Shown: one piece after another, positions 1 through 64,000 of the stretch
Layout: each line of letters begins with the position of its first letter
Numbering within the stretch: position 1 is the first letter of the stretch
From: Streptomyces sp. NBC_00536
GTDB taxonomy: Bacteria; Actinomycetota; Actinomycetes; Streptomycetales; Streptomycetaceae
Direction: 5' to 3'
Assembly (NCBI RefSeq): GCF_036346295.1
Contig: NZ_CP107819.1
Location: 620,001 to 684,000, forward strand
DNA length: 64,000 nt
Made by a program: the position numbers and the translations under genes
Notes under the pieces: generated by a model
Told to the model about the DNA's origin: nothing
The model's database searches: none
The model's input: only the letters and a program-made list of their open reading frames with translations

Positions 1-323
1 ATCCGGGGCGAGCGGCCGGGATGCCGGTCGGCGAACTCCTGGAGGGCGCCCAGGATGCGACCGGGGTTGCGGCCCAGTTCCCGCATGTCCGCGAACAGGA
101 TCCCGTCCGCTCCGGCCGCCCCGTCGGTGTGCGCGCCGAGGCCGCGGCGCAGCGCGTCCAGGTTCGGACCCGGAACGGCGACGAGGACCGGCTCCCGGGC
201 GCGCAGCGCGTCCCGCACGAAGGCACCCACCCCCGCCACGTACTGCGCCCGGCCCCGGTAGAAGAGGGCGGGGTGGACGAAGGGGCCGGGGGCCGCGGCC
301 GGAGGGGTGGTGCCGTGGGCCAT
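1..323 (-). CDS. MEDS-domain regulator (RsbA-type anti-sigma regulatory protein), 3' part missing
   Basis: The minus-strand frame opens at an ATG (321-323) with a GGAGGG ribosome binding site seven bases upstream, and runs off the left edge still open. The roughly 107 visible residues include FVHPALFYRGRAQYVAG near the start and ILFADMRELGRNPGRILGAL near the end. This matches the MEDS sensory domain found at the N-terminus of Streptomyces proteins that usually end in an RsbW-like HATPase. In that family the protein is thought to act in sigma-factor partner switching. Only the sensor half is in the window, so the ATPase part is an inference. It lies downstream of the SigF-like gene on the same strand with a 172-bp gap, which fits a sigma/anti-sigma neighbourhood. 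It was identified from the opposite-strand reading of this region. Confidence 0.72.
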   Translation of the reverse strand, partial: MAHGTTPPAAAPGPFVHPALFYRGRAQYVAGVGAFVRDALRAREPVLVAVPGPNLDALRRGLGAHTDGAAGADGILFADMRELGRNPGRILGALQEFADRHPGRSPR

Positions 324-495
324 GCTGCACCCTCCAGTGCGGCGTGCTCCGGGAACGGCTCGGCCGCGCGTCGGCTCCGCCACGCGTCGGCTCGGCCGCT
401 CGGTCACCCGTTCACTCGCTCTACTCGTCGCAGCGAGTATGACGGCTGCCGGGGCCGGCGGCCCGGGCCCCGGTCCGGAGGGACGAGCCGGGCGC

Positions 496-1419
496 TCAGG
501 TGCTGAGCATGCCGGTGCGCAGCCTGGTCAGGGTGCGGGACAGCAGGCGGGACACCTGCATCTGCGAAATGCCCAGCTCGGAGCCGATCTCGGCCTGTGT
601 CAGCTCCTGGCCGAAGCGCATCCGCAGGATGCTGCGGTCACGCTCGCCGAGGTCTTCCAGCAGGGGTGCGAGGGTGTGGAACTCCTCGAAGAGTTCCATG
701 GCGGCGTCGACCTCGCCGACGCTCTCGGCCAGCGGCCGTGCTCTGCGTCCCGCCGGAGCCTGCTCGTCGGCGTCGGCCGGGGTGTCCAGCGAGCCGCTCG
801 TGTAGCCGTTCGCGGCCACCAGGCCCTCGATGACCTCTTCCTCGGGGAGTTCGAGGTGCTGGGCCAGCTCCTTGACGGTGGGGGCCCGGCCGAGGACGCC
901 GTTCAGCGCCTCCTGGCTCTGGGCGAGTCCGGTCCGCAGTTCCTGCAGGCGGCGCGGGACGTGCACCGCCCAGGTGGTGTCCCGGAAGTACCGCTTTATC
1001 TCACCGGTGATGTAGGGGAGGGCGAGGGTGGAGAATTCCACCTCGCGCTCCGGGTCGTAGCGGTCGATCGCCTTGATCAGGCCGATGGTTCCCACCTGGA
1101 GGATGTCCTCCATCTCGACGCCGCCGCCCGCACCCGCGGCGCGGGAGCGGAAGCGCCGCGCGGCGAAGTGCACGAGTGAGACATTCATCTCGATCAGTGT
1201 GTTGCGCACGTACTGGTACTCGCGCGTCCCCTCCTCCAGGGAGCGCAGCCGGACCAGGAACACCCGGGACATCTCGCGCGCGTCCGCTGGCGCCACCTCG
1301 CGGGCGTTGTCGACCCGCGGCAGGTCCACGGCGGACTGCCCCGCCGGGGGCCCCGCGACGGGCGCGACCGGCGCTCCCGCCCCAAGACCGCGGCTGACAA
1401 GTGTGTCCGTGCGAGACAT
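496..1419 (-). CDS. RNA polymerase sigma factor, SigB/SigF/SigG family
   Basis: A 307-residue protein with the group 3 sigma layout. Region 2 contains EDILQVGTIGLIKAIDRYDP followed by STLALPYITGEIKRYFRD. A region 3 segment holds APTVKELAQHLELPEEEV. The C-terminal region 4 helix-turn-helix is LTQAEIGSELGISQMQVSRL. The chosen ATG at 1417-1419 has GGGAGGAA eight bases upstream; an upstream in-frame extension to 1470 has no good site. Streptomyces encodes several SigF paralogues for stress and sporulation, controlled by anti-sigma factors and STAS antagonists. The neighbours here (MEDS regulator, STAS gene, HATPase gene) fit such control. Which paralogue it is cannot be decided from sequence reading alone. 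Confidence 0.93.
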   Translation of the reverse strand: MSRTDTLVSRGLGAGAPVAPVAGPPAGQSAVDLPRVDNAREVAPADAREMSRVFLVRLRSLEEGTREYQYVRNTLIEMNVSLVHFAARRFRSRAAGAGGGVEMEDILQVGTIGLIKAIDRYDPEREVEFSTLALPYITGEIKRYFRDTTWAVHVPRRLQELRTGLAQSQEALNGVLGRAPTVKELAQHLELPEEEVIEGLVAANGYTSGSLDTPADADEQAPAGRRARPLAESVGEVDAAMELFEEFHTLAPLLEDLGERDRSILRMRFGQELTQAEIGSELGISQMQVSRLLSRTLTRLRTGMLST

Positions 1420-1632
1420 GTGGCCGTTCCTCCCTTTGGCGAATGGCTGCGCAGGCGCTCGTGCCCACAACCTCGACCCTTACACACCCGCGCGCCGGAA
1501 AACTTCCCGAGGAGGGCCCGCGGGGGCCGGGCCGTCGCCCTCCGCGGGCGGACCGGGCATACTCGCTCCCTTGGACACCCCGCGGGGACACCGCGCGGGA
1601 GACCACGCACACGACCACGGGAGGCGGACACG

Positions 1633-1980
1633 GTGCGGGACACGGAAGCACACGGCGCGGGAGTGGTCGGCAGAGCCTACGGGGCCGGGCCGGGCTGGGT
1701 GATCGAGGCACGCGGCGAACTCGACCAGGACACGCTGGCGCCCCTGGAGGACGCCCTCGCCTCGGCCGCCGGGTCGCACCCGCTGGTGGTCCTGGACGCG
1801 GGAGCCATCACCTTCGGTGACTCCTCGTTCCTGAACATGCTCCTGCGGCTGCACCGGACCACCACGCTGCGCATCGCCGCTCCGGCCGAACAACTGGTCC
1901 GGCTCTTCCAGCTGACCGGCGCGGACACGGTCCTCGCCATCCACCCGGACGTCCGGGACGCGCTCGGTACGCCTGCCTGA
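1633..1980 (+). CDS. STAS-domain anti-sigma factor antagonist
   Basis: A 115-residue single-domain protein. It shows the STAS core: a strand WVIEARGELDQDTLAPLEDAL, then LVVLDAGAITFGDSSFLNML, where Ser64 or Ser65 is the expected phosphorylation site, and a closing region LVRLFQLTGADTVLAIHPDV. SpoIIAA/RsbV-like proteins bind an anti-sigma kinase when unphosphorylated and so release the sigma factor. The GTG start at 1633 is set by GGGAGG at 1619-1624; the open frame extends further upstream but without a site. It is divergent from the sigma gene with a 213-bp shared intergenic region, so the two may be co-regulated. The next gene follows 14 bp after the stop. Confidence 0.88.
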   Translation: MRDTEAHGAGVVGRAYGAGPGWVIEARGELDQDTLAPLEDALASAAGSHPLVVLDAGAITFGDSSFLNMLLRLHRTTTLRIAAPAEQLVRLFQLTGADTVLAIHPDVRDALGTPA

Positions 1981-1994
1981 GCCACAATGGAACG

Positions 1995-2237
1995 GTGAAC
2001 CGGTACGAGCTGGTGTTCAAGAGCACGGAGAGCCCAGAGAGCACGGAGAGCGCCCAGGGCACCGACGCCGTCGTGGTCACGCGCACCGCGCAGACGGGCC
2101 CCGGAGGCCACCCGGTGTACGAGGACGAGACCGGGATCCTGCGTGCGGAGATCAGCGATCAGGGCGAGGTGCGCATCCTCCCGACGGGCGGCCATCAGGA
2201 CCCCACGGCGCCCGTGCGGGCCCGCCCCCTCGACTGA
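1995..2237 (+). CDS. Small conserved protein, DUF6296-like
   Basis: An 80-residue protein from a GTG start, 14 bp after the STAS gene and probably in the same transcript. The segment QTGPGGHPVYEDETGILRAE followed by ISDQGEVRILPTGG resembles, from memory, the short Streptomyces family DUF6296, which is often found near STAS or sigma regulators. Residues 10-24 form a small acidic Ser/Thr/Glu repeat (STESPESTESAQG). There is no signal peptide or membrane segment, so it should be cytoplasmic. No clear Shine-Dalgarno precedes the start, suggesting coupling to the STAS gene. Function is unknown. Confidence 0.6.
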   Translation: MNRYELVFKSTESPESTESAQGTDAVVVTRTAQTGPGGHPVYEDETGILRAEISDQGEVRILPTGGHQDPTAPVRARPLD

Positions 2238-2263
2238 TCAGCGCGCAGGCGCGCGTGGACGCG

Positions 2264-2716
2264 TCACCGGATCAGCAGACGCACCTGGATGGACTTGCCG
2301 CCCTTCGGCAGCGGCGCCACCGACACGCGGTCCGCGAGGAGGCGGATCAGGGGCCATCCGAAGCCGCCCTCGGCGATGGCCTCCGACGTTCCGCCCGACA
2401 GGACGGCCGGGTGGGGCACGACGTGGGGGACCTCACCACTGCGGTCGGTGACCGTGAGTTCCAGGGCCTCCCGGTCGACCTCCGCTTCGAAGCCGACCAG
2501 GCCCCCGCCGTGCCGGTAGGCGTTGGTGACCAGCTCGGAGGTCACCAGCAGGGCGTCCGCCAGGGCCGCCCCGCTCACGTGCGGTCCGGTCACATGCCGT
2601 CCGGCCGCGGCGGTCCCGGCGCCGAGCAGACCCGCCACGAGGGCACGGGCACCGGCCGCGTCGGACGGGGCCTCCGGCCCGTTCCTGCGCACCACCCGCG
2701 CGTTCACAACCCTCAC
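2264..2716 (-). CDS. HATPase_c domain protein, RsbW-like anti-sigma factor
   Basis: A 150-residue GHKL ATPase. The N-box is LLVTSELVTNAYRHGGG, the G1-type motif is LTVTDRSGEVP, and the G2 lid is GGFGWPLIRLLADRVSV. This is the compact RsbW/SpoIIAB-like type that phosphorylates a STAS antagonist or sequesters a sigma factor. The GTG at 2714-2716 is chosen because GGAGGG lies six bases upstream; the frame extends to 2827 with no site. It is convergent with the small protein gene (26-bp gap) and divergent from the beta-glucosidase gene. A second HATPase of this type lies at 24610-25092, so the partner of each is undetermined. Confidence 0.85.
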   Translation of the reverse strand: MRVVNARVVRRNGPEAPSDAAGARALVAGLLGAGTAAAGRHVTGPHVSGAALADALLVTSELVTNAYRHGGGLVGFEAEVDREALELTVTDRSGEVPHVVPHPAVLSGGTSEAIAEGGFGWPLIRLLADRVSVAPLPKGGKSIQVRLLIR

Positions 2717-2885
2717 ACCTGACCCTCCTCGCTGGTGCTCTCCCCTGCCGTCTGCCCGCCCTCGGCCGGGGTACACACCCCGGCCGGGCACGGCGACGGC
2801 AGAACTTGAGGATTGTTCACTTTCCATTGACAGGCCGGGTCCCGGGACCCGAGAGTTCCGTCAGCGCCCCGTCGCACGCGCCTCC

Positions 2886-2927
2886 CTCCGCACGCGTTCC
2901 TCCGCACGCGTTCCTCCGCACGCGCCT
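2886..2927. repeat. Three 14-bp tandem repeats upstream of the beta-glucosidase gene
   Basis: The unit CTCCGCACGCGTTC is repeated three times with period 14 (2886-2899, 2900-2913, 2914-2927, the last degenerate at its end). It sits about 25 bp before the ATG of the GH1 gene, within the probable leader. It could be a regulatory array or simple slippage; nothing distinguishes these. Confidence 0.6.
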
Positions 2928-2951
2928 CCCTCCCGACCGAAGCGAGTCCGC

Positions 2952-4367
2952 ATGACTGCGTCCGTACCCGGGTTCCCGGCCGGTTTCCTCTGGGGCGTCT
3001 CCGCCTCCGCCTTCCAGATCGAGGGCTCGCTCACGGCCGACGGCCGGGGCCCTTCCTCCTGGGACGCCTTCACCCGGGAGCCGGGCCGCGTCAAGGACGG
3101 CTCGCACGCCGAGGTGGCCACCGACCACTACCGCCGCTACCGCGAGGACGTGGCCCTGATGGCCGGGCTCGGCGTCGGGGCCTACCGGTTCTCGGTGTCC
3201 TGGTCGCGCGTCCTGCCGCGGGGCGAAGGGCAGGTCAACGGCAAGGGGCTGGACTTCTACGACCGGCTCGTCGACGAGCTGTGCGCCGCGGGCATCGCCC
3301 CGGCGCCGACCCTCTTCCACTGGGACACCCCGCTCGCCCTGGAGGAGCGGGGCGGCTGGCTGAACCGCGACACCGCCGAACGGTTCGCGCAGTACGCCGC
3401 CGTGGTCGCCGAACGGCTCGCCGACCGCGTCCCCCTGTGGATCACCATCAACGAACCCGCCGAGGTCACGCTCCTGGGATACGGGCTCGGCGAGCACGCC
3501 CCGGGCAGGCAACTCGTCTTCGACGCGCTGCCCGTGGCCCACCACCAGCTCCTGGCCCACGGCCTCGGCGTACAGGCCCTGCGCGCCGCGGGCGCCCGCG
3601 GGATCGGCATCGCCGCCTCCCACAGCCCCGTCTGGACCGCCGGTGACGACGCGGCCGACCGCGCGGCCGCCGAGCTGTACGACACGCTCACCAACCGGCT
3701 CTTCGCCGACCCCCTGCTGACCGGCGCCTACCCGGAGGGCCTGGCCGAGCTGCTCCCAGGCCCGGTCGCGGAGGACCTGAAGACGATCTCGGCCCCGCTG
3801 GACTGGTACGGGATCAACTACTACAACCCCATGCTCGTCGGCGCTCCCCAACCGGCCGCCGACGCCGCCGACTTCGGCGGCATCGCGCTCCCGGCGGACC
3901 TCCCGTTCGGCATCCGCCCGATCGAGGGGCACGAACGCACCGATTTCGGCTGGCCGGTGGTCCCGGACGGGCTGCGCGAACTGCTCGGCGTCATGCGCGA
4001 GCGCTACGGGGACCGGCTGCCGCCGCTGTACATCACCGAGAACGGCTGCTCGTACGGCGACGGGCCCGACCCCGCCACGGGCCGGATCGAGGACGCGCGC
4101 CGGATCGCCTACCACGCGGGCCACCTGCGGGCCCTGCACCGGGCGATGGCCGAAGGGGCCGATGTACGCGGCTACTTCATCTGGTCGATCCTCGACAACT
4201 TCGAATGGGCGGAGGGCTACCGGCAGCGGTTCGGCCTCGTCCACGTCGACTACGAGACGCTGCGGCGCACGCCCAAGGAGTCGTACGCCTGGTACCGCGA
4301 CCTGATCAAAGGCAACCCGGCCAAAGGCAACCTGATCAATGGCGGCGCGGCCGGGGGCGGCCGGTGA
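2952..4367 (+). CDS. GH1 family beta-glucosidase
   Basis: A 471-residue protein, the usual length for GH1. The N-terminus FPAGFLWGVSASAFQIEGS is the GH1 signature. The acid/base glutamate is Glu168 in the TINEP motif and the nucleophile is Glu363 in LYITENG. The C-terminal SILDNFEWAEGYRQRFGLVHVD motif shapes the sugar site. It hydrolyses beta-glucosides such as cellobiose; with no signal peptide it acts in the cytoplasm on imported substrate. The ATG at 2952 matches the conserved N-terminus although its ribosome binding site is weak. The stop overlaps the GTG of the MFS carrier by GTGA, so uptake and hydrolysis are translationally coupled. Confidence 0.95.
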   Translation: MTASVPGFPAGFLWGVSASAFQIEGSLTADGRGPSSWDAFTREPGRVKDGSHAEVATDHYRRYREDVALMAGLGVGAYRFSVSWSRVLPRGEGQVNGKGLDFYDRLVDELCAAGIAPAPTLFHWDTPLALEERGGWLNRDTAERFAQYAAVVAERLADRVPLWITINEPAEVTLLGYGLGEHAPGRQLVFDALPVAHHQLLAHGLGVQALRAAGARGIGIAASHSPVWTAGDDAADRAAAELYDTLTNRLFADPLLTGAYPEGLAELLPGPVAEDLKTISAPLDWYGINYYNPMLVGAPQPAADAADFGGIALPADLPFGIRPIEGHERTDFGWPVVPDGLRELLGVMRERYGDRLPPLYITENGCSYGDGPDPATGRIEDARRIAYHAGHLRALHRAMAEGADVRGYFIWSILDNFEWAEGYRQRFGLVHVDYETLRRTPKESYAWYRDLIKGNPAKGNLINGGAAGGGR

Positions 4368-5602
4368 GCGTCGGCCGGGCCGCCGCCGCGACCGGCGCGC
4401 CGGTGGGCGGGCGCTGGGTGGGGGCGCTCTCGCTCGCCAACCTCGGTGTCTGGGTGGGCTGGTTCGGCCCGCTGCAACTGCTGCTGGCGCGGCAGGCGGA
4501 GCAGTTCACCCCCGGCCACAAGGCCGCCACCCTCGCCCTGGTGACGGGCCTGGGCGCGGCCGTCTCGATGGTCGCCAACCCGGTCTTCGGAGCGCTGTCC
4601 GACCGTACGACGGCGCGCGCGGGCCGGCGCGTCCCCTGGGTGATCGCCGGCACCGCGGGCGGCGGCGCCGGGCTGGTCCTCCTCGCCCTGGCGCGGAGCG
4701 TCCCCGCCGTCATCGCGGGCTGGTGCCTGGTGCAGCTCGCCCTGAACGCCTCGTTCGCCGCGCTGACCGCGGCCGTACCCGATCAGGTGCCGCCGCGCCG
4801 CCGCGGTCTGGTCGGCGGCTGGCTCGGGGTCTCCCAGGTCGTCGGCATCCTGGTCGGCACGGCCCTGGCGACGGTCGCGGGCGGCACCGGCGCGGGGTAC
4901 CTGGCCTGCGCGGCCTTCTCGGTGGTCGCGGTCCTCCCGTACGTCCTGATGCGACGGGACACCGTCCTCTCCCCCGCCGACCGGCCCGCCTTCCGCTGGC
5001 GGTCCTTCCTCGCCGGCTTCTGGATCGACCCGCGCCGCCATCCGGACTTCGGGTGGGCCTGGCTCACCCGGTTCCTGATGAACCTGTCGTACTCGATCAG
5101 CACGATGTACCTGCTGTACTACCTGACCGACGCCGTGCACTACACCGACGACGCCGACACCGGGGTGCTGATCCTCACCGCGCTCAACGCGCTGACCCTG
5201 CTCTCGACCGTGGTGATCAGCGGCGTCCGCTCGGACCGCAGCGGCCGCCGCAAGCCGTACGTGATCCGGTCGGGGCTGATCATCTCCGCGGCCACCCTGC
5301 TGCTCGCCGGGTGGCAGACCTGGACCGGGGCGGTGGTCGCCTCGCTGATCCTCGGCGTCGGCTTCGGCGTGTACACGTCGGTGGACTTCGCACTGCTCAC
5401 GGACGTGCTGCCGACGGCCGGTGACCGGGGCCGGGACCTGGGCGTCATCAACATCGCCAACGCGCTGCCGCAGGTCCTGGCCCCCGTGATCGCCGCCCCG
5501 GTCGTCACGCACCTCGGCGGGTACACGGCCCTGTACGGCCTGGCGGGCGCCCTGGCCCTGGTGGGTTCGGTCCTGGTCCGCCGGATCCGCTCGGTGGCCT
5601 AG
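4364..5602 (+). CDS. MFS transporter, probable beta-glucoside or sugar carrier
   Basis: A 412-residue polytopic membrane protein with about twelve hydrophobic segments. The cytoplasmic loop ALSDRTTARAGRRVPWV is the MFS signature A region. The second half carries VISGVRSDRSGRRKPY. The C-terminal stretch GVINIANALPQVLAP is shared with the MFS gene at 15988-17253, so the two are paralogues. It overlaps the GH1 stop by four bases (GTGA), pointing to a sugar substrate taken up intact. Its stop codon overlaps that of the convergent YczE gene within a CCTAGG. The substrate is an inference from context. Confidence 0.88.
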   Translation: MSVGRAAAATGAPVGGRWVGALSLANLGVWVGWFGPLQLLLARQAEQFTPGHKAATLALVTGLGAAVSMVANPVFGALSDRTTARAGRRVPWVIAGTAGGGAGLVLLALARSVPAVIAGWCLVQLALNASFAALTAAVPDQVPPRRRGLVGGWLGVSQVVGILVGTALATVAGGTGAGYLACAAFSVVAVLPYVLMRRDTVLSPADRPAFRWRSFLAGFWIDPRRHPDFGWAWLTRFLMNLSYSISTMYLLYYLTDAVHYTDDADTGVLILTALNALTLLSTVVISGVRSDRSGRRKPYVIRSGLIISAATLLLAGWQTWTGAVVASLILGVGFGVYTSVDFALLTDVLPTAGDRGRDLGVINIANALPQVLAPVIAAPVVTHLGGYTALYGLAGALALVGSVLVRRIRSVA

Positions 5603-6249
5603 GCCGACGCCACGACAACCGATGCGGTCGGCGCCGGGCTCGGCGGGCGGAGGGCGAAGAGCCGGAGGAAGAGCTGCGAGAGCGGGCCGATGGCCAGCGC
5701 GTACGCGACGGTGCCGACGCCGACGGTGCCGCCGAGCAGGAAGCCCGCCGCGAGGACGGTGACCTCGATCGCGGTCCGCACCAGCCGCACCGACCGCCCG
5801 GTGCGCCGGTGCAGGCCGGTCATCAGGCCGTCGCGGGGCCCCGGTCCGAAGCGGGCGGCGATGTAGAGGCCGGTGGCGACGCCGTTGAGGACGATGCCCG
5901 CCGCCAGCAGCGCCCCTTGGGCCACGGCGCCGCGCACGTCCGGCACCACGGCGAGCGTGGCGTCCATGGTCAGACCCACCGCGAAGACGTTGGACAGCGT
6001 GCCCAGGCCCGGGCGCTGCCGCAGCGGCACCCACAGCAGCAGGACCAGGGCGCCGACGGCCACGGACACGGTGCCGATGCTCCAGCCGGTGCGCTCCGCG
6101 ATGCCCTGGTGGAAGACGTCCCACGGATCCAGGCCGAGGCCCGCCCGGACCAGGAACGCCGAGCTCGCGCCGTAGAGGGCCAGCCCGGCGTAGAGCTGGA
6201 ACAGCCGACGGGTGAGCCGGCGCGGGGGGCGGGACGGGGCGGAGGACAC
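5599..6249 (-). CDS. YczE/YitT-like integral membrane protein
   Basis: A 216-residue protein with five or six hydrophobic helices. It opens with RRLFQLYAGLALYGASSAFL and contains the family-typical GLDPWDVFHQGIAERTG and FGPGPRDGLMTGLHRRTG. YczE-family proteins are thought to be transporters or membrane-bound partners controlled by the MocR-type regulator YczR. The GTG at 6247-6249 is preceded by AAAGGA. Three CCAA/CCAG motifs spaced exactly ten bases lie 60-90 bp upstream. No MocR gene is adjacent, although it is usually divergent from yczE. Confidence 0.85.
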   Translation of the reverse strand: MSSAPSRPPRRLTRRLFQLYAGLALYGASSAFLVRAGLGLDPWDVFHQGIAERTGWSIGTVSVAVGALVLLLWVPLRQRPGLGTLSNVFAVGLTMDATLAVVPDVRGAVAQGALLAAGIVLNGVATGLYIAARFGPGPRDGLMTGLHRRTGRSVRLVRTAIEVTVLAAGFLLGGTVGVGTVAYALAIGPLSQLFLRLFALRPPSPAPTASVVVASA

Positions 6250-6308
6250 CGTGGATCCTTTCCGGGGACCAAAGAGCTAACCGTGTCAGCATGTGGCACC
6301 TCCCTGGA

Positions 6309-6340
6309 CACCAGATAGGGCCAATCCGAACCAAGTGGCC
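6309..6340 (-). promoter_or_regulatory. Putative MocR (YczR-type) direct-repeat operator upstream of yczE-like gene
   Basis: On the minus strand TTGG, TTGG and CTGG recur at an exact ten-base period (complement at 6331, 6321 and 6311), that is, on one face of the helix. The array lies about 60-90 bp upstream of the YczE-like start. MocR-family regulators of yczE are known to bind direct repeats in this position. The match to that family is from memory and not scored. Confidence 0.45.
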
Positions 6341-6477
6341 TGCTCACTCCCGTGCGCGGCGAGGCCGGTGGACAGCTCGCCTTCCACCGTGAGAATCGGC
6401 ACATTCCATCCCATTTGCCGGAAATTCAGATCACGCTGGGGCGGTACCGACACGTTTCCAGAGCCACCGGGAGAGAG

Positions 6478-7443
6478 ATGCGACGCGCACACGGCCGTAC
6501 GGACACCAGGCGGATCGCCCTGACCACCGCGGGCGCGGCCGCCGTGCTCGCCCTCACCGCCCTGCTCCCCGGCACCGCCACGGCGGCGGAGCACCCCGCG
6601 GGTCCGGCGGCCCCGGCCGCGGGCACGGTCGGCTCCGGTTCTGTCGGCTCCGGTTCCGTCGGCTCCGGCACCGGCTCCGCCCCCGAGGGCATGCGCCAGC
6701 TGTCGTCCTTCACCGTCGCCTTCCCCGCCGCGCCCTACCGCACCCACAACATCGCGCGGGCCGTGGAGCTGATCGACGGGGCCGTCGTCCGCCCCGGCGA
6801 GACGTGGAGCTTCAACACGGCAGTCGGCGAGCGGACCGAGCAGAACGGTTTCGTCGACGGGATCATGATTAACGACGGGCGGTACGTGAAAGCTCCGGGC
6901 GGCGGCGTCTCGGCCGTCGCGACCACCATGTACAACGCCATGTTCTTCGCGGGCCTGGCTCCGGTCGAGCACGGGGCGCACTCGTTCTACATCGAGCGGT
7001 ACCCGGAAGGCCGCGAGGCCACCGTCGCCTGGGGCACCCTCGACCTGCGCTGGAGGAACGATTCCGGCCACCCGGTCAGGATCCGCGCCACCTCCACCGA
7101 CACCTCGGTGACCATCGCCCTGCGCGGCACGCCGAGGTACGACGCGATACGCGCGACCCAGGGCCCGCGCACCCACGTGACCCCTCCGGGCAAGCGGACC
7201 GCCACCGGTCCCGACTGCGAGGCGCAGACGCCCCTGGAGGGCTTCGACGTGGCGGTCGACCGGGTCTTCGTACGGGGTGGCCAGGAGGTCAAGCGCGAGA
7301 CGTACCGCACCCATTACACCCCGCGCGACGAAGTGACCTGCGTCCCGGACCCCTCGGCGAGCCCGACGGCCACTCCGCCCGCACCCACGGCCACACCGAC
7401 GGCCACGCCTCCGGCCCCCTCGGCGCCCGTCCCCTCGACCTGA
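6478..7443 (+). CDS. Secreted VanW-family protein
   Basis: A 321-residue protein. Residues 1-38 form a signal peptide with an RR-containing n-region, a hydrophobic core ALTTAGAAAVLALTALL and a TATAA cleavage region. A Gly/Ser-Val repeat (VGSGSVGSGSVGSG) follows. The VanW domain includes ELIDGAVVRPGETWSFN, FVDGIMINDGRYVKAPGGGV and ATTMYNAMFFAGL, then a beta-rich GTLDLRWRNDSGHPVRI. VanW domains occur in cell-envelope proteins of Gram-positives; their biochemical role is unsettled. The tail is a Pro/Thr/Ala spacer. The usual GGGVCQ is GGGVSA here. The ATG at 6478 has a GGGAGAG site. No vancomycin-resistance genes are nearby. Confidence 0.88.
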   Translation: MRRAHGRTDTRRIALTTAGAAAVLALTALLPGTATAAEHPAGPAAPAAGTVGSGSVGSGSVGSGTGSAPEGMRQLSSFTVAFPAAPYRTHNIARAVELIDGAVVRPGETWSFNTAVGERTEQNGFVDGIMINDGRYVKAPGGGVSAVATTMYNAMFFAGLAPVEHGAHSFYIERYPEGREATVAWGTLDLRWRNDSGHPVRIRATSTDTSVTIALRGTPRYDAIRATQGPRTHVTPPGKRTATGPDCEAQTPLEGFDVAVDRVFVRGGQEVKRETYRTHYTPRDEVTCVPDPSASPTATPPAPTATPTATPPAPSAPVPST

Positions 7444-7530
7444 CGGACGCGTGGTCGATCTCCGGCCAATCGCCCGGCTCCCCCTGGCTCCCACGGGTCG
7501 AGCACCTGCGCGACACCGTGGGTGCTGTGT

Positions 7531-7551
7531 GCATATTCGCGATGAATATGC
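7531..7551. promoter_or_regulatory. Perfect 8-bp inverted repeat, operator-like
   Basis: GCATATTC (7531-7538), a five-base spacer GCGAT, and GAATATGC (7544-7551) form a perfect dyad of 21 bp. Its A/T content is unusual for this genome, and it lies about 270 bp upstream of the terpene synthase start. The symmetry fits a dimeric repressor site; the protein is unknown. Confidence 0.5.
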
Positions 7552-7596
7552 TTTCGACAACGGCGAAATGAATTCGACATACCCCGTCGCCCTACA

Positions 7597-7632
7597 TTGA
7601 CAGTGCGCTCCGCCCTGAGAGTTAATTACTCT
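7597..7632 (+). promoter_or_regulatory. Candidate sigma-70-type promoter with overlapping dyad
   Basis: TTGACA at 7597-7602 matches the -35 consensus. GTTAAT at 7621-7626 lies 18 bases later and is a fair -10 element. The -10 sits inside a perfect dyad AGAGT-TAATT-ACTCT (7618-7632), which could be an operator blocking polymerase. It is the best promoter candidate for the terpene synthase, though the leader would be about 185 bases long. Confidence 0.4.
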
Positions 7633-7818
7633 TTGGGTGGCCGGATGTGGTCGCACATGGCGGGATCAGGTCAGTCCATGACCGGTCCCTACCCTGCTGG
7701 TTGGAGTGCGCCGTCGTCACTGGCGGCGCAGGAGTAGGGGGGTGTGCAGCGTCGTGACCGCAATCGTGATCGTACATTGAGCGGGTATTGGCGAATCCGA
7801 CTTTCCGTGGGGGGATCA

Positions 7819-8856
7819 ATGACCCAGCTCGACCCATTCTCCGTTCCCGATTTCCACCTTCCGTTCGGGAACTCCAAGCATCCGCAGGCGGCCAGGGCGA
7901 ATGCCGAGGCCACGGCCTGGGCCGTGGAGCACGAGTTGGTCAGCGCCGCGGTGGAACAGTTCGCGGGCATCGGCTTCGGCCATCTCGCGGGACGGGTCAG
8001 CGGCGAGGTGCCGTACGAGCGCGTCGTCCTGCTCGCCGAGTGGATGGCCTGGTCCTTCGTCCTGGACGACCAGCACGACCATCTCATCAGGACGGGTGAA
8101 CTGGCGGCCTGGCGGCCCGTCACCGACGCCATCACCGAACACCTGGAGACCGGCCGGAGCGAGGCGGCTGCGGCGCTCGGCAATCCGCTCGTCAACGGAT
8201 TCACCGATCTGTGCGACCGGATCCTCGCCGGGATGTCCGGGGCGACCGCGGCCCGCTACCGCGCCCATGTCCCGCTCATGCTGCACTCGTTGGACCAGGA
8301 GGCCGGAAACCGCCGGACCGGTGGGCACCCGACGGTCCAGGACTACATCCTCATGCGGCGGCACAGTTCCCAGATCCTGCCGATGATGGACATGGTGGAG
8401 GCCGGGCTGGGCCTCGACCTGCCGCAGTCCGTCCACGACCTCCCCGAGTTCCAGACCCTCACCGCCAGCGTCCTGGACGTCATCTCCTGGGGCAACGACG
8501 TCTTCTCCCTGCCGAAGGAACACGCCTGCGGGGACAACAACAACCTCGTCTCCCTCATCTCGGCCCGGGACGGCGTCTCCCTCCCGGCCGCCGTCCAGGT
8601 GGTGGAGGCCCGCATCCAGGCCCGCATCGAGGAGTACCTGGTCGCGGAGCGGCGGCTCTTCCAGGTCATGGACGCGGACGGCGCCACGCCCCCGTCCGTC
8701 CGCACGGCGGTCGAGCGGTACGTGCGCAGCTACGAGGACTGGATGATCGGCGCGGATCTGTGGCAGCGTTACGAGTGCACGCGGTACAGCGACGAACGCT
8801 TCGCGGCCGGGATGGAGTCCGCCTACACCCGCCCCGACCTGGTCAACGTGGCATGA
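7819..8856 (+). CDS. Class I terpene synthase (probable sesquiterpene cyclase)
   Basis: A 345-residue bacterial terpene cyclase of normal length. The metal-binding Asp-rich motif is DDQHD at residues 83-87, and the NSE triad NDVFSLPKE starts at Asn226. The C-terminal WQRYECTRYS supplies the usual Arg-Tyr pair. The enzyme would ionise and cyclise a linear prenyl diphosphate (farnesyl diphosphate most likely) in the cytoplasm. The ATG at 7819 is preceded by a GGGGGGA site. A P450 gene follows at once and may oxidise the hydrocarbon, as in pentalenene- or albaflavenone-type pairs. The N-terminus does not resemble epi-isozizaene synthase as I remember it; the product cannot be named. Confidence 0.93.
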   Translation: MTQLDPFSVPDFHLPFGNSKHPQAARANAEATAWAVEHELVSAAVEQFAGIGFGHLAGRVSGEVPYERVVLLAEWMAWSFVLDDQHDHLIRTGELAAWRPVTDAITEHLETGRSEAAAALGNPLVNGFTDLCDRILAGMSGATAARYRAHVPLMLHSLDQEAGNRRTGGHPTVQDYILMRRHSSQILPMMDMVEAGLGLDLPQSVHDLPEFQTLTASVLDVISWGNDVFSLPKEHACGDNNNLVSLISARDGVSLPAAVQVVEARIQARIEEYLVAERRLFQVMDADGATPPSVRTAVERYVRSYEDWMIGADLWQRYECTRYSDERFAAGMESAYTRPDLVNVA

Positions 8857-8870
8857 CAGGAAGTGGACCC

Positions 8871-10223
8871 ATGGCACAACTCGCGCACCCCGGCTCCGTG
8901 ACCCACGCACCCGTGGTTCCGGGGCGGTTGCCGCTCCTGGGCCACGCGCTCCAGCTGTGGCGGGAGCCGATCGCGTTCCTGGAATCCTTACGGACCCACG
9001 GCGACATCGTCCGCATCGACATCGGCACCTGGCCCGTCCACGTGCTCACCGACCCCGACCACGTGCACGCCGTACTGGTGCAGCAGGCCCAGCAGTTCGG
9101 CCGCGGCCGGATCTTCGACCGGCTCCGCCCGATGTTCGGCAACGGCATCGTCACGACCGACGGCGAGTTCCACCGCAAGCAGCGCCGGATGATGCAACCG
9201 GCCTTCCACCGCAACCACATCGCCGACTACGCCGAGGTGATGTGCCGTCAGGCCGAGGAGATGGCCGGCTCGTGGACCGCGGGCCGTGAGGTCTCGATGG
9301 TCACCGAGGCCCGGCGCTACGCCCTCTCCTCGGTCGCCGAGATGATCTTCTCGGGAGAGATGAGCCGGCCCGCCGTCGCGGAGGTGCACCGCTCGCTCCC
9401 GATCGTCCTGGAGGGCATGCTGGTGCGCGCGGTCATGCCCAAGTTCCTTGACGGGCTGCCCATTCCGTACAACCGGCGCTTCGACGGGGCCGCCGCGCGG
9501 CTGCGCCGGATCATCGACCAGGTCATCGCGCAGTACGGCGACGGGCCGGACGGCCGGGAGGACCTCCTGTCCCTGCTGCTGTCCAGCGTGGACACCGAGA
9601 CGGGCGAGGGGATGAGCCCCGAGCAGGTGCGCGACGAGGTGATCGCCATCATGTTCGCCGGTACGGAGACCTCGGCGACGACCCTGTCCTGGATCTTCCA
9701 CGAGCTGGGCCGCCACCCCGAGGTGGAGGAGCGCCTGCACGCCGAGATCGACGCGGTGGTGGGCGAGCGCCCCGTCCGCCCCGAGGACCTGCCCCGGCTG
9801 ACCTACGCGCACAGCGTCTTCCAGGAGACACTGCGCCTGCACTCGCCCCTGCTCTTCACCCGGCGTGCGCTGGTCCCGCTGACCCTCGGCGGGGTCGCCA
9901 TCCCGCAAGGGGCCGAACTGGCGTACAGCCCGCACGCGTTGCACCGGGACCCGGCGCTCTTCCGCGATCCGGCGCGCTTCGATCCGGACCGCTGGCACGA
10001 GGACTCCGGCGAACGGCCGCGGGCGCACCGCTACCTCCCGTTCGGGGCGGGCCAGCACAAGTGCATCGGCGATTCGTTCGCGGTGGCGGAGATCCTGACG
10101 GCGGTGGCGACCGTGGCGTCCCGGTGGCGCCTGGTCCCCGCCCCGGGCATCACCGTCCGCGAGGTCCCCGCGGGGATCCCGCAGCCCAGCGAACTGCCCA
10201 TGATTCCCACGGCGCGACGCTGA
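8871..10223 (+). CDS. Cytochrome P450, probable terpene oxidase, with a TTA codon
   Basis: A 450-residue P450. The I-helix motif is MFAGTETSATT, the K-helix ExxR is in QETLRLHSP, and the heme loop FGAGQHKCIGDSFA places the cysteine ligand at Cys398. It would hydroxylate the product of the adjacent cyclase using partner ferredoxin and reductase, which are not encoded nearby. The ATG at 8871 has an AGGAAG site; an alternative ATG at 8853 overlaps the cyclase stop as ATGA, so the pair is translationally coupled either way. Leu40 is encoded by TTA (8988-8990), making full translation depend on the bldA tRNA. A hairpin follows the stop. Confidence 0.93.
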   Translation: MAQLAHPGSVTHAPVVPGRLPLLGHALQLWREPIAFLESLRTHGDIVRIDIGTWPVHVLTDPDHVHAVLVQQAQQFGRGRIFDRLRPMFGNGIVTTDGEFHRKQRRMMQPAFHRNHIADYAEVMCRQAEEMAGSWTAGREVSMVTEARRYALSSVAEMIFSGEMSRPAVAEVHRSLPIVLEGMLVRAVMPKFLDGLPIPYNRRFDGAAARLRRIIDQVIAQYGDGPDGREDLLSLLLSSVDTETGEGMSPEQVRDEVIAIMFAGTETSATTLSWIFHELGRHPEVEERLHAEIDAVVGERPVRPEDLPRLTYAHSVFQETLRLHSPLLFTRRALVPLTLGGVAIPQGAELAYSPHALHRDPALFRDPARFDPDRWHEDSGERPRAHRYLPFGAGQHKCIGDSFAVAEILTAVATVASRWRLVPAPGITVREVPAGIPQPSELPMIPTARR

Positions 10224-10226
10224 CGC

Positions 10227-10252
10227 CCGGGCCCGTGCGGCAGCGGGCCCGG
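10227..10252 (+). terminator. Hairpin terminator after the P450 gene
   Basis: Inverted repeat CCGGGCCCG (10227-10235) and CGGGCCCGG (10244-10252) with an eight-base loop, starting four bases after the P450 stop. There is no T-tract, which is common for Streptomyces terminators. Confidence 0.55.
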
Positions 10253-10374
10253 CGGTGGCGGAGGGTACACGGTTGTTCTCGTACGGGTGGCGAGATACCG
10301 CAAGAATGTACTTAAGCAGGAACAACTCACCCCTCGGCCCGTACACTCGGGCGCACGCGCTGGAGGGGGCACGA

Positions 10375-13287
10375 GTGTCACATGTCACGGAACCACGAGG
10401 AGGGGCGCCCAAGCCCCTGCTCGAACGGGAATCCGAAGTCCTGGCGATCCACCGCGCGGTGGACGAACTCTGCGGTTCCCCGGGACCGCTACAGGGTCCG
10501 GCCACCCGCCGCGGAGGCGTACTGACCTTCGCCGGGTCGGCGGGCATAGGCAAGACCACACTGCTGGCGGAGGCCCGCAGACTGGCCGCCGAGCGTTCCT
10601 GCACCGTGCTCTTCGCACGCGGCGGCGAGCAGGAGCGGCAGGTGCCCTTCCACGTGATGCGGCAGCTCATCCAGCCGACGTTCGCCGCCATGAGCGAGGA
10701 CGAACGGCGCGAAGCGCTGGGCAACTGGTACAGCATCGTCGCCCCGGCCCTCGGGCTCACCGCCGCGCCGAAGGGCCCCACGGCACCGGACCCGCAGGGC
10801 GTGCGCGACGGACTGGACTGGGTCGTCACGCACTTGGCGGTGCGCAGCGCCCCCGTCGTCCTGGTCGTCGACGACGCGCACTGGGCGGACGCCGAATCGC
10901 TGGCCTGGCTGACCGCCTTCACGGCCAGGGCGGAGGAGCTGGCCATGCTGATCATGGTGGCCTGCCGACCCGACGAGATCCCCGCCGACGCGGCGGCTTT
11001 ACGCGCCCTCATGGGGCGCCAGGGGTCACGGCCGCACGAGCTGGCGCCCCTCACCACGACCGCGGTGGCGCGCATCGTGCGCGACGCCCTCGGCGAGGAC
11101 GCCGACGACGTGTTCTGCCGCGAGTGCTGGGCGATCACGGGCGGAAACCCCTTCGAGGTCGTCGAGTTGGCCATGAAGGGCCGCGACCGCGGGCTGAAAC
11201 CGCACCAGGACAGCATCCCGCAACTGCGCGACCTGGCTTCCGCCGTCAAGGGCAGCGGCCTCATCGACCGGCTCGAACAGCTCGGGCCGTCCACCACGCG
11301 GCTCGCCTGGGCCGCCGCCGTCCTCGGCACCGCGGTCCCGACCGACATCGTCGGCGGAGTCGCGGCGCTCGGCGAGGCACAGGCCGCCGAGGCGATCGAC
11401 CAGCTGCGCGAGGCCCGCATCCTGACCGTGCTCACCAGCGTGCGGCGCAAGGAGGTGGTGGAGTTCTTCCACCCGCTCATCGCCACCGCCGTATACCGCT
11501 CGATCCCGCCCGGTGTCCGGGTCGCCATGCACGGGATGGCCGCGACGGCCCTGGTCAACGACGGGCACGGCGCCGCTGCCGCCGCCCGGCACCTGCTGGA
11601 GATGCACCCCGACGGCGATCCCTGGGTGGTGCAGCAGCTGCGCCAGGCCGCCCGCGAGAGCTTCTCCGCGGGTGCTCCCGACGCCGCCCGGCGCTATCTG
11701 GCCCGGGCGCTGCGCGAACCTCCCGAGGTGGAGGACCGGGCCGAGGTGCTGTTCGAACTCGGCTCCGCGAACCTCCTGCACGATCCCGCGACCACCATCA
11801 ACCAGCTCAGAGCCGCGCTGGAGGAGCCCCGGACCGAACAGGGCCTGCGCGAGGCGATCACCTACCGGCTGGCGCAGGCGCTCGGCCACACCGGTCAGCT
11901 GGCCGAGGCGGCCGCGCTCCTCGCGGACGAGGCCCGGCGGGCCACCAGCTCACGCACCCGGCTGCGGATGCAGGCCGAGCAGTTCAAGTGGAACTCGGTC
12001 CGGGTCGACGAGGAGAACTCGCCCGCCCGCTCCCGGCTCCTCTCCCAGTTCGCCAAGCGGCTCACCGGCCGCGGCCTGCCCGAGCGGCACATCCTGGGAC
12101 TGCGTGCGTGGGACGCCGTACTGCGCGGCGAACCGGCCGCCACCGCCCTCGGCTACGCCGAACAGGCCCTCGACGGCGGGCTCAGCTGGACCGACCAGGA
12201 CTTCGGGTTCGAGGTGCCCGCCGTCGTGGCGCTCACCCTGATGTACTGCGACCAGCCCGGCCGCGCCGAAGAACTCTTCAACACCGGCATCGTCGAATTC
12301 GAGGCGAAGGGCTGGCGCGGCGCGCACCTGTCCTTCGTCTACACCCTGCTCGGCTACGTCCGCTACCGGCGCGGGCGGCTCGCCGAGGCCGAGGACTTCG
12401 TGCGCCAGGGCCTGCAGATCGCCGACCGCGTCGGCCAGGGCATCCCGGCGCAGTGGTACGCGATCGGCACCCTGATCGAGACGCTGCTGGCCCGGGGGAA
12501 CACCGCCGAGGCCCAGCGGGTCGCCGAGGCCTACAAGCTCGGGGTCGACCCCTTCCCCCGCGCGGTCGTCTACCCCGACCCGCAAGCCGTGTGGGGCAAA
12601 CTCCTGCTGGCCCGGGGCAGGGTCGAGGAAGGGGAGCAGCACCTCGTCTCGGCGGGCAGGCGGCTCGACCTGCGCGGTGCGCGCAACCCGTCGTGGAGTC
12701 CCTGGCAGCTCGACCTGGCCCTGGGGCAGGTGGCCCGCAAGCCCGAGGAGGCCCGGGCCACCGCCGCCGAGGCGCTGGCGCGCGCCCGCGCGTTCGGCAC
12801 CTCCAGCATGATCGGCCACTCGCTGCGGGTGGCCGCGGCGACCACCGTCGACCCGGCGCGGGCGGCCACCCTGCTCCAGGACGCGGTGGACCACCTCGAA
12901 CAGTCCCCCGCGGCCTGCGAACTCGCGCACGCGCTGATCGACCACGGCACGGCCCTGCACACGATCGGCAGCCGCCACCACGCGGCCCAGCAGCTCTACC
13001 GGGGCATGGAGACCGCCGTCGCGTGCGGGGCGGACGGACTCGCGGGGCGGGCCCGCTCCCAGCTCGCGTCGGCCGGACTGCGCCCGCGCCGGCTGCACAC
13101 CTTCGAACAGGACACCCTGACGGTGGCGGAGAGCGCGGCGGCCCGGCAGGCCGCGCTCGGTCTCGACAACACGGCGATCGCCGCGGAGCTGAAGACGGAC
13201 GCGCAGTCCGTCTCCGAGCTGCTCTCCGCGGCGTTCACCAAACTGGGCACCGACCGGCAGGGGCTGCCCCGCGCGCTGGGAGACTGA
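10375..13287 (+). CDS. Large ATP-binding LuxR-like (LAL/MalT-type) regulator, with a TTA codon
   Basis: A 970-residue protein. The N-terminal AAA/NTPase domain has Walker A GSAGIGKTTLL near residue 53 and Walker B VVLVVDDAHWAD near residue 163. A long helical TPR-like region follows. The last 60 residues, LTVAESAAARQAALGLDNTA and on to KLGTDRQGL, align with a LuxR helix-turn-helix but with a degenerate recognition segment (LKTDAQSVSELLSAAFTKLG). LAL proteins are usually pathway activators in secondary metabolism, which fits its place after the terpene/P450 pair. The GTG at 10375 is set by GGAGGG. Leu209 is a TTA codon (10999-11001). Its stop is seven bases from that of the convergent esterase. 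Confidence 0.87.
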   Translation: MSHVTEPRGGAPKPLLERESEVLAIHRAVDELCGSPGPLQGPATRRGGVLTFAGSAGIGKTTLLAEARRLAAERSCTVLFARGGEQERQVPFHVMRQLIQPTFAAMSEDERREALGNWYSIVAPALGLTAAPKGPTAPDPQGVRDGLDWVVTHLAVRSAPVVLVVDDAHWADAESLAWLTAFTARAEELAMLIMVACRPDEIPADAAALRALMGRQGSRPHELAPLTTTAVARIVRDALGEDADDVFCRECWAITGGNPFEVVELAMKGRDRGLKPHQDSIPQLRDLASAVKGSGLIDRLEQLGPSTTRLAWAAAVLGTAVPTDIVGGVAALGEAQAAEAIDQLREARILTVLTSVRRKEVVEFFHPLIATAVYRSIPPGVRVAMHGMAATALVNDGHGAAAAARHLLEMHPDGDPWVVQQLRQAARESFSAGAPDAARRYLARALREPPEVEDRAEVLFELGSANLLHDPATTINQLRAALEEPRTEQGLREAITYRLAQALGHTGQLAEAAALLADEARRATSSRTRLRMQAEQFKWNSVRVDEENSPARSRLLSQFAKRLTGRGLPERHILGLRAWDAVLRGEPAATALGYAEQALDGGLSWTDQDFGFEVPAVVALTLMYCDQPGRAEELFNTGIVEFEAKGWRGAHLSFVYTLLGYVRYRRGRLAEAEDFVRQGLQIADRVGQGIPAQWYAIGTLIETLLARGNTAEAQRVAEAYKLGVDPFPRAVVYPDPQAVWGKLLLARGRVEEGEQHLVSAGRRLDLRGARNPSWSPWQLDLALGQVARKPEEARATAAEALARARAFGTSSMIGHSLRVAAATTVDPARAATLLQDAVDHLEQSPAACELAHALIDHGTALHTIGSRHHAAQQLYRGMETAVACGADGLAGRARSQLASAGLRPRRLHTFEQDTLTVAESAAARQAALGLDNTAIAAELKTDAQSVSELLSAAFTKLGTDRQGLPRALGD

Positions 13288-13293
13288 TCCGCG

Positions 13294-14916
13294 CTACCCC
13301 TGGAGTGGCGGGACCTGTCGGGACCACCAGAACGCGCACTGGTGGTCCGCGGCGAACGCCGGGTCCGGCCGTGTCACGGCCGGGCCGAGCGTCAGCACCG
13401 TACCGGCGGGACCGGTCGCGGGCCACGGGGTCTGTCCCGCCACCACGGGGGCTCCGTAGCGGGCGAAGGCGCCCCAGTACCGCTGCATCCGGGTCCCCAG
13501 CGCGCGCTGGACCTCGGTCAGCGGGCGGTCCCCCATGGTGAAGTCGTACAGGTAGGCCAGCTCGGCGCTGTGCGCGTTCGACTCGTCCAGCCCCGGCACC
13601 TGGGCTCCCGCCAGCGTCGGGGAGTCCGGGTCGTCGAATTCGTAGGCGAAGGTGGGTACCTGACGGGCGAACAGCCGGGCGGTCCTCGCGGTCTCGCAGG
13701 CGAAGGCGGAGTCGGTCATGAGGGCCGACAGCGCCAGGTACGGGGATCCGTGGGCCGCGACCGGGTAGCGGGCCAGGACCTCCGGGCCCGCCGCCCCGTA
13801 GGTGGCCGACACCTGGCGCTCGTACTCCTCCTCCGTGAGCCGGGGCTGGGTCAGGGCGACGAAGAACCGTGCCTCCGAGCGGGTGCTCCCGATCAGGACC
13901 GGGACCTTGTTCCAGGTCCCGGCGGCGATCGCCCCGGCCGGGTCCCGGGGGAGCAGGCCGTCGCCCGATGCCGGGCCCGACGTGGGCAGCGTACGGGCCG
14001 CGTCCACCAGCGCCGCTCCGTCGGCGGCCCGCAGGCATACGGCGACCGCGGCCGGGTCGGCGCAGCCCGCCCGGGCGGCGAAGGCCCGCGCCTCGGACGC
14101 GGCGCGCTCCGCGTCCGGGGTACGGAGCAGGGTGCACGGCCCGCTCTGCAGCACGGCCCGGTGGAACAGTCCCGCCGCGGACGGGGCGGCCAGCAGCCCG
14201 CACACCGAACCGCTGCCCGCCGACTGGCCGGAGACCGTCACATTGCCCGGATTCCCGCCGAAGGAGGCGATGTTGCGCCGGGTCCAGCGCAGCGCCTCGA
14301 TCTGGTCCATCAGGCCGAAGGAGCCGGAGCGTTCGGCCCCTTCCCCGGCCAGCTCGGGAAGTCCCAGGTAACCCAGCTGACCCAGGCGGTAGTTGATGCT
14401 GACGACGACGCTGTTCGTGAGCGCCGCCATCGCGCGTCCGCCGAACTGGGTGCCGGTGCCCTGGCTGTACGCGCCCCCGTGCATCCAGAAGATCACCGGC
14501 AGCCGGTCCCCCGGCCGGGCGTCCCGCGGCCGGTACACGTCGAGGTGGAGGCAGTCCTCGCTCACCGCCAGCGGATCCCGCAGGCCGAACGGCGAGAACT
14601 GCAGACAGGCGGGTCCCTGCCGGTCGGCCTCGCGCACCCCGGACCAGGGGCTCGGCTCCCGGGGCGCGCGCAGCCGGAACTCACCGACCGGTGCGCCGGC
14701 GTAGGGCACGCCGAGGAACTCCTGCGCGCCGTCGTGGGCCCGGCCGCGCAGCGCGCCCTGGGCCACGGCGACCACCGGGCGGTCCGGCCCGCCGGGTGCG
14801 GCGGCGGCCGGGAGTGCCCCGGCGATCAGGGCGGTGAGCGCAAGTACCGTACCGAGTAAGGCTTTTGACGGGATGAGCCGGGCGAACCGGGTGCTCCGGG
14901 TCGTGGTGTGTGGCAT
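13294..14916 (-). CDS. Secreted type-B carboxylesterase, with a TTA codon
   Basis: A 540-residue carboxylesterase/lipase-family enzyme. Residues 1-40 are a signal peptide ending ALPAAAA. The alpha/beta-hydrolase features are YAGAPVGEFRLRAP, DCLHLDVYRP, the oxyanion segment WMHGGAYSQGTG and the nucleophile motif VSGQSAGSGSV. The histidine is expected near DESNAHSAELAYLY. It hydrolyses extracellular esters. It is the last gene of an MFS-SurE-esterase operon. The ATG at 14916 has GGAGAAGGAG upstream. Leu20 in the signal peptide is encoded by TTA (complement of 14857-14859), adding bldA dependence to this gene alone within the operon. A second type-B esterase lies at 19865-21400 but lacks a signal peptide. 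Confidence 0.9.
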   Translation of the reverse strand: MPHTTTRSTRFARLIPSKALLGTVLALTALIAGALPAAAAPGGPDRPVVAVAQGALRGRAHDGAQEFLGVPYAGAPVGEFRLRAPREPSPWSGVREADRQGPACLQFSPFGLRDPLAVSEDCLHLDVYRPRDARPGDRLPVIFWMHGGAYSQGTGTQFGGRAMAALTNSVVVSINYRLGQLGYLGLPELAGEGAERSGSFGLMDQIEALRWTRRNIASFGGNPGNVTVSGQSAGSGSVCGLLAAPSAAGLFHRAVLQSGPCTLLRTPDAERAASEARAFAARAGCADPAAVAVCLRAADGAALVDAARTLPTSGPASGDGLLPRDPAGAIAAGTWNKVPVLIGSTRSEARFFVALTQPRLTEEEYERQVSATYGAAGPEVLARYPVAAHGSPYLALSALMTDSAFACETARTARLFARQVPTFAYEFDDPDSPTLAGAQVPGLDESNAHSAELAYLYDFTMGDRPLTEVQRALGTRMQRYWGAFARYGAPVVAGQTPWPATGPAGTVLTLGPAVTRPDPAFAADHQCAFWWSRQVPPLQG

Positions 14917-15009
14917 CCGTACTCCTTCTCCTTGGTTCGGGGCCGTCCGGGGGCGGGATGGTGTGCGCCCGCCCCAACCCCGGGGCGGGCGGCACTTTGA
15001 CGACAGGCC

Positions 15010-15936
15010 CTACGGGCGCAGCCCGGCCATCAGGGCGCGGGTGACGGCGAAGTCGGCGGGCCCGGTGTTCCAGTCGGCGTTGATCGGGCTGACGGCGATC
15101 TTCCCGGCGCTCACGGCCTCGACGTCGCCGCCCCGGGCCGGGGTCCGCAGGTCCACCTTCACGCCGACCTTCCAGGTGCCGTCGCCCGCGTCGGTGAAGT
15201 CCTCTTTCAGCAGCTGCTGCGGGTCCTGGAAGGTGGCGGCCACCCCGGCGGCGGTGCCCTTGCCGTCGGCACCGACGACGGGGTGGTTGACGTTGAGGCC
15301 GACGCCCGCGGGCAGCAGCGGCCCGGACCCGGCCCGCGCACTCAGCCGGTCGATCAGCTTGACGGCGAAGTCCAGGGTCGGACCCATGGCGTTGACCGTG
15401 GTCACGGGGTCGGGCGCGGTGACGCCGCCGGTGCTCAGGGCGATGGCGGGGACACCGGACTCCAGCCCGGCGACGGCGCCGCCGACCGTACCGGAGTGGG
15501 TGGCGAGGGCGGCCACGTTCGGGCCGAAGTTGGTGCCGGACACCACCAGGTCGGGGGCGTTCCCGTCGAACACCGCGGAGAGCCCGAAGGCCACCGCGTC
15601 GCCGGGAGTCCCGTCCACGGCCCACACCTTGGGCTCCGGGTGGCGCACCGTGACGGACGGGACGTTCGACGTCTTCGTCCCGGCGCCGCTCTGGTTGGTG
15701 AGCGGCGCGACGATGGTGACGTCGTGCCCGGCGGCCGTCAGGCGGGCGAACGCCAGCCGGATGCCGGGCGCATTGTAGCCGTCGTCGTTGGTGAGCAGGA
15801 TCCGCAGCGGGCGCGCGAGACCGGACACCGCTCCGGATGCCGCGCCGTCCTGCGCCGCGGCGGCGGGCACCGTACCGGCGAGGCCGGGTACGCAGAGCAG
15901 CAGGGTGGCCAGGGGCAGAACTCGCTTGCGTTGCAC
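15010..15936 (-). CDS. Exported SurE-like 5'/3'-nucleotidase
   Basis: A 308-residue protein with an N-terminal signal peptide (residues 1-28, ending PAAAAQ). The mature part starts with the SurE metal site ILLTNDDGYNAPGI, followed by IVAPLTNQSGAGTKT and the conserved VVSGTNFGPNV. SurE enzymes are metal-dependent phosphatases acting on nucleoside monophosphates. Classical SurE is cytoplasmic, so the signal peptide marks a secreted subfamily that may scavenge phosphate or nucleosides. The GTG start at 15936 has AAGGAGTG upstream. It lies between the MFS and esterase genes with short gaps, all on the minus strand, so a shared transcript is likely. Confidence 0.88.
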   Translation of the reverse strand: MQRKRVLPLATLLLCVPGLAGTVPAAAAQDGAASGAVSGLARPLRILLTNDDGYNAPGIRLAFARLTAAGHDVTIVAPLTNQSGAGTKTSNVPSVTVRHPEPKVWAVDGTPGDAVAFGLSAVFDGNAPDLVVSGTNFGPNVAALATHSGTVGGAVAGLESGVPAIALSTGGVTAPDPVTTVNAMGPTLDFAVKLIDRLSARAGSGPLLPAGVGLNVNHPVVGADGKGTAAGVAATFQDPQQLLKEDFTDAGDGTWKVGVKVDLRTPARGGDVEAVSAGKIAVSPINADWNTGPADFAVTRALMAGLRP

Positions 15937-15987
15937 GGAGCACTCCTTGGGAGAGGGGAGAGGGGGTGAAGTGAGGGGTGTGCGGGG

Positions 15988-17253
15988 TCAGCGCACGCTG
16001 CGGATCGGGAGGATGGCGAGGGCTCCGACCAGCGAAAGGCCGCCGCCGACCAGGAACAGCGGGGTGTACCCGCCGAGGGTGGTGACCACGGCGGAGGCGA
16101 CGAACGGGGCGATGATCTGCGGCCCGGCGTTCGCGATGTTGAGGACTCCCATGTCCCGGGCCGCGTCCTCGGCCCGGGGCAGGACCAGGGTGACGAGCGC
16201 GGTGTCGACGGCCATGAAGCAGCCGAAGGCGAGGCCGTTGAGCGCGCTGAAGACGAGCATCCCGGTCCACGTCGGGCTGACCACGGGGACGACCATCACC
16301 AGCCCGGCGAGGGCCGCGGACACTCCGACGAACACCTTGCGGCGGTTCCAGCGGTCGGACAGCATCCCGCCGATCACCGTGGAGAGTGCCATGGCCACCA
16401 TGGAGACCGGGGTGAGCACCGCCATGGCGGCGGGCGGGGTCAGCCCGGCGGGCAGTGCGATGTGATCGCCCAGGATGTAGAGCTGGTAGCCGACGACCGA
16501 GAAGTAGCCGAGGACCATCAGGGCCCGCCCGATGAAGGCCCACCGGAAGTCGTGGTGCCCGAGCGCCGAGAGGAACGCCTTGACCTGGGCGCCCTTGGGG
16601 GCACGCGGAGCGTCTTCGGCGGGTGCGGCCGGGTCCGCGCCGCGCGGCAGGTCCCGGCAGAAGGCGGTGAGCAGCATCGCGGCCGCGGCGATCACCCCGC
16701 CGAAGACGAGGTAGCCCGTGCGCAGGTGGTCGGCGGTCTGGGAGGCGATCAGTACGCCGACCGTGCCGCCTATGGGCAGGCCCAGACCCACCACCGCGGA
16801 CGCGGTGCCGCGCCGGGAGACCGCGACCCGGTCGGGCACGATCGCGGTGACGGCGGCCTGGTAGACGTTCATCGTCGCCTGGATCAGACACCAGCCGATG
16901 CCGACGAGCAGGGCGGTACGGACGCTGCCGAGGAAGGCCAGGCCGGCGAGCGAGCCGAGGGCGCCGCCCAGGATCCAGGGGCTGCGGCGTCCGCTGCGGT
17001 CGGAGAGGGCTCCGGCGATGGGGTTGAAGGCGGTCGCGAAGATCGCGCTGATGCCGCCGATCAGGCCGAGGACGGCGACCTTGTCGTCGCCCGCGATCGC
17101 GGCGATCTGGGTGGGGAGCAGGATCGAGCCGACGCCCATGTAGACCGCCATCATCGCGGAGTTGGCGACGAGCAGCAGGAGCAGGAGCCCGCGTCTGTGG
17201 GGAGGTTCGTGATCCGCCGGGACGGGCGGATCGATGAGCTCGTTCGTGACCAT
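15988..17253 (-). CDS. MFS transporter heading the SurE/esterase operon
   Basis: A 421-residue transporter with twelve predicted helices. The loop AGALSDRSGRRSPWIL is the MFS motif A, repeated as GGMLSDRWNRRKVFVG in the second half. The C-terminal GVLNIANAGPQIIAP and TTLGGYTPLFLV closely match the sugar-linked MFS at 4364-5602, so these are paralogues. The ATG at 17253 follows a GAGGAG site. The leader contains a CCCCA repeat (17281-17305) and a GTTACACG operator 200 bp upstream (17456-17469), implying control by the LacI-type protein at 21539. The substrate is unknown; a product released by the secreted esterase is a reasonable guess. Confidence 0.87.
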   Translation of the reverse strand: MVTNELIDPPVPADHEPPHRRGLLLLLLVANSAMMAVYMGVGSILLPTQIAAIAGDDKVAVLGLIGGISAIFATAFNPIAGALSDRSGRRSPWILGGALGSLAGLAFLGSVRTALLVGIGWCLIQATMNVYQAAVTAIVPDRVAVSRRGTASAVVGLGLPIGGTVGVLIASQTADHLRTGYLVFGGVIAAAAMLLTAFCRDLPRGADPAAPAEDAPRAPKGAQVKAFLSALGHHDFRWAFIGRALMVLGYFSVVGYQLYILGDHIALPAGLTPPAAMAVLTPVSMVAMALSTVIGGMLSDRWNRRKVFVGVSAALAGLVMVVPVVSPTWTGMLVFSALNGLAFGCFMAVDTALVTLVLPRAEDAARDMGVLNIANAGPQIIAPFVASAVVTTLGGYTPLFLVGGGLSLVGALAILPIRSVR

Positions 17254-17280
17254 GACGACTCCTCGGGGACGGAGCGGGGA

Positions 17281-17305
17281 GGTGGGGTGGGGTGGGGTGG
17301 GGTGG
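17281..17305. repeat. Five tandem GGTGG pentamers in an MFS leader
   Basis: GGTGG is repeated five times, 28 bp upstream of the MFS start. The plus strand can form a G-quadruplex; the transcript side reads CCACC. Pentamer slippage could alter leader length, but a role is not shown. Confidence 0.6.
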
Positions 17306-17455
17306 GGATGTGCCGTGAGGCGGGGGCGGGCCGTCGGGGTGCGGGGCCACGCGGAGGGGTGAGGTCGCCGCGGGTGCTGTCGCGGAGCAGCCGGGTCCGT
17401 GCCGTGGTGCGACGTGCTCGGCGTACGCGACGCGAAGGGCGTTCAACGCGATGTT

Positions 17456-17469
17456 GTTACACGTGTCAC
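17456..17469. promoter_or_regulatory. LacI-type operator, site 1
   Basis: GTTACACGTGTCAC, a near-perfect dyad around ACACGTGT, lies about 200 bp upstream of the MFS start. It shares the core GTTACACG with four other sites at 17571, 21477, 24483 and 24558, all close to the LacI-type gene. Confidence 0.65.
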
Positions 17470-17570
17470 TTTCGGCGTCTGGACACTGTGTAGCACCCAT
17501 CCCCGGGGCCCGCCAAGACCTTGCGCCGGTCAATACACAGATCGTGACCCACGACCGGAAGCGCGCTCAG

Positions 17571-17581
17571 GCACGTGTAAC
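17571..17581. promoter_or_regulatory. LacI-type operator, site 2 (half-site)
   Basis: GCACGTGTAAC, the complement of GTTACACGTGC. Only one half is well conserved. It lies 112 bp downstream of site 1, on the PAP2 side of the divergent region. Confidence 0.45.
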
Positions 17582-17863
17582 CGACCTGTTGCAGCCACTG
17601 ACCAGGCCGGTGGCGTCCGAAAACCCTCTTGCTCTTGTGGCGGTGGTCACGCTTCCGCAATACTCCGTGCCGCAGCGCGACGCCCTCGTCGCCGCCCCCG
17701 TCGCCGCCCGCCGGAAACGTCCGCCCCACCCCCTGCGGGCCCGGTCCGGCTTCCCCCTCTCGCGGCCCCCGCGGTTCCTCCGCGCCGGGTCACCGCCGCA
17801 CGTCCGCGCACCCGCTCCCCGAGCGCCCCACCGCCCCGGGAAACGATCCCGAAAGGCCCCGCC

Positions 17864-18580
17864 ATGCCGCGCTCCGCCGTCCCCGCGCCGCCACACGTCC
17901 ACACCCGGCCGCCCCGGCACCACCTGCCCGCGGGTCCCCCTCGGTACGCCCTCACCGCGGGTGCCGTCCTGCTCCTCGTCCCCGTGCTGACCGGACTGCT
18001 GCTGCGGGTGGACTCACGGCCCTTCTTCCAGGGCCTCGACGACGCCTGGGCCGGTGCGGCGGGCGGTTCGCCCGAGGGCGCCGCCACCGGGTTCGCCCTC
18101 GCGCTCGACCGGCTCGGCGGGCCGCTGGGGCTGATCCTCCCGCTGATGCTGACGGGCGGGCTCTGCGTGTACGGGCGCTGGCGGTCGGCGCTCTTCGTCC
18201 TCGCCGCCGCCGTCCTGGCCAACGTGCTCGTCGCACTGCCCCTCAAGCGCCTCGCCGGGCGGCCGCGGCCCCCGCACACATGGGTCCTGGTGAACGACGG
18301 CTCCTACCCCTCCGGCCAGGTCTTCAGCACGGTCGCCCTGGTCATCGCGATCGCGGTGGTGGCGGTCCCGCCGGGCGGGCGGCGCTGGTGGTGGCCGGCC
18401 GGCGCCGCGTACACCGCGGCCATGATGTGGAGCCGTACGTGGCTGCACGCGCAGTGGCTGAGCGACACCGTCGGCGGCGCCCTGGCCGGAGCGGGCGCCT
18501 GCCTGCTCCTGTGGCGCGCGTTCGCGCCCCTGCTGGACGCGGAGGCGGAGCACGCGGCGGCCAACACCCTCTGGCTATGA
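17864..18580 (+). CDS. PAP2-superfamily membrane protein lacking both catalytic histidines
   Basis: A 238-residue polytopic protein of the PAP2/phosphatidic acid phosphatase family. The first motif is intact (KRLAGRPRP). The second reads SYPSGQ, with Gln152 in place of the acid histidine. The third reads SRTWLHAQWLSD, with Gln197 in place of the nucleophilic histidine. Both positions are CAG codons, one base from CAC. The paralogue at 22564-23280, also 238 residues, keeps both histidines. The protein should therefore bind but not hydrolyse phosphate esters by the known mechanism. The ATG at 17864 has a GAAAGG site. A strong hairpin follows the stop directly. A site-2 operator lies 283 bp upstream. 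Confidence 0.85.
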   Translation: MPRSAVPAPPHVHTRPPRHHLPAGPPRYALTAGAVLLLVPVLTGLLLRVDSRPFFQGLDDAWAGAAGGSPEGAATGFALALDRLGGPLGLILPLMLTGGLCVYGRWRSALFVLAAAVLANVLVALPLKRLAGRPRPPHTWVLVNDGSYPSGQVFSTVALVIAIAVVAVPPGGRRWWWPAGAAYTAAMMWSRTWLHAQWLSDTVGGALAGAGACLLLWRAFAPLLDAEAEHAAANTLWL

Positions 18581-18604
18581 GGGCCGGGGCCTCCGCCCCG
18601 GCCC
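18581..18604 (+). terminator. Hairpin terminator after the PAP2-like gene
   Basis: GGGCCGGGGC (18581-18590), loop CTCC, GCCCCGGCCC (18595-18604), a perfect ten-base stem starting on the base after the TGA. No T-tract. It lies between convergent genes and may act in both directions. Confidence 0.65.
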
Positions 18605-18624
18605 CGCGGGCGTCGAGGCGTCCC

Positions 18625-19812
18625 TCACCTGGTGGACGAGCCGTCCGGCCCGCCGACCCGGCGGAGCGCCTCCAGGGGATACGGGGTCCGCCTGCTCTCG
18701 AAGCGGAACTCGCGGTAGTAGTCCGTCATCACCGCGGCGACCGGGGCGTGGCGGATGAGGATCGCCGCGACCTGCGGCGGAATTCCCGTCGGAGGTTCCC
18801 CCCGGGCGCAGGCGTGCACGAACGCGCTGCGCTCGTCCCGCTCGTACCCGTACAGGGCGGTGGTGAGCCACTGCACCAGGTGGGTGACGGTGTAGCAGCG
18901 GTCATAGGTTTGGTGTGCGGCGAAGAAGTCGGCCTCCTCCTTCGACAGGTCGAAGCGGGAGGAGATCGCGAGGCCGAAGTCCGTGAAGAACAGACGCTCG
19001 CCGTCGGTGAGGACGTTCTGGAAGTGGCCGTCGAAGTGCAGGAGCCCGCGGGCGTTCATGAAAGAGGTTCCGGCCTCAAGTTCCTCGGCCACCATGGCGC
19101 ATGCCCGCTCGGCCGTCCCATCGTCGGCTTTGACCTGGACGTCCAGCCAGTCGTGCAGGTTCTGCGGGATGTACTCCAGGAACAGTGCGACGCTCGCCGA
19201 GGAGTCCCGCAGCGCCTCGATCCGGTGGCGCACCTGCGGTCCGCCACCCCAGTAGGCGACGGCCCTCTCCACGTCGGCCAGTTCCTCGGGCAGCACCTGC
19301 CCGGGGTGCGGCAGCACCCGCCAGTGGTACATCAGCGGAAAGCCCTCATGGTCCTGTGCGAGCACCCAGTTCGTCGTCATGGTGTGCACGGCCAACTCCC
19401 GCCAGGCCCCCCATCCCGGGCTTCCGGGAACCCCGAGGCCGGGATGGCAGAAGGTGGGCAGCCCGAAGAGGTTCGCCGTGGACCGGACGTTCTCCGGCTG
19501 CCTTTCCAGATCGGTCAGCGGCAGCCGCTTGACGAAGACCGGGGTTCCGCCGACCTCCAGCAGCGCCGAGGTCCCGCCGATGCCGGAACCCATCGGTGTG
19601 GCCGCATCCACGAGGTCGCGCAGTTCGCGATCACTGCACAGCGCCAGCGATGTGGAGACGGCGCCGTAGGCCGCCAACCGCGCACCACGCGACGCGTCGA
19701 AGCTCTCGACGACCACCTCCACCAGGGCACCCACCTCTCCGACAGACCGCCACCGCTCAGTGGCCGGGTGCAGTCTATCGAGAATCATTGACGGTCGTTG
19801 AAATTTCGACAT
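18625..19812 (-). CDS. Protein-kinase-fold (APH-like) phosphotransferase
   Basis: A roughly 395-residue protein with a kinase-like fold. GTPVFVKRLPLTDLE looks like the lysine strand. LLHFDGHFQNVLTDGERLFF contains the HxDxxxxN catalytic loop. FFTDFGLAISSRFDL supplies the DFG metal site. The spacing resembles aminoglycoside-phosphotransferase/choline-kinase-type enzymes rather than Hanks kinases, and no substrate is suggested. The start is uncertain: ATG candidates at 19866, 19812 and 19788 all lack a good ribosome binding site. 19812 is given because 19866 would run into the divergent esterase. The shared 53-bp gap contains the esterase promoter, so the two genes may be co-regulated. Confidence 0.75.
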   Translation of the reverse strand: MSKFQRPSMILDRLHPATERWRSVGEVGALVEVVVESFDASRGARLAAYGAVSTSLALCSDRELRDLVDAATPMGSGIGGTSALLEVGGTPVFVKRLPLTDLERQPENVRSTANLFGLPTFCHPGLGVPGSPGWGAWRELAVHTMTTNWVLAQDHEGFPLMYHWRVLPHPGQVLPEELADVERAVAYWGGGPQVRHRIEALRDSSASVALFLEYIPQNLHDWLDVQVKADDGTAERACAMVAEELEAGTSFMNARGLLHFDGHFQNVLTDGERLFFTDFGLAISSRFDLSKEEADFFAAHQTYDRCYTVTHLVQWLTTALYGYERDERSAFVHACARGEPPTGIPPQVAAILIRHAPVAAVMTDYYREFRFESRRTPYPLEALRRVGGPDGSSTR

Positions 19813-19815
19813 ACT
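19776..19815 (+). promoter_or_regulatory. Promoter/operator of the cytoplasmic carboxylesterase, duplicated at 25159
   Basis: TTGACG (19788-19793), a 16-base spacer and CATACT (19810-19815) form a sigma-70-type promoter 50 bp before the ATG at 19865. The 40 bp from TATCG to CATACT match 25159-25198 at 32 of 40 positions without gaps. Matches outside the hexamers (TATCG, GAAT, AAAT, TCGA) suggest a bound regulator as well as polymerase. Confidence 0.65.
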
Positions 19816-19864
19816 CTCGACAGGTCGGCGCGCGTACGGCGCGCGGCCCAGGAAGGATCGGCTC

Positions 19865-21400
19865 ATGGCTCATATCCCAGGCCCGGACGAGACCGTGGTG
19901 GACCTGCCCGGCGGGCGGCTGCGCGGTGCGGTGGAGGGCGGGCTCGCCGTCTTCCGGGGCGTGCCCTACGCGGCTCCCCCGTGCGGCCCGCTGCGCTGGC
20001 GGGCCGCACGGCCGCACCCCGGCTGGAGCGGCACCCGGGACGCGACGGCCGACGGCCCCAGCGCTCCGCAGTTGTACCGGGAGGGCGGGGACCCGGTCCT
20101 CGGCGGACACGGCGAACCGCCCTTCGACGAGGACTGCCTCACCCTCAACGTCTGGACCCCCGCGGCCGACGACGCCCGCAGACCGGTGCTCGTCTGGATC
20201 CACGGAGGCGGCTTCGTGTCCGGCTCCGGCTCGCTGCCCATCTACTCCGGAGCCACCTTCGCCCGCGACGGTGACCTCGTCGTGGTCAGCGTCAACTACC
20301 GCATCGGGCCACTGGGTTACGTGTACTCCGCGGAGGACGGCGGCAACCACTGGCTGAGCGATCAGCTCGCCGCCCTGCGCTGGGTGCGCGAGAACATCGC
20401 GTCCTTCGGCGGCGACCCGGACACCATCACCGTCGCGGGCCAGTCGGGCGGCGCGGTGTCCACCGCGGCCCTCGCCGGTCACCCGGACGCCGCGGGCCTG
20501 ATCCGGCGGGTCATCCTGATGAGCCCGCCCTTCGGGCTCGATTTCCCCACGCCCGAAGCCTCCTTGGAGCGCACCGCCGCCTATCTGGAACTCGCCGGGG
20601 CCGAGAGCCTCGCCGCATTGCGCTCCCGGGACTGGCCCGAGCTGATCGGCGCCGCGGGCGGGCTCTTCGCCCGTACGACGCGCTGGGGTTACTGGCCCAC
20701 GCCGTTCCTCCCCGTGATCGACGGCGCCGCCCTCCCGCGCCATCCCGCCGAGGCCCTGTCGCACGGGGCCGCGGCCGGGATCGAGGTGCTGATCGGCTGG
20801 ACGCGCGAGGAGGCCAACTTCGGCTTCGCCCTGGACGAGGGAATCGCGGGCGCCGACCGGGAGCGGGTCACCGCCCGGATCGCGGACACCTTCGGGGCCG
20901 GGGCCGCCCCCGGCGCGTACACGGCGTACGAGCGCGCCCGGCCGGGGGCGCGGCCGGCCGACGTCCTCATGGACCTCATCACCGACGAGCTGTTCCGGAT
21001 GCCCGGGGTGCGGTTCGCCGAGGCGCGGGCCGCGGCGGGGCGGCCGGTGTGGGTCTACCAGTTCGATCTGCCCTCGGCCGCCCACGAGGGGCGGCTCGGC
21101 GCCGCCCACTGCCTCGAACTCCCCTTCGCCTTCGGGAACTTCGACCAGTGGGCGCACGCCCCGCTGGTGGCCGGGCTGCCGCCCGCCGTCCGCGACGGTC
21201 TCGCGCACACCATGCACCGGGCCTGGATCGCCTTCGCCCGCACCGGCGACCCGAACCACCCGGACATGCCGCACTGGGGCCCGTACGAGCGGGACACCCG
21301 CACCACGATGCGCTTCGACTCGGTGGTCACCGCCCTCGGCGACACGGCCGGGGACTCCCGTCGGCTGCACGAGGGCGCGCTGCGCAGGCTGTCGTCGTAG
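19865..21400 (+). CDS. Cytoplasmic type-B carboxylesterase
   Basis: A 511-residue carboxylesterase-family enzyme without a signal peptide. Key segments are FRGVPYAAPPCGPLRW, DCLTLNVWTP, oxyanion WIHGGGFVSGSGS and the nucleophile motif VAGQSGGAVS, with AAHCLELPFAFGNF near the catalytic histidine. It hydrolyses carboxylic esters inside the cell. The ATG at 19865 has AGGAAGG upstream. Its promoter is a near copy of the one driving the salicyl-CoA/gentisate operon at 25241. A role in releasing an aromatic acid from an ester (for example a salicylate ester) is therefore plausible but inferred. A LacI-type regulator gene follows 138 bp downstream with its own operator. Confidence 0.9.
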   Translation: MAHIPGPDETVVDLPGGRLRGAVEGGLAVFRGVPYAAPPCGPLRWRAARPHPGWSGTRDATADGPSAPQLYREGGDPVLGGHGEPPFDEDCLTLNVWTPAADDARRPVLVWIHGGGFVSGSGSLPIYSGATFARDGDLVVVSVNYRIGPLGYVYSAEDGGNHWLSDQLAALRWVRENIASFGGDPDTITVAGQSGGAVSTAALAGHPDAAGLIRRVILMSPPFGLDFPTPEASLERTAAYLELAGAESLAALRSRDWPELIGAAGGLFARTTRWGYWPTPFLPVIDGAALPRHPAEALSHGAAAGIEVLIGWTREEANFGFALDEGIAGADRERVTARIADTFGAGAAPGAYTAYERARPGARPADVLMDLITDELFRMPGVRFAEARAAAGRPVWVYQFDLPSAAHEGRLGAAHCLELPFAFGNFDQWAHAPLVAGLPPAVRDGLAHTMHRAWIAFARTGDPNHPDMPHWGPYERDTRTTMRFDSVVTALGDTAGDSRRLHEGALRRLSS

Positions 21401-21476
21401 GGGTACGCAGGGACGCTCGGCGGGGGCCCTTCCGGGTGTGCGGCGCACGCCTGGGCGGGCCCCCGCTCCCTTGATC

Positions 21477-21489
21477 TAACTCGTGTAAC
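21477..21489. promoter_or_regulatory. LacI-type operator, site 3 (autoregulatory)
   Basis: TAACTCGTGTAAC, complement GTTACACGAGTTA, lies 50 bp upstream of the LacI-type start. One half matches the shared core GTTACACG. The position suggests autorepression. Confidence 0.55.
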
Positions 21490-21538
21490 CTTCGGAGGGA
21501 AGGCACCGGGCCGATCGAAACGAGCGTCGAGGGACGTC

Positions 21539-22546
21539 ATGACCAGAGACACTCCTGTCCCCGCCTCCCTCACCAGCGCCGACGTGGCCCGGCTCGCCGG
21601 GGTGTCGCGCGCCACCGTGTCCTTCGTACTCAACGACACCCAGGGCCACCGGGTCAGCGCGGCCACTCGCGCGCGCGTCCTCGACGCCGCCCGGCAGCTC
21701 GGCTACGTACCGAACGCCGCGGCGCGCTCGCTGCGCGCCGGGCGCAGCAACCTCGTCCTGATGCCCTCGTCCATCTCCGCCGTCGGCCGCCTGGTCAGCG
21801 ACTGGGTCGACGACCTGCACAGCGAGCTGGACCGGCACGGTTACACCGCCGTCCTGCACGCGGGGCGCTTCACCGACCCCCTCGACGCCGCCCGCGCCTG
21901 GGCCGAGCTGCGCCCGGCCGCCGTGATCGCCCTCGACGGCGACTCGCTGACCTCGCAGGCCGCCGAGCTGCTGACCCGGGCGGGGGTGCGGGGGCTGCTC
22001 GCCTTCGCGGCGCGGCCCGTACCCGGCGTGCACACCATCGGCTTCGACCACGCGCGGATCGGCGCCACCGCCGCCGAGCACCTCATCGCCCGCGGCCGGA
22101 CCCGGATCGGCGTGGTCATGCCGCAGGAGCGCGGCCTCGCCGCGCTCGCCGGACCGCGGCTGGCGGGCGCCGAGTCCGTCGCCGCCCGGCACATGGCCAC
22201 GGTGACCCCGGTGGAGCTGTCGTACACCCGCGAGTCGGCGATGACACTTGCCCGGCGCTGGGCGGATCTCGGCCTGGACGCCGTCTTCGCCTACAACGAC
22301 GAGTACGCCGCGCTGCTGCTGCACGCGCTGCGGGCCGAGGGGTTCGCCGTACCGGACGACGTGGCGATCGTGGGCTCCGACGACCTGGTCCTCTCCGCGC
22401 TCCAGCAGCCCGCGCTGACCTCGATCCGGCTGGAACTCGTCCCGCCCGCCCGGGTCGCGGACGCCGTGCACGAGCTGATCGAAACGGGCACGACCGCCCC
22501 CATGCCCGAGATAGAGGCGGTACTGGTGCACCGCGAGACCTCGTAG
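21539..22546 (+). CDS. LacI/GalR-family transcriptional regulator
   Basis: A 335-residue regulator. The N-terminal helix-turn-helix is TSADVARLAGVSRATVSFVL, followed by the hinge-region GYVPNAAARSLRAGRSNLV. The rest is a periplasmic-binding-protein-like effector domain with VPDDVAIVGSDDLVLSALQQP. Such proteins bind palindromic operators as dimers and respond to sugars or nucleosides. Five GTTACACG-containing sites lie within 4.1 kb on either side, including one 50 bp before this gene. The likely regulon is the MFS-SurE-esterase operon, the alpha/beta hydrolase and possibly the HATPase. The ATG at 21539 follows GAGGGA. The inducer is unknown. Confidence 0.92.
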   Translation: MTRDTPVPASLTSADVARLAGVSRATVSFVLNDTQGHRVSAATRARVLDAARQLGYVPNAAARSLRAGRSNLVLMPSSISAVGRLVSDWVDDLHSELDRHGYTAVLHAGRFTDPLDAARAWAELRPAAVIALDGDSLTSQAAELLTRAGVRGLLAFAARPVPGVHTIGFDHARIGATAAEHLIARGRTRIGVVMPQERGLAALAGPRLAGAESVAARHMATVTPVELSYTRESAMTLARRWADLGLDAVFAYNDEYAALLLHALRAEGFAVPDDVAIVGSDDLVLSALQQPALTSIRLELVPPARVADAVHELIETGTTAPMPEIEAVLVHRETS

Positions 22547-22563
22547 GGCGCACGGCCCGTGGC

Positions 22564-23280
22564 TCAGACCGCTGACGCGGCCCCGGTCCCGGCTTCGCGC
22601 GCGAGGGCGGGTCCGCACAGCCACCAGGCCAGCAGCGCGGCACCCGCTCCGGCGGCCGCGCCCGCGACGGTGTCGCTGAGCCAGTGCGCGTGCAGCCACG
22701 TCCGGCTCCACATCATGGCCAGGGTGAACAGCGCTCCCCCGGCCCACCAGAGCCGACGCCGCGCGGCAGGCACCAGCAGGACGCCGAAGAGCACGACGAG
22801 CAGCGCCGCGCCCGCCGCGTGCCCGGACGGGAACGAGCCGTGGTCGACCCGGACCAGCGGGTGGGCCGGGCGCGGCCGGTCCACCAGGTACTTCAGCCCC
22901 TGGACGACGAGCATGTTGCCGAAGAGGTAGACGCCGAGCAGGAACCCCGCCGACACCCACCGCCGTCGCACCAGCAGGAAGAGCAGCAGGGCGAGCGGTA
23001 CGACGATCCCGGCCGGGCCGCCGAACCAGTTGAGGGCGGACGCGACCAGGGCGTACGGCCCGTCGTGCGGGCCGCCCATCCACGACAGCCAGCGGTCGTC
23101 CGCGCCCTGGAACGGCGGGGCCGCCGGGTGCCGCCGTACGACGAGGGCGAGCGCCGCCGGTACGGCGAGCAGCAGGAGGCCGACGAGCAGGACGCCGGGG
23201 CGGCGCCGGGCGGCCCGGTCTCCCGCCGGGGTCGCGGGAGCGGCGGGCACGGACGGTGGGGCGAGGGGGGTGCGGGACAT
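22564..23280 (-). CDS. PAP2-family phosphatase, catalytically intact
   Basis: A 238-residue membrane protein with five or six helices. All three PAP2 motifs are present: KYLVDRPRP, SFPSGHAAG and SRTWLHAHWLSD, with both catalytic histidines. Enzymes of this family remove phosphate from lipid phosphates or undecaprenyl diphosphate on the outer face of the membrane. It is the paralogue of the gene at 17864-18580, of identical length and sharing the sequence TWLHA(H/Q)WLSDTV. The ATG at 23280 is preceded by CAGGCAG; the frame extends to 23334 without a better site. It is convergent with the LacI-type gene, 17 bp apart. Confidence 0.9.
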   Translation of the reverse strand: MSRTPLAPPSVPAAPATPAGDRAARRRPGVLLVGLLLLAVPAALALVVRRHPAAPPFQGADDRWLSWMGGPHDGPYALVASALNWFGGPAGIVVPLALLLFLLVRRRWVSAGFLLGVYLFGNMLVVQGLKYLVDRPRPAHPLVRVDHGSFPSGHAAGAALLVVLFGVLLVPAARRRLWWAGGALFTLAMMWSRTWLHAHWLSDTVAGAAAGAGAALLAWWLCGPALAREAGTGAASAV

Positions 23281-23428
23281 GACTGCCTGATTCGTCGGTG
23301 GGGTGCGTCGGTGGGGCTCACGCGGCCGTTGCACGGCCGGGGGTGGGGTGAACGTCGTGCCCGTGGGGGCCCGGCGGTGCGGGCCGGGCCCCCCACGGGC
23401 ACGGTGGTGATGTCAGTGCCGACCGGGC

Positions 23429-24388
23429 TCAGGCATCGGCACCGAGGTGGCGGGCCAGGAAGGCGACGCTGTCCGCGACGATGCGCGGGACGTCGGGCGA
23501 GCCGAGGAAGATGTGGTCGGCGCCCTCGACGGGCTCCAGGGTGACCTCGCCGCCCGCTTCCGCCAGGGCCGCGGCGAGCTGCTCGCTCTGGCTGTAGGGG
23601 ACCAGGCCGTCCTGCCGGCCGTGGACGAGCAGGAACGGCGGCGGGTTCGAGCCCGGGGTCGCGTGCGTGACGGGGCTGGCGGCCCTGGCCAGCTCGGGGC
23701 GCTCGGCGACGGGTGCGCCGAGGAGGGCCACGTACGGGTCGGGGAACTCGGTCCCGGGCGCCACCGGCATCTCCGGCATCGGGTGCGCCGAGAGGGAGAC
23801 CAGGTCGGAGACCCCGTACCAGTCGACGACGGCCCGGACCGCGGTGTCCCCGGAGCCCACGCCGTGCGCGCCCTCCAGCGCTTCGCCGTCCGCGCTGTGC
23901 GGGCCGACGAGGCCCGCGAGGGCGGCCAGGTGGCCGCCTGCGGACTCGCCCCAGACGCCGATCCGGTCCGGGTCGATGCCGAGGACCGCGGCGAACTTGC
24001 GGACGTAGCGGATCGCGGCCTTCACATCGTGCAGCTGCGCCGGGAAGGGGGCCTCCAGGCTGTGCCGGTAGTCGATGGAGACCAGGGCGAGCCCGGCTCC
24101 CAGTACGGCGCCGTGCAGCAGGGCGGCGGGCACGGTGGGCGGCGGGTAGCGGCGGTCGCCGTCGAGCCAGCCGCCGCCGTGGATCCACACGACCGCCGGG
24201 AACGGGCCCTCGCCCGGGGGTACTTGGACGTCGAGCAGCCGGGGGCGGTACCCGGGCGTGGTGGCGTAGGTGACCCCGTCGTGGCGGCGGATCCCGTGCA
24301 CGTCCGTCACCGGCGGTACGGGCGCCTGGTAGGGCGGGGGCGGCCAGGTCATGTCGCCCATGTCGACTGCGGGCGGAGCTTCGGTCAT
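23429..24388 (-). CDS. Alpha/beta hydrolase, acetyl-esterase/BD-FAE type
   Basis: A 319-residue cytoplasmic hydrolase. The oxyanion region is VVWIHGGGWLDGDRRYPPP, the nucleophile motif is GVWGESAGGHLAAL, the acid is near LVHGRQDGLVPYSQSEQL and the histidine is in VEGADHIFLG. This is the hormone-sensitive-lipase-like/BD-FAE group that deacetylates or hydrolyses small esters. The ATG at 24388 follows GGAAGG; the longer frame to 24535 would run through the operator. A perfect 12-bp TTACACGTGTAA palindrome lies 95 bp upstream, the best of the five LacI-type sites, so this gene is the clearest predicted target. Confidence 0.88.
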   Translation of the reverse strand: MTEAPPAVDMGDMTWPPPPYQAPVPPVTDVHGIRRHDGVTYATTPGYRPRLLDVQVPPGEGPFPAVVWIHGGGWLDGDRRYPPPTVPAALLHGAVLGAGLALVSIDYRHSLEAPFPAQLHDVKAAIRYVRKFAAVLGIDPDRIGVWGESAGGHLAALAGLVGPHSADGEALEGAHGVGSGDTAVRAVVDWYGVSDLVSLSAHPMPEMPVAPGTEFPDPYVALLGAPVAERPELARAASPVTHATPGSNPPPFLLVHGRQDGLVPYSQSEQLAAALAEAGGEVTLEPVEGADHIFLGSPDVPRIVADSVAFLARHLGADA

Positions 24389-24482
24389 TGCGGCCCTTCC
24401 AATCTGCGCGGCCCCGGTACGGGCAAGGCTTCGTAACGTATGTCCGAATTGCTTGCGCGGGATACCGGGGAGGCTTAACGTG

Positions 24483-24494
24483 TTACACGTGTAA
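24483..24494. promoter_or_regulatory. LacI-type operator, site 4 (perfect palindrome)
   Basis: TTACACGTGTAA, a perfect 12-bp palindrome, in the region between the alpha/beta hydrolase (95 bp away) and the HATPase gene. It is the most symmetric member of the GTTACACG family. Confidence 0.7.
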
Positions 24495-24539
24495 TCACGA
24501 CTGTAGCGACGCGTTTCCGCTGACCACAAGCCCACGGGC

Positions 24540-24558
24540 CGGGTGAGTTCCTCACCCG
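24540..24558. promoter_or_regulatory. Perfect inverted repeat before the HATPase gene
   Basis: CGGGTGAG, spacer TTC, CTCACCCG form a perfect eight-base dyad 52 bp upstream of the HATPase start, touching LacI-type site 5. It may be an operator or an RNA hairpin. Confidence 0.45.
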
Positions 24559-24567
24559 TTACACGAG
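24558..24567. promoter_or_regulatory. LacI-type operator, site 5 (half-site)
   Basis: GTTACACGAG matches the complement of site 3 over ten bases. It is 43 bp before the HATPase ATG on the plus strand; the other half is poorly conserved. Confidence 0.45.
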
Positions 24568-24609
24568 CCGTAGCGCGGATGGCGTCGCCTTCCCTCCAGG
24601 GAGCACTCC

Positions 24610-25092
24610 ATGCTCACCGCCAGCCCCTCGCCCGCCGCCGCACAGGCCACCACCCCCGGGGCGGTCCGCGCCTTCGCCCGCTGGACCGCCGAGCCCACCG
24701 CCGCGGCCGTCCCGCTGATCCGGTCGCGCGTCCGGGCCGTCCTCGACGGCTGGCGGGTCACCGCCGGGATCGCCGACGTCCTGCTGCTGGCCGTCAGCGA
24801 GCTGACCGGCAATGTCGTCCTGCACGCCGCCTCCACGCGCCGCATGCGGGTCGGGGTCACCCTCCGCGCGGGCTGGCTGCACCTGGAGGTCACCGACGGA
24901 GCGCTCGCCCCGCCCCGGCTCCCCTCCCCCCGCACCACTCCCCCCACCCTCCTCGCGGAGATCGATCCGGACGCCGAGACGGGGCGCGGCCTGCTGATGG
25001 TGGAGCTGATGGCGGCCGAGACGGGCGGTGAACTCACTTTTGCCGCAGGCGAGTTCGGCAACCGCGTCGGGGTCCGCGTGCCGGCTGCCTGA
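24610..25092 (+). CDS. HATPase_c domain protein, RsbW-like
   Basis: A 160-residue single-domain GHKL ATPase. The N-box is LLLAVSELTGNVVLHAAST, the G1 region is LEVTDGALAPPRLPS and the G2 lid is ETGRGLLMVELMAAETGG. It belongs to the abundant Streptomyces family of stand-alone ATPases that act on STAS proteins or sigma factors. The ATG at 24610 has GGGAGC upstream. No sigma or STAS gene adjoins it. The operator half-site and the dyad just upstream hint that it may answer to the LacI-type regulator, which would be unusual for this family. Confidence 0.85.
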   Translation: MLTASPSPAAAQATTPGAVRAFARWTAEPTAAAVPLIRSRVRAVLDGWRVTAGIADVLLLAVSELTGNVVLHAASTRRMRVGVTLRAGWLHLEVTDGALAPPRLPSPRTTPPTLLAEIDPDAETGRGLLMVELMAAETGGELTFAAGEFGNRVGVRVPAA

Positions 25093-25158
25093 CGGCGGCC
25101 CGGGAGGCCGCGGCGGGGGCGTGGCGGGGGCACGGCGGGGGCGTCCACGTCTCTGAAA

Positions 25159-25198
25159 TATCGCGAATGATTGACGATCGCCAAAATATCGAGATACT
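25159..25198 (+). promoter_or_regulatory. Promoter/operator of the salicylyl-CoA/gentisate operon
   Basis: TTGACG (25171-25176), a 16-base spacer and GATACT (25193-25198) lie 43 bp before the ATG at 25241. AAATATCG occurs twice, at 25156-25163 and 25184-25191, with a 28-bp period flanking the -35 box, as for a dimer or tandem operator. The 40-bp block matches 19776-19815 at 32 positions. The PaaX-like protein encoded at the operon end is a candidate regulator. Confidence 0.65.
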
Positions 25199-25240
25199 TG
25201 CCCCATCTCCCCCGCTGCTCCCCGATTGAGGTGGCGCCCC

Positions 25241-27364
25241 ATGGAGCTCTCCCCCTCGGCACATGCCGATTCCTTCTGCCGCGACCGGCTTCCGCCCTTC
25301 GCCCTCTGGCCCCGACTCCACTTCGACCTGCCGGAGCTGGCCTATCCGGACCGGCTCAACTGCGCCCACAGCCTGCTCGACGACGCCGTCGAGCGGTGGG
25401 GACCCGACCGCCCCTGCCTCCTGACCCCGACCGAGAGCTGGACGTACGGCGAACTGCTCCGGCGCGCCAATCAGGTCGCCCAGGTGCTCACCGAGGACCT
25501 GGGCCTGCTGCCCGGCAACCGCGTCCTGCTGCGCGGACCCAACACTCCGTGGCTCGTCGCCGCCTGGTTCGGCGTCCTGAAGGCGGGCGGGGTGGCCGTC
25601 ACCACCGTGCCGCTGCTGCGCGCGGCCGAACTCGCCGAACTGTGCGGGATCAGCCGGCCCGCGATCGCCCTGTGCGACCACCGGTACCTCGAAGAACTCC
25701 GCTCGGCCGCCGCCGCCCCCGAGGCCGCCACTCCCGAGGCCGGGTCCGCAGAGGCCGGAACCGCCCCGCTGGTGGTCCCGTACGGCGGCCCCGGCGCGGA
25801 GGACCTCACGGTCCGCTGCGCCGCCAAGGACGGCGACTTCGCCTCGGTGGAGACGGCCGCGGACGATGTCGCGCTGATCGCCTTCACCTCCGGCACGACC
25901 GGGCGGCCCAAGGCCACCCTGCACTTCCACCGGGACGTCCTCGCCAACGCGGACACCTTCTCCCGGCACGTGCTGCGGCCCCGCCCCGACGACGTGTTCA
26001 CGGGCACCCCGCCGCTCGCCTTCACCTTCGGCCTCGGCGGGCTGGTGGTCTTCCCCCTGCGGGTCGGCGCCTCGACCCTGCTGATCGAGCAGGCCACGCC
26101 CCGGCAGCTCGCCGACCTCGTCGCCGCGCACGGGGTCAGCGTCCTGTTCACCGCGCCGACCGCCTACCGCGCGATCCTGGCCGAGGGCGCGGCCGACCGG
26201 CTGGCGGGGCTGCGGCGCTGCGTGTCCGCCGGTGAGCCGCTGCCCGCCGCCGTGTGGGAGGAGTTCCACGCCGCCACGGGGCTGCGGATCATCGACGGCA
26301 TCGGCGCCACCGAGATGCTGCACGTCTTCATCTCCGCGGCCGACGAGGACATCCGGCCCGGCTCGACGGGCCGCCCCGTCCCCGGCTACCGCGCCGCCGT
26401 GGTCGACGAGCACGGCGAGCCCGTGCCCGACGGGCAGCCCGGCCTGCTGGCCGTCACCGGGCCCACCGGCTGCCGCTACCTCGACGATCCGCGCCAGTCG
26501 GCGTACGTCCGGGGCGGCTGGAACATCACCGGCGACACCTACGTCCGCGACGCCGACGGCTATTTCTGGTACGTGGCCCGCAGCGACGACATGATCGTCT
26601 CCTCCGGCTACAACATCGCGGGACCGGAGGTCGAGAAGGCGCTGGGCGGCCATCCGTACGTCGTGGAGTGCGGTGTCGTCGGAGTCCCCGACGAGCGGCG
26701 CGGGATGCTCGTCAAGGCGTACGTGGTCCTGCGCGCCGGGGTTCCGGCCACCGCGGCCACCGCCCGGGAACTCCAGGACCACGTCAAGGCGGTCATCGCC
26801 CCCTTCAAGTACCCGCGCGCCGTGGAGTTCGTACCCGAACTCCCGCGCACCGGGACCGGCAAGCTCCAGCGCGGCCAACTGCGCCTGCGGGCCCGGGAGT
26901 CGGACGGCCCGCCGCCCCCGAACCTGCCCAGCGTCGTGATCGAACGCCGCGTCGAGTGGCCCGACACCGACGCGGCCGGCCACTACCACCATTCCACGGT
27001 CGTGCGCTGGGTCGAGGCGGCCGAGGCCGTGCTGCTGCGCCGGCTGGGCCTGTCCCACCTGTTCGGCAGCACGCCCCGGGTCCGCTTCGAGGCCGACTAC
27101 CGGGCCCGGCTCTGGTTCGGCGAGGCCGTGCGGACGGAGCTGCGCGTCACCAAGGTCGGCGCCAGCTCCCTGCACTACGCCTTCACCGTCCACGGGGAGG
27201 AGGGCGCGGAGGCCGCCACCGGCCGCATGGTCATCGCCCATTCCGCCGCCCGCGCCACGGGGGCCACCCCCTGGCCCGCCGAGGTCCGCGCGGTCCTCAC
27301 CCAGGCGGGACCGCAGAGCCCCGAACTGATCGAGCACACCCGAGGAGGCGCCCCGTGCGCGTAG
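25241..27364 (+). CDS. Aryl-CoA ligase fused to a hotdog thioesterase
   Basis: A 707-residue fusion. Residues 1 to about 560 are an adenylate-forming ligase of the benzoate/2-aminobenzoate-CoA type: FTSGTTGRPKATLHFH, IIDGIGATEMLHVF, GGWNITGDTYVRDADG and the catalytic lysine region LPRTGTGKLQR. From about residue 565 a 4HBT-like hotdog domain follows, with VEWPDTDAAGHYHHSTVVRW. The ligase should activate salicylate or anthranilate to its CoA thioester; the thioesterase could release gentisate from gentisyl-CoA after hydroxylation. The ATG at 25241 has GAGGTGG. The end overlaps the next gene by ten bases, indicating coupling. Ligase and thioesterase in one chain is unusual because it risks a futile cycle. 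Confidence 0.9.
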   Translation: MELSPSAHADSFCRDRLPPFALWPRLHFDLPELAYPDRLNCAHSLLDDAVERWGPDRPCLLTPTESWTYGELLRRANQVAQVLTEDLGLLPGNRVLLRGPNTPWLVAAWFGVLKAGGVAVTTVPLLRAAELAELCGISRPAIALCDHRYLEELRSAAAAPEAATPEAGSAEAGTAPLVVPYGGPGAEDLTVRCAAKDGDFASVETAADDVALIAFTSGTTGRPKATLHFHRDVLANADTFSRHVLRPRPDDVFTGTPPLAFTFGLGGLVVFPLRVGASTLLIEQATPRQLADLVAAHGVSVLFTAPTAYRAILAEGAADRLAGLRRCVSAGEPLPAAVWEEFHAATGLRIIDGIGATEMLHVFISAADEDIRPGSTGRPVPGYRAAVVDEHGEPVPDGQPGLLAVTGPTGCRYLDDPRQSAYVRGGWNITGDTYVRDADGYFWYVARSDDMIVSSGYNIAGPEVEKALGGHPYVVECGVVGVPDERRGMLVKAYVVLRAGVPATAATARELQDHVKAVIAPFKYPRAVEFVPELPRTGTGKLQRGQLRLRARESDGPPPPNLPSVVIERRVEWPDTDAAGHYHHSTVVRWVEAAEAVLLRRLGLSHLFGSTPRVRFEADYRARLWFGEAVRTELRVTKVGASSLHYAFTVHGEEGAEAATGRMVIAHSAARATGATPWPAEVRAVLTQAGPQSPELIEHTRGGAPCA

Positions 27365-29670
27365 CAGTCATCGGAGGCGGGCCCGGCGGCCTGTACTTCG
27401 CCGCCCTGGCCAAACAGCTTTCCCCGCACTGGGAGATCACCGTCTGGGAGCGCAACTCCCCCGACGACACCTTCGGTTTCGGGGTCGTCTTCTCCGACGA
27501 GACCCTCGACGGCATCGCCCAGGCCGATCCGGTCGTGCACGCCGCGATGTCGGCGGAGTTCGCCCGCTGGAGCGACATCGACGTCCGCCACCGCGGGCAC
27601 ACCCTCACCTCCGGCGGCCACGGTTTCGCCGCGCTGGGCCGCCGTCGGCTGCTGGGCATCCTCCAGGACCGCTGCGCCGCCCTGGAGGTCGACGTCCGCT
27701 ACCGCACCCAGGCCCCGCCGCCGGAGCAACTGGCCGCCGACTACGACCTGGTGGTGGCCTGTGACGGCGTACGGTCGGCGACGCGCGCCGCCTACGCGGA
27801 CACCTTCGCCACCGATCTGGACGAGCGCACCGGCCGCTACATGTGGCTGGGCACCGACAAGGTCTTCGAGGCCTTCACCTTCATCGTCGAGGAGCGGGAC
27901 TTCGGCACCCTCCAGGTGCACGCGTACCCGTACGACGACACCCGGTCCACCTTCATCGTCGAGATGGACGAGGACACCTGGCGGCGCGGCGGCTTCGACC
28001 GCTCCGAGGGCCGGGACCTGCCGCCCGGCGCGAGCGACGAGGAGGGCATCCGCCGCTGCGAGGAGATCCTCGCCGGCCACCTCGACGGGCACCGGCTGCT
28101 GCCCAACAACTCCAAGTGGCTGCGCTTCACCACGGTGCGCAACCGGACCTGGCGCCACGGCAACACCGTGCTGCTCGGGGACGCCGCGCACACCGCCCAC
28201 TTCTCGATCGGCTCCGGCACCAAGCTCGCCATGGAGGACGCCCTCGCGCTGGCCGCCTGCCTGCACGAACACCCCGACGTGCCGGGCGCGCTGGCGGCGT
28301 ACGAGGACGAGCGCAGGCCGGTCGTGGAGTCGACGCAGCGGGCGGCCCAGGCCAGCCTCGAATGGTTCGAGCACATCGACCGGTACACCGGCCAGGACCC
28401 GCACCAGTTCGCCTTCAACCTGCTGACCCGCAGCCGCCGGGTCACCTACGACGGTCTGCGCGCGCGGGACGAGGAGTTCACCACCGCGGTCAACGCCTCC
28501 GCCCCGGTGCCGCCGATGTTCCGGCCCTTCCCGCTCGGGGGTCTGCGGCTGCGCAACCGGATCGTCGCGGCGCCCGTCGCCCTGTCGACGGCCCGCGACG
28601 GGGTGCCGGGCGACTTCGACCTCGTCCACCTCGCCACCCAGGCGCTCGGCGGCCCGGCCCTGGTCCTGGCCGGGGCGACCGCCGTCAGCGCGGACGGACG
28701 GACCGACGCGGGCTGCCCCGGGCTGTGGACCGACGAGCAGGAGGCCGCCTGGCGGCGGATCACCGCGTTCGTGCACGGGCAGTCGGACGCCTGCCTGGGC
28801 GTCCAGCTCACCCATGCGGGCCGCCGCGCGGCCGACGGGGCGCCGCTGGCCGCCTCCGCGCTGGCCTGGGACGAGGGGAGCCCGCTGCCGCGGGAGGCCA
28901 CCCGGGCCGATATGGACCTGATCGTGCGGGACTTCACACGGGCGGCCGAGCGGGCCGACCGGGCCGGGTTCGACGTACTGGAACTCCAGTACGGGCACGG
29001 CCATTTGATGTCCGGGTTCCTCTCACCGCTGACCAACCGGCGCACCGACGCCTACGGCGACGGGCCGGCCGGGCGGCTGCGCTTCCCGCTCGAAGTGCTG
29101 GGCGCGGTACGGGCGGTGTGGCCCGCCGGGAAGGCCCTGCTGGTGCGGATCTCCGCGGCCGACTGGGCGGAGGGAGGGCTGAGCGAGGCGGAGGCCGTGG
29201 GCATCGCCCGGGCCCTGGGAGCCGCGGGCGCGGACGCGATCGACGTCTCGACCGGTGAGGTCGTGGCCCACGAGCGGCCCCGCTTCGGCCGCAGCTACCA
29301 GACGCCGTACGCCGATCTGATCCGCAACGCCACCGGGCTGGCGACCATCGCCGTCGGCGCGCTGTCCACCTACGACGACGTGAACTCGGTGATCCTGGCG
29401 GGCCGGGCGGACCTGTGCGCGCTGGGCCGCGCCCAGCTCCACGACCCGCTGTGGACCCTGCACGCGGCCGCCGCCCAGGGGTACCGCGGGCCCGCCGCGC
29501 CCTGGGCCCGGTCCTGGGCGGCGGGCAGCGGCCGGCCGCCCGCCGCCCGTACCGACCGGGTGCCGCCCCGCCTCGAACTGCTGCGGCGGGCCGCGGCTCC
29601 GGTGCACCAGCGGTGGCGGCCGCGCGCGACCGCCGCGGCCCGTTGCCCCGTTGCCCCGTTGACCCGTTGA
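27355..29670 (+). CDS. Bifunctional salicylyl-CoA 5-hydroxylase/oxidoreductase
   Basis: A 771-residue two-domain flavoprotein. The N-terminal half is an FAD monooxygenase: VAVIGGGPGGLYFAALAKQL at the start, then VVACDGVRSATRAAYADTF and VLLGDAAHTAHFSIGSGTKL. From about residue 385 an FMN-binding old-yellow-enzyme barrel follows, with PFPLGGLRLRNRIVAAPVAL, GVQLTHAGRRA and LQYGHGHLMSGFLSPLTNRR. The layout matches salicylyl-CoA 5-hydroxylase (SdgC-like) and 2-aminobenzoyl-CoA monooxygenase/reductase. With a gentisate dioxygenase downstream, salicylyl-CoA to gentisyl-CoA is the better fit. The GTG at 27355 follows GAGGAGG and overlaps the ligase gene. Confidence 0.9.
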   Translation: MRVAVIGGGPGGLYFAALAKQLSPHWEITVWERNSPDDTFGFGVVFSDETLDGIAQADPVVHAAMSAEFARWSDIDVRHRGHTLTSGGHGFAALGRRRLLGILQDRCAALEVDVRYRTQAPPPEQLAADYDLVVACDGVRSATRAAYADTFATDLDERTGRYMWLGTDKVFEAFTFIVEERDFGTLQVHAYPYDDTRSTFIVEMDEDTWRRGGFDRSEGRDLPPGASDEEGIRRCEEILAGHLDGHRLLPNNSKWLRFTTVRNRTWRHGNTVLLGDAAHTAHFSIGSGTKLAMEDALALAACLHEHPDVPGALAAYEDERRPVVESTQRAAQASLEWFEHIDRYTGQDPHQFAFNLLTRSRRVTYDGLRARDEEFTTAVNASAPVPPMFRPFPLGGLRLRNRIVAAPVALSTARDGVPGDFDLVHLATQALGGPALVLAGATAVSADGRTDAGCPGLWTDEQEAAWRRITAFVHGQSDACLGVQLTHAGRRAADGAPLAASALAWDEGSPLPREATRADMDLIVRDFTRAAERADRAGFDVLELQYGHGHLMSGFLSPLTNRRTDAYGDGPAGRLRFPLEVLGAVRAVWPAGKALLVRISAADWAEGGLSEAEAVGIARALGAAGADAIDVSTGEVVAHERPRFGRSYQTPYADLIRNATGLATIAVGALSTYDDVNSVILAGRADLCALGRAQLHDPLWTLHAAAAQGYRGPAAPWARSWAAGSGRPPAARTDRVPPRLELLRRAAAPVHQRWRPRATAAARCPVAPLTR

Positions 29671-29693
29671 CCCGAGGAGATCCAGGAGATCCC

Positions 29694-30728
29694 ATGGAGA
29701 CCCATCCCCCGTACGTCCTGCCCCGCTTCACGGCGGCGGCCGTCCAGGCGTCCCCGGTCTACCTCGACCCGGGCGCCACCGTCGACAAGGCCGTCTCGCT
29801 GATCGCCGAGGCCGCCGGGAACGGCGCCACGCTCGTCGTCTTCCCGGAGGTGTTCGTCCCCGGATACCCGTACTGGAACTGGACGATGAACCCGGTCCAG
29901 GGCTCGCCCTGGTTCGAGCGCCTGCACCGGGCCTCCATCGACGTCCCCGGCCCGTACGTCGACACCCTGCGCGCGGCGGCCCGGCAGTACGGCGTCGTCC
30001 TGGTCATCGGGGTCAACGAGCGCGCCCCGCACAGTCTCGGCGTCCTGTACAACACCCTGCTGACCATCGGACCCGACGGTGAACTCCTCGGCGTGCACCG
30101 CAAGTTGGTGCCCACCTGGGCGGAGAAGCTCACCTGGACCGGGGGCGACGGCAGTTCGCTGCGCGTGCACAAGACCCCCGTCGGCCCGCTCGGCGTCCTG
30201 GCCTGCGGAGAGAACACCAACACCCTGGCCCGGTTCACCCTGCTCGCGCAGGGCGAACTGGTGCACGCCTCCTGCTACATCGCCCTGCCCGTGGCGCCCG
30301 CCGACTACGACATGGCCGAGGCCATCGCCGTACGGACGGCCGCGCACAGCTTCGAGGGCAAGGTCTTCTCCGTGGTGGCCTGTTCCACCGTCTCCCCGGA
30401 GATCATCGATCTGATCGCCGGGGACGACGAGGAGCTGCGCGCTCAGTTCAGCCGCCCGCGCAGTGCGCTGTCCGGCATCTTCGGCCCCGACGGGCGCCCC
30501 GTCACCCCGCCGCTCGTGGACGACGAGGGCATCGTCTACGCGGAGATCGACCTGGCCCGGTGCATCCAGCCCAAGCAGATGCACGACATCACCGGCCACT
30601 ACAACCGCTTCGACGTCTTCCGCCTCGAAGTCGACAACCGGCCCCGCCCCCCGGTGACCTTCACCGCACCCCTGTCCGGCCCCCCGGCCGGCCGCCCGAC
30701 GACCGCCCTTCCCGAGGAGGACGCATGA
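29694..30728 (+). CDS. Nitrilase (carbon-nitrogen hydrolase)
   Basis: A 344-residue nitrilase-superfamily enzyme with the Glu-Lys-Cys triad visible: Glu52 in VVFPEVFVPGYPYWNW, Lys137 in GVHRKLVPTWAEKLTW, and Cys171 in LACGENTNTLARF. The CGEN context and the WAEKLTW loop match true nitrilases, which convert nitriles to carboxylic acids and ammonia, rather than amidases. It lies between the hydroxylase and the gentisate dioxygenase, 23 bp after the former and overlapping the latter by ATGA. It may feed an aromatic nitrile (for example a hydroxybenzonitrile) into the pathway. The ATG at 29694 has AGGAGAT. Confidence 0.9.
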   Translation: METHPPYVLPRFTAAAVQASPVYLDPGATVDKAVSLIAEAAGNGATLVVFPEVFVPGYPYWNWTMNPVQGSPWFERLHRASIDVPGPYVDTLRAAARQYGVVLVIGVNERAPHSLGVLYNTLLTIGPDGELLGVHRKLVPTWAEKLTWTGGDGSSLRVHKTPVGPLGVLACGENTNTLARFTLLAQGELVHASCYIALPVAPADYDMAEAIAVRTAAHSFEGKVFSVVACSTVSPEIIDLIAGDDEELRAQFSRPRSALSGIFGPDGRPVTPPLVDDEGIVYAEIDLARCIQPKQMHDITGHYNRFDVFRLEVDNRPRPPVTFTAPLSGPPAGRPTTALPEEDA

Positions 30729-31837
30729 CTCCCGCCCAGGACGACACCGCGCTCGGCCGCGCACGGGTCCTCGACACCCCGGAACTCACCGCCTACTACG
30801 CCGAGCTGGAAGCCCGTGACGCGGGCGCGCTGTGGACCGTCGCCAATGACATCGAGCCCTGGTACCCGCAGCCCAAGTCGGTTCCGGTGCTGTGGCGTTA
30901 CGAGGAGCTGCGCCCGCTCGTCCACAAGGCCCTCGGCCTGGTCTCCGGGGACGACGCGGGGCGCCGCGTGGTCATGCTGGTCAATCCCGGCCGCAAGGAC
31001 GTCAGCGCGGCGGCCGGACTGCTCTACACGGGCTTGCAGATCATGGGCCCCGGCGAGGCCATGACCGCGCACCGCCACCAGGCCGCCGCGCTGCGCTTCG
31101 TCCACGAGGGCACCGGGGCCTGGACCATCGTCGACGGACAGAAGCTGAAGGTCGGCCCGCGCGACTTCGCGATCACCCCGAACGGCACCTGGCACGAACA
31201 CGGCAACGACGCGGCCGACGCGCCGGTGATCTGGCAGGACGGCCTGGACATCCCGCTGGTCAACGCCCTGGACGCGGGTTTCTACGAGGTCCACCCCGAG
31301 CTCCACCAGCGGCCCGGAAAGGTGATCAACTCCTCGGTGCTGACCTATGCGGCGAACCTGCTCCCCTACGGCGTGGAGCGGTGGACCCGGCCCCACTCCC
31401 CCCTGCTGGCCTACCCATGGGAGGCGACGTACGAGGCGCTGCGCGGCCTCGCCAAGGCCACCGAGGGCTCCCCCTACGACGGGATCATCGCGGAGTACAC
31501 CAACCCGGTCACCGGCGGCTCGGTGATGCCCACCATGGGCGCCCACATGCAGCTGCTGCGCCCCGGGCAGGCCACGCTCGCCCACCGGCACACCGGTTCG
31601 GTGATCTACACCGTGGCCAAGGGCCGCGGGGTCTCGGTGATCGCCGGGCAGCGCTTCGCCTGGCAGGAGGGCGACATCTTCTGCGTGCCGTCCTGGGCCT
31701 GGCACGAGCACCACAACCTCGACCCGGCCGAGGACGCCTGCCTCTTCTCCTTCAACGACTTCCCCGTGATGCGCTCGCTCGGATTCCACCGCGAAGAGGC
31801 GTTCACCGGCAATGGCGGTCACCAGAGCACTTCCTGA
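30725..31837 (+). CDS. Gentisate 1,2-dioxygenase
   Basis: A 370-residue bicupin. The first cupin carries MTAHRHQAAALRFVHEGTGA and the second LRPGQATLAHRHTGSVIYTV with PSWAWHEHHN. The HxH pairs and later histidine are the Fe(II) ligands. It opens gentisate (2,5-dihydroxybenzoate) to maleylpyruvate with O2 in the cytoplasm. Length and both cupins match the family. The ATG at 30725 overlaps the nitrilase stop (ATGA) and has GAGGAGG upstream. This gene fixes the pathway as a gentisate route. Confidence 0.93.
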   Translation: MTPAQDDTALGRARVLDTPELTAYYAELEARDAGALWTVANDIEPWYPQPKSVPVLWRYEELRPLVHKALGLVSGDDAGRRVVMLVNPGRKDVSAAAGLLYTGLQIMGPGEAMTAHRHQAAALRFVHEGTGAWTIVDGQKLKVGPRDFAITPNGTWHEHGNDAADAPVIWQDGLDIPLVNALDAGFYEVHPELHQRPGKVINSSVLTYAANLLPYGVERWTRPHSPLLAYPWEATYEALRGLAKATEGSPYDGIIAEYTNPVTGGSVMPTMGAHMQLLRPGQATLAHRHTGSVIYTVAKGRGVSVIAGQRFAWQEGDIFCVPSWAWHEHHNLDPAEDACLFSFNDFPVMRSLGFHREEAFTGNGGHQSTS

Positions 31838-31875
31838 CGCTCCCTCACCCTCGCTTCCCTTCCCCCGGAGACACC

Positions 31876-32778
31876 ATGCGCCTGCTCACCTTCACCACCG
31901 GTCCCGCCGGCTCCGCGCCGCGCCTCGGCGCGGAGCGCGACGGCTCCGTCCACGACCTGGCCGTCCTGGCCGACCACGCGGGGGTCCGGATCCCGCACGA
32001 CCTGCTCTCGCTCGTCCAGGCCGGGCCCGCCGCCCTGGACACCGTCCGCGGGCTGCTCGACGGCGCGCTGCCCCGCCACGCCGTCCACCGGCTCGACGAG
32101 GTCCGCCTGTGCGCCCCGCACCGGCCCGGAAAGATCATCGGGGTGGGTCTGAACTACGTGGAGCACGTGGCGGAATCCAGCCGCACCCTGGACACCGACA
32201 AGGAACTGCCGCCGCGACCCGTCCTGTTCGGCAAGCCCGCCACCGCCGTCACCGGGCCCGGGGCGCCCATCCTGCACAACGGCGACCTCACCGCCCAGCT
32301 GGACTGGGAGTGCGAACTCGCCGTCGTCATCGGCCGCACCGCCTTCCGGGTGACCGAGGAGGAGGCGTACGGGCACGTCTTCGGCTACAGCATCGTCAAC
32401 GACATCAGCGCCCGCGACCAGCGCCGCTCGGGCCAGTGGTTCTTCTCCAAGGGCCAGGACTCCTACGCTCCCTTCGGGCCCGTGGTGGTCACCGCCGACG
32501 AGATCCCGGACCCGATGGCCCTGGACCTCGAACTGCGCGTCAACGGCGTCACCAAGCAGAAGTCCAACACCCGCCACATGCTGTTCCCGATCGCCCGGCT
32601 CATCGCCGACATCAGCTCCGGCATGACCCTGGAGCCCGGTGACGTGATCGCGACCGGTTCCCCCTCGGGCGTCGGGGCGGGGATGGTCCCGCCCGAGTTC
32701 CTCGTCCCCGGCGACACCGTCGAGGCCACCGTCGAGTGCGTCGGCACCCTCACCAACCCCGTCGTGGACGCCCGTTGA
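31876..32778 (+). CDS. FAA-family hydrolase (maleyl-/fumarylpyruvate hydrolase)
   Basis: A 300-residue fumarylacetoacetate hydrolase-fold enzyme: GKIIGVGLNYVEHVAES, the metal-site glutamates in LDWECELAVVIGRTAF, GYSIVNDISARDQRR and VIATGSPSGVGAGM. In gentisate pathways such enzymes cleave fumarylpyruvate, or maleylpyruvate directly, to pyruvate and a dicarboxylate. No maleylpyruvate isomerase is encoded here, while a maleate isomerase follows. Direct cleavage of maleylpyruvate to maleate and pyruvate is therefore the simplest reading. The ATG at 31876 has a GGAG site; the gap to the dioxygenase is 38 bp. Confidence 0.9.
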   Translation: MRLLTFTTGPAGSAPRLGAERDGSVHDLAVLADHAGVRIPHDLLSLVQAGPAALDTVRGLLDGALPRHAVHRLDEVRLCAPHRPGKIIGVGLNYVEHVAESSRTLDTDKELPPRPVLFGKPATAVTGPGAPILHNGDLTAQLDWECELAVVIGRTAFRVTEEEAYGHVFGYSIVNDISARDQRRSGQWFFSKGQDSYAPFGPVVVTADEIPDPMALDLELRVNGVTKQKSNTRHMLFPIARLIADISSGMTLEPGDVIATGSPSGVGAGMVPPEFLVPGDTVEATVECVGTLTNPVVDAR

Positions 32779-32819
32779 TCCCCGTACCGAAGGCCGCCGG
32801 ACCGCACCGAGGAGACCCC

Positions 32820-33617
32820 GTGCCGCACCAGCCCACCTACCGCATCGGCCAGATCGTGCCGAGTTCGAACGTCACCATGGAGACGGAGGTCCCGGCGATC
32901 CTGCGCGCCCGGCAGGCCGTCGCACCGGAGCGCTTCACCTTCCACTCCAGCCGGATGCGGATGACCGAGGTGACACCGGAGCAACTGCGGGCGATGGACG
33001 CCGACTCCGACCGCTGCGCCGTCGAACTGTCCGACGCGCGCGTCGACGTACTCGGCTACGCCTGTCTGGTGGCCATCATGAGCATGGGCCTGGGCTACCA
33101 CCGGACCTCCGAGGAGCGCCTGCACGCGCGCACCGCGGAGAACGGCGCCCCCGCGCCCGTGGTCACCAGCGCCGGGGCCCTGGTCCAGGGGCTGCACACC
33201 ATGGGCGCCCGCAAGGTGGCCCTGATCGCCCCCTACATGCGTCCCCTCACCCGGACCGTCGTGGACTACCTGACCCACGAGGGCATCGAGGTGCTGGACT
33301 ACCGGGCGCTGGAGATACCGAACAACCTGGACGTGGCCGCCCACGACCCGGCGAAGCTGCCCGGCCTGGCCCGCGCCCTCGACCACTCCGACGCGGACGC
33401 GGTCGTGCTCTCGGCCTGTGTGCAGATGCCGTCGCTGGGGGCCATCGAGGAGGCGGAGCAACTGCTCGGCAAGCCGGTCGTCTCCGCGGCCGTCTGCACC
33501 GCGCACCAGATGCTGCGGGCCCTCGGCCTGCCCGCCGTGGCCCCCGGGGCCGGGCACCTGCTGTCCGGTGCGTACGCCGAGGCGCCGCTGGTCCGGGGGG
33601 CGGCGATCGCGGGGTGA
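32820..33617 (+). CDS. Maleate cis-trans isomerase (Asp/Glu racemase superfamily)
   Basis: A 265-residue protein with the two catalytic cysteines of maleate isomerase in context, one in VLGYACLVAIMSMG and one in VVLSACVQMPSLGA. IGQIVPSSNVTMETEVPAIL is the substrate-binding N-terminus. It converts maleate to fumarate without a cofactor. Arylmalonate decarboxylase is a related alternative, but two cysteines and the gentisate context favour maleate isomerase. The GTG at 32820 follows GAGGAG. With the FAA hydrolase it would complete a thiol-independent route from maleylpyruvate to fumarate and pyruvate. Confidence 0.87.
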   Translation: MPHQPTYRIGQIVPSSNVTMETEVPAILRARQAVAPERFTFHSSRMRMTEVTPEQLRAMDADSDRCAVELSDARVDVLGYACLVAIMSMGLGYHRTSEERLHARTAENGAPAPVVTSAGALVQGLHTMGARKVALIAPYMRPLTRTVVDYLTHEGIEVLDYRALEIPNNLDVAAHDPAKLPGLARALDHSDADAVVLSACVQMPSLGAIEEAEQLLGKPVVSAAVCTAHQMLRALGLPAVAPGAGHLLSGAYAEAPLVRGAAIAG

Positions 33618-33681
33618 CCTGCGGCGGGTGGGCGGCACGGCCGCTCGGTAGGATCGCCACCGCATCCAACGGAAGGCGATC

Positions 33682-34512
33682 ATGTCGGACAGCCCCCTCA
33701 GGCCCAGCTCGTTGATCAACACGGTCTACGGGGCGTTTCTGCGCGGCAGCGGTGGCTGGATCTCCATCGCCGACCTGATCACCCTGATGTCGGAGCTGGA
33801 CGTGGAGAGCCAGGCGGTCCGCTCGGCGATCTCGCGGCTGAAGAAGAAGGGCGTCCTGGAACCGGAGCGGCGCGGCGCCACCGGTTACCGGCTCAGCCCG
33901 GCCGTCCATCCCGTCTTCGACGCGGGCGACCGGCGCATCTTCGCCAGCCTCGAACCGGCGGACCTGGCGGACGGGTGGGCGCTGGCGGTGTTCTCCGTAC
34001 CGGAGTCCGAGCGCTCCCACCGCTACCAGCTGCGCACCCGGCTGACCTGGCTCGGCTTCGGCAACATCGCCTCCGGCGTGTGGCTGGCGCCGGGCCGGGT
34101 GCTCCAGGACGCGCGCGCCATGCTGGTCCGGCTCGGGCTGAGCGAGTACGTCCACCTGTTCGCCGCGGCCGACTACGCCGCGTTCAGCGATCTGCCCGCG
34201 GCCGTCAGCTCGTGGTGGGACTTCCCGGCGATCCAGGCGCAGTACGCGGAGTTCACCGACGCCTACGCGCCGGTCGCCGCGCGGCTCGCGGGGCAGGACG
34301 GCATCGACGCCGCCGAGGCCTTCCGCCACTACGTGCCGATGCTCACGGCCTGGCGCCGCCTGCCCTACCTCGACCCGGGCCTGCCCGCGGAACTGCTGCC
34401 CGCCGACTGGAACGCGGTCGCGGCCCGGCAGGTCTTCCAGCGGCTGCACGAGGTGCTGGCTGGTCCGAGCCTGGAGCACGTCCGCGGCGTGACGGCGGCC
34501 GACGGGACGTAA
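33682..34512 (+). CDS. PaaX-family transcriptional regulator
   Basis: A 276-residue regulator. The N-terminal winged helix includes LINTVYGAFLRGSGGWISIA, SQAVRSAISRLKKKGVLEPE and GATGYRLSPAV. The central and C-terminal parts follow the PaaX pattern, with WALAVFSVPESERSHRYQLR and RLTWLGFGNIASGVWLAPGR. PaaX proteins repress aromatic degradation operons and are released by an aryl-CoA; here salicylyl-CoA or a related thioester would be the natural ligand. The ATG at 33682 has GGAAGG. It is 64 bp after the maleate isomerase in the same direction and is the leading candidate to bind the duplicated 40-bp promoter element. Confidence 0.9.
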   Translation: MSDSPLRPSSLINTVYGAFLRGSGGWISIADLITLMSELDVESQAVRSAISRLKKKGVLEPERRGATGYRLSPAVHPVFDAGDRRIFASLEPADLADGWALAVFSVPESERSHRYQLRTRLTWLGFGNIASGVWLAPGRVLQDARAMLVRLGLSEYVHLFAAADYAAFSDLPAAVSSWWDFPAIQAQYAEFTDAYAPVAARLAGQDGIDAAEAFRHYVPMLTAWRRLPYLDPGLPAELLPADWNAVAARQVFQRLHEVLAGPSLEHVRGVTAADGT

Positions 34513-34532
34513 GACAGCCACCCGCGCGCGGG

Positions 34533-36044
34533 TCACCAGGCGCGGTCGTCGAGGGGCAGGAGCAGCGGGCGGTCCTGGGCGCCGACGGGGGCGTGCAGGG
34601 TGGTGCGGCCGGTCAGGTAGCGGTCGGTGGCGGCCGCCGCCGAGCGGCCCTCGGCGATGGCCCACACCACCAGGGACTGGCCGCGCCCGGCGTCGCCCGC
34701 CACGAACACCCCGTCCGGGGACCGGCCCGGGAAGCCGAGCGCCGCGAAGTCGGCGGTCCGGGCGAAATTGCCCCGCTCGTCGCGGGCGAGGCCGAGCTGG
34801 TCGCCCAGCGGGCAGGCCCGTTCGGGGCCCGTGAATCCCAGGGCCAGCAGCACCAGCCCGGCTTCCAGGACCCGCTCGGTGCCGGGGAGGGAGCGGCGCC
34901 CGGCGGGCTCCACCGCGGTCAGGTGCAGCGCCCGTACCCGGCCCGCGGCATCCCCTTCGAAATGGACGGTGGCGCTGGAGAACTCCCTCGGGTCGGCGCC
35001 GTCGCGGGTGCGCGCCTCCTCGTGGGCGTGCGAGACCCGGTAGACCTTCGGGTACAGGGGCCAGGGCTGGCCGTCGGGGCGGGTGGGGCCGGGCTGCGGG
35101 TTGATGTCGAGCTGGACCACCGAGCGGGCCCGCTGGCGCAGCGCGGTGCCCAGGCAGTCGGAGCCGGTGTCCCCGCCGCCGACGATCACCACGTGCCGCC
35201 CCTCGGCGCTGACCTCGGGGGCCGGAAGGTCGCCCTCCGCGACCCGGTTGGCGCCGGTCAGATAGTCCATGGCCTGGTGGATGCCCCGTAGCCCGCGGCC
35301 CGGCACGGGCAGCTCCCGGCGCTCCGTCGCGCCGACCGCGACGATCACCGCGTCGTGCGTGGCCCGGAGCCCGGCCGCGTCGATCCGGCCGCCGACGTCC
35401 GCGTCCGTACGGAAGGCGGTTCCCTCGTCCCGCATCTGCCGGACGCGGCGGTCCAGGTGCGACTTCTCCATCTTGAACGCCGGTATGCCGTAGCGGAGCA
35501 GCCCGCCGATCCGATCGGCGCGCTCGAAGACGACGACGGTGTGCCCGGCGCGGGTCAGCTGCTGGGCGGCGGCGAGCCCGGCGGGGCCCGAGCCGATCAC
35601 GGCGACGGTCTTGCCGCTGAGCCGCTCCGGGGGCACGGGCGCCGTGTAGCCGTGTTCCCAGGCCTGGTCGGCGATGGTCTCCTCGACGTTCTTGATGGTC
35701 ACCGGATCGGCGTTGATCGCGAGGACGCAGGCCTCCTCGCAGGGCGCCGGGCAGAGCCGGCCGGTGAACTCGGGGAAGTTGTTCGTCGCGTGCAGCCGGT
35801 CCGAGGCGGCCCGCCAGTCGCCGTGGGCGGCGTACGCGTTCCATTCGGGGATGAGGTTGCCCAGCGGGCAGCCCGCGTGGCAGAAGGGGATGCCGCAGTC
35901 CATGCAGCGGTTCGCCTGCGCCGACACCAGCGGCAGCGAGGCCTGGCCCGCGTGGACCTCCCGCCAGTCGCCGAGCCGCTCGTCGGCGGGGCGCGCGGGC
36001 ACGGGGTGCCGGGGCGTCCTGAGGAAGCCGAAGGGGTCGGTCAT
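34533..36044 (-). CDS. GltD-type glutamate synthase small subunit or related NAD(P)H oxidoreductase, without GltB
   Basis: A 503-residue flavoprotein. The N-terminal 4Fe-4S clusters are built from RCMDCGIPFCHAGCPLGN and GRLCPAPCEEACVLAINAD. The FAD site is KTVAVIGSGPAGLAAAQQL and the NADPH site is VVIVGGGDTGSDCLGTALRQ. The C-terminus has VFVAGDAGRGQSLVVWAIAEGR. GltD passes electrons from NADPH to the large subunit GltB, but GltB (normally about 4.5 kb) is not adjacent; the next gene upstream is divergent. It may serve a distant GltB or donate electrons to another partner. The ATG at 36044 has GGAGGCGG. The stop is 21 bp from that of the PaaX-like gene (convergent). Confidence 0.88.
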   Translation of the reverse strand: MTDPFGFLRTPRHPVPARPADERLGDWREVHAGQASLPLVSAQANRCMDCGIPFCHAGCPLGNLIPEWNAYAAHGDWRAASDRLHATNNFPEFTGRLCPAPCEEACVLAINADPVTIKNVEETIADQAWEHGYTAPVPPERLSGKTVAVIGSGPAGLAAAQQLTRAGHTVVVFERADRIGGLLRYGIPAFKMEKSHLDRRVRQMRDEGTAFRTDADVGGRIDAAGLRATHDAVIVAVGATERRELPVPGRGLRGIHQAMDYLTGANRVAEGDLPAPEVSAEGRHVVIVGGGDTGSDCLGTALRQRARSVVQLDINPQPGPTRPDGQPWPLYPKVYRVSHAHEEARTRDGADPREFSSATVHFEGDAAGRVRALHLTAVEPAGRRSLPGTERVLEAGLVLLALGFTGPERACPLGDQLGLARDERGNFARTADFAALGFPGRSPDGVFVAGDAGRGQSLVVWAIAEGRSAAAATDRYLTGRTTLHAPVGAQDRPLLLPLDDRAW

Positions 36045-36176
36045 GCGCCGCCTCCATGACTCACGCGCGGATACGGCGGTCCGACCAGGTTACGCCCGGT
36101 TCGTCCCGGCGACCCCTGTGGCGGAAGCGGCCCCGTGGACCGGAGCGCAGCGGCGTCGCGGGCCGTCGCGCGGAAC

Positions 36177-36190
36177 GTGACACCTGTCAC
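36177..36190. promoter_or_regulatory. Perfect dyad upstream of the betaine operon
   Basis: GTGACA, CC, TGTCAC: a perfect six-base inverted repeat 107 bp before the aldehyde dehydrogenase start, followed by a further CGTGAC at 36195. It is the best operator candidate for the choline/betaine operon. The binding protein is not encoded nearby. Confidence 0.5.
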
Positions 36191-36296
36191 TTTCCGTGAC
36201 GCGGGGGACATGTCCTCGGGAGCCCGGGGCAGGCGGGCCGCACCGCACCACCACCGCGGGCAGGCCGCGGTGCGAACTCCGGAGGTACAGCCCGTC

Positions 36297-37799
36297 GTGT
36301 CCGAGCAGCAGAGCATCCACACCGCCGGGAGGTGGCGGCCGTCCTCGACGGGTGCCACCCGGGAGATCCTGGACCCCGCCGACGCCACCGTGCTCGCGGT
36401 GGTCGCCGAGGGCACCGCCGCCGACGCGGACGCGGCCGTCGGATCGGCCCGCGCCGCCTTCGACGGCGGCGAGTGGCCGGGCACCCCGGTGGCCGAGCGC
36501 GCCGCGCTGCTGCGGCGCACGGCCGACCTGCTGCGGCGCGACCGCGAACGGATCGCGCTGCTGGAGAGCCTGGACGCGGGCAAGACCCTCGAAGAGGGCC
36601 GGGTGGACGTGGACTGCGTCAGCGACGCCTTCCGTTACTTCGCCGACCTCGTCATCGGCGAGGGCGGCGGCCGGGTCGTGGACGCCGGGTCCCCCGACAT
36701 CCACAGCGTGGTCGTCCACGAGCCGGTCGGCGTGTGCGCGCTGATCACCCCGTGGAACTATCCGCTGCTCCAGGCGAGCTGGAAGGTGGCCCCGGCGCTG
36801 GCCGCGGGCAACACCTTCGTGATCAAGCCGAGCGAGCTGACCCCGCTCAGCACGGTCGTCCTGATCGAGCTGCTGCTGGAGGCAGGACTGCCGGAGGGGG
36901 TCGCCAACATCGTGACCGGCGCCGGCGACCCCGTCGGCGCCCGGCTCGCCGCCCACCCCGATGTCGACCTCGTCTCCTTCACCGGCGGTCTCGACAGCGG
37001 TACGAAGGTCGCGCACGCGGCGGCGGACACGGTGAAGAAGCTCGCCCTCGAACTCGGCGGCAAGAACCCCAACGTGGTCTTCGCCGACGCCTGCGCCACC
37101 GCGGCGGGCTTCGACACGGCCGTCGACCAGGCCCTCAACGCCGCCTTCATGCACAGCGGCCAGGTCTGTTCGGCCGGCTCCCGGCTGATCGTCGAGGCGT
37201 CGGTGCGCGACCGGTTCGTCACCGAACTGGCCCGCCGCGCCGAGAAGATCCGCCTCGGCCGCGGCACCGAGCCGGGCGTCGAATGCGGCCCGCTGGTCTC
37301 CGCGGCCCAGCGCGAGCGCACCGAGTCCTACGTCGCCTCCGCCCTCGCCGAAGGCGCCGTGCTGCGCGCGGGCGGCGAACGCCCCGCCGGGCCGGGCTAC
37401 TTCTACCGCCCGACCGTCCTGGACCGCTGCGACCGCACGATGCGCGTCGTGCGCGAGGAGGTCTTCGGGCCGGTGCTGACCGTGGAGACGTTCCTCACCG
37501 AGGACGAGGCCGTGGCCCTCGCCAACGACACCGACTACGGACTCGCGGGCGCCGTCTGGACCGCCGACCAGGGCCGCGCCCGCCGTGTGGCGGGCCGCCT
37601 GCGCCACGGCACGGTCTGGATCAACGACTACCACCCCTACCTGCCGCAGGCCGAGTGGGGCGGCTTCGGGAAGTCCGGCACCGGGCGCGAACTCGGACCG
37701 TCGGGCCTCGCCGAATACCGCGAGACCAAGCACGTCTACCAGAACCTCGCACCCCGTCCCGTCCGCTGGTTCGCGGGCCGAGAGGAGAACACCGCATGA
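36297..37799 (+). CDS. betB: Aldehyde dehydrogenase, probable betaine aldehyde dehydrogenase
   Basis: A 500-residue NAD(P)-dependent aldehyde dehydrogenase: ALITPWNYPLLQASWKVAPA, the catalytic glutamate in LALELGGKNPNVVF and the catalytic cysteine in HSGQVCSAGSRLIVE, then EEVFGPVLTVETF and NDYHPYLPQAEWGGFGKSG. It would oxidise betaine aldehyde to glycine betaine. Context supports this: the next gene is a choline-oxidase-like enzyme and the rest of the operon is a betaine transporter. The GTG at 36297 lies ten bases after GGAGGT; the frame runs further upstream but lacks a site. Its stop overlaps the next start as ATGA. Confidence 0.87.
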   Translation: MSEQQSIHTAGRWRPSSTGATREILDPADATVLAVVAEGTAADADAAVGSARAAFDGGEWPGTPVAERAALLRRTADLLRRDRERIALLESLDAGKTLEEGRVDVDCVSDAFRYFADLVIGEGGGRVVDAGSPDIHSVVVHEPVGVCALITPWNYPLLQASWKVAPALAAGNTFVIKPSELTPLSTVVLIELLLEAGLPEGVANIVTGAGDPVGARLAAHPDVDLVSFTGGLDSGTKVAHAAADTVKKLALELGGKNPNVVFADACATAAGFDTAVDQALNAAFMHSGQVCSAGSRLIVEASVRDRFVTELARRAEKIRLGRGTEPGVECGPLVSAAQRERTESYVASALAEGAVLRAGGERPAGPGYFYRPTVLDRCDRTMRVVREEVFGPVLTVETFLTEDEAVALANDTDYGLAGAVWTADQGRARRVAGRLRHGTVWINDYHPYLPQAEWGGFGKSGTGRELGPSGLAEYRETKHVYQNLAPRPVRWFAGREENTA

Positions 37800-39409
37800 C
37801 GGCGCACACCCCGGCCACCCCGCACGACACCCAGGAGTACGACTACGTCATCGTCGGCGGCGGCACCGCGGGCTCGGTGATCGCCTCCCGGCTCACCGAG
37901 GACCCGGACGTCACGGTCGCCGTGATCGAGGGCGGGCCGAGCGACGTCGGCCGCCCCGACGTGCTCACCCTGCGCCGCTGGATGGGACTCCTCGGCGGCG
38001 AACTCGACTACGACTACCCCACCACCGAACAGCCGCGCGGCAATTCGCACATCCGGCACAGCCGCGCCCGCGTGCTCGGCGGCTGCTCCTCGCACAACAC
38101 GCTGATCGCGTTCAAGCCGCTGCCTTCGGACTGGGACGAATGGTCCGACGCCGGGGCCGAGGGCTGGCACGCCGCCGCCATGGACCCGTACTTCGACAAA
38201 CTGCTGAACAACGTCGTGCCCGTCGGCGAGGACGACCGCAACGCGATCGCCCGCGACTTCGTGACCGCGGCCGGGCAGGCGCTGGGCGTGCCCCGGGTCG
38301 AGGGGTTCAACGCCAAGCCGTTCCACGAGGGCGTCGGGTTCTTCGACCTCGCCTACCACCCGGAGACCAACAAGCGCTCCTCCGCCTCGGTGGCCTACCT
38401 CCACCCGGTCATGGACCACCGGCCGAACCTGACCCTGCTGCTGGAGACCTGGGCGCACCGGATCGAGCTGGAGGGGAACCGGGCGCGCGGGGTGCGCGTG
38501 CGGTCCGCGGACGGCGCCGCCTCGCTGCTCCTCGCCCGCCGCGAAGTGGTCGTGTGCGCGGGCGCGGTCGACACGCCGCGGCTGCTGCTGCACTCCGGGA
38601 TCGGCCCGCGCGAGGACCTCACCGCGCTCGGCATTCCCCCCGTGCACGACCTGCCCGGAGTCGGCGAGAACCTGCTCGACCACCCCGAGTCGGTGATCGT
38701 GTGGGAGACGGACGGCCCGATTCCCGGGAACTCGGCGATGGACAGCGACGCCGGACTCTTCGTGCGCCGCGACCCCGGATCCCCGGGTCCGGACCTGATG
38801 TTCCACTTCTACCAGATCCCCTTCACCGACAACCCGGAGCGGATCGGCTATGAACGCCCCGCGCACGGGGTGTCGTTGACCCCGAACATCCCCAAGCCGC
38901 GCAGCCGTGGCCGCCTTTACCTCACCAGTGCGGATCCCGAGGTGAAACCCGCCCTGGACTTCCGGTACTTCACGGACGAGGAGGACTACGACGCGCGCAC
39001 CCTGGTCGACGGGATCCGGATCGCCCGCGAGATCGCCGCGGCCGAGCCGCTGGCCGGCTGGCTCACGCGCGAGGTGTGTCCCGGGCCGGAGATCACCGGC
39101 GACGAGGAGCTGAGCGCGTACGCCCGTTCCGTCGCGCACACCGTCTACCACCCGGCGGGCACCTGCCGGATGGGGGCCGTGGACGACGCCGGGGCGGTGG
39201 TGGGGCCGGACCTGAGGGTGCGGGGCCTGGACGGCATCCGGATCGCGGACGCCTCGGTCTTCCCGACGATGCCCGCGGTCAATCCGATGATCGGAGTGCT
39301 CATGGTCGGCGAGAAGGCCGCCGAGCTGCTGGCCGCCGAGCTGCCGACGACCGAGCCTGCGGGAACCGACCTGCCCGGATCCGAGCCGCTGGGAGGCGGG
39401 GCCCGATGA
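37796..39409 (+). CDS. GMC oxidoreductase, choline oxidase/dehydrogenase type
   Basis: A 537-residue GMC flavoprotein. The FAD-binding start is [37 protein letters not shown] contains the histidine that, in choline oxidase, binds FAD covalently. [20 protein letters not shown] carries the active-site histidine and [19 protein letters not shown] the C-terminal motif. The overall pattern (RWM, DYDYP near residues 60-75, then DEW) follows Arthrobacter choline oxidase as I remember it more than E. coli BetA. It would convert choline to betaine aldehyde in the cytoplasm. The ATG at 37796 overlaps the previous stop (ATGA) and has GAGAGGAG; the next gene also overlaps as ATGA. Confidence 0.85.
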
Positions 39410-40512
39410 CCACACCCACCGTGAGCACACCCACGACGGGCACTTCCACGACGGGCACCGACGCGCCCGTCTTCGCCGTGGACGGCCTCTGGAAGGTCTT
39501 CGGCCCGCGGGCCGCGGCCGCCCGGGTGCCCGGCCCGGCCCACGCGGACCTGTCCGCCGCCGAACTGCGCGAGCGCACCGGCTGCACCGCCGCCGTCCGG
39601 GACGTCAGCTTCGACGTCCACAAGGGCGAGGCCTTCGTCGTCATGGGCCTGTCCGGATCGGGCAAGTCCACGCTCGTACGCTGCCTGACCCGGCTGATCG
39701 AGCCCACCGCCGGTTCCCTCGCCATCGACGGCGAGGACGTCCTCGCCATGGACCGGGCCCGGCTGCGGGAGCTGCGCCGCCACCGCGCCGCCATGGTCTT
39801 CCAGCACTTCGGCCTGCTGCCCCACCGCACGGTCCTCGACAACATCGCCTACGGTCTGGAGATCCAGGGGGCGGGCCGCGCCGAACGGCGCGCCAAGGCC
39901 GCCGAGATGACCGTCAAGGTCGGTCTCGAAGGCCTGGAGGGACGCCGCCCCGGCGAACTCTCCGGCGGCCAGCAGCAGCGCGTCGGCCTCGCCCGCGCCC
40001 TCGCCGCCGATCCCGAAGTCCTCCTGTTCGACGAGCCGTTCAGCGCCCTCGACCCGCTGATCCGGCGGGAGATGCAGGAAGAGGTGGGCCGCCTGCACCA
40101 CGAAGAGGGCCGCACCATGGTCTTCATCACCCACGACCTGACCGAAGCGCTGCGCCTCGGCGACCGGATCGCCCTGATGCGCGACGGCCGGATCGTGCAG
40201 CTCGGGACCCCGGAGGAGATCGTCGGCTCCCCGGCCGACGACTACGTGCGGGACTTCGTCCGCGACGTACCGCGCGAGCAGGTGCTCACCGTGCGCAGCG
40301 CCATGCGTCCCGCGACCCCGGGCGAGGCCGAGCGGGGCGTGTGCCTCGCCCCCGCCACCACGGTCGTGGCGGCCATCGAGGCGGTGGCCCGCAGCGGCGG
40401 CCCGGCCCGGGTCGTCGACGGCGGCCGTTGCCTGGGCGTGGTCGACGACGCGGCCCTGCTCGCCGTCGTCGCCGGAATACCCGGCCGGGCGAGCGGGGAG
40501 GCGGTCGCGTGA
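39406..40512 (+). CDS. Glycine betaine/choline ABC transporter ATP-binding protein
   Basis: A 368-residue ABC ATPase of the ProV/OpuAA type. Walker A is [17 protein letters not shown], the Q-loop is [20 protein letters not shown], the signature is [20 protein letters not shown] and Walker B is [13 protein letters not shown]. The long N-terminal insertion before the NBD and RHRAAMVFQ are typical of quaternary-amine transporters. The C-terminal about 90 residues ([14 protein letters not shown] onward) are a shortened CBS-like regulatory tail. The ATG at 39406 overlaps the GMC gene stop. The permease gene follows. Confidence 0.9.
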
Positions 40513-40567
40513 GATGCCGCACCGCGTGCCCGCGGATCAGGACCGCCGGGGCCCAGGGGTGGCGCCG

Positions 40568-42613
40568 ATGACCTCCGCGACCACGCCCGCATCGCCCACC
40601 ACGCCCAGCACCGGCATGCCCGTGCGCGATCCGCGCCCGCCCGCCGCCTCCTCGGGGGCGCACGCGCGGCGCTCCGGCTCCCCGGTGCTCCTCCGCGTCG
40701 GCCGCAGGGTCCTGCCCCTCGCCGTCGCCGCGGCCGTACTAACCACACTGGGCGTGCTCTACCCCGGTGCGGGGAGCTGGCCCGGCAACCTGGCCGTGGA
40801 CCTGTCCGCGCCGCTCGGGCGGGCCGGTGACTGGATCATCGACCACCGGGACAGCCACCCGCTGTTCCTCTACTTCTTCGGGCACGTCAGCAATGCCGTC
40901 GTGGTGTCCGTCCGCGCGGTGTACGTGGTGCTGCTCGCCGCCGGATGGACCGGGGTCACCGCCCTGGCCGGGCTGGTCGCCTGGCGCCTCGCCGGGGTCC
41001 GGCTCGCGCTGACCTCGATGGCCGCCTTCGCCGCCTGCGGCCTGCTGGGCATGTGGGTGCCGACCATGCAGACCCTGGCCCTGATGGTGGTGGCCGTCGC
41101 CGCCTCCGTCGCCGTCGGCGGTCTGCTCGGCCTCGCCGCCGGGCTGTCGCCGCGCACCGAACGCGCCCTGCGGCCCGTACTGGACACCATGCAGATCCTG
41201 CCCGCCTTCGCGTACCTGCTGCCGATGGTGCTCGTCTTCGGCATCGGGGTGCCCGCCGCCGTGCTCGCCACCGTGGTCTACGCCGCCCCGCCCATGGCCC
41301 GGCTCACCGCGCTCGGGCTGCGCGGGGCCGACGCGGGCGTCCTGGAGGCGGCGGCCTCGCTCGGCGCGACCGGACGTCAGCGGCTGCTGACCGCCCGGCT
41401 GCCGATGGCCCGCAAGCAGATCCTGCTCGGCGTCAACCAGGCCGTCATGATGGGCCTGTCCATGGCCGTCATCGCCTCGGTGATCGGCGCGGGCGGCCTC
41501 GGCGACCGGGTCTACCAGGCCCTGGCCTCCGTGGACGTCGGCGCGGCCCTCTCCGCGGGCATCCCGATCGTGCTGCTCGCCGTCGTACTGGACCGTACGG
41601 CCGACGCGGCGGGCAGGCGGCTCGGCGGCGCGGCGCCGCCGACCGCCGAACTCCCCTTCCCACGGCGTGTGTTCGCGGGCCGGTACGGGGGGCTGCTCTG
41701 CTTCCTCGCGGCCGTCGCCGTGGCGGCCCTGGGCCGGATACCGGGCGCGGCGCAGTGGCCGGGCTCGTGGACGGTGCCCCTCGCGGACCCGGTCAACCGG
41801 GCCGTCGCCTGGATGACCGGCCACCTCCACTCCGGGGTTCCCGTCGTCGGCGGCACCGCCGACTGGGCCGCCCGCTTCACCGGGCTGCTCCTCGACCCGC
41901 TGCGGACCGGACTCCAGGCGTCCCCCTGGTGGCTGCTCCTGCTGCTGGTCGGCGCGGTCGGCCTGCTCGCCGGGACCTGGCGCAGTGCGCTGACCGCCGT
42001 CCTCGCCCTGGCCGCCATCGGCGTGCTCGGCGTGTGGGATCCCGCGCTGGACACCCTCTCGCAGGTGCTCGCCGCGGTCGCGGTGACGCTCGTACTCGGC
42101 TTCGGGATCTCCCTCGGCGCCGCCCGCAGCGAACGCGCGGAACGGCTGCTGCGGCCGGTGCTCGACGTCTGCCAGACCATGCCGCAGTTCGTCTACCTCA
42201 TCCCGGTCGTCGCCCTCTTCGGGGTCGGCCGCGCCCCGGCCGCGGCCGCCGCCGTGGTGTACGCGCTGCCCGCCGTCATCCGCATCACCACACAGGGACT
42301 GCGCGCGGTGGATCCGGCCGCGCTGGAGTCGGCGCGCTCCCTCGGAGCCACCGGCGCCCAGCAGCTGCGGCAGGTCCAACTTCCGCTCGCCCGGCCCGCC
42401 TTGCTGCTGGCCGTCAATCAGGCCGTGGTCCTGGTCCTGGCCGTCGTCATCATCGGCGGCCTGGTCGGCGGTGGCGCCCTGGGCTACGAGGTGGTGCTCG
42501 GGCTCGCCCAGGGCGACCTGGCCACCGGGCTCGTGGCGGGCGCGGCGATCGTCTGCCTCGGCATCGTGCTCGACCGCCTCACCCAGCCCGCGAAGGAGGC
42601 ACGGGATGCCTGA
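40568..42613 (+). CDS. Glycine betaine ABC permease, two ProW-like domains in one chain
   Basis: A 681-residue membrane protein made of two homologous BPD_transp_1 halves. Half one has [20 protein letters not shown] and [20 protein letters not shown]. Half two has [20 protein letters not shown] and [20 protein letters not shown]. Each contains the EAA-type loop that docks an ATPase. One chain thus supplies both channel subunits that are usually a homodimer. The ATG at 40568 has GGGGTGG upstream; an alternative ATG at 40514, directly after the ATPase stop, would add 18 residues. The stop lies eight bases inside the binding-protein gene. Confidence 0.88.
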
Positions 42614-43613
42614 AACCCGTCCTGCCACACGCCGTTCTGCCACACGCCGTCCGACCACACGCCGCGCGGCCCTCGCCGCGCTCGCCGCCGGGACCGCCCT
42701 GGCCGTGCTCACCGGCTGCGGGGCCGCGGACATGACCCGCCAGTCCTCGCCGTACGCCGCCGCCCGGGGCGCGAAGACCGTGACGCTGTCGGTCCAGTCC
42801 TGGGTCGGCGCGCAGGCCAACACCGCCGTGGCGGGTTATCTGCTCGAACACGAACTGGGTTACCGGGTGGACACCGTCCAGGTCGACGAGGTGCCCGCCT
42901 GGGACGCCCTCAGCCAGGGCCGGGTCGACGCGATCCTGGAGGACTGGGGCCACCCCGAACAGCAGAAGCGGTACGTGGAGCAGAAGAAGACGATCGTGAG
43001 CGGGGGCGACCTCGGGGTCACCGGCCACATCGGCTGGTTCGTGCCCACGTACTTCGCCGAGGAGCACCCGGACGTCACCGACTGGAAGAACCTCGGCAAG
43101 TACACCGACCAACTGCGCACGCCCGAGAGCCGCGGCAAGGGGCAACTGCTGGACGGCTCCCCCTCGTACGTCACGAACGACAAGGCGCTGGTGAAGAACC
43201 TGGGCCTGGACCTGGAGGTGGTCTTCGCGGGCTCCGAGGCGGCCCAGATCACCCAGATCAGGCAGTTCGCGCAGGAGAAGAAGCCCTTCCTCACCTACTG
43301 GTACAAGCCCCAGTGGCTGTTCGAACGGGTCCCGATGACGGAAGTGAAGCTGCCCGAGTACACCGAGGGCTGCGACGCCGATCCGGAGAAGGTGGCCTGT
43401 GCCTACCCGCACACGCCGCTGCGGAAGTACCTCAACGCGCGGTTCGCGGACGAGGGCGGCCGGGCCGCCGCGTTCCTGAAGAAGTTCCACTGGACCGTCG
43501 AGGCGCAGAACGAGGTCGCCCTGATGATCGCCGAGGAGAAGCTGACGCCCGGGCAGGCGGCGCGGAAGTGGGTGGAGCGCCACGAGGACGTCTGGCGGCC
43601 CTGGGTCGGCTGA
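42606..43613 (+). CDS. Glycine betaine/choline-binding lipoprotein (OpuAC-type)
   Basis: A 335-residue substrate-binding lipoprotein. The signal ends in the lipobox LAVLTGCGA. The OpuAC domain includes [40 protein letters not shown] and [20 protein letters not shown], with the Trp-rich positions that bind trimethylammonium groups. It captures betaine or choline outside the membrane for the fused permease. The N-terminus before the hydrophobic stretch has three (P/S)-x-T-R-R repeats from a 15-bp DNA repeat. The ATG at 42606 has GAAGGAGG and overlaps the permease stop. A strong hairpin after the stop ends the operon. Confidence 0.92.
42622..42666 (+). repeat. Three 15-bp tandem repeats in the betaine-binding protein leader
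   Basis: CTGCCACACGCCGTT is repeated at 42622, 42637 and, with changes, 42652. It encodes three x-T-R-R units in the positively charged n-region of the signal peptide. In-frame slippage here would change the charge of the signal peptide. Confidence 0.7.
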
Positions 43614-43629
43614 CCCCGCGGCCCGGTTC

Positions 43630-43659
43630 CTCCGGCCGGTCCCACGGGACCGGCCGGAG
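43630..43659 (+). terminator. Strong hairpin terminator ending the betaine operon
   Basis: A perfect 14-base stem, CTCCGGCCGGTCCC (43630-43643) and GGGACCGGCCGGAG (43646-43659), with only AC between. It starts 17 bp after the binding-protein stop and insulates the ramC-like operon that begins 145 bp later. Confidence 0.75.
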
Positions 43660-43727
43660 CGCCCGGTGGCGGCTACCGGCCGAAGCGGCGGTCGGCCTCG
43701 CGCCCGTGCGTTCTGCACACCTCATCG

Positions 43728-43745
43728 GTGACAGCCGTGACTGTC
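43728..43745 (+). promoter_or_regulatory. Candidate RamR-type site upstream of ramC
   Basis: GTGAC is repeated with a nine-base period (43728, 43737). The same stretch contains the dyad GACAG-CCGTGA-CTGTC. A third, weaker GATGACAC lies at 43761. RamR is known to bind repeats upstream of ramC; assignment of these to it is inference. Confidence 0.35.
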
Positions 43746-43804
43746 GCGGCACCCGGCGCGGATGACACGGTGAAGCAGCCGGGCCACCGACCGAGGGAGT
43801 ACGG

Positions 43805-46477
43805 GTGAACAAGGGGTACGCCGCATTCTGCGACGCAGACCGCTGGTTCTACGACGCGCCGTACCGGCGCGCCGAGGAGAACTACCCGGCCGCGCTCGCC
43901 CCCGTACCCGAGGGGTGGCGCTCCCACCGCAGCGGCGACTGGTACGCCCTGCGCCCGGTCGGCGCCCAACTCCCCTCCCAGGGCTGGAAGATCCACGTGT
44001 CGGCCACGCTCGACAACGCCGGACCGGTCCTGGACCGCGTGTACGCCCACTGCCTCGCCCGGGACATCGCCTTCAAGTTCGTGCCGAGCCGCTACCTGCT
44101 GCACCTGCGCAACGCCAAGTACGCCGACCGCGCGGCCAGCGGCAAGTTCATCACGGTGTACCCCGCCGACGAGGAGCAGTGCCGCCGCATCGCCGAGGAC
44201 CTCGACGCCCTGCTCGCCGGGGAGCCGGGACCGTACATCCTGAGCGACCTGCGCTGGGGAACGGGCCCCGTCCACCTGCGCTACGGGAGCTTCACCCTGC
44301 GGCACTGCTACGACGGGAACGGCGAGCTGGTCCCGGCCGTCGAGGACCCGGCCGGACGGCTGGTCCCCGATGTCCGCGGGCCGGTGTTCCAGCCCCCGGA
44401 GTGGGTCGAGCTGCCGCCCTTCCTGAAGCCGCACCTCGACGCGCGCTCGTCCGTCACGCTCGCCGACATCCCGTACACCGTCGAGCGGGCCCTGCACTTC
44501 TCCAACGGCGGCGGGGTGTACGCCGCCCGGGACGCCCGCACCGGTGAGCCGGTCGTGCTCAAGGAGGCCCGGCCGTACGCGGGGCTCGCCGCCGACGGCG
44601 CGGACGCGGTGGCCCGGCTGCACCGGGAGCGGACCGCGCTGGAACGGCTCGCCGGACTGGACTGCGTCCCCTCCGTCCTCGGCTCCTTCACCGTGGGCGA
44701 CCACCACTTCCTGGCGCTGCAGTACCTGGAGGGCAAGCCCCTCAACACCTACTTCGCCCGCAGGCACCCGCTGATCGAGGCCGACCCCGCGCCCACCGAA
44801 CTCGCGGCCTACACCGAGTGGGCCCTGACGATCCACGAGCGGGTGAGCGCCGCGGTGGCCGCGGTGCACGCCCGCGGGGTGGTCTTCAACGACCTGCACC
44901 TCTTCAACATCATGGTCACCGAGGACGCCGCGGGCCAACCGTCCGTCGCGCTGCTGGACTTCGAGGCCGCCGCCCACGTCGACGAGGGGCTGCGGCAGAC
45001 CGTCGCCAACCCGGCGTTCGTCGCCCCGGCGGGGCGGCGCGGGTTCGCGGTGGACCGCTACGCCCTCGCCTGTCTGCGCCTCGCCCTGTTCCTGCCGCTG
45101 ACGAGCCTGCTCGCCCTGGACCGGGCGAAGGCCGTGCACCTGGCGGCGATCGCCGCGGAGCAGTTCCCGGTACCGCGCCGGTTCCTGGACGAGGCGGTCG
45201 AGGAGATCCTGTCCGGGCCGGATGACGGTGACTCCGGTGGTTCCGGCTCCGGCTCCGGCCGGGCGCCCGGCGGCCGGATTCCGGCTCCCGCGGGACCGTA
45301 CCTGCCCGTCGCGCCCGGGGACTGGCCCGCCGCCCGGGACTCGATGACCGCGGCCCTGCGCGCCTCGGCCACACCCGGCCGGGAGGACCGCCTCTTCCCC
45401 GGGGACATCGCCCAGTTCGGCTCCGAGGGCGGTGGCACCGGCTTCGGGTACGGCGCCGCCGGGGTCCTCTACGCGCTGGCCGAGACCGGCGCCGAACCCT
45501 GGCCGGAGGCCGAGGAGTGGCTGCTGGCACGGACGGCGGAGCCCGGCTCCGGCACCCCGCTCGGCTTCTACGACGGCCTCGCGGGCACCGCCTGGACCCT
45601 GGAGCGGCTCGGCCACCGGGAGCGCGCGCTCGACCTCGCCGAACTGCTGCTGGCACAGCCGTGGCAGGAGGCCGGCCCGGACCTGCACAGCGGGCTCGCG
45701 GGCGTGGGCCTGGCCCTGGACGCGCTGGGCACGGCGACCGGTGAGGGCGCGCTGCACGCGGCGGCCGTGCGCTGCGCCGAACTGGCCGCCCGGGACGGCG
45801 CGGCCCCGCGCCGCGCGGGGCTGCTGTACGGCGGCTCCGGCCCGGCCCTGCTGTTCCTGCGGCTCTACGAACGCACCGGCGAGCGGGAGTACCTGCTCCG
45901 CGCGGGCGAGGCCCTGCACCGCGATCTCGACCGGTGCGTGACCAGCGCCTTCGGCACCCTCCAGGTGGACGAGGGGTGGCGCACCATGCCCTACCTCGGC
46001 GAGGGCAGCGTCGGCATCGGCATGGTGCTGGACGACTGGCTGCGGCACGGCTCCGAGCCGCGCTTCGAGCAGGCCCGGCTGGAGATCGTACGGGCCGCCC
46101 AGGCCACCTTCTACGCGCAGCCCGGGCTGTTCCGCGGCGCCGCCGGGATGGTGCTGTACCTGGCACGGACCACCACCCCGGGTCCCGGCACCCGCGCGGA
46201 CGACCTCGCGCGCCAGATCGACGCCCTGGCCCGGCACGCCGTGCCCTACCAAGGTCATCTGGCCTTCCCCGGCGAGCAGTTGATGCGGCTGTCCATGGAC
46301 CTGTCCACGGGCACCGCCGGAGCACTGCTCGCCCTCGGCAGCGCCGCGCCCGGCGGGCGCGCGCAGCTGCCGTTCCTCCCTCCGCTGCGGCATGCCGCGG
46401 CGGTCCCAGAGCCGGCCCCGCACCACGGGGCCGTGACCCATCGGAACAACCCAGCGAAGAAGAGGAATCTGACATGA
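43805..46477 (+). CDS. ramC: Class III lanthionine synthetase LanKC (RamC/AmfT-like)
   Basis: An 890-residue three-domain enzyme. The N-terminal lyase-like part (about 1-215) starts YAAFCDADRWFYDAPYRR. A kinase domain (about 220-470) has PVVLKEARPYAG, the catalytic loop VFNDLHLFNIMV near residue 360 and LLDFEAAAHVDEG. A Gly/Ser linker at about 478 leads to a LanC-like cyclase domain (about 535-880) with GFYDGLAGTAWTLERLG and YLGEGSVGIGMVLDD. The zinc ligands of true LanC are absent, as expected for class III. It phosphorylates, dehydrates and cyclises the adjacent RamS-like peptide, using it to make a SapB-like surfactant for aerial growth. The GTG at 43805 has GAGGGAG; the stop overlaps ramS (ATGA). 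Confidence 0.95.
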   Translation: MNKGYAAFCDADRWFYDAPYRRAEENYPAALAPVPEGWRSHRSGDWYALRPVGAQLPSQGWKIHVSATLDNAGPVLDRVYAHCLARDIAFKFVPSRYLLHLRNAKYADRAASGKFITVYPADEEQCRRIAEDLDALLAGEPGPYILSDLRWGTGPVHLRYGSFTLRHCYDGNGELVPAVEDPAGRLVPDVRGPVFQPPEWVELPPFLKPHLDARSSVTLADIPYTVERALHFSNGGGVYAARDARTGEPVVLKEARPYAGLAADGADAVARLHRERTALERLAGLDCVPSVLGSFTVGDHHFLALQYLEGKPLNTYFARRHPLIEADPAPTELAAYTEWALTIHERVSAAVAAVHARGVVFNDLHLFNIMVTEDAAGQPSVALLDFEAAAHVDEGLRQTVANPAFVAPAGRRGFAVDRYALACLRLALFLPLTSLLALDRAKAVHLAAIAAEQFPVPRRFLDEAVEEILSGPDDGDSGGSGSGSGRAPGGRIPAPAGPYLPVAPGDWPAARDSMTAALRASATPGREDRLFPGDIAQFGSEGGGTGFGYGAAGVLYALAETGAEPWPEAEEWLLARTAEPGSGTPLGFYDGLAGTAWTLERLGHRERALDLAELLLAQPWQEAGPDLHSGLAGVGLALDALGTATGEGALHAAAVRCAELAARDGAAPRRAGLLYGGSGPALLFLRLYERTGEREYLLRAGEALHRDLDRCVTSAFGTLQVDEGWRTMPYLGEGSVGIGMVLDDWLRHGSEPRFEQARLEIVRAAQATFYAQPGLFRGAAGMVLYLARTTTPGPGTRADDLARQIDALARHAVPYQGHLAFPGEQLMRLSMDLSTGTAGALLALGSAAPGGRAQLPFLPPLRHAAAVPEPAPHHGAVTHRNNPAKKRNLT

Positions 46478-46617
46478 CGCTTCTCGACCTGCAGTCGATG
46501 GAGACCATCAAGGAAGAGTCCACCGAGGCGACCTTCGGCGGTGGCGGCGGTGGCGGCAGCCGGGCCAGCCTGCTGCTCTGCGGGGACAGCAGCCTGAGCA
46601 TCACGACCTGTCACTGA
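46474..46617 (+). CDS. ramS: SapB-like lanthipeptide precursor (RamS/AmfS-like)
   Basis: A 47-residue precursor. The leader MTLLDLQSMETIKEESTEA has the LDLQ(S/A)M motif recognised by class III synthetases. Seven glycines (residues 22-28 after FG) precede the core SRASLLLCGDSSLSITTCH. The core has two Ser-x2-Ser-x3-Cys units, S29/S32/C36 and S39/S42/C46, the (methyl)lanthionine or labionin pattern. From memory the S. coelicolor RamS core is the same except for a final Asn where this has His47, and its linker is shorter. The ATG at 46474 overlaps the ramC stop and has AGAGGA. The mature peptide is a biosurfactant released on the colony surface. Confidence 0.96.
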   Translation: MTLLDLQSMETIKEESTEATFGGGGGGGSRASLLLCGDSSLSITTCH

Positions 46618-46630
46618 TCAGGTCCCCTTC

Positions 46631-46660
46631 CGGGCCCGGGCGGATCTCCGCCCGGGCCCG
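46631..46660 (+). terminator. Perfect 14-bp hairpin between ramS and the transporter gene
   Basis: CGGGCCCGGGCGGA (46631-46644), TC, TCCGCCCGGGCCCG (46647-46660), 13 bp after the ramS stop and 28 bp before the transporter ATG. As an attenuator or mRNA 3' stabiliser it would give much more peptide message than transporter message. Confidence 0.7.
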
Positions 46661-46688
46661 TACCCCGTTTCCGGAGCCGGTGCCATCG

Positions 46689-49600
46689 ATGAACTCGCCC
46701 GACCCGTCCGGTGACCCGTCCGACGGCCCGCCCGACGGCCCGCCCGACGACGCGGCGCTCGCCCGCGGCGGTGACCGTGCCCTGCTGGCGGCGGCCCGCG
46801 ACAGCGCCGGCCGCACCGCCGCCGTCGGCGCCTGCTCGGTCGGCGCCGCCGTGGCGGCCCTCGCCGAACCGGCCGTCCTCGGCCACACCCTCGACCTGCT
46901 GCTGCGCGGGGACCCGGCGGGCCCCGCCTGGACCCTGTGGTGCGCCCTGGCCATCGCGGCGGAAGTGCTGCTGGACGCCACCGTGACCCGGCTGACCGGG
47001 CGGGTGAACGGCCGCTCCACCGCCTGGCTGCGCCGCCTGGGCCTGACCCGGCTGCTCGCCGCCGCCCCGCACCACGCGGGCCGGTACTCCCCCGGCGACG
47101 TCGCCGCCCGGCTGACGGCCCACGCCACCGAGGCCGGGACCGCCCCGGCGGCCGCCGCGGGCGCCCTCGCCTCGCTGCTGCCGCCGCTGGGCGGGCTGGT
47201 GGCGCTCTTCGTCATCGACGTGTGGACCGCCCTCGCCTTCCTGGCCGGACTCCCGCTGCTGGCCTTCCTGTTGCGCTCGTTCGCTCGCGATTCGGCGGCC
47301 AGCGTGACCCGTTACCAGCAGGTCCAGCTGGCGATGGCCGGGCTCCTCGTCGAAGCCCTCGCGGGCGCCCGGACCATCGCCGCCGCCGGTACGCTCCCGC
47401 GCGAACGGGCCAGGATCCTGCGCGAGTTGCCCACCCTGGGCGCCGAGGGGCGGCGGATGTGGCGGGTCTACGGCGGGACCACCGCCCGCACCTCGGCCCT
47501 CATGCCGCTGCTCCTGTACGTGGTCCTCGGCGTGGGCGGCATGCGGCTCGCGGCGGGGGCGCTGGGCGTCGGCGCGCTCCTGGCCGCCGTCCGGTACGCC
47601 GGGCTCGCGGCCGGGGTGGGCGCGGTGACCGGCCGGCTGGCCGCCGTGGTGCGCGGCCGGGCCGCGGCGCGGCGCACGGCCGCCCTGTTCGCCCTGCCGG
47701 ATCTACCGTACGGGACACGGGAGTTGCCGCCCGGCGGGCCCGGCACCCTGGAACTGCGCGGGGTCAGCGTGGTCCGCGACGGCCGGACGGTACTGGACCG
47801 GGTCGACCTCCTCGTGCCGGGCGGTACGACGGTCGCCGTGGTGGGCCGGTCCGGGTCGGGGAAGACCCTGCTCGCGGCGGTGGCGGGGCGCCTCACCGAC
47901 CCGGACGCCGGGCGGGTCCTGCTGGACGGCGTGCCGCTGGCGGAACTGTCCCCACGGGCGCTGCGGCGGGACGTCGGCCACGCCTTCGACCGGCCCGCGC
48001 TGCCGGGGCGGAGCGTCGCCGGGGCGATCGCCTTCGGCGCGGATCCGCGGCCCGGGCGCGGGGAGGTGCGGGCCGCGGCGCGGGCGGCCGGGGCCGACCC
48101 GTTCGTACGGCGCCTGCCCGACGGCTACGACACCCCGCTCGCGGACGCGCCGATGTCCGGGGGCGAGATCCAACGCCTGGGCCTGGCCAGGGCCTTCGCC
48201 CGTGCCGGGCGCCTCCTCATCCTCGACGACGCGACCTCCAGCCTGGACACGCTCACCGCACGCGAGGTCGAACGGTCCCTGGCCGAGCGGGTCCGCCCCG
48301 GCACCCGCCTGGTCGTCACGCACCGCGTCTCCTCGGCGGCCCGCGCCGACCGGGTCGTCTGGCTGGACGACGGCCGCGTCCGGGCCTCCGGCACCCACGC
48401 CACCCTCTGGCACGACCCCGCCTACCGCGCGGTGTTCGCAGCGCCCGAGCCTTCGGCACCGCCCCCCCGACCCGCCCCGAAGACCCCGGCCCCCGGCCCC
48501 CGGCCCGGTACCGGGCCGCTGCCCCCGCCCCAGCGGAGCCGGACCGGCCTTCCGGCGACACCGACGGCGTCAGCGATCGATCCGCGAGCGCCCGAGGCCG
48601 TCCCCGGGCCCGGGGCCCGCCCAGCGCTCGGGCCAACCAGCACCGGTCGCCCCGCGGAGTCGGCCGCTTCGGGAGCGCCCGGACCCGGGGTCGGCCCGGG
48701 GCCGCAGCCCGGGCCCGGGCCGCTGACCGCGCCCGAGCGGAGCTGGACCGGCCTTCCGGCGACGCCAACGGTGTCAGCGGTCGATCCGCGAGTGCCCGAG
48801 ACCGCCCCCGGGCCCGGGCCCGGAGCCCGCACAGCACTCCGGCCGCCCAGGACCGGCCGTCCAGCGGGGCCGGCCGCTCCGGGGGCGCCCGGGCGCGAGG
48901 CCGGACCCGGGCCGCAGTCCGGGACCGGGCAGGAGGCCGAGACCGGGCCGCAAGCCCGACCCGGGCCACAGGCCGGGACCCGGCCGGAAGCCGGGACCGG
49001 GCCGCAAGCCGAGACCGAGCCACAGGCCGGACCCGGACGGGAAGCCGGGACCGGGCCGCAAGCCGGACCCGGGCGCGGGGCCGGACCCGGCACAGCGCTC
49101 CGGCCTGGCGGGGCCCCGCGCCCGGCCGATCCGAAGACGCCGGGACCCGGGCCCGGCTCCGGGCCCGAGGCCGAGCACGCGGCAGCGGCAGCAAGCCGGG
49201 ACCACGCCGGGCCACGGGCCTCGCTCCCGTCGGACAGCGGGGTCGGTCAGCCAGCGGGGTCGGCCGCTCCAGAGGCGCCCGATCCCGGACCCGGACCCGG
49301 GGTCGGGGTCGGGGTCGGGGCCGGGGCCGGGGCCGGGGTCGGGGCCGGGGCCGGGGCGGAGGCCGGGGCGGAGGCCGGGGCGGAGGCCGGGGTCGGGGCC
49401 GGGGCCGGGCCGGAGGCCGGGGGCCCCACGGGGGTCCGGCCGGGGGCTTCGGGGGCGGGCCGCCGGGCCGCCGGGCACGGGGTTCGCCGGGACCACGTCG
49501 GGCCACGGGCCGCGCTCCGGCCGGTCGGCACCGGTCGGCCGGTGGGGTCGGCCGCTTCGGAGGCGGCGCCAGCCATCCCGGAGGCGCCCGGACCCGGGAT

Positions 49601-51521
49601 CGGGCCGGGGGCCGGGCCGGAGGCCGGGCCCCGCAGGGGGCACCGACCGGGCGGGGCCGGGCGCCCGGGGGCTCCAGGGGCGGGCCGCGGGGAGCCCCGT
49701 GTGGCCGGGACCCCCGTGGGAGCGGGGCATGAACCCGCCCGCCGCCGGGGCATGTGGCGGCGGGTCGGGGGTGAGGGGCGGCGGTTCCTGCGGGGGCGGC
49801 TGCGGGCGTTGGGGGCGCTCGCGCTCTGGTCGCTGCTGGAGTCGGCCCACACCTTCCTCGGGGGCTACGGCGTCGCCCGCGCCCTCGACGACGGGTTCCT
49901 CGCCGGGCGCCTCGGCACCGGCGCCGCCTGGCTGGCGGCCGCGGGAGCCGGGGCGCTGCTCGGCGGTGTCGCGCTGCGCGGGGTGTTCGGCGCCCTCGCG
50001 GAACTCGTCGAACCCCTGCGGGACGGGCTCGTCCGCCGGGCCGTGCGGCACGCCCTGAGCGCGGCGGTCGCCGATCCCGCGCGGGCCGCCGACGCGAGCG
50101 CGGTGTCCCGGCTGACCCAGCAGACCGAGATGGCCCGCGACTCCTTCGCCGGACTGGTCCTGACGGCCCGCTCGTTCCTCTTCACCGCCGTCGGCGCGCT
50201 GCTCGGCATGGCGGCGCTGGCGCCCGTACTGCTCCTCGTGGCCGTGCCCCCGCTGCTGCTGGGGCTGGCCGTCTTCCTGGCCACGCTGCGCCCCATGGCG
50301 GCCGTACAGCGGGAGGCCCTGGACACGGACGAGGCGCTCGCCGCGCGGGTGGGCGAGGTGGCGGCCGGGCTGCGCGACATCGTGGCCTGCGGCGGCGCCG
50401 CCGATGCCGCGGCGCGGGTGGAACCGCTCATCGCCGCGCAGGAGCGGCTGACGGCCCGGCTCGCCCGCTGGGGGGCCGTACGGACGCTGGCCCTCGGCAT
50501 GGCCGGCCGGGCGCCGGTCGTCGCCCTGCTCGCCGCCACGCCCTGGCTGCTCGGCCGCGGAATGACGGCGGGGGCGCTGGCCGGTGCGCTGACGTATCTG
50601 ACGCAGTCGCTGCTGCCCGCGCTCGACACCCTGATGGCGGCGCTCGGTTCGGCGGGGACGCGGCTGCTGGTGGTGCTGGACCGCTTCTGCGGACCGGAGC
50701 CGACGGGGACCCGTTCCGGTGCGGAGCCGGGTGCCCCGGCCCCGGCCTGGCGGCCCGCGGCGGACGCGGCCGCCGAACTCCACGGCGTGGGCTTCGCGTA
50801 CGGGCCCCACGCGCACCCGGTGCTGGACGGGCTCGACCTGACCGTCCGGTCCGGCGAGCACCTCGCCGTGGTGGGGCCCAGCGGGATCGGGAAGTCCACG
50901 CTCACCGCCCTCCTGGCGGGCCTGCTGCCGCCCGACCGGGGCACGGTCCTCGTGGCCGGAACACCCGCCGGAACGCACGGCCCGGCAGGCGGCCGGGGCC
51001 CGGACCCGCGGCGCACGCTCCTGCCGCAGCAGGCGTACGTGTTCACCGGCACCGTACGCGAGAACCTCACCCACCTGTGCCCGGAACCGGGCCCCGGCGG
51101 CGTGCCGACGGCGCGCGTGGAGGCGGTGGTGGCCGCCCTGGGGCTGGAGGCGCTCCTCGGGAGGCTCGGCGGCCTGGACGCCGTGGTCGACCCCGCGCGG
51201 CTCTCGCAGGGCGAACGGCAGCTGCTCGCGCTCGGCGCGGCGCACCTGTCCCCCGCTCCGCTGCTCCTGCTCGACGAGGCCACCTGCCACCTCGACGCGG
51301 AGACCGAGGAGCGGGCGGAGCGGGCCCTGGCGGCGCGCCCCGGCACGCTGGTGGTGGTGGCCCACCGGATCTCCTCGGCCGCCCGCGCCGACCGGGTGCT
51401 CGTCCTGGACGGCACCCGGGCGGTGTGCGGGACGCACGCGGAACTCCCGGCACGGTCGGCCCTGTACCGGGACCTCGTCGGGATGTGGAGCGCCGCGGAC
51501 GGCGCGGCCGGGTCGCGCTGA
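46689..51521 (+). CDS. RamA-RamB ABC exporter fused in one frame with a ~430-residue repeat linker
   Basis: An uninterrupted 1,610-codon frame. Residues 1 to about 588 form a complete ABC exporter half (RamA/AmfB-like): six-helix region, Walker A GRSGSGKT near 386, signature MSGGEIQRLGLARA, Walker B LLILDDATSSLD. Residues about 589-1021 are Gly/Pro/Ala/Glu-rich repeats. From Met1022 (MWRRVGGEGRRF) a second half (RamB/AmfA-like) follows, with Walker A GPSGIGKST near 1396, LSQGERQLLALG and LLLLDEATCHLD. It exports the SapB-like peptide. ramA and ramB are separate genes in known loci. The ATG at 46689 (GGAG 12 bases upstream) or GTG at 46680 may be the start. A GTG at 49701 with GGGGAG upstream could start RamB separately inside the frame. 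Confidence 0.85.
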   Translation: MNSPDPSGDPSDGPPDGPPDDAALARGGDRALLAAARDSAGRTAAVGACSVGAAVAALAEPAVLGHTLDLLLRGDPAGPAWTLWCALAIAAEVLLDATVTRLTGRVNGRSTAWLRRLGLTRLLAAAPHHAGRYSPGDVAARLTAHATEAGTAPAAAAGALASLLPPLGGLVALFVIDVWTALAFLAGLPLLAFLLRSFARDSAASVTRYQQVQLAMAGLLVEALAGARTIAAAGTLPRERARILRELPTLGAEGRRMWRVYGGTTARTSALMPLLLYVVLGVGGMRLAAGALGVGALLAAVRYAGLAAGVGAVTGRLAAVVRGRAAARRTAALFALPDLPYGTRELPPGGPGTLELRGVSVVRDGRTVLDRVDLLVPGGTTVAVVGRSGSGKTLLAAVAGRLTDPDAGRVLLDGVPLAELSPRALRRDVGHAFDRPALPGRSVAGAIAFGADPRPGRGEVRAAARAAGADPFVRRLPDGYDTPLADAPMSGGEIQRLGLARAFARAGRLLILDDATSSLDTLTAREVERSLAERVRPGTRLVVTHRVSSAARADRVVWLDDGRVRASGTHATLWHDPAYRAVFAAPEPSAPPPRPAPKTPAPGPRPGTGPLPPPQRSRTGLPATPTASAIDPRAPEAVPGPGARPALGPTSTGRPAESAASGAPGPGVGPGPQPGPGPLTAPERSWTGLPATPTVSAVDPRVPETAPGPGPGARTALRPPRTGRPAGPAAPGAPGREAGPGPQSGTGQEAETGPQARPGPQAGTRPEAGTGPQAETEPQAGPGREAGTGPQAGPGRGAGPGTALRPGGAPRPADPKTPGPGPGSGPEAEHAAAAASRDHAGPRASLPSDSGVGQPAGSAAPEAPDPGPGPGVGVGVGAGAGAGVGAGAGAEAGAEAGAEAGVGAGAGPEAGGPTGVRPGASGAGRRAAGHGVRRDHVGPRAALRPVGTGRPVGSAASEAAPAIPEAPGPGIGPGAGPEAGPRRGHRPGGAGRPGAPGAGRGEPRVAGTPVGAGHEPARRRGMWRRVGGEGRRFLRGRLRALGALALWSLLESAHTFLGGYGVARALDDGFLAGRLGTGAAWLAAAGAGALLGGVALRGVFGALAELVEPLRDGLVRRAVRHALSAAVADPARAADASAVSRLTQQTEMARDSFAGLVLTARSFLFTAVGALLGMAALAPVLLLVAVPPLLLGLAVFLATLRPMAAVQREALDTDEALAARVGEVAAGLRDIVACGGAADAAARVEPLIAAQERLTARLARWGAVRTLALGMAGRAPVVALLAATPWLLGRGMTAGALAGALTYLTQSLLPALDTLMAALGSAGTRLLVVLDRFCGPEPTGTRSGAEPGAPAPAWRPAADAAAELHGVGFAYGPHAHPVLDGLDLTVRSGEHLAVVGPSGIGKSTLTALLAGLLPPDRGTVLVAGTPAGTHGPAGGRGPDPRRTLLPQQAYVFTGTVRENLTHLCPEPGPGGVPTARVEAVVAALGLEALLGRLGGLDAVVDPARLSQGERQLLALGAAHLSPAPLLLLDEATCHLDAETEERAERALAARPGTLVVVAHRISSAARADRVLVLDGTRAVCGTHAELPARSALYRDLVGMWSAADGAAGSR
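48533..48940 (+). repeat. 204-bp tandem duplication in the RamA-RamB linker
   Basis: Blocks starting at 48533 and 48737 both begin GCGGAG(C/C)(C/T)GGACCGGCCTTCC and encode RSxTGLPATPTxSAxDPR followed by Pro/Gly-rich sequence and TGRP. The period is 204 bp, exactly 68 codons, so the frame is kept. Degenerate further copies (GPRASL, GPRAALRP with TGRP) occur to about 49590. Confidence 0.75.
49299..49406 (+). repeat. GGGGYC hexanucleotide array inside the linker
   Basis: Nine consecutive hexamers GGGGTC or GGGGCC (49299-49352), three 12-mers GGGGCGGAGGCC (49353-49388), then three more hexamers to 49406. All units are multiples of three, giving Gly-Val/Gly-Ala and GAEA dipeptide repeats. The coding strand can form stacked G-quadruplexes. 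Confidence 0.85.
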
Positions 51522-51550
51522 GCCGCCGACCGGCGACGGCGACCGGCGGC
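51522..51550. terminator. Imperfect hairpin between convergent ramB and ramR ends
   Basis: GCCGCCG (51522-51528) and CGGCGGC (51544-51550) pair perfectly; the stem continues with two mismatches. It fills the 35-bp gap between the two stop codons and could end both transcripts. Confidence 0.4.
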
Positions 51551-51556
51551 CAGTGG

Positions 51557-52165
51557 CTACACCCAGCCCGCGCTGCGCGAGATGCGTATCGCGTCGATGC
51601 GGTTGCGCGCGCCGGTCTTGCGGGTGACGGCGGCCATGTAGTTGCGGACGGTGCCGCTGGCCAGGTGCAGGGCGCGGGCGATCTCGGCGATCGAGTCGCC
51701 CTCCGCGGCGCGGGCCAGGACGCTGAGTTCGCGCGGGCTGAGCGGCACCGGGTCGGCCTCCATGAAGGCCGAGGCGAGCGAGGCGTCGATGAACCGTTCG
51801 CCCGCGGCGACCTTGCGGACGGCGCGGACGAGCTGCCCCGGCGAGCCGTCCTTGTCGACGTACCCGAGGGCCTTCGCCCGGAAGGCGCGGCCGAGCGTGC
51901 CGGGGGTCCCGGCCGTGGCCAGGACGAGCAGCGGGGTCGGCGGGTCCAGTGGCCTCCGGTCGGTGTGCCCCTCAGCCGCGAGGACGGCCGTGGCACCCGG
52001 ACAGTCGAAGTCGACGACCGCCACGTCTGGTCGTAAGGACTCGGCCCGGCGCGCCGCCGACCTCCACCCCGCGGACGTGACGTCGAACTGCCCTTCGGAT
52101 CTCAGGAGAGCGGCCAGGGCCGACCCTACGAGGCTGACGCTGTGCAGTACGAGGACCTTCGTCAT
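51557..52165 (-). CDS. ramR: Orphan response regulator RamR/AmfR-like, with a TTA codon
   Basis: A 202-residue NarL/FixJ-type regulator. The receiver starts MTKVLVLHSVSLVGSALAAL, where the usual acidic pair is replaced by neutral residues. VAVVDFDCPG gives Asp52/Asp54, and the conserved lysine is in GYVDKDGSPGQ. The C-terminal helix-turn-helix is LSPRELSVLARAAEGDSIAE then SGTVRNYMAAVTRKTGA. RamR activates the ram operon; no sensor kinase is adjacent. The ATG at 52165 follows GGAGAG. Leu44 is TTA (complement of 52034-52036), so synthesis should need the bldA tRNA. It is convergent with the transporter gene. Confidence 0.92.
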   Translation of the reverse strand: MTKVLVLHSVSLVGSALAALLRSEGQFDVTSAGWRSAARRAESLRPDVAVVDFDCPGATAVLAAEGHTDRRPLDPPTPLLVLATAGTPGTLGRAFRAKALGYVDKDGSPGQLVRAVRKVAAGERFIDASLASAFMEADPVPLSPRELSVLARAAEGDSIAEIARALHLASGTVRNYMAAVTRKTGARNRIDAIRISRSAGWV

Positions 52166-52471
52166 GGGGACTCTCCAGGGGACGGGCGGGTGCGGCATGG
52201 ACCGATCAGCACCTTGCGGCTGCCCCGGGACCACCCTGCCGGAACGTCACGTCCGGGGGCGTGCGGGGGCGCATGGCCGTAAACGGGCGCCTCCCGAGTG
52301 CTCCCGCACGCCTCACCGCTGACCACTCACCCCCGTCCGCCCCACGCCGTCTCGCGCCGTCTCGCGGATACGGCCGAATCCCACCCCTCCCCCGGTCCCG
52401 TCCATCCGCGCGAACGATGCCGACAGGCGTTCGAGTGCGGCCGGGCGCCCCGTCGCCGGCGGCCGCCGGGC
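52166..52471. other. 306-bp region upstream of ramR
   Basis: This gap separates the ramR start from the end of the same-strand membrane protein gene. It must hold the ramR promoter, read leftward. I see no clear -35/-10 pair, strong dyad or small gene in it. Confidence 0.4.
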
Positions 52472-53563
52472 TCAGGGGGACGGGGACGAGGACGGGGACG
52501 AGGACGAGGACGGCGGCGGGTCCGCGGGGGCGAGCGGGGCCAGCCGGACCGTACTCATGATCTTCATCATCAGGTCGTCGCTGACGGCGCCGGGCACTCC
52601 GGTGCGCCCGTAGAGGTCCCAGGCGACGAAATCGCCCTTGACGTTCTTGAAGCCGAAGACGATCGCCCGGCCGTCACCCGCGCACTTGTTGGGCTTCTTC
52701 GCGCCTTCGGAACGCGCCTTGACGTAACTGCCCTTGATCCCCGCCTTGGTGGTGTATTCCACCGGGCTGTCCCACTTGACGATGGTCTTGTCCGGCTGGG
52801 TGTAGGCGCCGTAGACCCAGCTCGGGGCCATCTTCAGGGCGACCTCATTGGTGTCCTTGGCGCCGTCGGCGCCCTTGGTCCCAGTGGCGGCCAGCTTGTA
52901 GTCGTCGATCTGGCCGTCGCCGTTCCCGTCGAGGCTGCACCACTTCGACTTGTAGAAGGCGGGCGCCGTGTGCCCGATGAGGATCTTGTCCGGATCCGCG
53001 TCGTCCGAGAAGCCGCTGAACACGGTGGGCGGCGCGACCTCCCAGTCGGCGGGGACGTCGAAGGCCGTGCCGTGTTCGGGGTTCACGACCGCTTTCCAGC
53101 CCGGGATCGTCGGCGGCACCGCGCTCGACGGCGAGGCCGAAGCCGAGGCCGATCCGGAGGTGGAGGGTGCCGCGGAACCGGAGGGCGAGGCGGGGGCGGA
53201 GGCCGACGGCGAGGGGTTCTTGCCGTCGTCCGCCCGGTCGTTCTTCTTCCCGTCGTCCCCCAGCAGGACCACACCGGTGTAGGTGGCGGCGGCGAGCACC
53301 ACGGTGGCCGCGGCGCAGACGGCGATGACGGCGGTCCTGCTGCGTTTGCCGGACGGCGGCTGCTGCTGCGGCTGTTGGGGCATTCCGTACGGGCCGCCCA
53401 CCGGGTACACCGGTACGGTGGGCGGCTGTTCGCCGGACGGCTCCGCGCCGGGCGGCAGCGGGGGCAGCGGTGGGAGCGGCGGCTGCGGCGGCTGCCGGTA
53501 CGGATTGTGGAAGTCCTCTTGCGGGTCCTGCTCGCCCCCGGGCGACTGCTGTCCTGGCCACAT
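52472..53563 (-). CDS. Membrane-anchored extracellular protein of unknown function
   Basis: A 363-residue protein. A Pro/Gln-rich cytoplasmic head (residues 1-72, many PP and PQ) leads to KRSRTAVIAVCAAATVVLAA, a single membrane segment. A Ser/Pro/Ala spacer follows. The outside domain contains GTAFDVPADWEV, IGHTAPAFYKSKWCS and KANKC-like cysteines (two in all), and AIVFGFKNVKGDFVAWDLYG. It ends in a Ser/Pro tail. This head-TM-domain plan is common in Streptomyces, but I do not recognise a function. The ATG at 53563 has no Shine-Dalgarno and the message may be leaderless. It lies 133 bp downstream of the propeller protein gene on the same strand. Confidence 0.75.
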   Translation of the reverse strand: MWPGQQSPGGEQDPQEDFHNPYRQPPQPPLPPLPPLPPGAEPSGEQPPTVPVYPVGGPYGMPQQPQQQPPSGKRSRTAVIAVCAAATVVLAAATYTGVVLLGDDGKKNDRADDGKNPSPSASAPASPSGSAAPSTSGSASASASPSSAVPPTIPGWKAVVNPEHGTAFDVPADWEVAPPTVFSGFSDDADPDKILIGHTAPAFYKSKWCSLDGNGDGQIDDYKLAATGTKGADGAKDTNEVALKMAPSWVYGAYTQPDKTIVKWDSPVEYTTKAGIKGSYVKARSEGAKKPNKCAGDGRAIVFGFKNVKGDFVAWDLYGRTGVPGAVSDDLMMKIMSTVRLAPLAPADPPPSSSSSPSSSPSP

Positions 53564-53696
53564 GCCGAGTAACGATAGGTGCGCGGTGCCACGCCCACCA
53601 CAGGGGGGTCCGGCCCGTTCCCTCCGGGGGCGCCTCAAACGCCGGCGAGGCTGAATTTGCCCCCGGAGGTGCCGCGTTGCCCCGGGCCGGGCCGGG

Positions 53697-55301
53697 CTAC
53701 TTGCCCAAGGACAGGATCGAGTGGTCCACCTTCGTCGGCTCCGGGCCGTTCACCCGGCCGTCGAGCAGGAACAGCCGTCCCCCCAGCCAGGCCGGGCGCA
53801 CGCCGTGCGCGTAGAAGACGGATTCGGGGCCCCGCGCGGCCGCCGGGCTCTGCAGGAACACCTGCGGAGCGCCGCCTGTCGGCGCGAGCGTCGCCATCGC
53901 GCCCGAGTGGCCCGAGCCGTCCTGGATGTACACGACGACCTTGCCGTTCTCGATGGCGAGCGGCCACATGGCGCGGTTCTTGTCGGGCGCCGCCGCGTGC
54001 CACTTCTCCTGCCCGGTGTTCAGGTCGACGGCGATGACCTCGGTGGTGTCGTCGAGGCCGAGGCTGGAACCGGTCTTGCCTCCGGCGATGTAGAGCGTGT
54101 CGGCGTCGGCCACGGCGCCCGGGCATCCTTGGATGTCGTCGGAGTTACCGAAGCCGTTGCACCGGCCGCTGACCCCGAACTTCGCCTCGCTCTGCGAACG
54201 GATCCGGCCGTCCGCGGCGAAGGCGGTGATGCTCCAGGCCTTCTTGTCGGAGTTGTTGGCGGCGACCACCAGCGGGTCCACCGACAGGACGCGGCCGATC
54301 GTCCAGCCCTTCTCGTACGAGTGGCTCCACCTGGGTTCGCCCGTCGCCGGGTCCAGCTCCTCGATCACGGCAGCGGGGTTGGGCTCCCAGCAGTTGCGCA
54401 GGGCGATCAGCCGGGAGCCCCCGGCGATCCCGGTCGGGGAACAGCCCGTCTTCGGCGTGCCGAAGAGCTTGTGGCCGTCGGTGACCGAGAAGCCGCTCCT
54501 CACGGCGGACCGGGTGACGGCGACGGTGTCGCCCGAGATCGCCATCTCGAAGACGAGGTCGTGGTCGGAGGCGTTCTCCTGCGGCACCTGCACCTTCCAG
54601 CCGAGCTTGCCGGTGACGAGGTCGATCTGCTGGAGGTGTGTGCACTTGGGCAGTTCCGCGTTGGTCTTCTCCTGGACGCCGACGACCAGCTTCCCGTTGG
54701 CGGAAGGGGCCTGCGGGACCCCGCACAGCGGAGTCTCCAGATCGATCTTCCACACGTCCTTGCCGTCGGCCACCGCGTACCCGGTGACCTCCTTGTTCAT
54801 CGCCTTGACCACGACGTCGCCGACCCGCCAGGGGCCGAACTGCTGGGCTCCCGAACCGGGCAACTGGGTCTGGTTGTCGCGCACCCAGACCCGCCCCTCA
54901 CCTGGCTGGATACCGGCGTTGGGGTCGTAGGGCTCGGGCCCGCCGCCGGGGCCCTTGCCGTCGCCCTTGTCGACCGTGGGGGTGCCGGACGGGACCGCCG
55001 GGTGCGTGCCGTCGGCGACGGGCCCGGGGGAGTTTCCGTCATCGCGGACGGCCACGGCGTACACCGCGCCACCGATCACCAGCAGGCCCGCCACCAGCGA
55101 CGCGACCACCACGACGGGCTTGCCGCCGAAGAGGCCCCGCCGTCCCCCGCCGGGAGCGGGGGGCGGCGGCCCGCCGAACTGGCCGGGCCCCGGCAGCGGT
55201 TGCGGCTGCGTCTGGGGTTCGGGCTGGGGCTGGGCGTACGGGTTCCCCGGAACGGGTCCGTACGGGGGTGGGGTGGGGCCGCCGGGCTCGTGACTGCTCA
55301 T
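53697..55301 (-). CDS. Membrane-anchored PQQ-like beta-propeller protein
   Basis: A 534-residue protein. A Pro/Gln-rich head and VVVVASLVAGLLVIGGAVYA (membrane segment near residue 75) precede a large extracellular propeller. Repeated blade motifs such as TGKLGWKVQVP, TGEPRWSHSYEKGW and TGQEKWHAAAPD are of the PQQ/quinoprotein-like type, used in Gram-positives mostly for binding rather than redox. Several cysteines (CGVP, KCTHL, GCSP, NCWEP, RCNGF, GCPGA) suggest disulfides. Its plan parallels the downstream gene. The ATG at 55301 has no clear ribosome binding site; a CACACT hexamer close upstream could be the -10 of a leaderless message. Confidence 0.82.
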   Translation of the reverse strand: MSSHEPGGPTPPPYGPVPGNPYAQPQPEPQTQPQPLPGPGQFGGPPPPAPGGGRRGLFGGKPVVVVASLVAGLLVIGGAVYAVAVRDDGNSPGPVADGTHPAVPSGTPTVDKGDGKGPGGGPEPYDPNAGIQPGEGRVWVRDNQTQLPGSGAQQFGPWRVGDVVVKAMNKEVTGYAVADGKDVWKIDLETPLCGVPQAPSANGKLVVGVQEKTNAELPKCTHLQQIDLVTGKLGWKVQVPQENASDHDLVFEMAISGDTVAVTRSAVRSGFSVTDGHKLFGTPKTGCSPTGIAGGSRLIALRNCWEPNPAAVIEELDPATGEPRWSHSYEKGWTIGRVLSVDPLVVAANNSDKKAWSITAFAADGRIRSQSEAKFGVSGRCNGFGNSDDIQGCPGAVADADTLYIAGGKTGSSLGLDDTTEVIAVDLNTGQEKWHAAAPDKNRAMWPLAIENGKVVVYIQDGSGHSGAMATLAPTGGAPQVFLQSPAAARGPESVFYAHGVRPAWLGGRLFLLDGRVNGPEPTKVDHSILSLGK

Positions 55302-55383
55302 GGGAAGAGTGTGACCCGTGGGGTTCCACCGGACCAGGGCACCCCCGGTCAACCCGTCAACCGGTCAGCGCCATCACCGCGGT

Positions 55384-56370
55384 TCAGCTGCTCAGCGCGT
55401 CCAGGTGCCGGTGGAGCACCCGGTGTCCCACCGTATCGGGGTGCAGGCCGTCGACGAGCAGATCGCCGCGCCCGCGCAGCGGCTCCCACAGGTCGATGAA
55501 GTCGACGTACTGCTCCTCGCACCAGGCCCGTACGGCCGCGCGCAGGGCCAGCGCCCGCTCGCGGGTGAAGCACAGCCCCTCGTAGTCGCGGGTGCGCTCC
55601 TCGTCGACCCAGGTCGGCCCGGCGACGACGAGCCGCGCGTTGTGGCCGAGGGCGGTGGCGGCCAGGGAGCCGAGGTGCTCCGCGATCCGCGCGGTCCCGT
55701 CGCCGTGGTCCGCCGCGCGGTCCGGCGCGGCGGCGAGCGGCAGGGCCGAGTCGTTGATCCCGGCGGCGACGAGCAGGGTGTCGGGCCTGCGGGCGGCGAG
55801 CAGAGCGGGCGTCTGTTCGCTGACGTCGGCCAGCGTGCTGCCGGGGACGGACAGGTTGAAAACGCGGTGCGCGGCCTCGTCGCCCGCGATGTGGGCGCCC
55901 GCCAGCCGGGCCGCCCATCCGCCCCGCGGGTCGCAGCGTCCGTAGGCGATGCTGTCGCCGACGATCACGATGCGCTCCGCCGCGCGCAGGGGTTTCGCAT
56001 CCAGGTAGGCCCAGGTGCTCTCGCCCGAGGTCAGGAGCACGCGGCGGCGGGCGTAGTCGTCGACCTCGTACGCGTCGGCCGCGGCGAGTTCCTCGTCGGT
56101 GAGGCGCATGACGACGCCCTCGACCGCGGACCCGATCGCTCGCTCCAGGGTCAGGTGGACGTCCAGGCCACTGGCCGCGATCACGGACTCGTCGGTGATC
56201 GGCAGCGGCCGGGTCGTGTGGCCCGCGAGCGACGCCGGGGAGGTGGGTACGGCCCGGCCGAACAGGGCGGTCTGTACCCGCTCGTCCTTCAGGGTGCCGA
56301 AGGAGAACAGCGAGTGGGGGCGTGATGCGGTCACTGTGGGTCGTGTGGCCTTCCGTGCGGGGATGATCAC
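55384..56370 (-). CDS. GGCT-like domain fused to an SGNH/GDSL hydrolase
   Basis: A 328-residue two-domain protein. Residues about 18-125 look like a gamma-glutamylcyclotransferase/AIG2 fold, with LFSFGTLKDERVQTALFG, GVVMRLTDEELAAADAYEVD and YARRRVLL. Residues about 133-326 are an SGNH hydrolase: block I IVIVGDSIAYG, block III AAGINDSALP and block V DGLHPDTVGHRVLH, giving the Ser-Asp-His set. No signal peptide is seen, so both would act in the cytoplasm. The GTG at 56370 is near AGGG; GTG at 56334 is an alternative start. The reaction is unknown; an esterase coupled to amine or gamma-glutamyl chemistry is possible. Confidence 0.82.
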   Translation of the reverse strand: MIIPARKATRPTVTASRPHSLFSFGTLKDERVQTALFGRAVPTSPASLAGHTTRPLPITDESVIAASGLDVHLTLERAIGSAVEGVVMRLTDEELAAADAYEVDDYARRRVLLTSGESTWAYLDAKPLRAAERIVIVGDSIAYGRCDPRGGWAARLAGAHIAGDEAAHRVFNLSVPGSTLADVSEQTPALLAARRPDTLLVAAGINDSALPLAAAPDRAADHGDGTARIAEHLGSLAATALGHNARLVVAGPTWVDEERTRDYEGLCFTRERALALRAAVRAWCEEQYVDFIDLWEPLRGRGDLLVDGLHPDTVGHRVLHRHLDALSS

Positions 56371-56502
56371 CTCACCCTAATCGGCCGCCCCTGAGCTGGC
56401 AGAACCGCTGACGGGCCGGTCGACAACACCCCCTGGAGTATTGCCGGTTCAGGTCCCTCAGGTAGGTTTCTAAAATCTGATTCCAATTCTGACGGGGCTG
56501 AC

Positions 56503-58296
56503 GTGTGGGAGCTGAGCGGGAGCGGGGCCGGGCCGCTGGAGGCGGAGGACCCGCGGCGGATCGGGACGATCGCGCTGGCGGGCCGGCTCGGGGCCGGTGG
56601 CATGGGGCGGGTGTACCTGGGGGTCCACGAGGGCCGGTACGTCGCCGTCAAGCAGCTGCTGGCCTCGGTCGTCGGTGAGGACGCGGACTTCCTGCGCCGC
56701 TTCGGGCACGAGCTGGACAACCTGTCCCGGCTGCCCGGCCGGGCCACCGCACCCGTGCTCGCGAGCGACCGGACCGCGCGGCCGCCGTGGTTCGCCACCG
56801 CGTACATTCCCGGGCTGACCCTGGGCGCGGCCCTCGAACTGCACGGCGGTCCGCTTCCGGCGGACGCGCTGTGGCCGCTGCTGCGGGAGGCCGCGGCGGG
56901 CCTGGCGGCGGTGCACGGCCTCGGGATGGTGCACCGGGACCTGAAGCCGTCCAACGTCATGCTGACCCTGGAGGGGCTCACCCTCATCGACTTCGGCATC
57001 GCCCGCGCCGCCGAACAGAGCCAGCTGACCCGGACGGGCATGGTGGTGGGCACGCCCGCCTACATGGCGCCCGAGCAGGCTTCCGGCCGGCGGCAGGTCA
57101 GCGGCGCCACCGACGTGTTCGCGCTAGGCTCGGTCATCGCCTACGCGGCCTCCGGACGGCCGCCGTTCGGCGAGGAGTCGGGGCACGGCGTGCTCTACCG
57201 GATCGTCCACGAGCAGCCGGAGCTGGAGCCGCTCCGGGCGCTGGACCCCGGCCTCGCCGAACTCGTCGAGGCCTGCCTCGACAAGGACCCCGAGGGCCGC
57301 CCCACCGCCGCGGAGATCCTGGAACGCGCCGCGCTCCAGGGCCCGTTCACCGCACCGCTGTGGCCGGGGACCATCGCCGCGTGCCTGCGCGAGCGGGCCG
57401 CCTTCGCCGCGGACGTACAGCGGATCGACGTACCGGATACGAAGCCGGACCCGGAGCTGAAGCCGGAGACCCAGCCGGAGGCGGAGACCCAGCCGGAGCC
57501 GGACACGAAGCCCGCGCCCGGGGCCGACCCCGCCGCGGCGGCCGACGTACGCCGCTCCGAGCGGCCGGAGCGGCCCGAGCGGCGCCGTCGTACCCGGGTC
57601 GTGCTGGCCGTGCTCCCCGTCGTCGTGGTCGCGGGCGGTACGACCCTGGCGATCCAGTACCTGCCGTACGCCTTCTCCCCCCAGGCGGGCCCCCAGAGCG
57701 GCCCGTCCGTCGCGCTCTCGCCGCCCGCCGACGGCAAGCCCGCGGCCACGGTCAGCGGCTCCGCGTCGGCTCCCCCGTCCCCGGGGCAGTCCCCGGCATC
57801 CGGCACCCCCGCGGCGAACGGCAGGAGCGGCGGCCCCACGGGCGCGGCCGGCGGCCCGGCCACCGCCCCCACCCCCGCGTCCAGCGGCGGCACCACCCCG
57901 CACCCTCCCGCGAGCAACCCGCCCGCACCCCCCGCCTCCGGCACCTTCCGCTTCCAGAACGGCAACGACAGCTCGTGCATCACCCAGGTCTACGGCTCAT
58001 CGGACTCCGGCGACTGCTCCGACGCGTCGGCGCGGTGGACCGTACAGAGCAGGCCGGACGGCAGCTTCCGGCTCGTCAACCGGCAGAGCGGCGGATGCCT
58101 GTACTCCAACGGCCTGAACCAGGCCGTCTTCGTGGGCGACTGCGCCCAGGACATCGGCCGGTCCTGGCGTACGGGCTCGGGCGGCAGCCTGCGCAGTGAC
58201 CTCGGCGGCGGCTGCCTCGACCTCGGCATGGCCGGGGGCCTGAACACCAGCTCGTGCGCCGGGACGGCGGCCCAGCGCTGGTCCCGCCAGAGCTGA
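56503..58296 (+). CDS. Hanks-type Ser/Thr protein kinase with extracellular ricin-type lectin domain
   Basis: A 597-residue receptor kinase. The kinase domain has the Gly loop LGAGGMGRVYLG (about residue 29), lysine YVAVKQLL, catalytic loop MVHRDLKPSNVMLTL (about 143), IDFGIARA and TPAYMAPEQASG. An acidic repeat (ETQPEAETQPEPDTKP) leads to a single membrane helix VVLAVLPVVVVAGGTTLAIQ (about 366-388). After a Ser/Pro spacer comes a C-terminal beta-trefoil (about 483-597) with SGGCLYSNG, GGGCLDLG and QRW. It could bind a cell-wall glycan and signal inward. The GTG at 56503 has a weak site; TAAAAT at 56471 is a possible -10. Confidence 0.9.
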   Translation: MWELSGSGAGPLEAEDPRRIGTIALAGRLGAGGMGRVYLGVHEGRYVAVKQLLASVVGEDADFLRRFGHELDNLSRLPGRATAPVLASDRTARPPWFATAYIPGLTLGAALELHGGPLPADALWPLLREAAAGLAAVHGLGMVHRDLKPSNVMLTLEGLTLIDFGIARAAEQSQLTRTGMVVGTPAYMAPEQASGRRQVSGATDVFALGSVIAYAASGRPPFGEESGHGVLYRIVHEQPELEPLRALDPGLAELVEACLDKDPEGRPTAAEILERAALQGPFTAPLWPGTIAACLRERAAFAADVQRIDVPDTKPDPELKPETQPEAETQPEPDTKPAPGADPAAAADVRRSERPERPERRRRTRVVLAVLPVVVVAGGTTLAIQYLPYAFSPQAGPQSGPSVALSPPADGKPAATVSGSASAPPSPGQSPASGTPAANGRSGGPTGAAGGPATAPTPASSGGTTPHPPASNPPAPPASGTFRFQNGNDSSCITQVYGSSDSGDCSDASARWTVQSRPDGSFRLVNRQSGGCLYSNGLNQAVFVGDCAQDIGRSWRTGSGGSLRSDLGGGCLDLGMAGGLNTSSCAGTAAQRWSRQS

Positions 58297-58310
58297 GCCA
58301 CCGGATCCCG

Positions 58311-58358
58311 GGCCCTGGCCCTGGCCCTGGCCCTGGCCCTGGCCCTGGCCCTGGCCCT
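58311..58358. repeat. Eight GGCCCT hexamers at a convergent gene junction
   Basis: (GGCCCT) is repeated eight times without error between the kinase and the peptide-transporter ATPase genes. The last unit enters the stop codon of the ATPase gene (58357-58359). Hexamer slippage would not disturb either protein much. The origin is unclear. Confidence 0.9.
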
Positions 58359-60492
58359 AGAGAACCTCCCGTACCTGCGGGAAGTGGCACGAGGCCAGGT
58401 GGTCGGCGGCGTGGGCGGTCGGTTCGGGGACCTCCTTCTCGCACCGCTCGCGCCGCTCCGGGGCCAGGCGCGCGTACACGGGGCAGCGCCCCCGGAACCG
58501 GCAGCCCTCATGGCGCCGGGTGGGGCTCGGCGGGTCGCCCGCGAGCAGGATCCGGTCGCGCCGCCGCTCGCGTTCGCGTTCCGGGTCGGGCAGCGGTACC
58601 GCCGAGAGCAGTGCCTGGGTGTACGGGTGGCGGGGGCTTTCGAAGACGTCCCGGACGGATCCGGCTTCGACGGTCCGCCCGAGGTAGACGACGCTGACCC
58701 GGTCGGCGACGTACCGCACGACGGACAGGTCGTGCGAGACGAAGAGGTACGCGAGCCCCAGCTCCGCCTTGAGTTCGCGCAGCAGGTTCAGCACCCCGGC
58801 CTGGACGGACACGTCGAGCGCGGAGACGGGTTCGTCGAGCACGAGGAGCTTCGGCCGGACCGAGAGCGCCCTGGCGATCCCGATGCGCTGGCGCTGCCCG
58901 CCGGAGAACTCGTGCGGGAAGCGTTCGGCCGCGGCCCGCTCCAGGCCCACCTGGTCCAGGAGTTCGGGGATCCGCCGGGCGGCGGTCAGCCGGTCGGCGC
59001 CCTGGGCGCGCAGCGGCTCGGCGATGATGTCGCCGACCGGCATGCGGGGGTCGAGGCTGGCCATCGGGTCCTGGAAGACGATCTGCACCTGGCCGCGCAG
59101 GGCCTTGCGTTCGGCCTTGCCCAGGGTGTCCGGAGCCTTCCCGAACAGTTCGATGGCGCCGCCCTCGGGCCGTGCGAAGTGGAGCAGTTCGAAGAGGGTG
59201 GTGGACTTCCCCGATCCGGACTCCCCCACCAGCGCGAGGGTCTCCCCGCCGCGGACCGCGAGGTCGACCCCGTCCACGGCGTACACGGTCCCGACCCGCC
59301 GCTTGAAGGCGCTCCCCTTGAGCACGGGGAAGGTCTTGACGAGCCCGTCCACCTTCAACACCAGGTCCCCGGTGGGCCGTTCGAGAGCGTCGGGGATCTC
59401 GGGCACGGGGTAGACGTCGAGCACGCCGAGGCCCTTCCCGGCGATCTCCCCGGCCCGGACACAGGCGGCCAGATGACCACGGCCGCCATCCGCCGCCCCG
59501 CCGCCGTCCGCACGCGCGTCGCCGTCCCCCGTACCGTCCACCCTCGCCCCGCCGTCCTGCGCCCCGCCGTCCACCGCCGTCAGCGGCGGCACCGCCCGCG
59601 TGCAGTCCTCCCGCGCCATCGGGCAGCGCGGCGCGAAGGCGCAGCCCGCGCCCACCTGCCCCGCCGCGGGCGGCGATCCGGGGATGGGGACCAGCGCGCC
59701 GCCGCCCCCGTCCAGCCGGGGCACCGCCCCGATCAGCCCCATCGTGTAGGGCATCGAGGGCCGGCCGAAGACCTCGGAGGCCGTTCCCGTCTCGACGATG
59801 CGCCCCGCGTACATGACCGCGACCCGGTCCGCCATGCCCGCGATCACGCCCAGGTCGTGGCTGACCAGGACCAGGGCCGCCCCGGTCTCCCGCTGCGCGG
59901 TGCGCAGCACGTCGAGGATCTGGGCCTGGATGGTGACGTCCAGGGCCGTCGTCGGCTCGTCGGCGAGCAGCACGTCCGGGTCGTTGGCCATGGCCATCGC
60001 GATCATGGCCCGTTGCCGCATGCCGCCCGAGAACTCGTGCGGGAACGACTGGGCCCGCAGCCGGGGTTCGGGGATCCCGACGAGGTCGAGGAGTTCCACG
60101 GCCCGGGCGCGCGCCCGGTCGCGCGAGAGGTCCTGGTGGGCGCGGACCGCCTCGGCGATCTGGTCGCCGATCCGGTAGACCGGTGTGAACGCGGACAGCG
60201 GGTCCTGGAACACCATCCCGATCCGTTGCCCGCGTACGGCCGTGAGCGCCGCGTCGGAGGCGCCGACCAGCTCGGTCCCGTCGAGCCGGACCGAGCCCCG
60301 TACGGCGGCGGCGGCCGGGAGCAGGCCGAGCACCGCGAGCGCGGTCGCGGACTTGCCCGATCCCGACTCCCCCACCAGGCCCAGGACTTCACCGCGGGCC
60401 AGCGAGAAGCTCACCCCGCGCACGGCGGGGACCCCGTCGAAGTCGACCTCCAGGCCGGTGACGGTCAGCACGGGGCGCGCCTCGGCACTCAT
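58357..60492 (-). CDS. Peptide ABC transporter, OppD and OppF ATPases fused
   Basis: A 711-residue protein with two complete ABC ATPases. The first has Walker A VGESGSGKSATALAVLG, signature FSGGMRQRAMIAMAMANDPD and Walker B VLLADEPTTALDV. The second has VGESGSGKSTTLFELLHFA, FSGGQRQRIGIARALSVRP and LLVLDEPVSALDV. Each ends in the oligopeptide-type C-terminal motif with cysteines (GCAFAPRCPMAREDC; GCRFRGRCPVYARL), a likely Fe-S or structural site. It powers dipeptide or oligopeptide import with the two permeases upstream. The ATG at 60492 has GGGAGG and overlaps the previous stop (ATGA). An Asp/Gly-rich linker (residues 330-350) joins the halves. Confidence 0.93.
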   Translation of the reverse strand: MSAEARPVLTVTGLEVDFDGVPAVRGVSFSLARGEVLGLVGESGSGKSATALAVLGLLPAAAAVRGSVRLDGTELVGASDAALTAVRGQRIGMVFQDPLSAFTPVYRIGDQIAEAVRAHQDLSRDRARARAVELLDLVGIPEPRLRAQSFPHEFSGGMRQRAMIAMAMANDPDVLLADEPTTALDVTIQAQILDVLRTAQRETGAALVLVSHDLGVIAGMADRVAVMYAGRIVETGTASEVFGRPSMPYTMGLIGAVPRLDGGGGALVPIPGSPPAAGQVGAGCAFAPRCPMAREDCTRAVPPLTAVDGGAQDGGARVDGTGDGDARADGGGAADGGRGHLAACVRAGEIAGKGLGVLDVYPVPEIPDALERPTGDLVLKVDGLVKTFPVLKGSAFKRRVGTVYAVDGVDLAVRGGETLALVGESGSGKSTTLFELLHFARPEGGAIELFGKAPDTLGKAERKALRGQVQIVFQDPMASLDPRMPVGDIIAEPLRAQGADRLTAARRIPELLDQVGLERAAAERFPHEFSGGQRQRIGIARALSVRPKLLVLDEPVSALDVSVQAGVLNLLRELKAELGLAYLFVSHDLSVVRYVADRVSVVYLGRTVEAGSVRDVFESPRHPYTQALLSAVPLPDPERERERRRDRILLAGDPPSPTRRHEGCRFRGRCPVYARLAPERRERCEKEVPEPTAHAADHLASCHFPQVREVL

Positions 60493-61439
60493 CTCCCGCC
60501 TCCCTTCGTGTTCTTGTGTGCGCCACGGCGTGCGGAGCGCCCGGTGGTGGGGTCGAGCGCGTCGCGCAGCCCGTCCCCCACGAGGTTCACCGCGAGGACG
60601 AACACGATCAGCAGTCCGGCGGCGAAGAAGAACATCCAGGGGTAGGTGACCGCCGCCCCGGTGGTGCTCGCGATCAGCGTGCCGAGCGAGACGTCCGGTG
60701 CCTGCACGCCGAATCCGAAGTAGGAGAGCGCGGTCTCGCTCATCACCGCGCCGCCGACGGCGATCGTCGCGTCGATGATGAGGAACGAGGCGATGTTGGG
60801 CAGGACGTGCCGCCAGATGATCCGCAGCGGTCCCACGCCCATGTACACGGCCGCCTTGACGAACTCCCGCTCCTTCAGGGAGAGCGTCATCGACCGGACG
60901 ACCCGCGCCGTGATCATCCAGCCGAAGACGGCGAGCAGCCCGACGAAGGCGAACCAGCCGCCGCCGCGCAGCCGGGGCGAGACGATCGCGATGATCAGGA
61001 ACGACGGGAAGACGAGGAGCAGGTCGACGAAGAACATCAGCAGCCGGTCCGGCCAGCCGCCGAAGTACCCGGCGCAGGCGCCGACCAGTGAGGCGAGCCC
61101 CGTCGAGAAGAGCGCCACGAGCAGCCCGATGACGAGGGACTTCTGGAGTCCGCGCACGGTCTGCGCGAAGACGTCCTGGCCGATCCGGTTGGTGCCCCAC
61201 CAGTGGTCGGCGCCGGGCGGGGACCGCAGCGCGGTGTAGTCGATGTGGCTGTAGTCCCACGGGCTGAGGAGCGGTCCGGCGAAGGCGAGCAGGAAGAGCA
61301 GCAGCAGGGCCGCGGCGCCCGCGAGCGCGCTGCGGCTCTGCCGGAACCGGCGCAGTACGACGGTGGCGCGCCCGGCGGGGCGGGTGGCGGGCTCCGTGCC
61401 CGGTCCGCCCGGGACGCTGCTCTCGATGACGGCGGTCAT
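60489..61439 (-). CDS. Peptide ABC transporter permease (OppC/DppC type)
   Basis: A 316-residue permease with six helices. After a cytoplasmic head, SALAGAAALLLLFLLAFAGP is the first helix. HWWGTNRIGQDVFAQTVRG is the OppC_N signature, and EFVKAAVYMGVGPLRIIWRH is the EAA loop that docks the ATPase. The ATG at 61439 follows AGGAGAA. It overlaps the ATPase gene by four bases and lies 25 bp after the other permease, so the three form one transcript. Confidence 0.93.
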   Translation of the reverse strand: MTAVIESSVPGGPGTEPATRPAGRATVVLRRFRQSRSALAGAAALLLLFLLAFAGPLLSPWDYSHIDYTALRSPPGADHWWGTNRIGQDVFAQTVRGLQKSLVIGLLVALFSTGLASLVGACAGYFGGWPDRLLMFFVDLLLVFPSFLIIAIVSPRLRGGGWFAFVGLLAVFGWMITARVVRSMTLSLKEREFVKAAVYMGVGPLRIIWRHVLPNIASFLIIDATIAVGGAVMSETALSYFGFGVQAPDVSLGTLIASTTGAAVTYPWMFFFAAGLLIVFVLAVNLVGDGLRDALDPTTGRSARRGAHKNTKGGGR

Positions 61440-61464
61440 GGTCGGCGTTCTCCTGGATCGTGGA

Positions 61465-62448
61465 TCAGGCGGTGCGGATGCGCGGGTCGAGCGCGGCGTG
61501 GAGCACATCCGCGAGGAAGCCGGACAGGAGCACCGTCACGGCGGCGAACACATTGACGGCGACGACCGAGTTGACGTCGTTCTTGCCGATGGAGGAGATG
61601 AACCACTCGCCCATCCCGTGCCACCCGAAGATCGTCTCGGTGAAGGTGGCGCCGGTGAACAGGGCCAGGAAGCCGTAGCTGAAGTAGGTCGACATGGGGA
61701 TCAGGGCGGTCCGCAGGCCGTGTTTGAGCAGGACCGTCCGCCGGCCCAGGCCCTTGGCGGCGGCGGTGCGCAGGTAGTCCGAGCCGAGTACGTCCAGCAT
61801 GGTGGAGCGCTGGTAGCGGCTGTATCCGGCGAGCGCGCCGAGCCCGATCGAGATGGTGGGCAGCAGCAGGTGGACGCCGCGGTCCTTGGCCACCGCCCAG
61901 AAGCCGGAGTCGACTCCGGGGGTCTTCTCGCCGGTGAACCGGATGACTTCGGTGCCGGTCTTCGCGTTGAACCAGATCGCGCCGATCTTCAGCAGAACGG
62001 CCAGCAGAAAGACGGGTGTTGAGAGCAGCACGAAGGAGGCGAGGGTCATCGCCCGGTCGGAGAAGCGGTATTGGCGTACGGCGGTCCAGGCGCCGGCGAG
62101 CACGCCGAGCACGGTTCCGGCGATGGTGCCGAAGAGCAGCAGCCGCAGGCTGACCCCGATCCGCCGCCCGAACTCGGCGCCGACCGGGGTCCCGTCGATG
62201 GTCTGTCCGAGGTCGCCGCGCAGCGCGTGTCCGGCCCAGGACGCGAAGCGGGAGACGAGCGGGGTGTGGTCGTTGACGCCGAGGGCGGTGAGGTGGTGGT
62301 CCACCGAGGCGGGCGACAAGGGGGGCTGGCGGCCTTCGTAGTACGCCCGCGGGTCGAGGGCGTACGAGGCGAGCAGGTACGAGAGGCAGACGGCGGCCAG
62401 CAGCAGCACGGCGTAGTAGCCGAGCCGCTTGGCCAGGTAGGCGGCCAC
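61465..62448 (-). CDS. Peptide ABC transporter permease (OppB/DppB type)
   Basis: A 327-residue permease. The first helix is LGYYAVLLLAAVCLSYLLAS. PLVSRFASWAGHALRGDLGQ is typical of OppB, and DYLRTAAAKGLGRRTVLLKH is the EAA loop. A long loop between helices three and four (GTEVIRFTGEKTPGVDSGFW) is extracytoplasmic. The GTG at 62448 is preferred because GGAGG precedes it by nine bases and the N-terminus then matches the family; GTG at 62481 would add 11 residues but has a poor site. It heads the minus-strand operon, divergent from the binding-protein gene with a 297-bp gap. Confidence 0.9.
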   Translation of the reverse strand: MAAYLAKRLGYYAVLLLAAVCLSYLLASYALDPRAYYEGRQPPLSPASVDHHLTALGVNDHTPLVSRFASWAGHALRGDLGQTIDGTPVGAEFGRRIGVSLRLLLFGTIAGTVLGVLAGAWTAVRQYRFSDRAMTLASFVLLSTPVFLLAVLLKIGAIWFNAKTGTEVIRFTGEKTPGVDSGFWAVAKDRGVHLLLPTISIGLGALAGYSRYQRSTMLDVLGSDYLRTAAAKGLGRRTVLLKHGLRTALIPMSTYFSYGFLALFTGATFTETIFGWHGMGEWFISSIGKNDVNSVVAVNVFAAVTVLLSGFLADVLHAALDPRIRTA

Positions 62449-62745
62449 GGTGGTGAACCTCCGCAGGTGCTCGTGATCCACAGGGGATCGTCAGGGGAAC
62501 GCGACGCCGGGGGTTGCCCGGACATCACGGCCGCGGCAGGTCAACATGGCTAATTCGTCGCCTTGTTGACCAAGCTTGACCGCCGTTTGTTGCGGACATG
62601 CTAAGAAAACATAGCGGGATTCCAGCAGGCCTCCCCCCGGAGCGCAAGATCTCCTACGGTCGGCCCAGCCCGGGATCCCGCCCCGTCCCGCCCCACCCGT
62701 CCCGTCCCGATCCAGACCGCCCCACGACCCGGAGGAAGTGTCCCG

Positions 62746-64000
62746 ATGCGCAGAACCACGGTCATCGCCATAGCCGCAGCCCTGTCGGCCACTCTGGCGG
62801 TGTCCGCCTGCGACTCTTCCGGCACGGACGGCGGCGCACCGGCGAAGAAACAGGCCGCGCCCGCCGTCGACGGGCAGAACATCAACGCCCAGCCGGTGAG
62901 CGCCCTCAAGCAGGGCGGCTCCCTGAAGGTCGCCATCGACCAGTGGATCACGCAGTACAACGTCAACCAGGTGGACGGGCAGCAGGGCGACGCCTCCGAG
63001 ATCGACCGGGCCGTGATGCCGCACCTCTTCTACGCGGACGCCAAGGGCGTCGGCGTGCCCAACCCGGCCTTCCTGGCCTCGGCGAAGGTCGTCTCGACCA
63101 GCCCGCAGGTGGTGGAGTACCAGCTCAACCCCAAGGCCCGCTGGTCCGACGGAACCCCCCTCGGCTGGAAGGACTTCGAGGCGCTGTGGAAGGCGCTGAA
63201 CGGCTCCGACAAGGCGTACGAGGCGGCCGACACCTCGGGCTACGACCAGATCTCCAAGGTCGAGCAGGGCGCCGACGAACACGGGGTGAAGATCACCTTC
63301 GCGACGCCGTACGCCGACTGGCAGCGGCTCTTCGACCCGCTGTACCCGGCCGCCTACATCGACACCCCCGAGAAGTTCAACAAGGGCTGGACGGAGAAGG
63401 CCCCGGTCACCGCGGGCGCCTTCAAGATCGGCACCTACGACAAGACCGCGCAGACCGTCACCCTGGTTCCCGACCCGCAGTGGTGGGGGGAGAAGCCCAG
63501 GCTGGACTCGGTCGTCTTCCGCGTCCTGGACCGCGCCTCGCGCACCGAGGCCTTCCTCAACAAGGAGATCGACGAGACGACCGCGCTCCAGCCCGAGGAC
63601 TACAAGCGGCTGGTCAAGGACCCGGCCGCGGACATCCGGCGCGGCGCCCGCTGGGACGAGGTCCACATCACCCTCAACGCCGCGCGCGGCCCGCTCCAGG
63701 ACGTCAAGGTGCGCAACGCGCTCCAGGCGGCCATCGACCGCAAGGGCATCAACGCCAGTTTCGCCAAGGACCTGTCCTTCGAACTCCAGCCGCTGAACAA
63801 CCACTTCTTCATGCCGAACCAGGCGGGGTACAAGGACAATTCCAGCGAGTTCGACGCCTACGACCCGGCGAAGGCCGGCAAGCTCCTCGACGAAGCGGGC
63901 TGGAAGGACGCCGGCCAGGGCAAGCCGCGCACCAAGGACGGCAAGGAGCTGACCCTGGAGTACACGCTGAGCGCGGGCGGTTCCTCCTCCCAGGAGGACC
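62746..64000 (+). CDS. Peptide-binding lipoprotein (SBP_bac_5), 3' end outside window
   Basis: The first about 418 residues of an extracellular solute-binding protein family 5 lipoprotein. The signal peptide ends in the lipobox LAVSACDSS. Family features are YQLNPKARWSDGTPLGWKDF, VTAGAFKIGTYDKTAQ, DPQWWGEKP and VRNALQAAIDRKGIN. The frame is still open at the window end. It would deliver peptides to the divergent Opp-like transporter. The ATG at 62746 has GGAGGAAG. Divergence from the permease/ATPase operon allows the binding protein to be made in excess. Confidence 0.93.
   Translation, partial: MRRTTVIAIAAALSATLAVSACDSSGTDGGAPAKKQAAPAVDGQNINAQPVSALKQGGSLKVAIDQWITQYNVNQVDGQQGDASEIDRAVMPHLFYADAKGVGVPNPAFLASAKVVSTSPQVVEYQLNPKARWSDGTPLGWKDFEALWKALNGSDKAYEAADTSGYDQISKVEQGADEHGVKITFATPYADWQRLFDPLYPAAYIDTPEKFNKGWTEKAPVTAGAFKIGTYDKTAQTVTLVPDPQWWGEKPRLDSVVFRVLDRASRTEAFLNKEIDETTALQPEDYKRLVKDPAADIRRGARWDEVHITLNAARGPLQDVKVRNALQAAIDRKGINASFAKDLSFELQPLNNHFFMPNQAGYKDNSSEFDAYDPAKAGKLLDEAGWKDAGQGKPRTKDGKELTLEYTLSAGGSSSQED

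Follow-up and report, generated by a model that had tools for sequence, protein, structure and literature searches.

The question raised by this locus is whether the two half-exporters RamA and RamB, ordinarily the products of two genes, are made here as a single chain. In the window, i.e. the whole stretch of 64,000 nucleotides analysed from Streptomyces sp. NBC_00536, a single ORF runs from ATG 46689 to TGA 51519-51521 without any internal stop codon and encodes 1610 amino acids counted from the ATG, in agreement with the stop-free frame reported in the preliminary description. The order TMD-NBD-TMD-NBD, typical of single-chain full ABC exporters, is thus present within one reading frame. 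The features referred to below are as follows (window positions).

43805..46477, + strand: ramC, class III lanthionine synthetase LanKC (NF038151)
46474..46617, + strand: ramS, precursor peptide of the SapB/AmfS family, 47 aa (NF033212)
46689..48437, + strand: RamA half (aa 1-583), membrane domain and degenerate-type NBD
48438..49751, + strand: linker (aa 584-1021, 438 aa), low-complexity in-frame repeats; positional counterpart of the variable C-terminal tail of unfused RamA
48439..49297, + strand: opening section of the linker; lacks a codon-position signature and is scored as non-coding-like by a simple codon-position HMM
49297..49422, + strand: CCGGGG 6-bp repeat array in the linker, 21 copies (tandem-repeat listing)
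49701..49703, + strand: candidate internal RamB start GTG with GGGGAG ahead; nearby in-frame starts are GTG 49716 and ATG 49752
49729..49732, + strand: ATGA just ahead of RamB, out of frame with both halves
49752..51521, + strand: RamB half (aa 1022-1610 and stop), membrane domain and consensus-type NBD
51557..52234, - strand: LuxR/GerE-type regulator, convergent, in the ramR position (domain match and published ramR layout)

An earlier in-frame start, GTG 46680, lies upstream of ATG 46689. Since six of the seven fused relatives introduced below begin with MTSPD and one with MISTG, ATG 46689 is the likelier start. Near the beginning of RamA, a 12-bp tandem repeat of 2.9 copies (46715-46749) coincides with a 12-residue insertion absent from the seven fused relatives, a second low-complexity expansion in this gene. 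Elsewhere in the window, at 1677-2264, the codon-position HMM switches among the three forward frames within about 600 bp, perhaps because a gene is disrupted there or several short genes overlap.

The genomic neighbourhood is that of RamAB/AmfAB exporters, the fused gene being located directly downstream of ramC and ramS. Both genes matched their family models well above the cut-offs (ramC 1143 bits, cut-off 575; ramS 70.9 bits, cut-off 25), and the order ramCSAB with convergent ramR described in PMC10090380 is the same as here. What departs from RamAB/AmfAB is the one open frame in place of two separate genes, which is a trait of layout and not of homology. No second RamB match was found in this genome at E ≤ 1e-100. 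From the gene context, the exported substrate would be the RamC-modified RamS (SapB-like) peptide. As for RamS itself, its 47 residues compare with 42 positions in the family model, and seven consecutive glycines, as judged by visual inspection of the DNA, stand just ahead of the conserved SRASLLLCGDSS part. The ramC stop and ramS start overlap as ATGA (46474-46477), the same coupling as between ramA and ramB in unfused relatives.

Next to Walker A, signature and Walker B, all of which were located in each half as previously claimed, the H-loop was found as well. In RamA these are Walker A at aa 386, signature MSGGE at aa 489, Walker B LLILDD at aa 509 and the H-loop His at aa 545; in RamB they are Walker A at aa 1396, signature LSQGE at aa 1505, Walker B LLLLDE at aa 1525 and the H-loop His at aa 1559. 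All 98 RamA relatives compared have Asp at the catalytic position and all 94 RamB relatives have Glu, as do the respective halves of the window protein. Among the signatures listed, those of RamA read [LM]SGGE, and those of RamB varied (LSQGE, LSRGE, LSAGE, LSLGE, LSPGE). Asp in place of the catalytic Glu is a mark of a degenerate ATP site. Judged by these residues, RamA and RamB are an asymmetric pair, as in heterodimeric exporters with one degenerate ATP site; in TM287/288, for example, one ATP site binds ATP without hydrolysing it (PMC6529423). The working ATP site would join the RamB Walker motifs to the RamA signature. The two halves should therefore associate as a heterodimer, and the fusion would fix this pairing at 1:1.

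The membrane domains are less uniform in their matches. RamA scored above the cut-off of the Pfam ABC_membrane model and RamB below it (19 versus 28 bits), while RamB matched MsbA-type half-exporter models over most of its length with scores under the curated cut-offs. Long helices were predicted ahead of each NBD in AlphaFold models of low to moderate confidence (pTM 0.53 and 0.49), which are too weak for domain geometry and account for the poor global superpositions. In fold searches, both halves fell among MsbA, TmrAB and TM287/288, and the best solved relatives of RamB by sequence were full transporters of the P-glycoprotein type.

Matches to both RamA and RamB at more than 44% identity were found at 114 loci, and 100 distinct loci, the window included, remained after removal of 14 duplicates; this count rests on the RamA and RamB matches, not on a ramC/ramS neighbourhood. 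In these 100 loci the RamA and RamB counterparts lie side by side, with RamA identities of up to 86%. In 92 of them, the ramA stop is part of an NTGA that also provides a ramB-frame start codon, at some loci well ahead of the aligned RamB start. Six others have separate genes in a different arrangement (L055, L078, L079, L091, L101, L125), and only the window and Streptomyces sp. G-G2 are fused. The two-gene state that had been taken as usual is thus confirmed for 98 of the 100 distinct loci. As 92 loci carry the NTGA with the ramB-frame start, the fusion removed a real boundary. Moreover, the two genes are read in different frames in the NTGA layout, and therefore the fusion needs both loss of the stop and a change of frame. 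The place where this could happen is itself variable: the C-terminal tail of RamA in the 98 unfused loci measures 2 to 239 aa (median 29, with at least 100 aa in nine of them), and in the protein P0009 it extends 479 aa past the RamA core. The linker is best read as the hypervariable C-terminal tail of RamA with the ramA/ramB boundary lost.

The preliminary description had proposed looking for the same fusion in related genomes. With the full chain as query, about 5.8 billion proteins were searched, and 7986 candidates within 0.55 to 1.75 times the query length were scored. There were 192 matches at E ≤ 0.001, and the best 120 of these 192 included seven further fused proteins of 1222-1258 aa. 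They belong to Streptomyces sp. NPDC002138, NPDC006529, NPDC098789, NPDC051555, NPDC059917, PvR034 and G-G2 (P0002-P0008) and have no more specific database names than ABC transporter or ATP-binding cassette protein. Their RamA parts are 86-90% and their RamB parts 83-88% identical to those of the window, and all eight aligned fused proteins have the same architecture. The linkers of the seven relatives comprise 61-95 aa, so the giant linker is known only from the window; hardly any linker sequence is common to the eight, with few scattered invariant columns.

On the RamA tree (130 rows), the eight fused proteins formed one clade explained by one change (SH-aLRT 98), and none of the other 122 rows, taken as unfused by length and including a few records marked partial, fell inside it. 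The RamB tree (68 rows) also grouped the eight together with a single change, at a weak branch support of 38. Both trees came from quick searches and were midpoint-rooted. With eight fused proteins in one clade, a one-off sequencing accident can be rejected, and we regard the gene fusion as very likely real.

Other long ABC matches were considered as further fusions. When both halves were compared over 121 proteins, of which 31 were viewed closely (P0001-P0022 and P0113-P0121), only P0001-P0008, with the window protein as P0001, matched both halves closely among these 31; the other 90 showed at most 44% identity. P0009, P0010 and P0012 match RamA over their first half and carry tails of about 380-480 aa that are not fused to RamB; on visual inspection, the P0010 tail seems to be out of frame. 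P0011 (46%/39%) was rejected because it looks frame-broken by eye, as were P0022 and P0113. In P0022 (Streptomyces griseomycini) the annotated chain combines a RamC and a RamA part and includes stretches that look out of frame, probably through frame errors. No further fused pair was present among loci L098-L128, for which one source fetch gave loci for 30 of its matches. Among the literature matches listed, no title or abstract opening dealt with a RamA-RamB fusion.

We then asked what the linker DNA says about translation; these tests cover the window and G-G2, and the other six fused relatives were compared as proteins. The window linker of 438 aa is 63% Gly, Pro and Ala. Its repeats had been described as consisting of G and C only, which did not hold, as 198 of 1308 linker bases are A or T. 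It had also been argued that all repeat periods are multiples of three and that the frame was therefore kept through expansions. This applies to the periods of all nine tandem-repeat entries between 46000 and 52500, of which seven lie within the linker. However, the gaps between diverged copies are often not multiples of three, and the supposed 204-bp period appeared as a spacing of 210 bp between anchor points with two 6-bp gaps. The multiples-of-three argument for translation is consequently weaker than it was first made out to be. The caution that openness alone is weak evidence proved justified: of 2000 shuffled linkers, 10% had no stop in a given frame. It is the recurrence of this fusion in the seven relatives that lifts it above chance.

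The codon composition of the window linker is of limited help. A or T occurs at codon positions 1, 2 and 3 in 51, 79 and 68 cases (of 436 each), and the excess at position 2 is weak, being equalled in extremity by 427 of 20000 permutations. Mismatches in the closest pair of repeat copies (13, 7 and 12 by codon position) gave no useful codon pattern. By the simple codon-position HMM, 48439-49297 resembles non-coding DNA, and coding in the RamB frame extends over 49298-51500, which leaves the first ~860 bp of the linker without a codon-position signature. Among the long tails of unfused relatives, those of L038, L026 and L022 are equally flat though each ends at an NTGA, and those of L068 and L115 are not flat; pooled unfused tails have a mild excess of A/T at position 2 (0.17, 0.26 and 0.16). 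As some unfused long tails are flat and others are not, flatness says little either way, and the first ~860 bp are weakly against the single-chain reading or uninformative. The 82-codon linker of G-G2 (locus L032, the same protein as P0008) is quite different: it contains no in-frame ATG, GTG, TTG or CTG and no TGA, and A or T falls at its codon positions 5, 19 and 0 times (matched in extremity by one of 20000 permutations). The fused frame thus shows a strong coding bias in the G-G2 linker and a weak one in that of the window. Because in-frame start codons and third-position A/T are both absent, a separate RamB start in G-G2 is unlikely.

These data bear on three other ways of explaining the ORF. 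One message could give two proteins acting as separate subunits, either by linker cleavage or from an internal start (GTG 49701 after GGGGAG, GTG 49716 or ATG 49752). The start at GTG 49701 is the alternative already named in the preliminary description. The window linker does hold six in-frame start codons, one of which has a purine-rich site at plausible spacing, and separate genes are the rule in 98 of 100 distinct loci. However, GGGGAG-like strings are to be expected in such GC-rich DNA (an expectation, not a count), the linkers of the seven fused relatives contain no Met, and that of G-G2 is devoid of any in-frame codon of the four usual start kinds. In P0002, known from the protein alone, a Val directly precedes the RamB Trp, so that an internal GTG start is possible there. 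On balance, we consider production of two proteins unlikely, though it is the most plausible of the three. Still less probable is that the genes are truly separate, with an assembly error or recent indel in the GC-rich repeats and with ATGA 49729 as the true overlap. The codon for the conserved RamB Trp starts 23 bases past the end of this ATGA, within the range of mostly 15 to 27 of close unfused relatives, but their distances are multiples of three. The flat codon signature over most of the linker and the existence of indel-ridden look-alikes in the database (P0011, P0022 and P0113, as seen by eye) would also fit. Yet this explanation needs two frame changes that by chance left the frame open, it concerns a member of a clade in which all eight known members are fused, and it invokes error in an assembly of four contigs and 100% completeness, where the surrounding coding segments are mostly long by the codon-position HMM. 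The ATGA may be a relic of the stop/start overlap or due to chance.

We find it hardly credible that the fused protein is produced as an inactive or decaying exporter whose linker grows unconstrained. Linker length and sequence are indeed hardly constrained over the eight fused proteins, but ATP-site motifs are kept in both halves, the halves are 83-90% identical to those of fused relatives, and both ramC and ramS accompany the gene, each matching its family.

We therefore favour, with good though not complete confidence, a gene for a single-chain full-length RamA-RamB exporter, i.e. the usual heterodimer in one polypeptide, which arose once in a Streptomyces sub-clade. This reading, preferred from the beginning, is supported by the clade of eight proteins and by the G-G2 linker with its strong coding bias and lack of in-frame starts. 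It is likely that one intact chain is made in the cell, ordered as TMD-NBD (RamA), a disordered-type linker and TMD-NBD (RamB); this chain would move the RamC-modified RamS peptide out of the cell. According to this model, the ramA/ramB stop/start overlap was lost once in the sub-clade. Both stop loss and frame change could have occurred in the RamA tail, where the frames would be brought into register. Afterwards, in the window genome, repeats would have expanded the tail, probably from fewer than 100 to 438 residues. The initial notion of a fusion brought about by the repeat linker must be dropped, as relatives are fused through linkers of 61-95 aa and unfused RamA tails are already variable. 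The linker presumably serves as a passive tether. A function of its own is possible but unsupported; that the 438-aa linker regulates or localises the SapB exporter (e.g. by phosphorylation or condensation), with repeat-driven length tuning export between strains, seems quite doubtful.

Compared with known systems, the closest is RamA/RamB (AmfA/AmfB) of the S. coelicolor ramCSAB operon, which has the same order after ramC and ramS, the same two half-exporters and the convergent regulator. There, RamA of 635 aa and RamB of 608 aa (PMC10090380) are encoded by two genes, whereas the window has one gene with a 438-aa linker. The heterodimeric type IV exporters with one degenerate site, TM287/288, TmrAB and IrtAB, resemble both halves in fold and RamB in sequence and share the asymmetric catalytic residues with RamA/RamB, but consist of two chains. 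Type IV exporters of Bacillus subtilis are described as homodimers or two-protein heterodimers (PMC11466899). Single-chain exporters, both of the P-glycoprotein type and bacterial (e.g. P0120, named CydCD), have the order TMD-NBD-linker-TMD-NBD in common with the window protein but are not its close sequence relatives; several Streptomyces ABC proteins of about 1250 aa match both halves twice. P-glycoprotein is a full-length exporter in one chain, with a linker shorter than the unconserved one of the window. The CFTR R domain and other regulatory linkers between NBD1 and TMD2 represent long disordered-type inserts at the same chain position. The CFTR linker has about 200 residues and is phosphoregulated, and phosphorylation or condensation is described for the CFTR and Rv1747 linkers (PMC13257379). 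In contrast to the R domain, hardly any sequence is common to the eight fused linkers, whose alignment contained no R-domain-like conserved sites pointing to regulation.

What is new here is the clade-level fusion of a known exporter and the unusually long linker in one of its members, giving a natural range of linker lengths from 61 to 438 aa in one exporter. To our knowledge, there is little direct biochemistry on the step of SapB export; if the chain is made intact, RamA and RamB would pair 1:1, which could be used for studying it. Overlapping genes with a variable tail, a short-linker fusion and a very long linker can be arranged as ordered states toward a single chain resembling P-glycoprotein.
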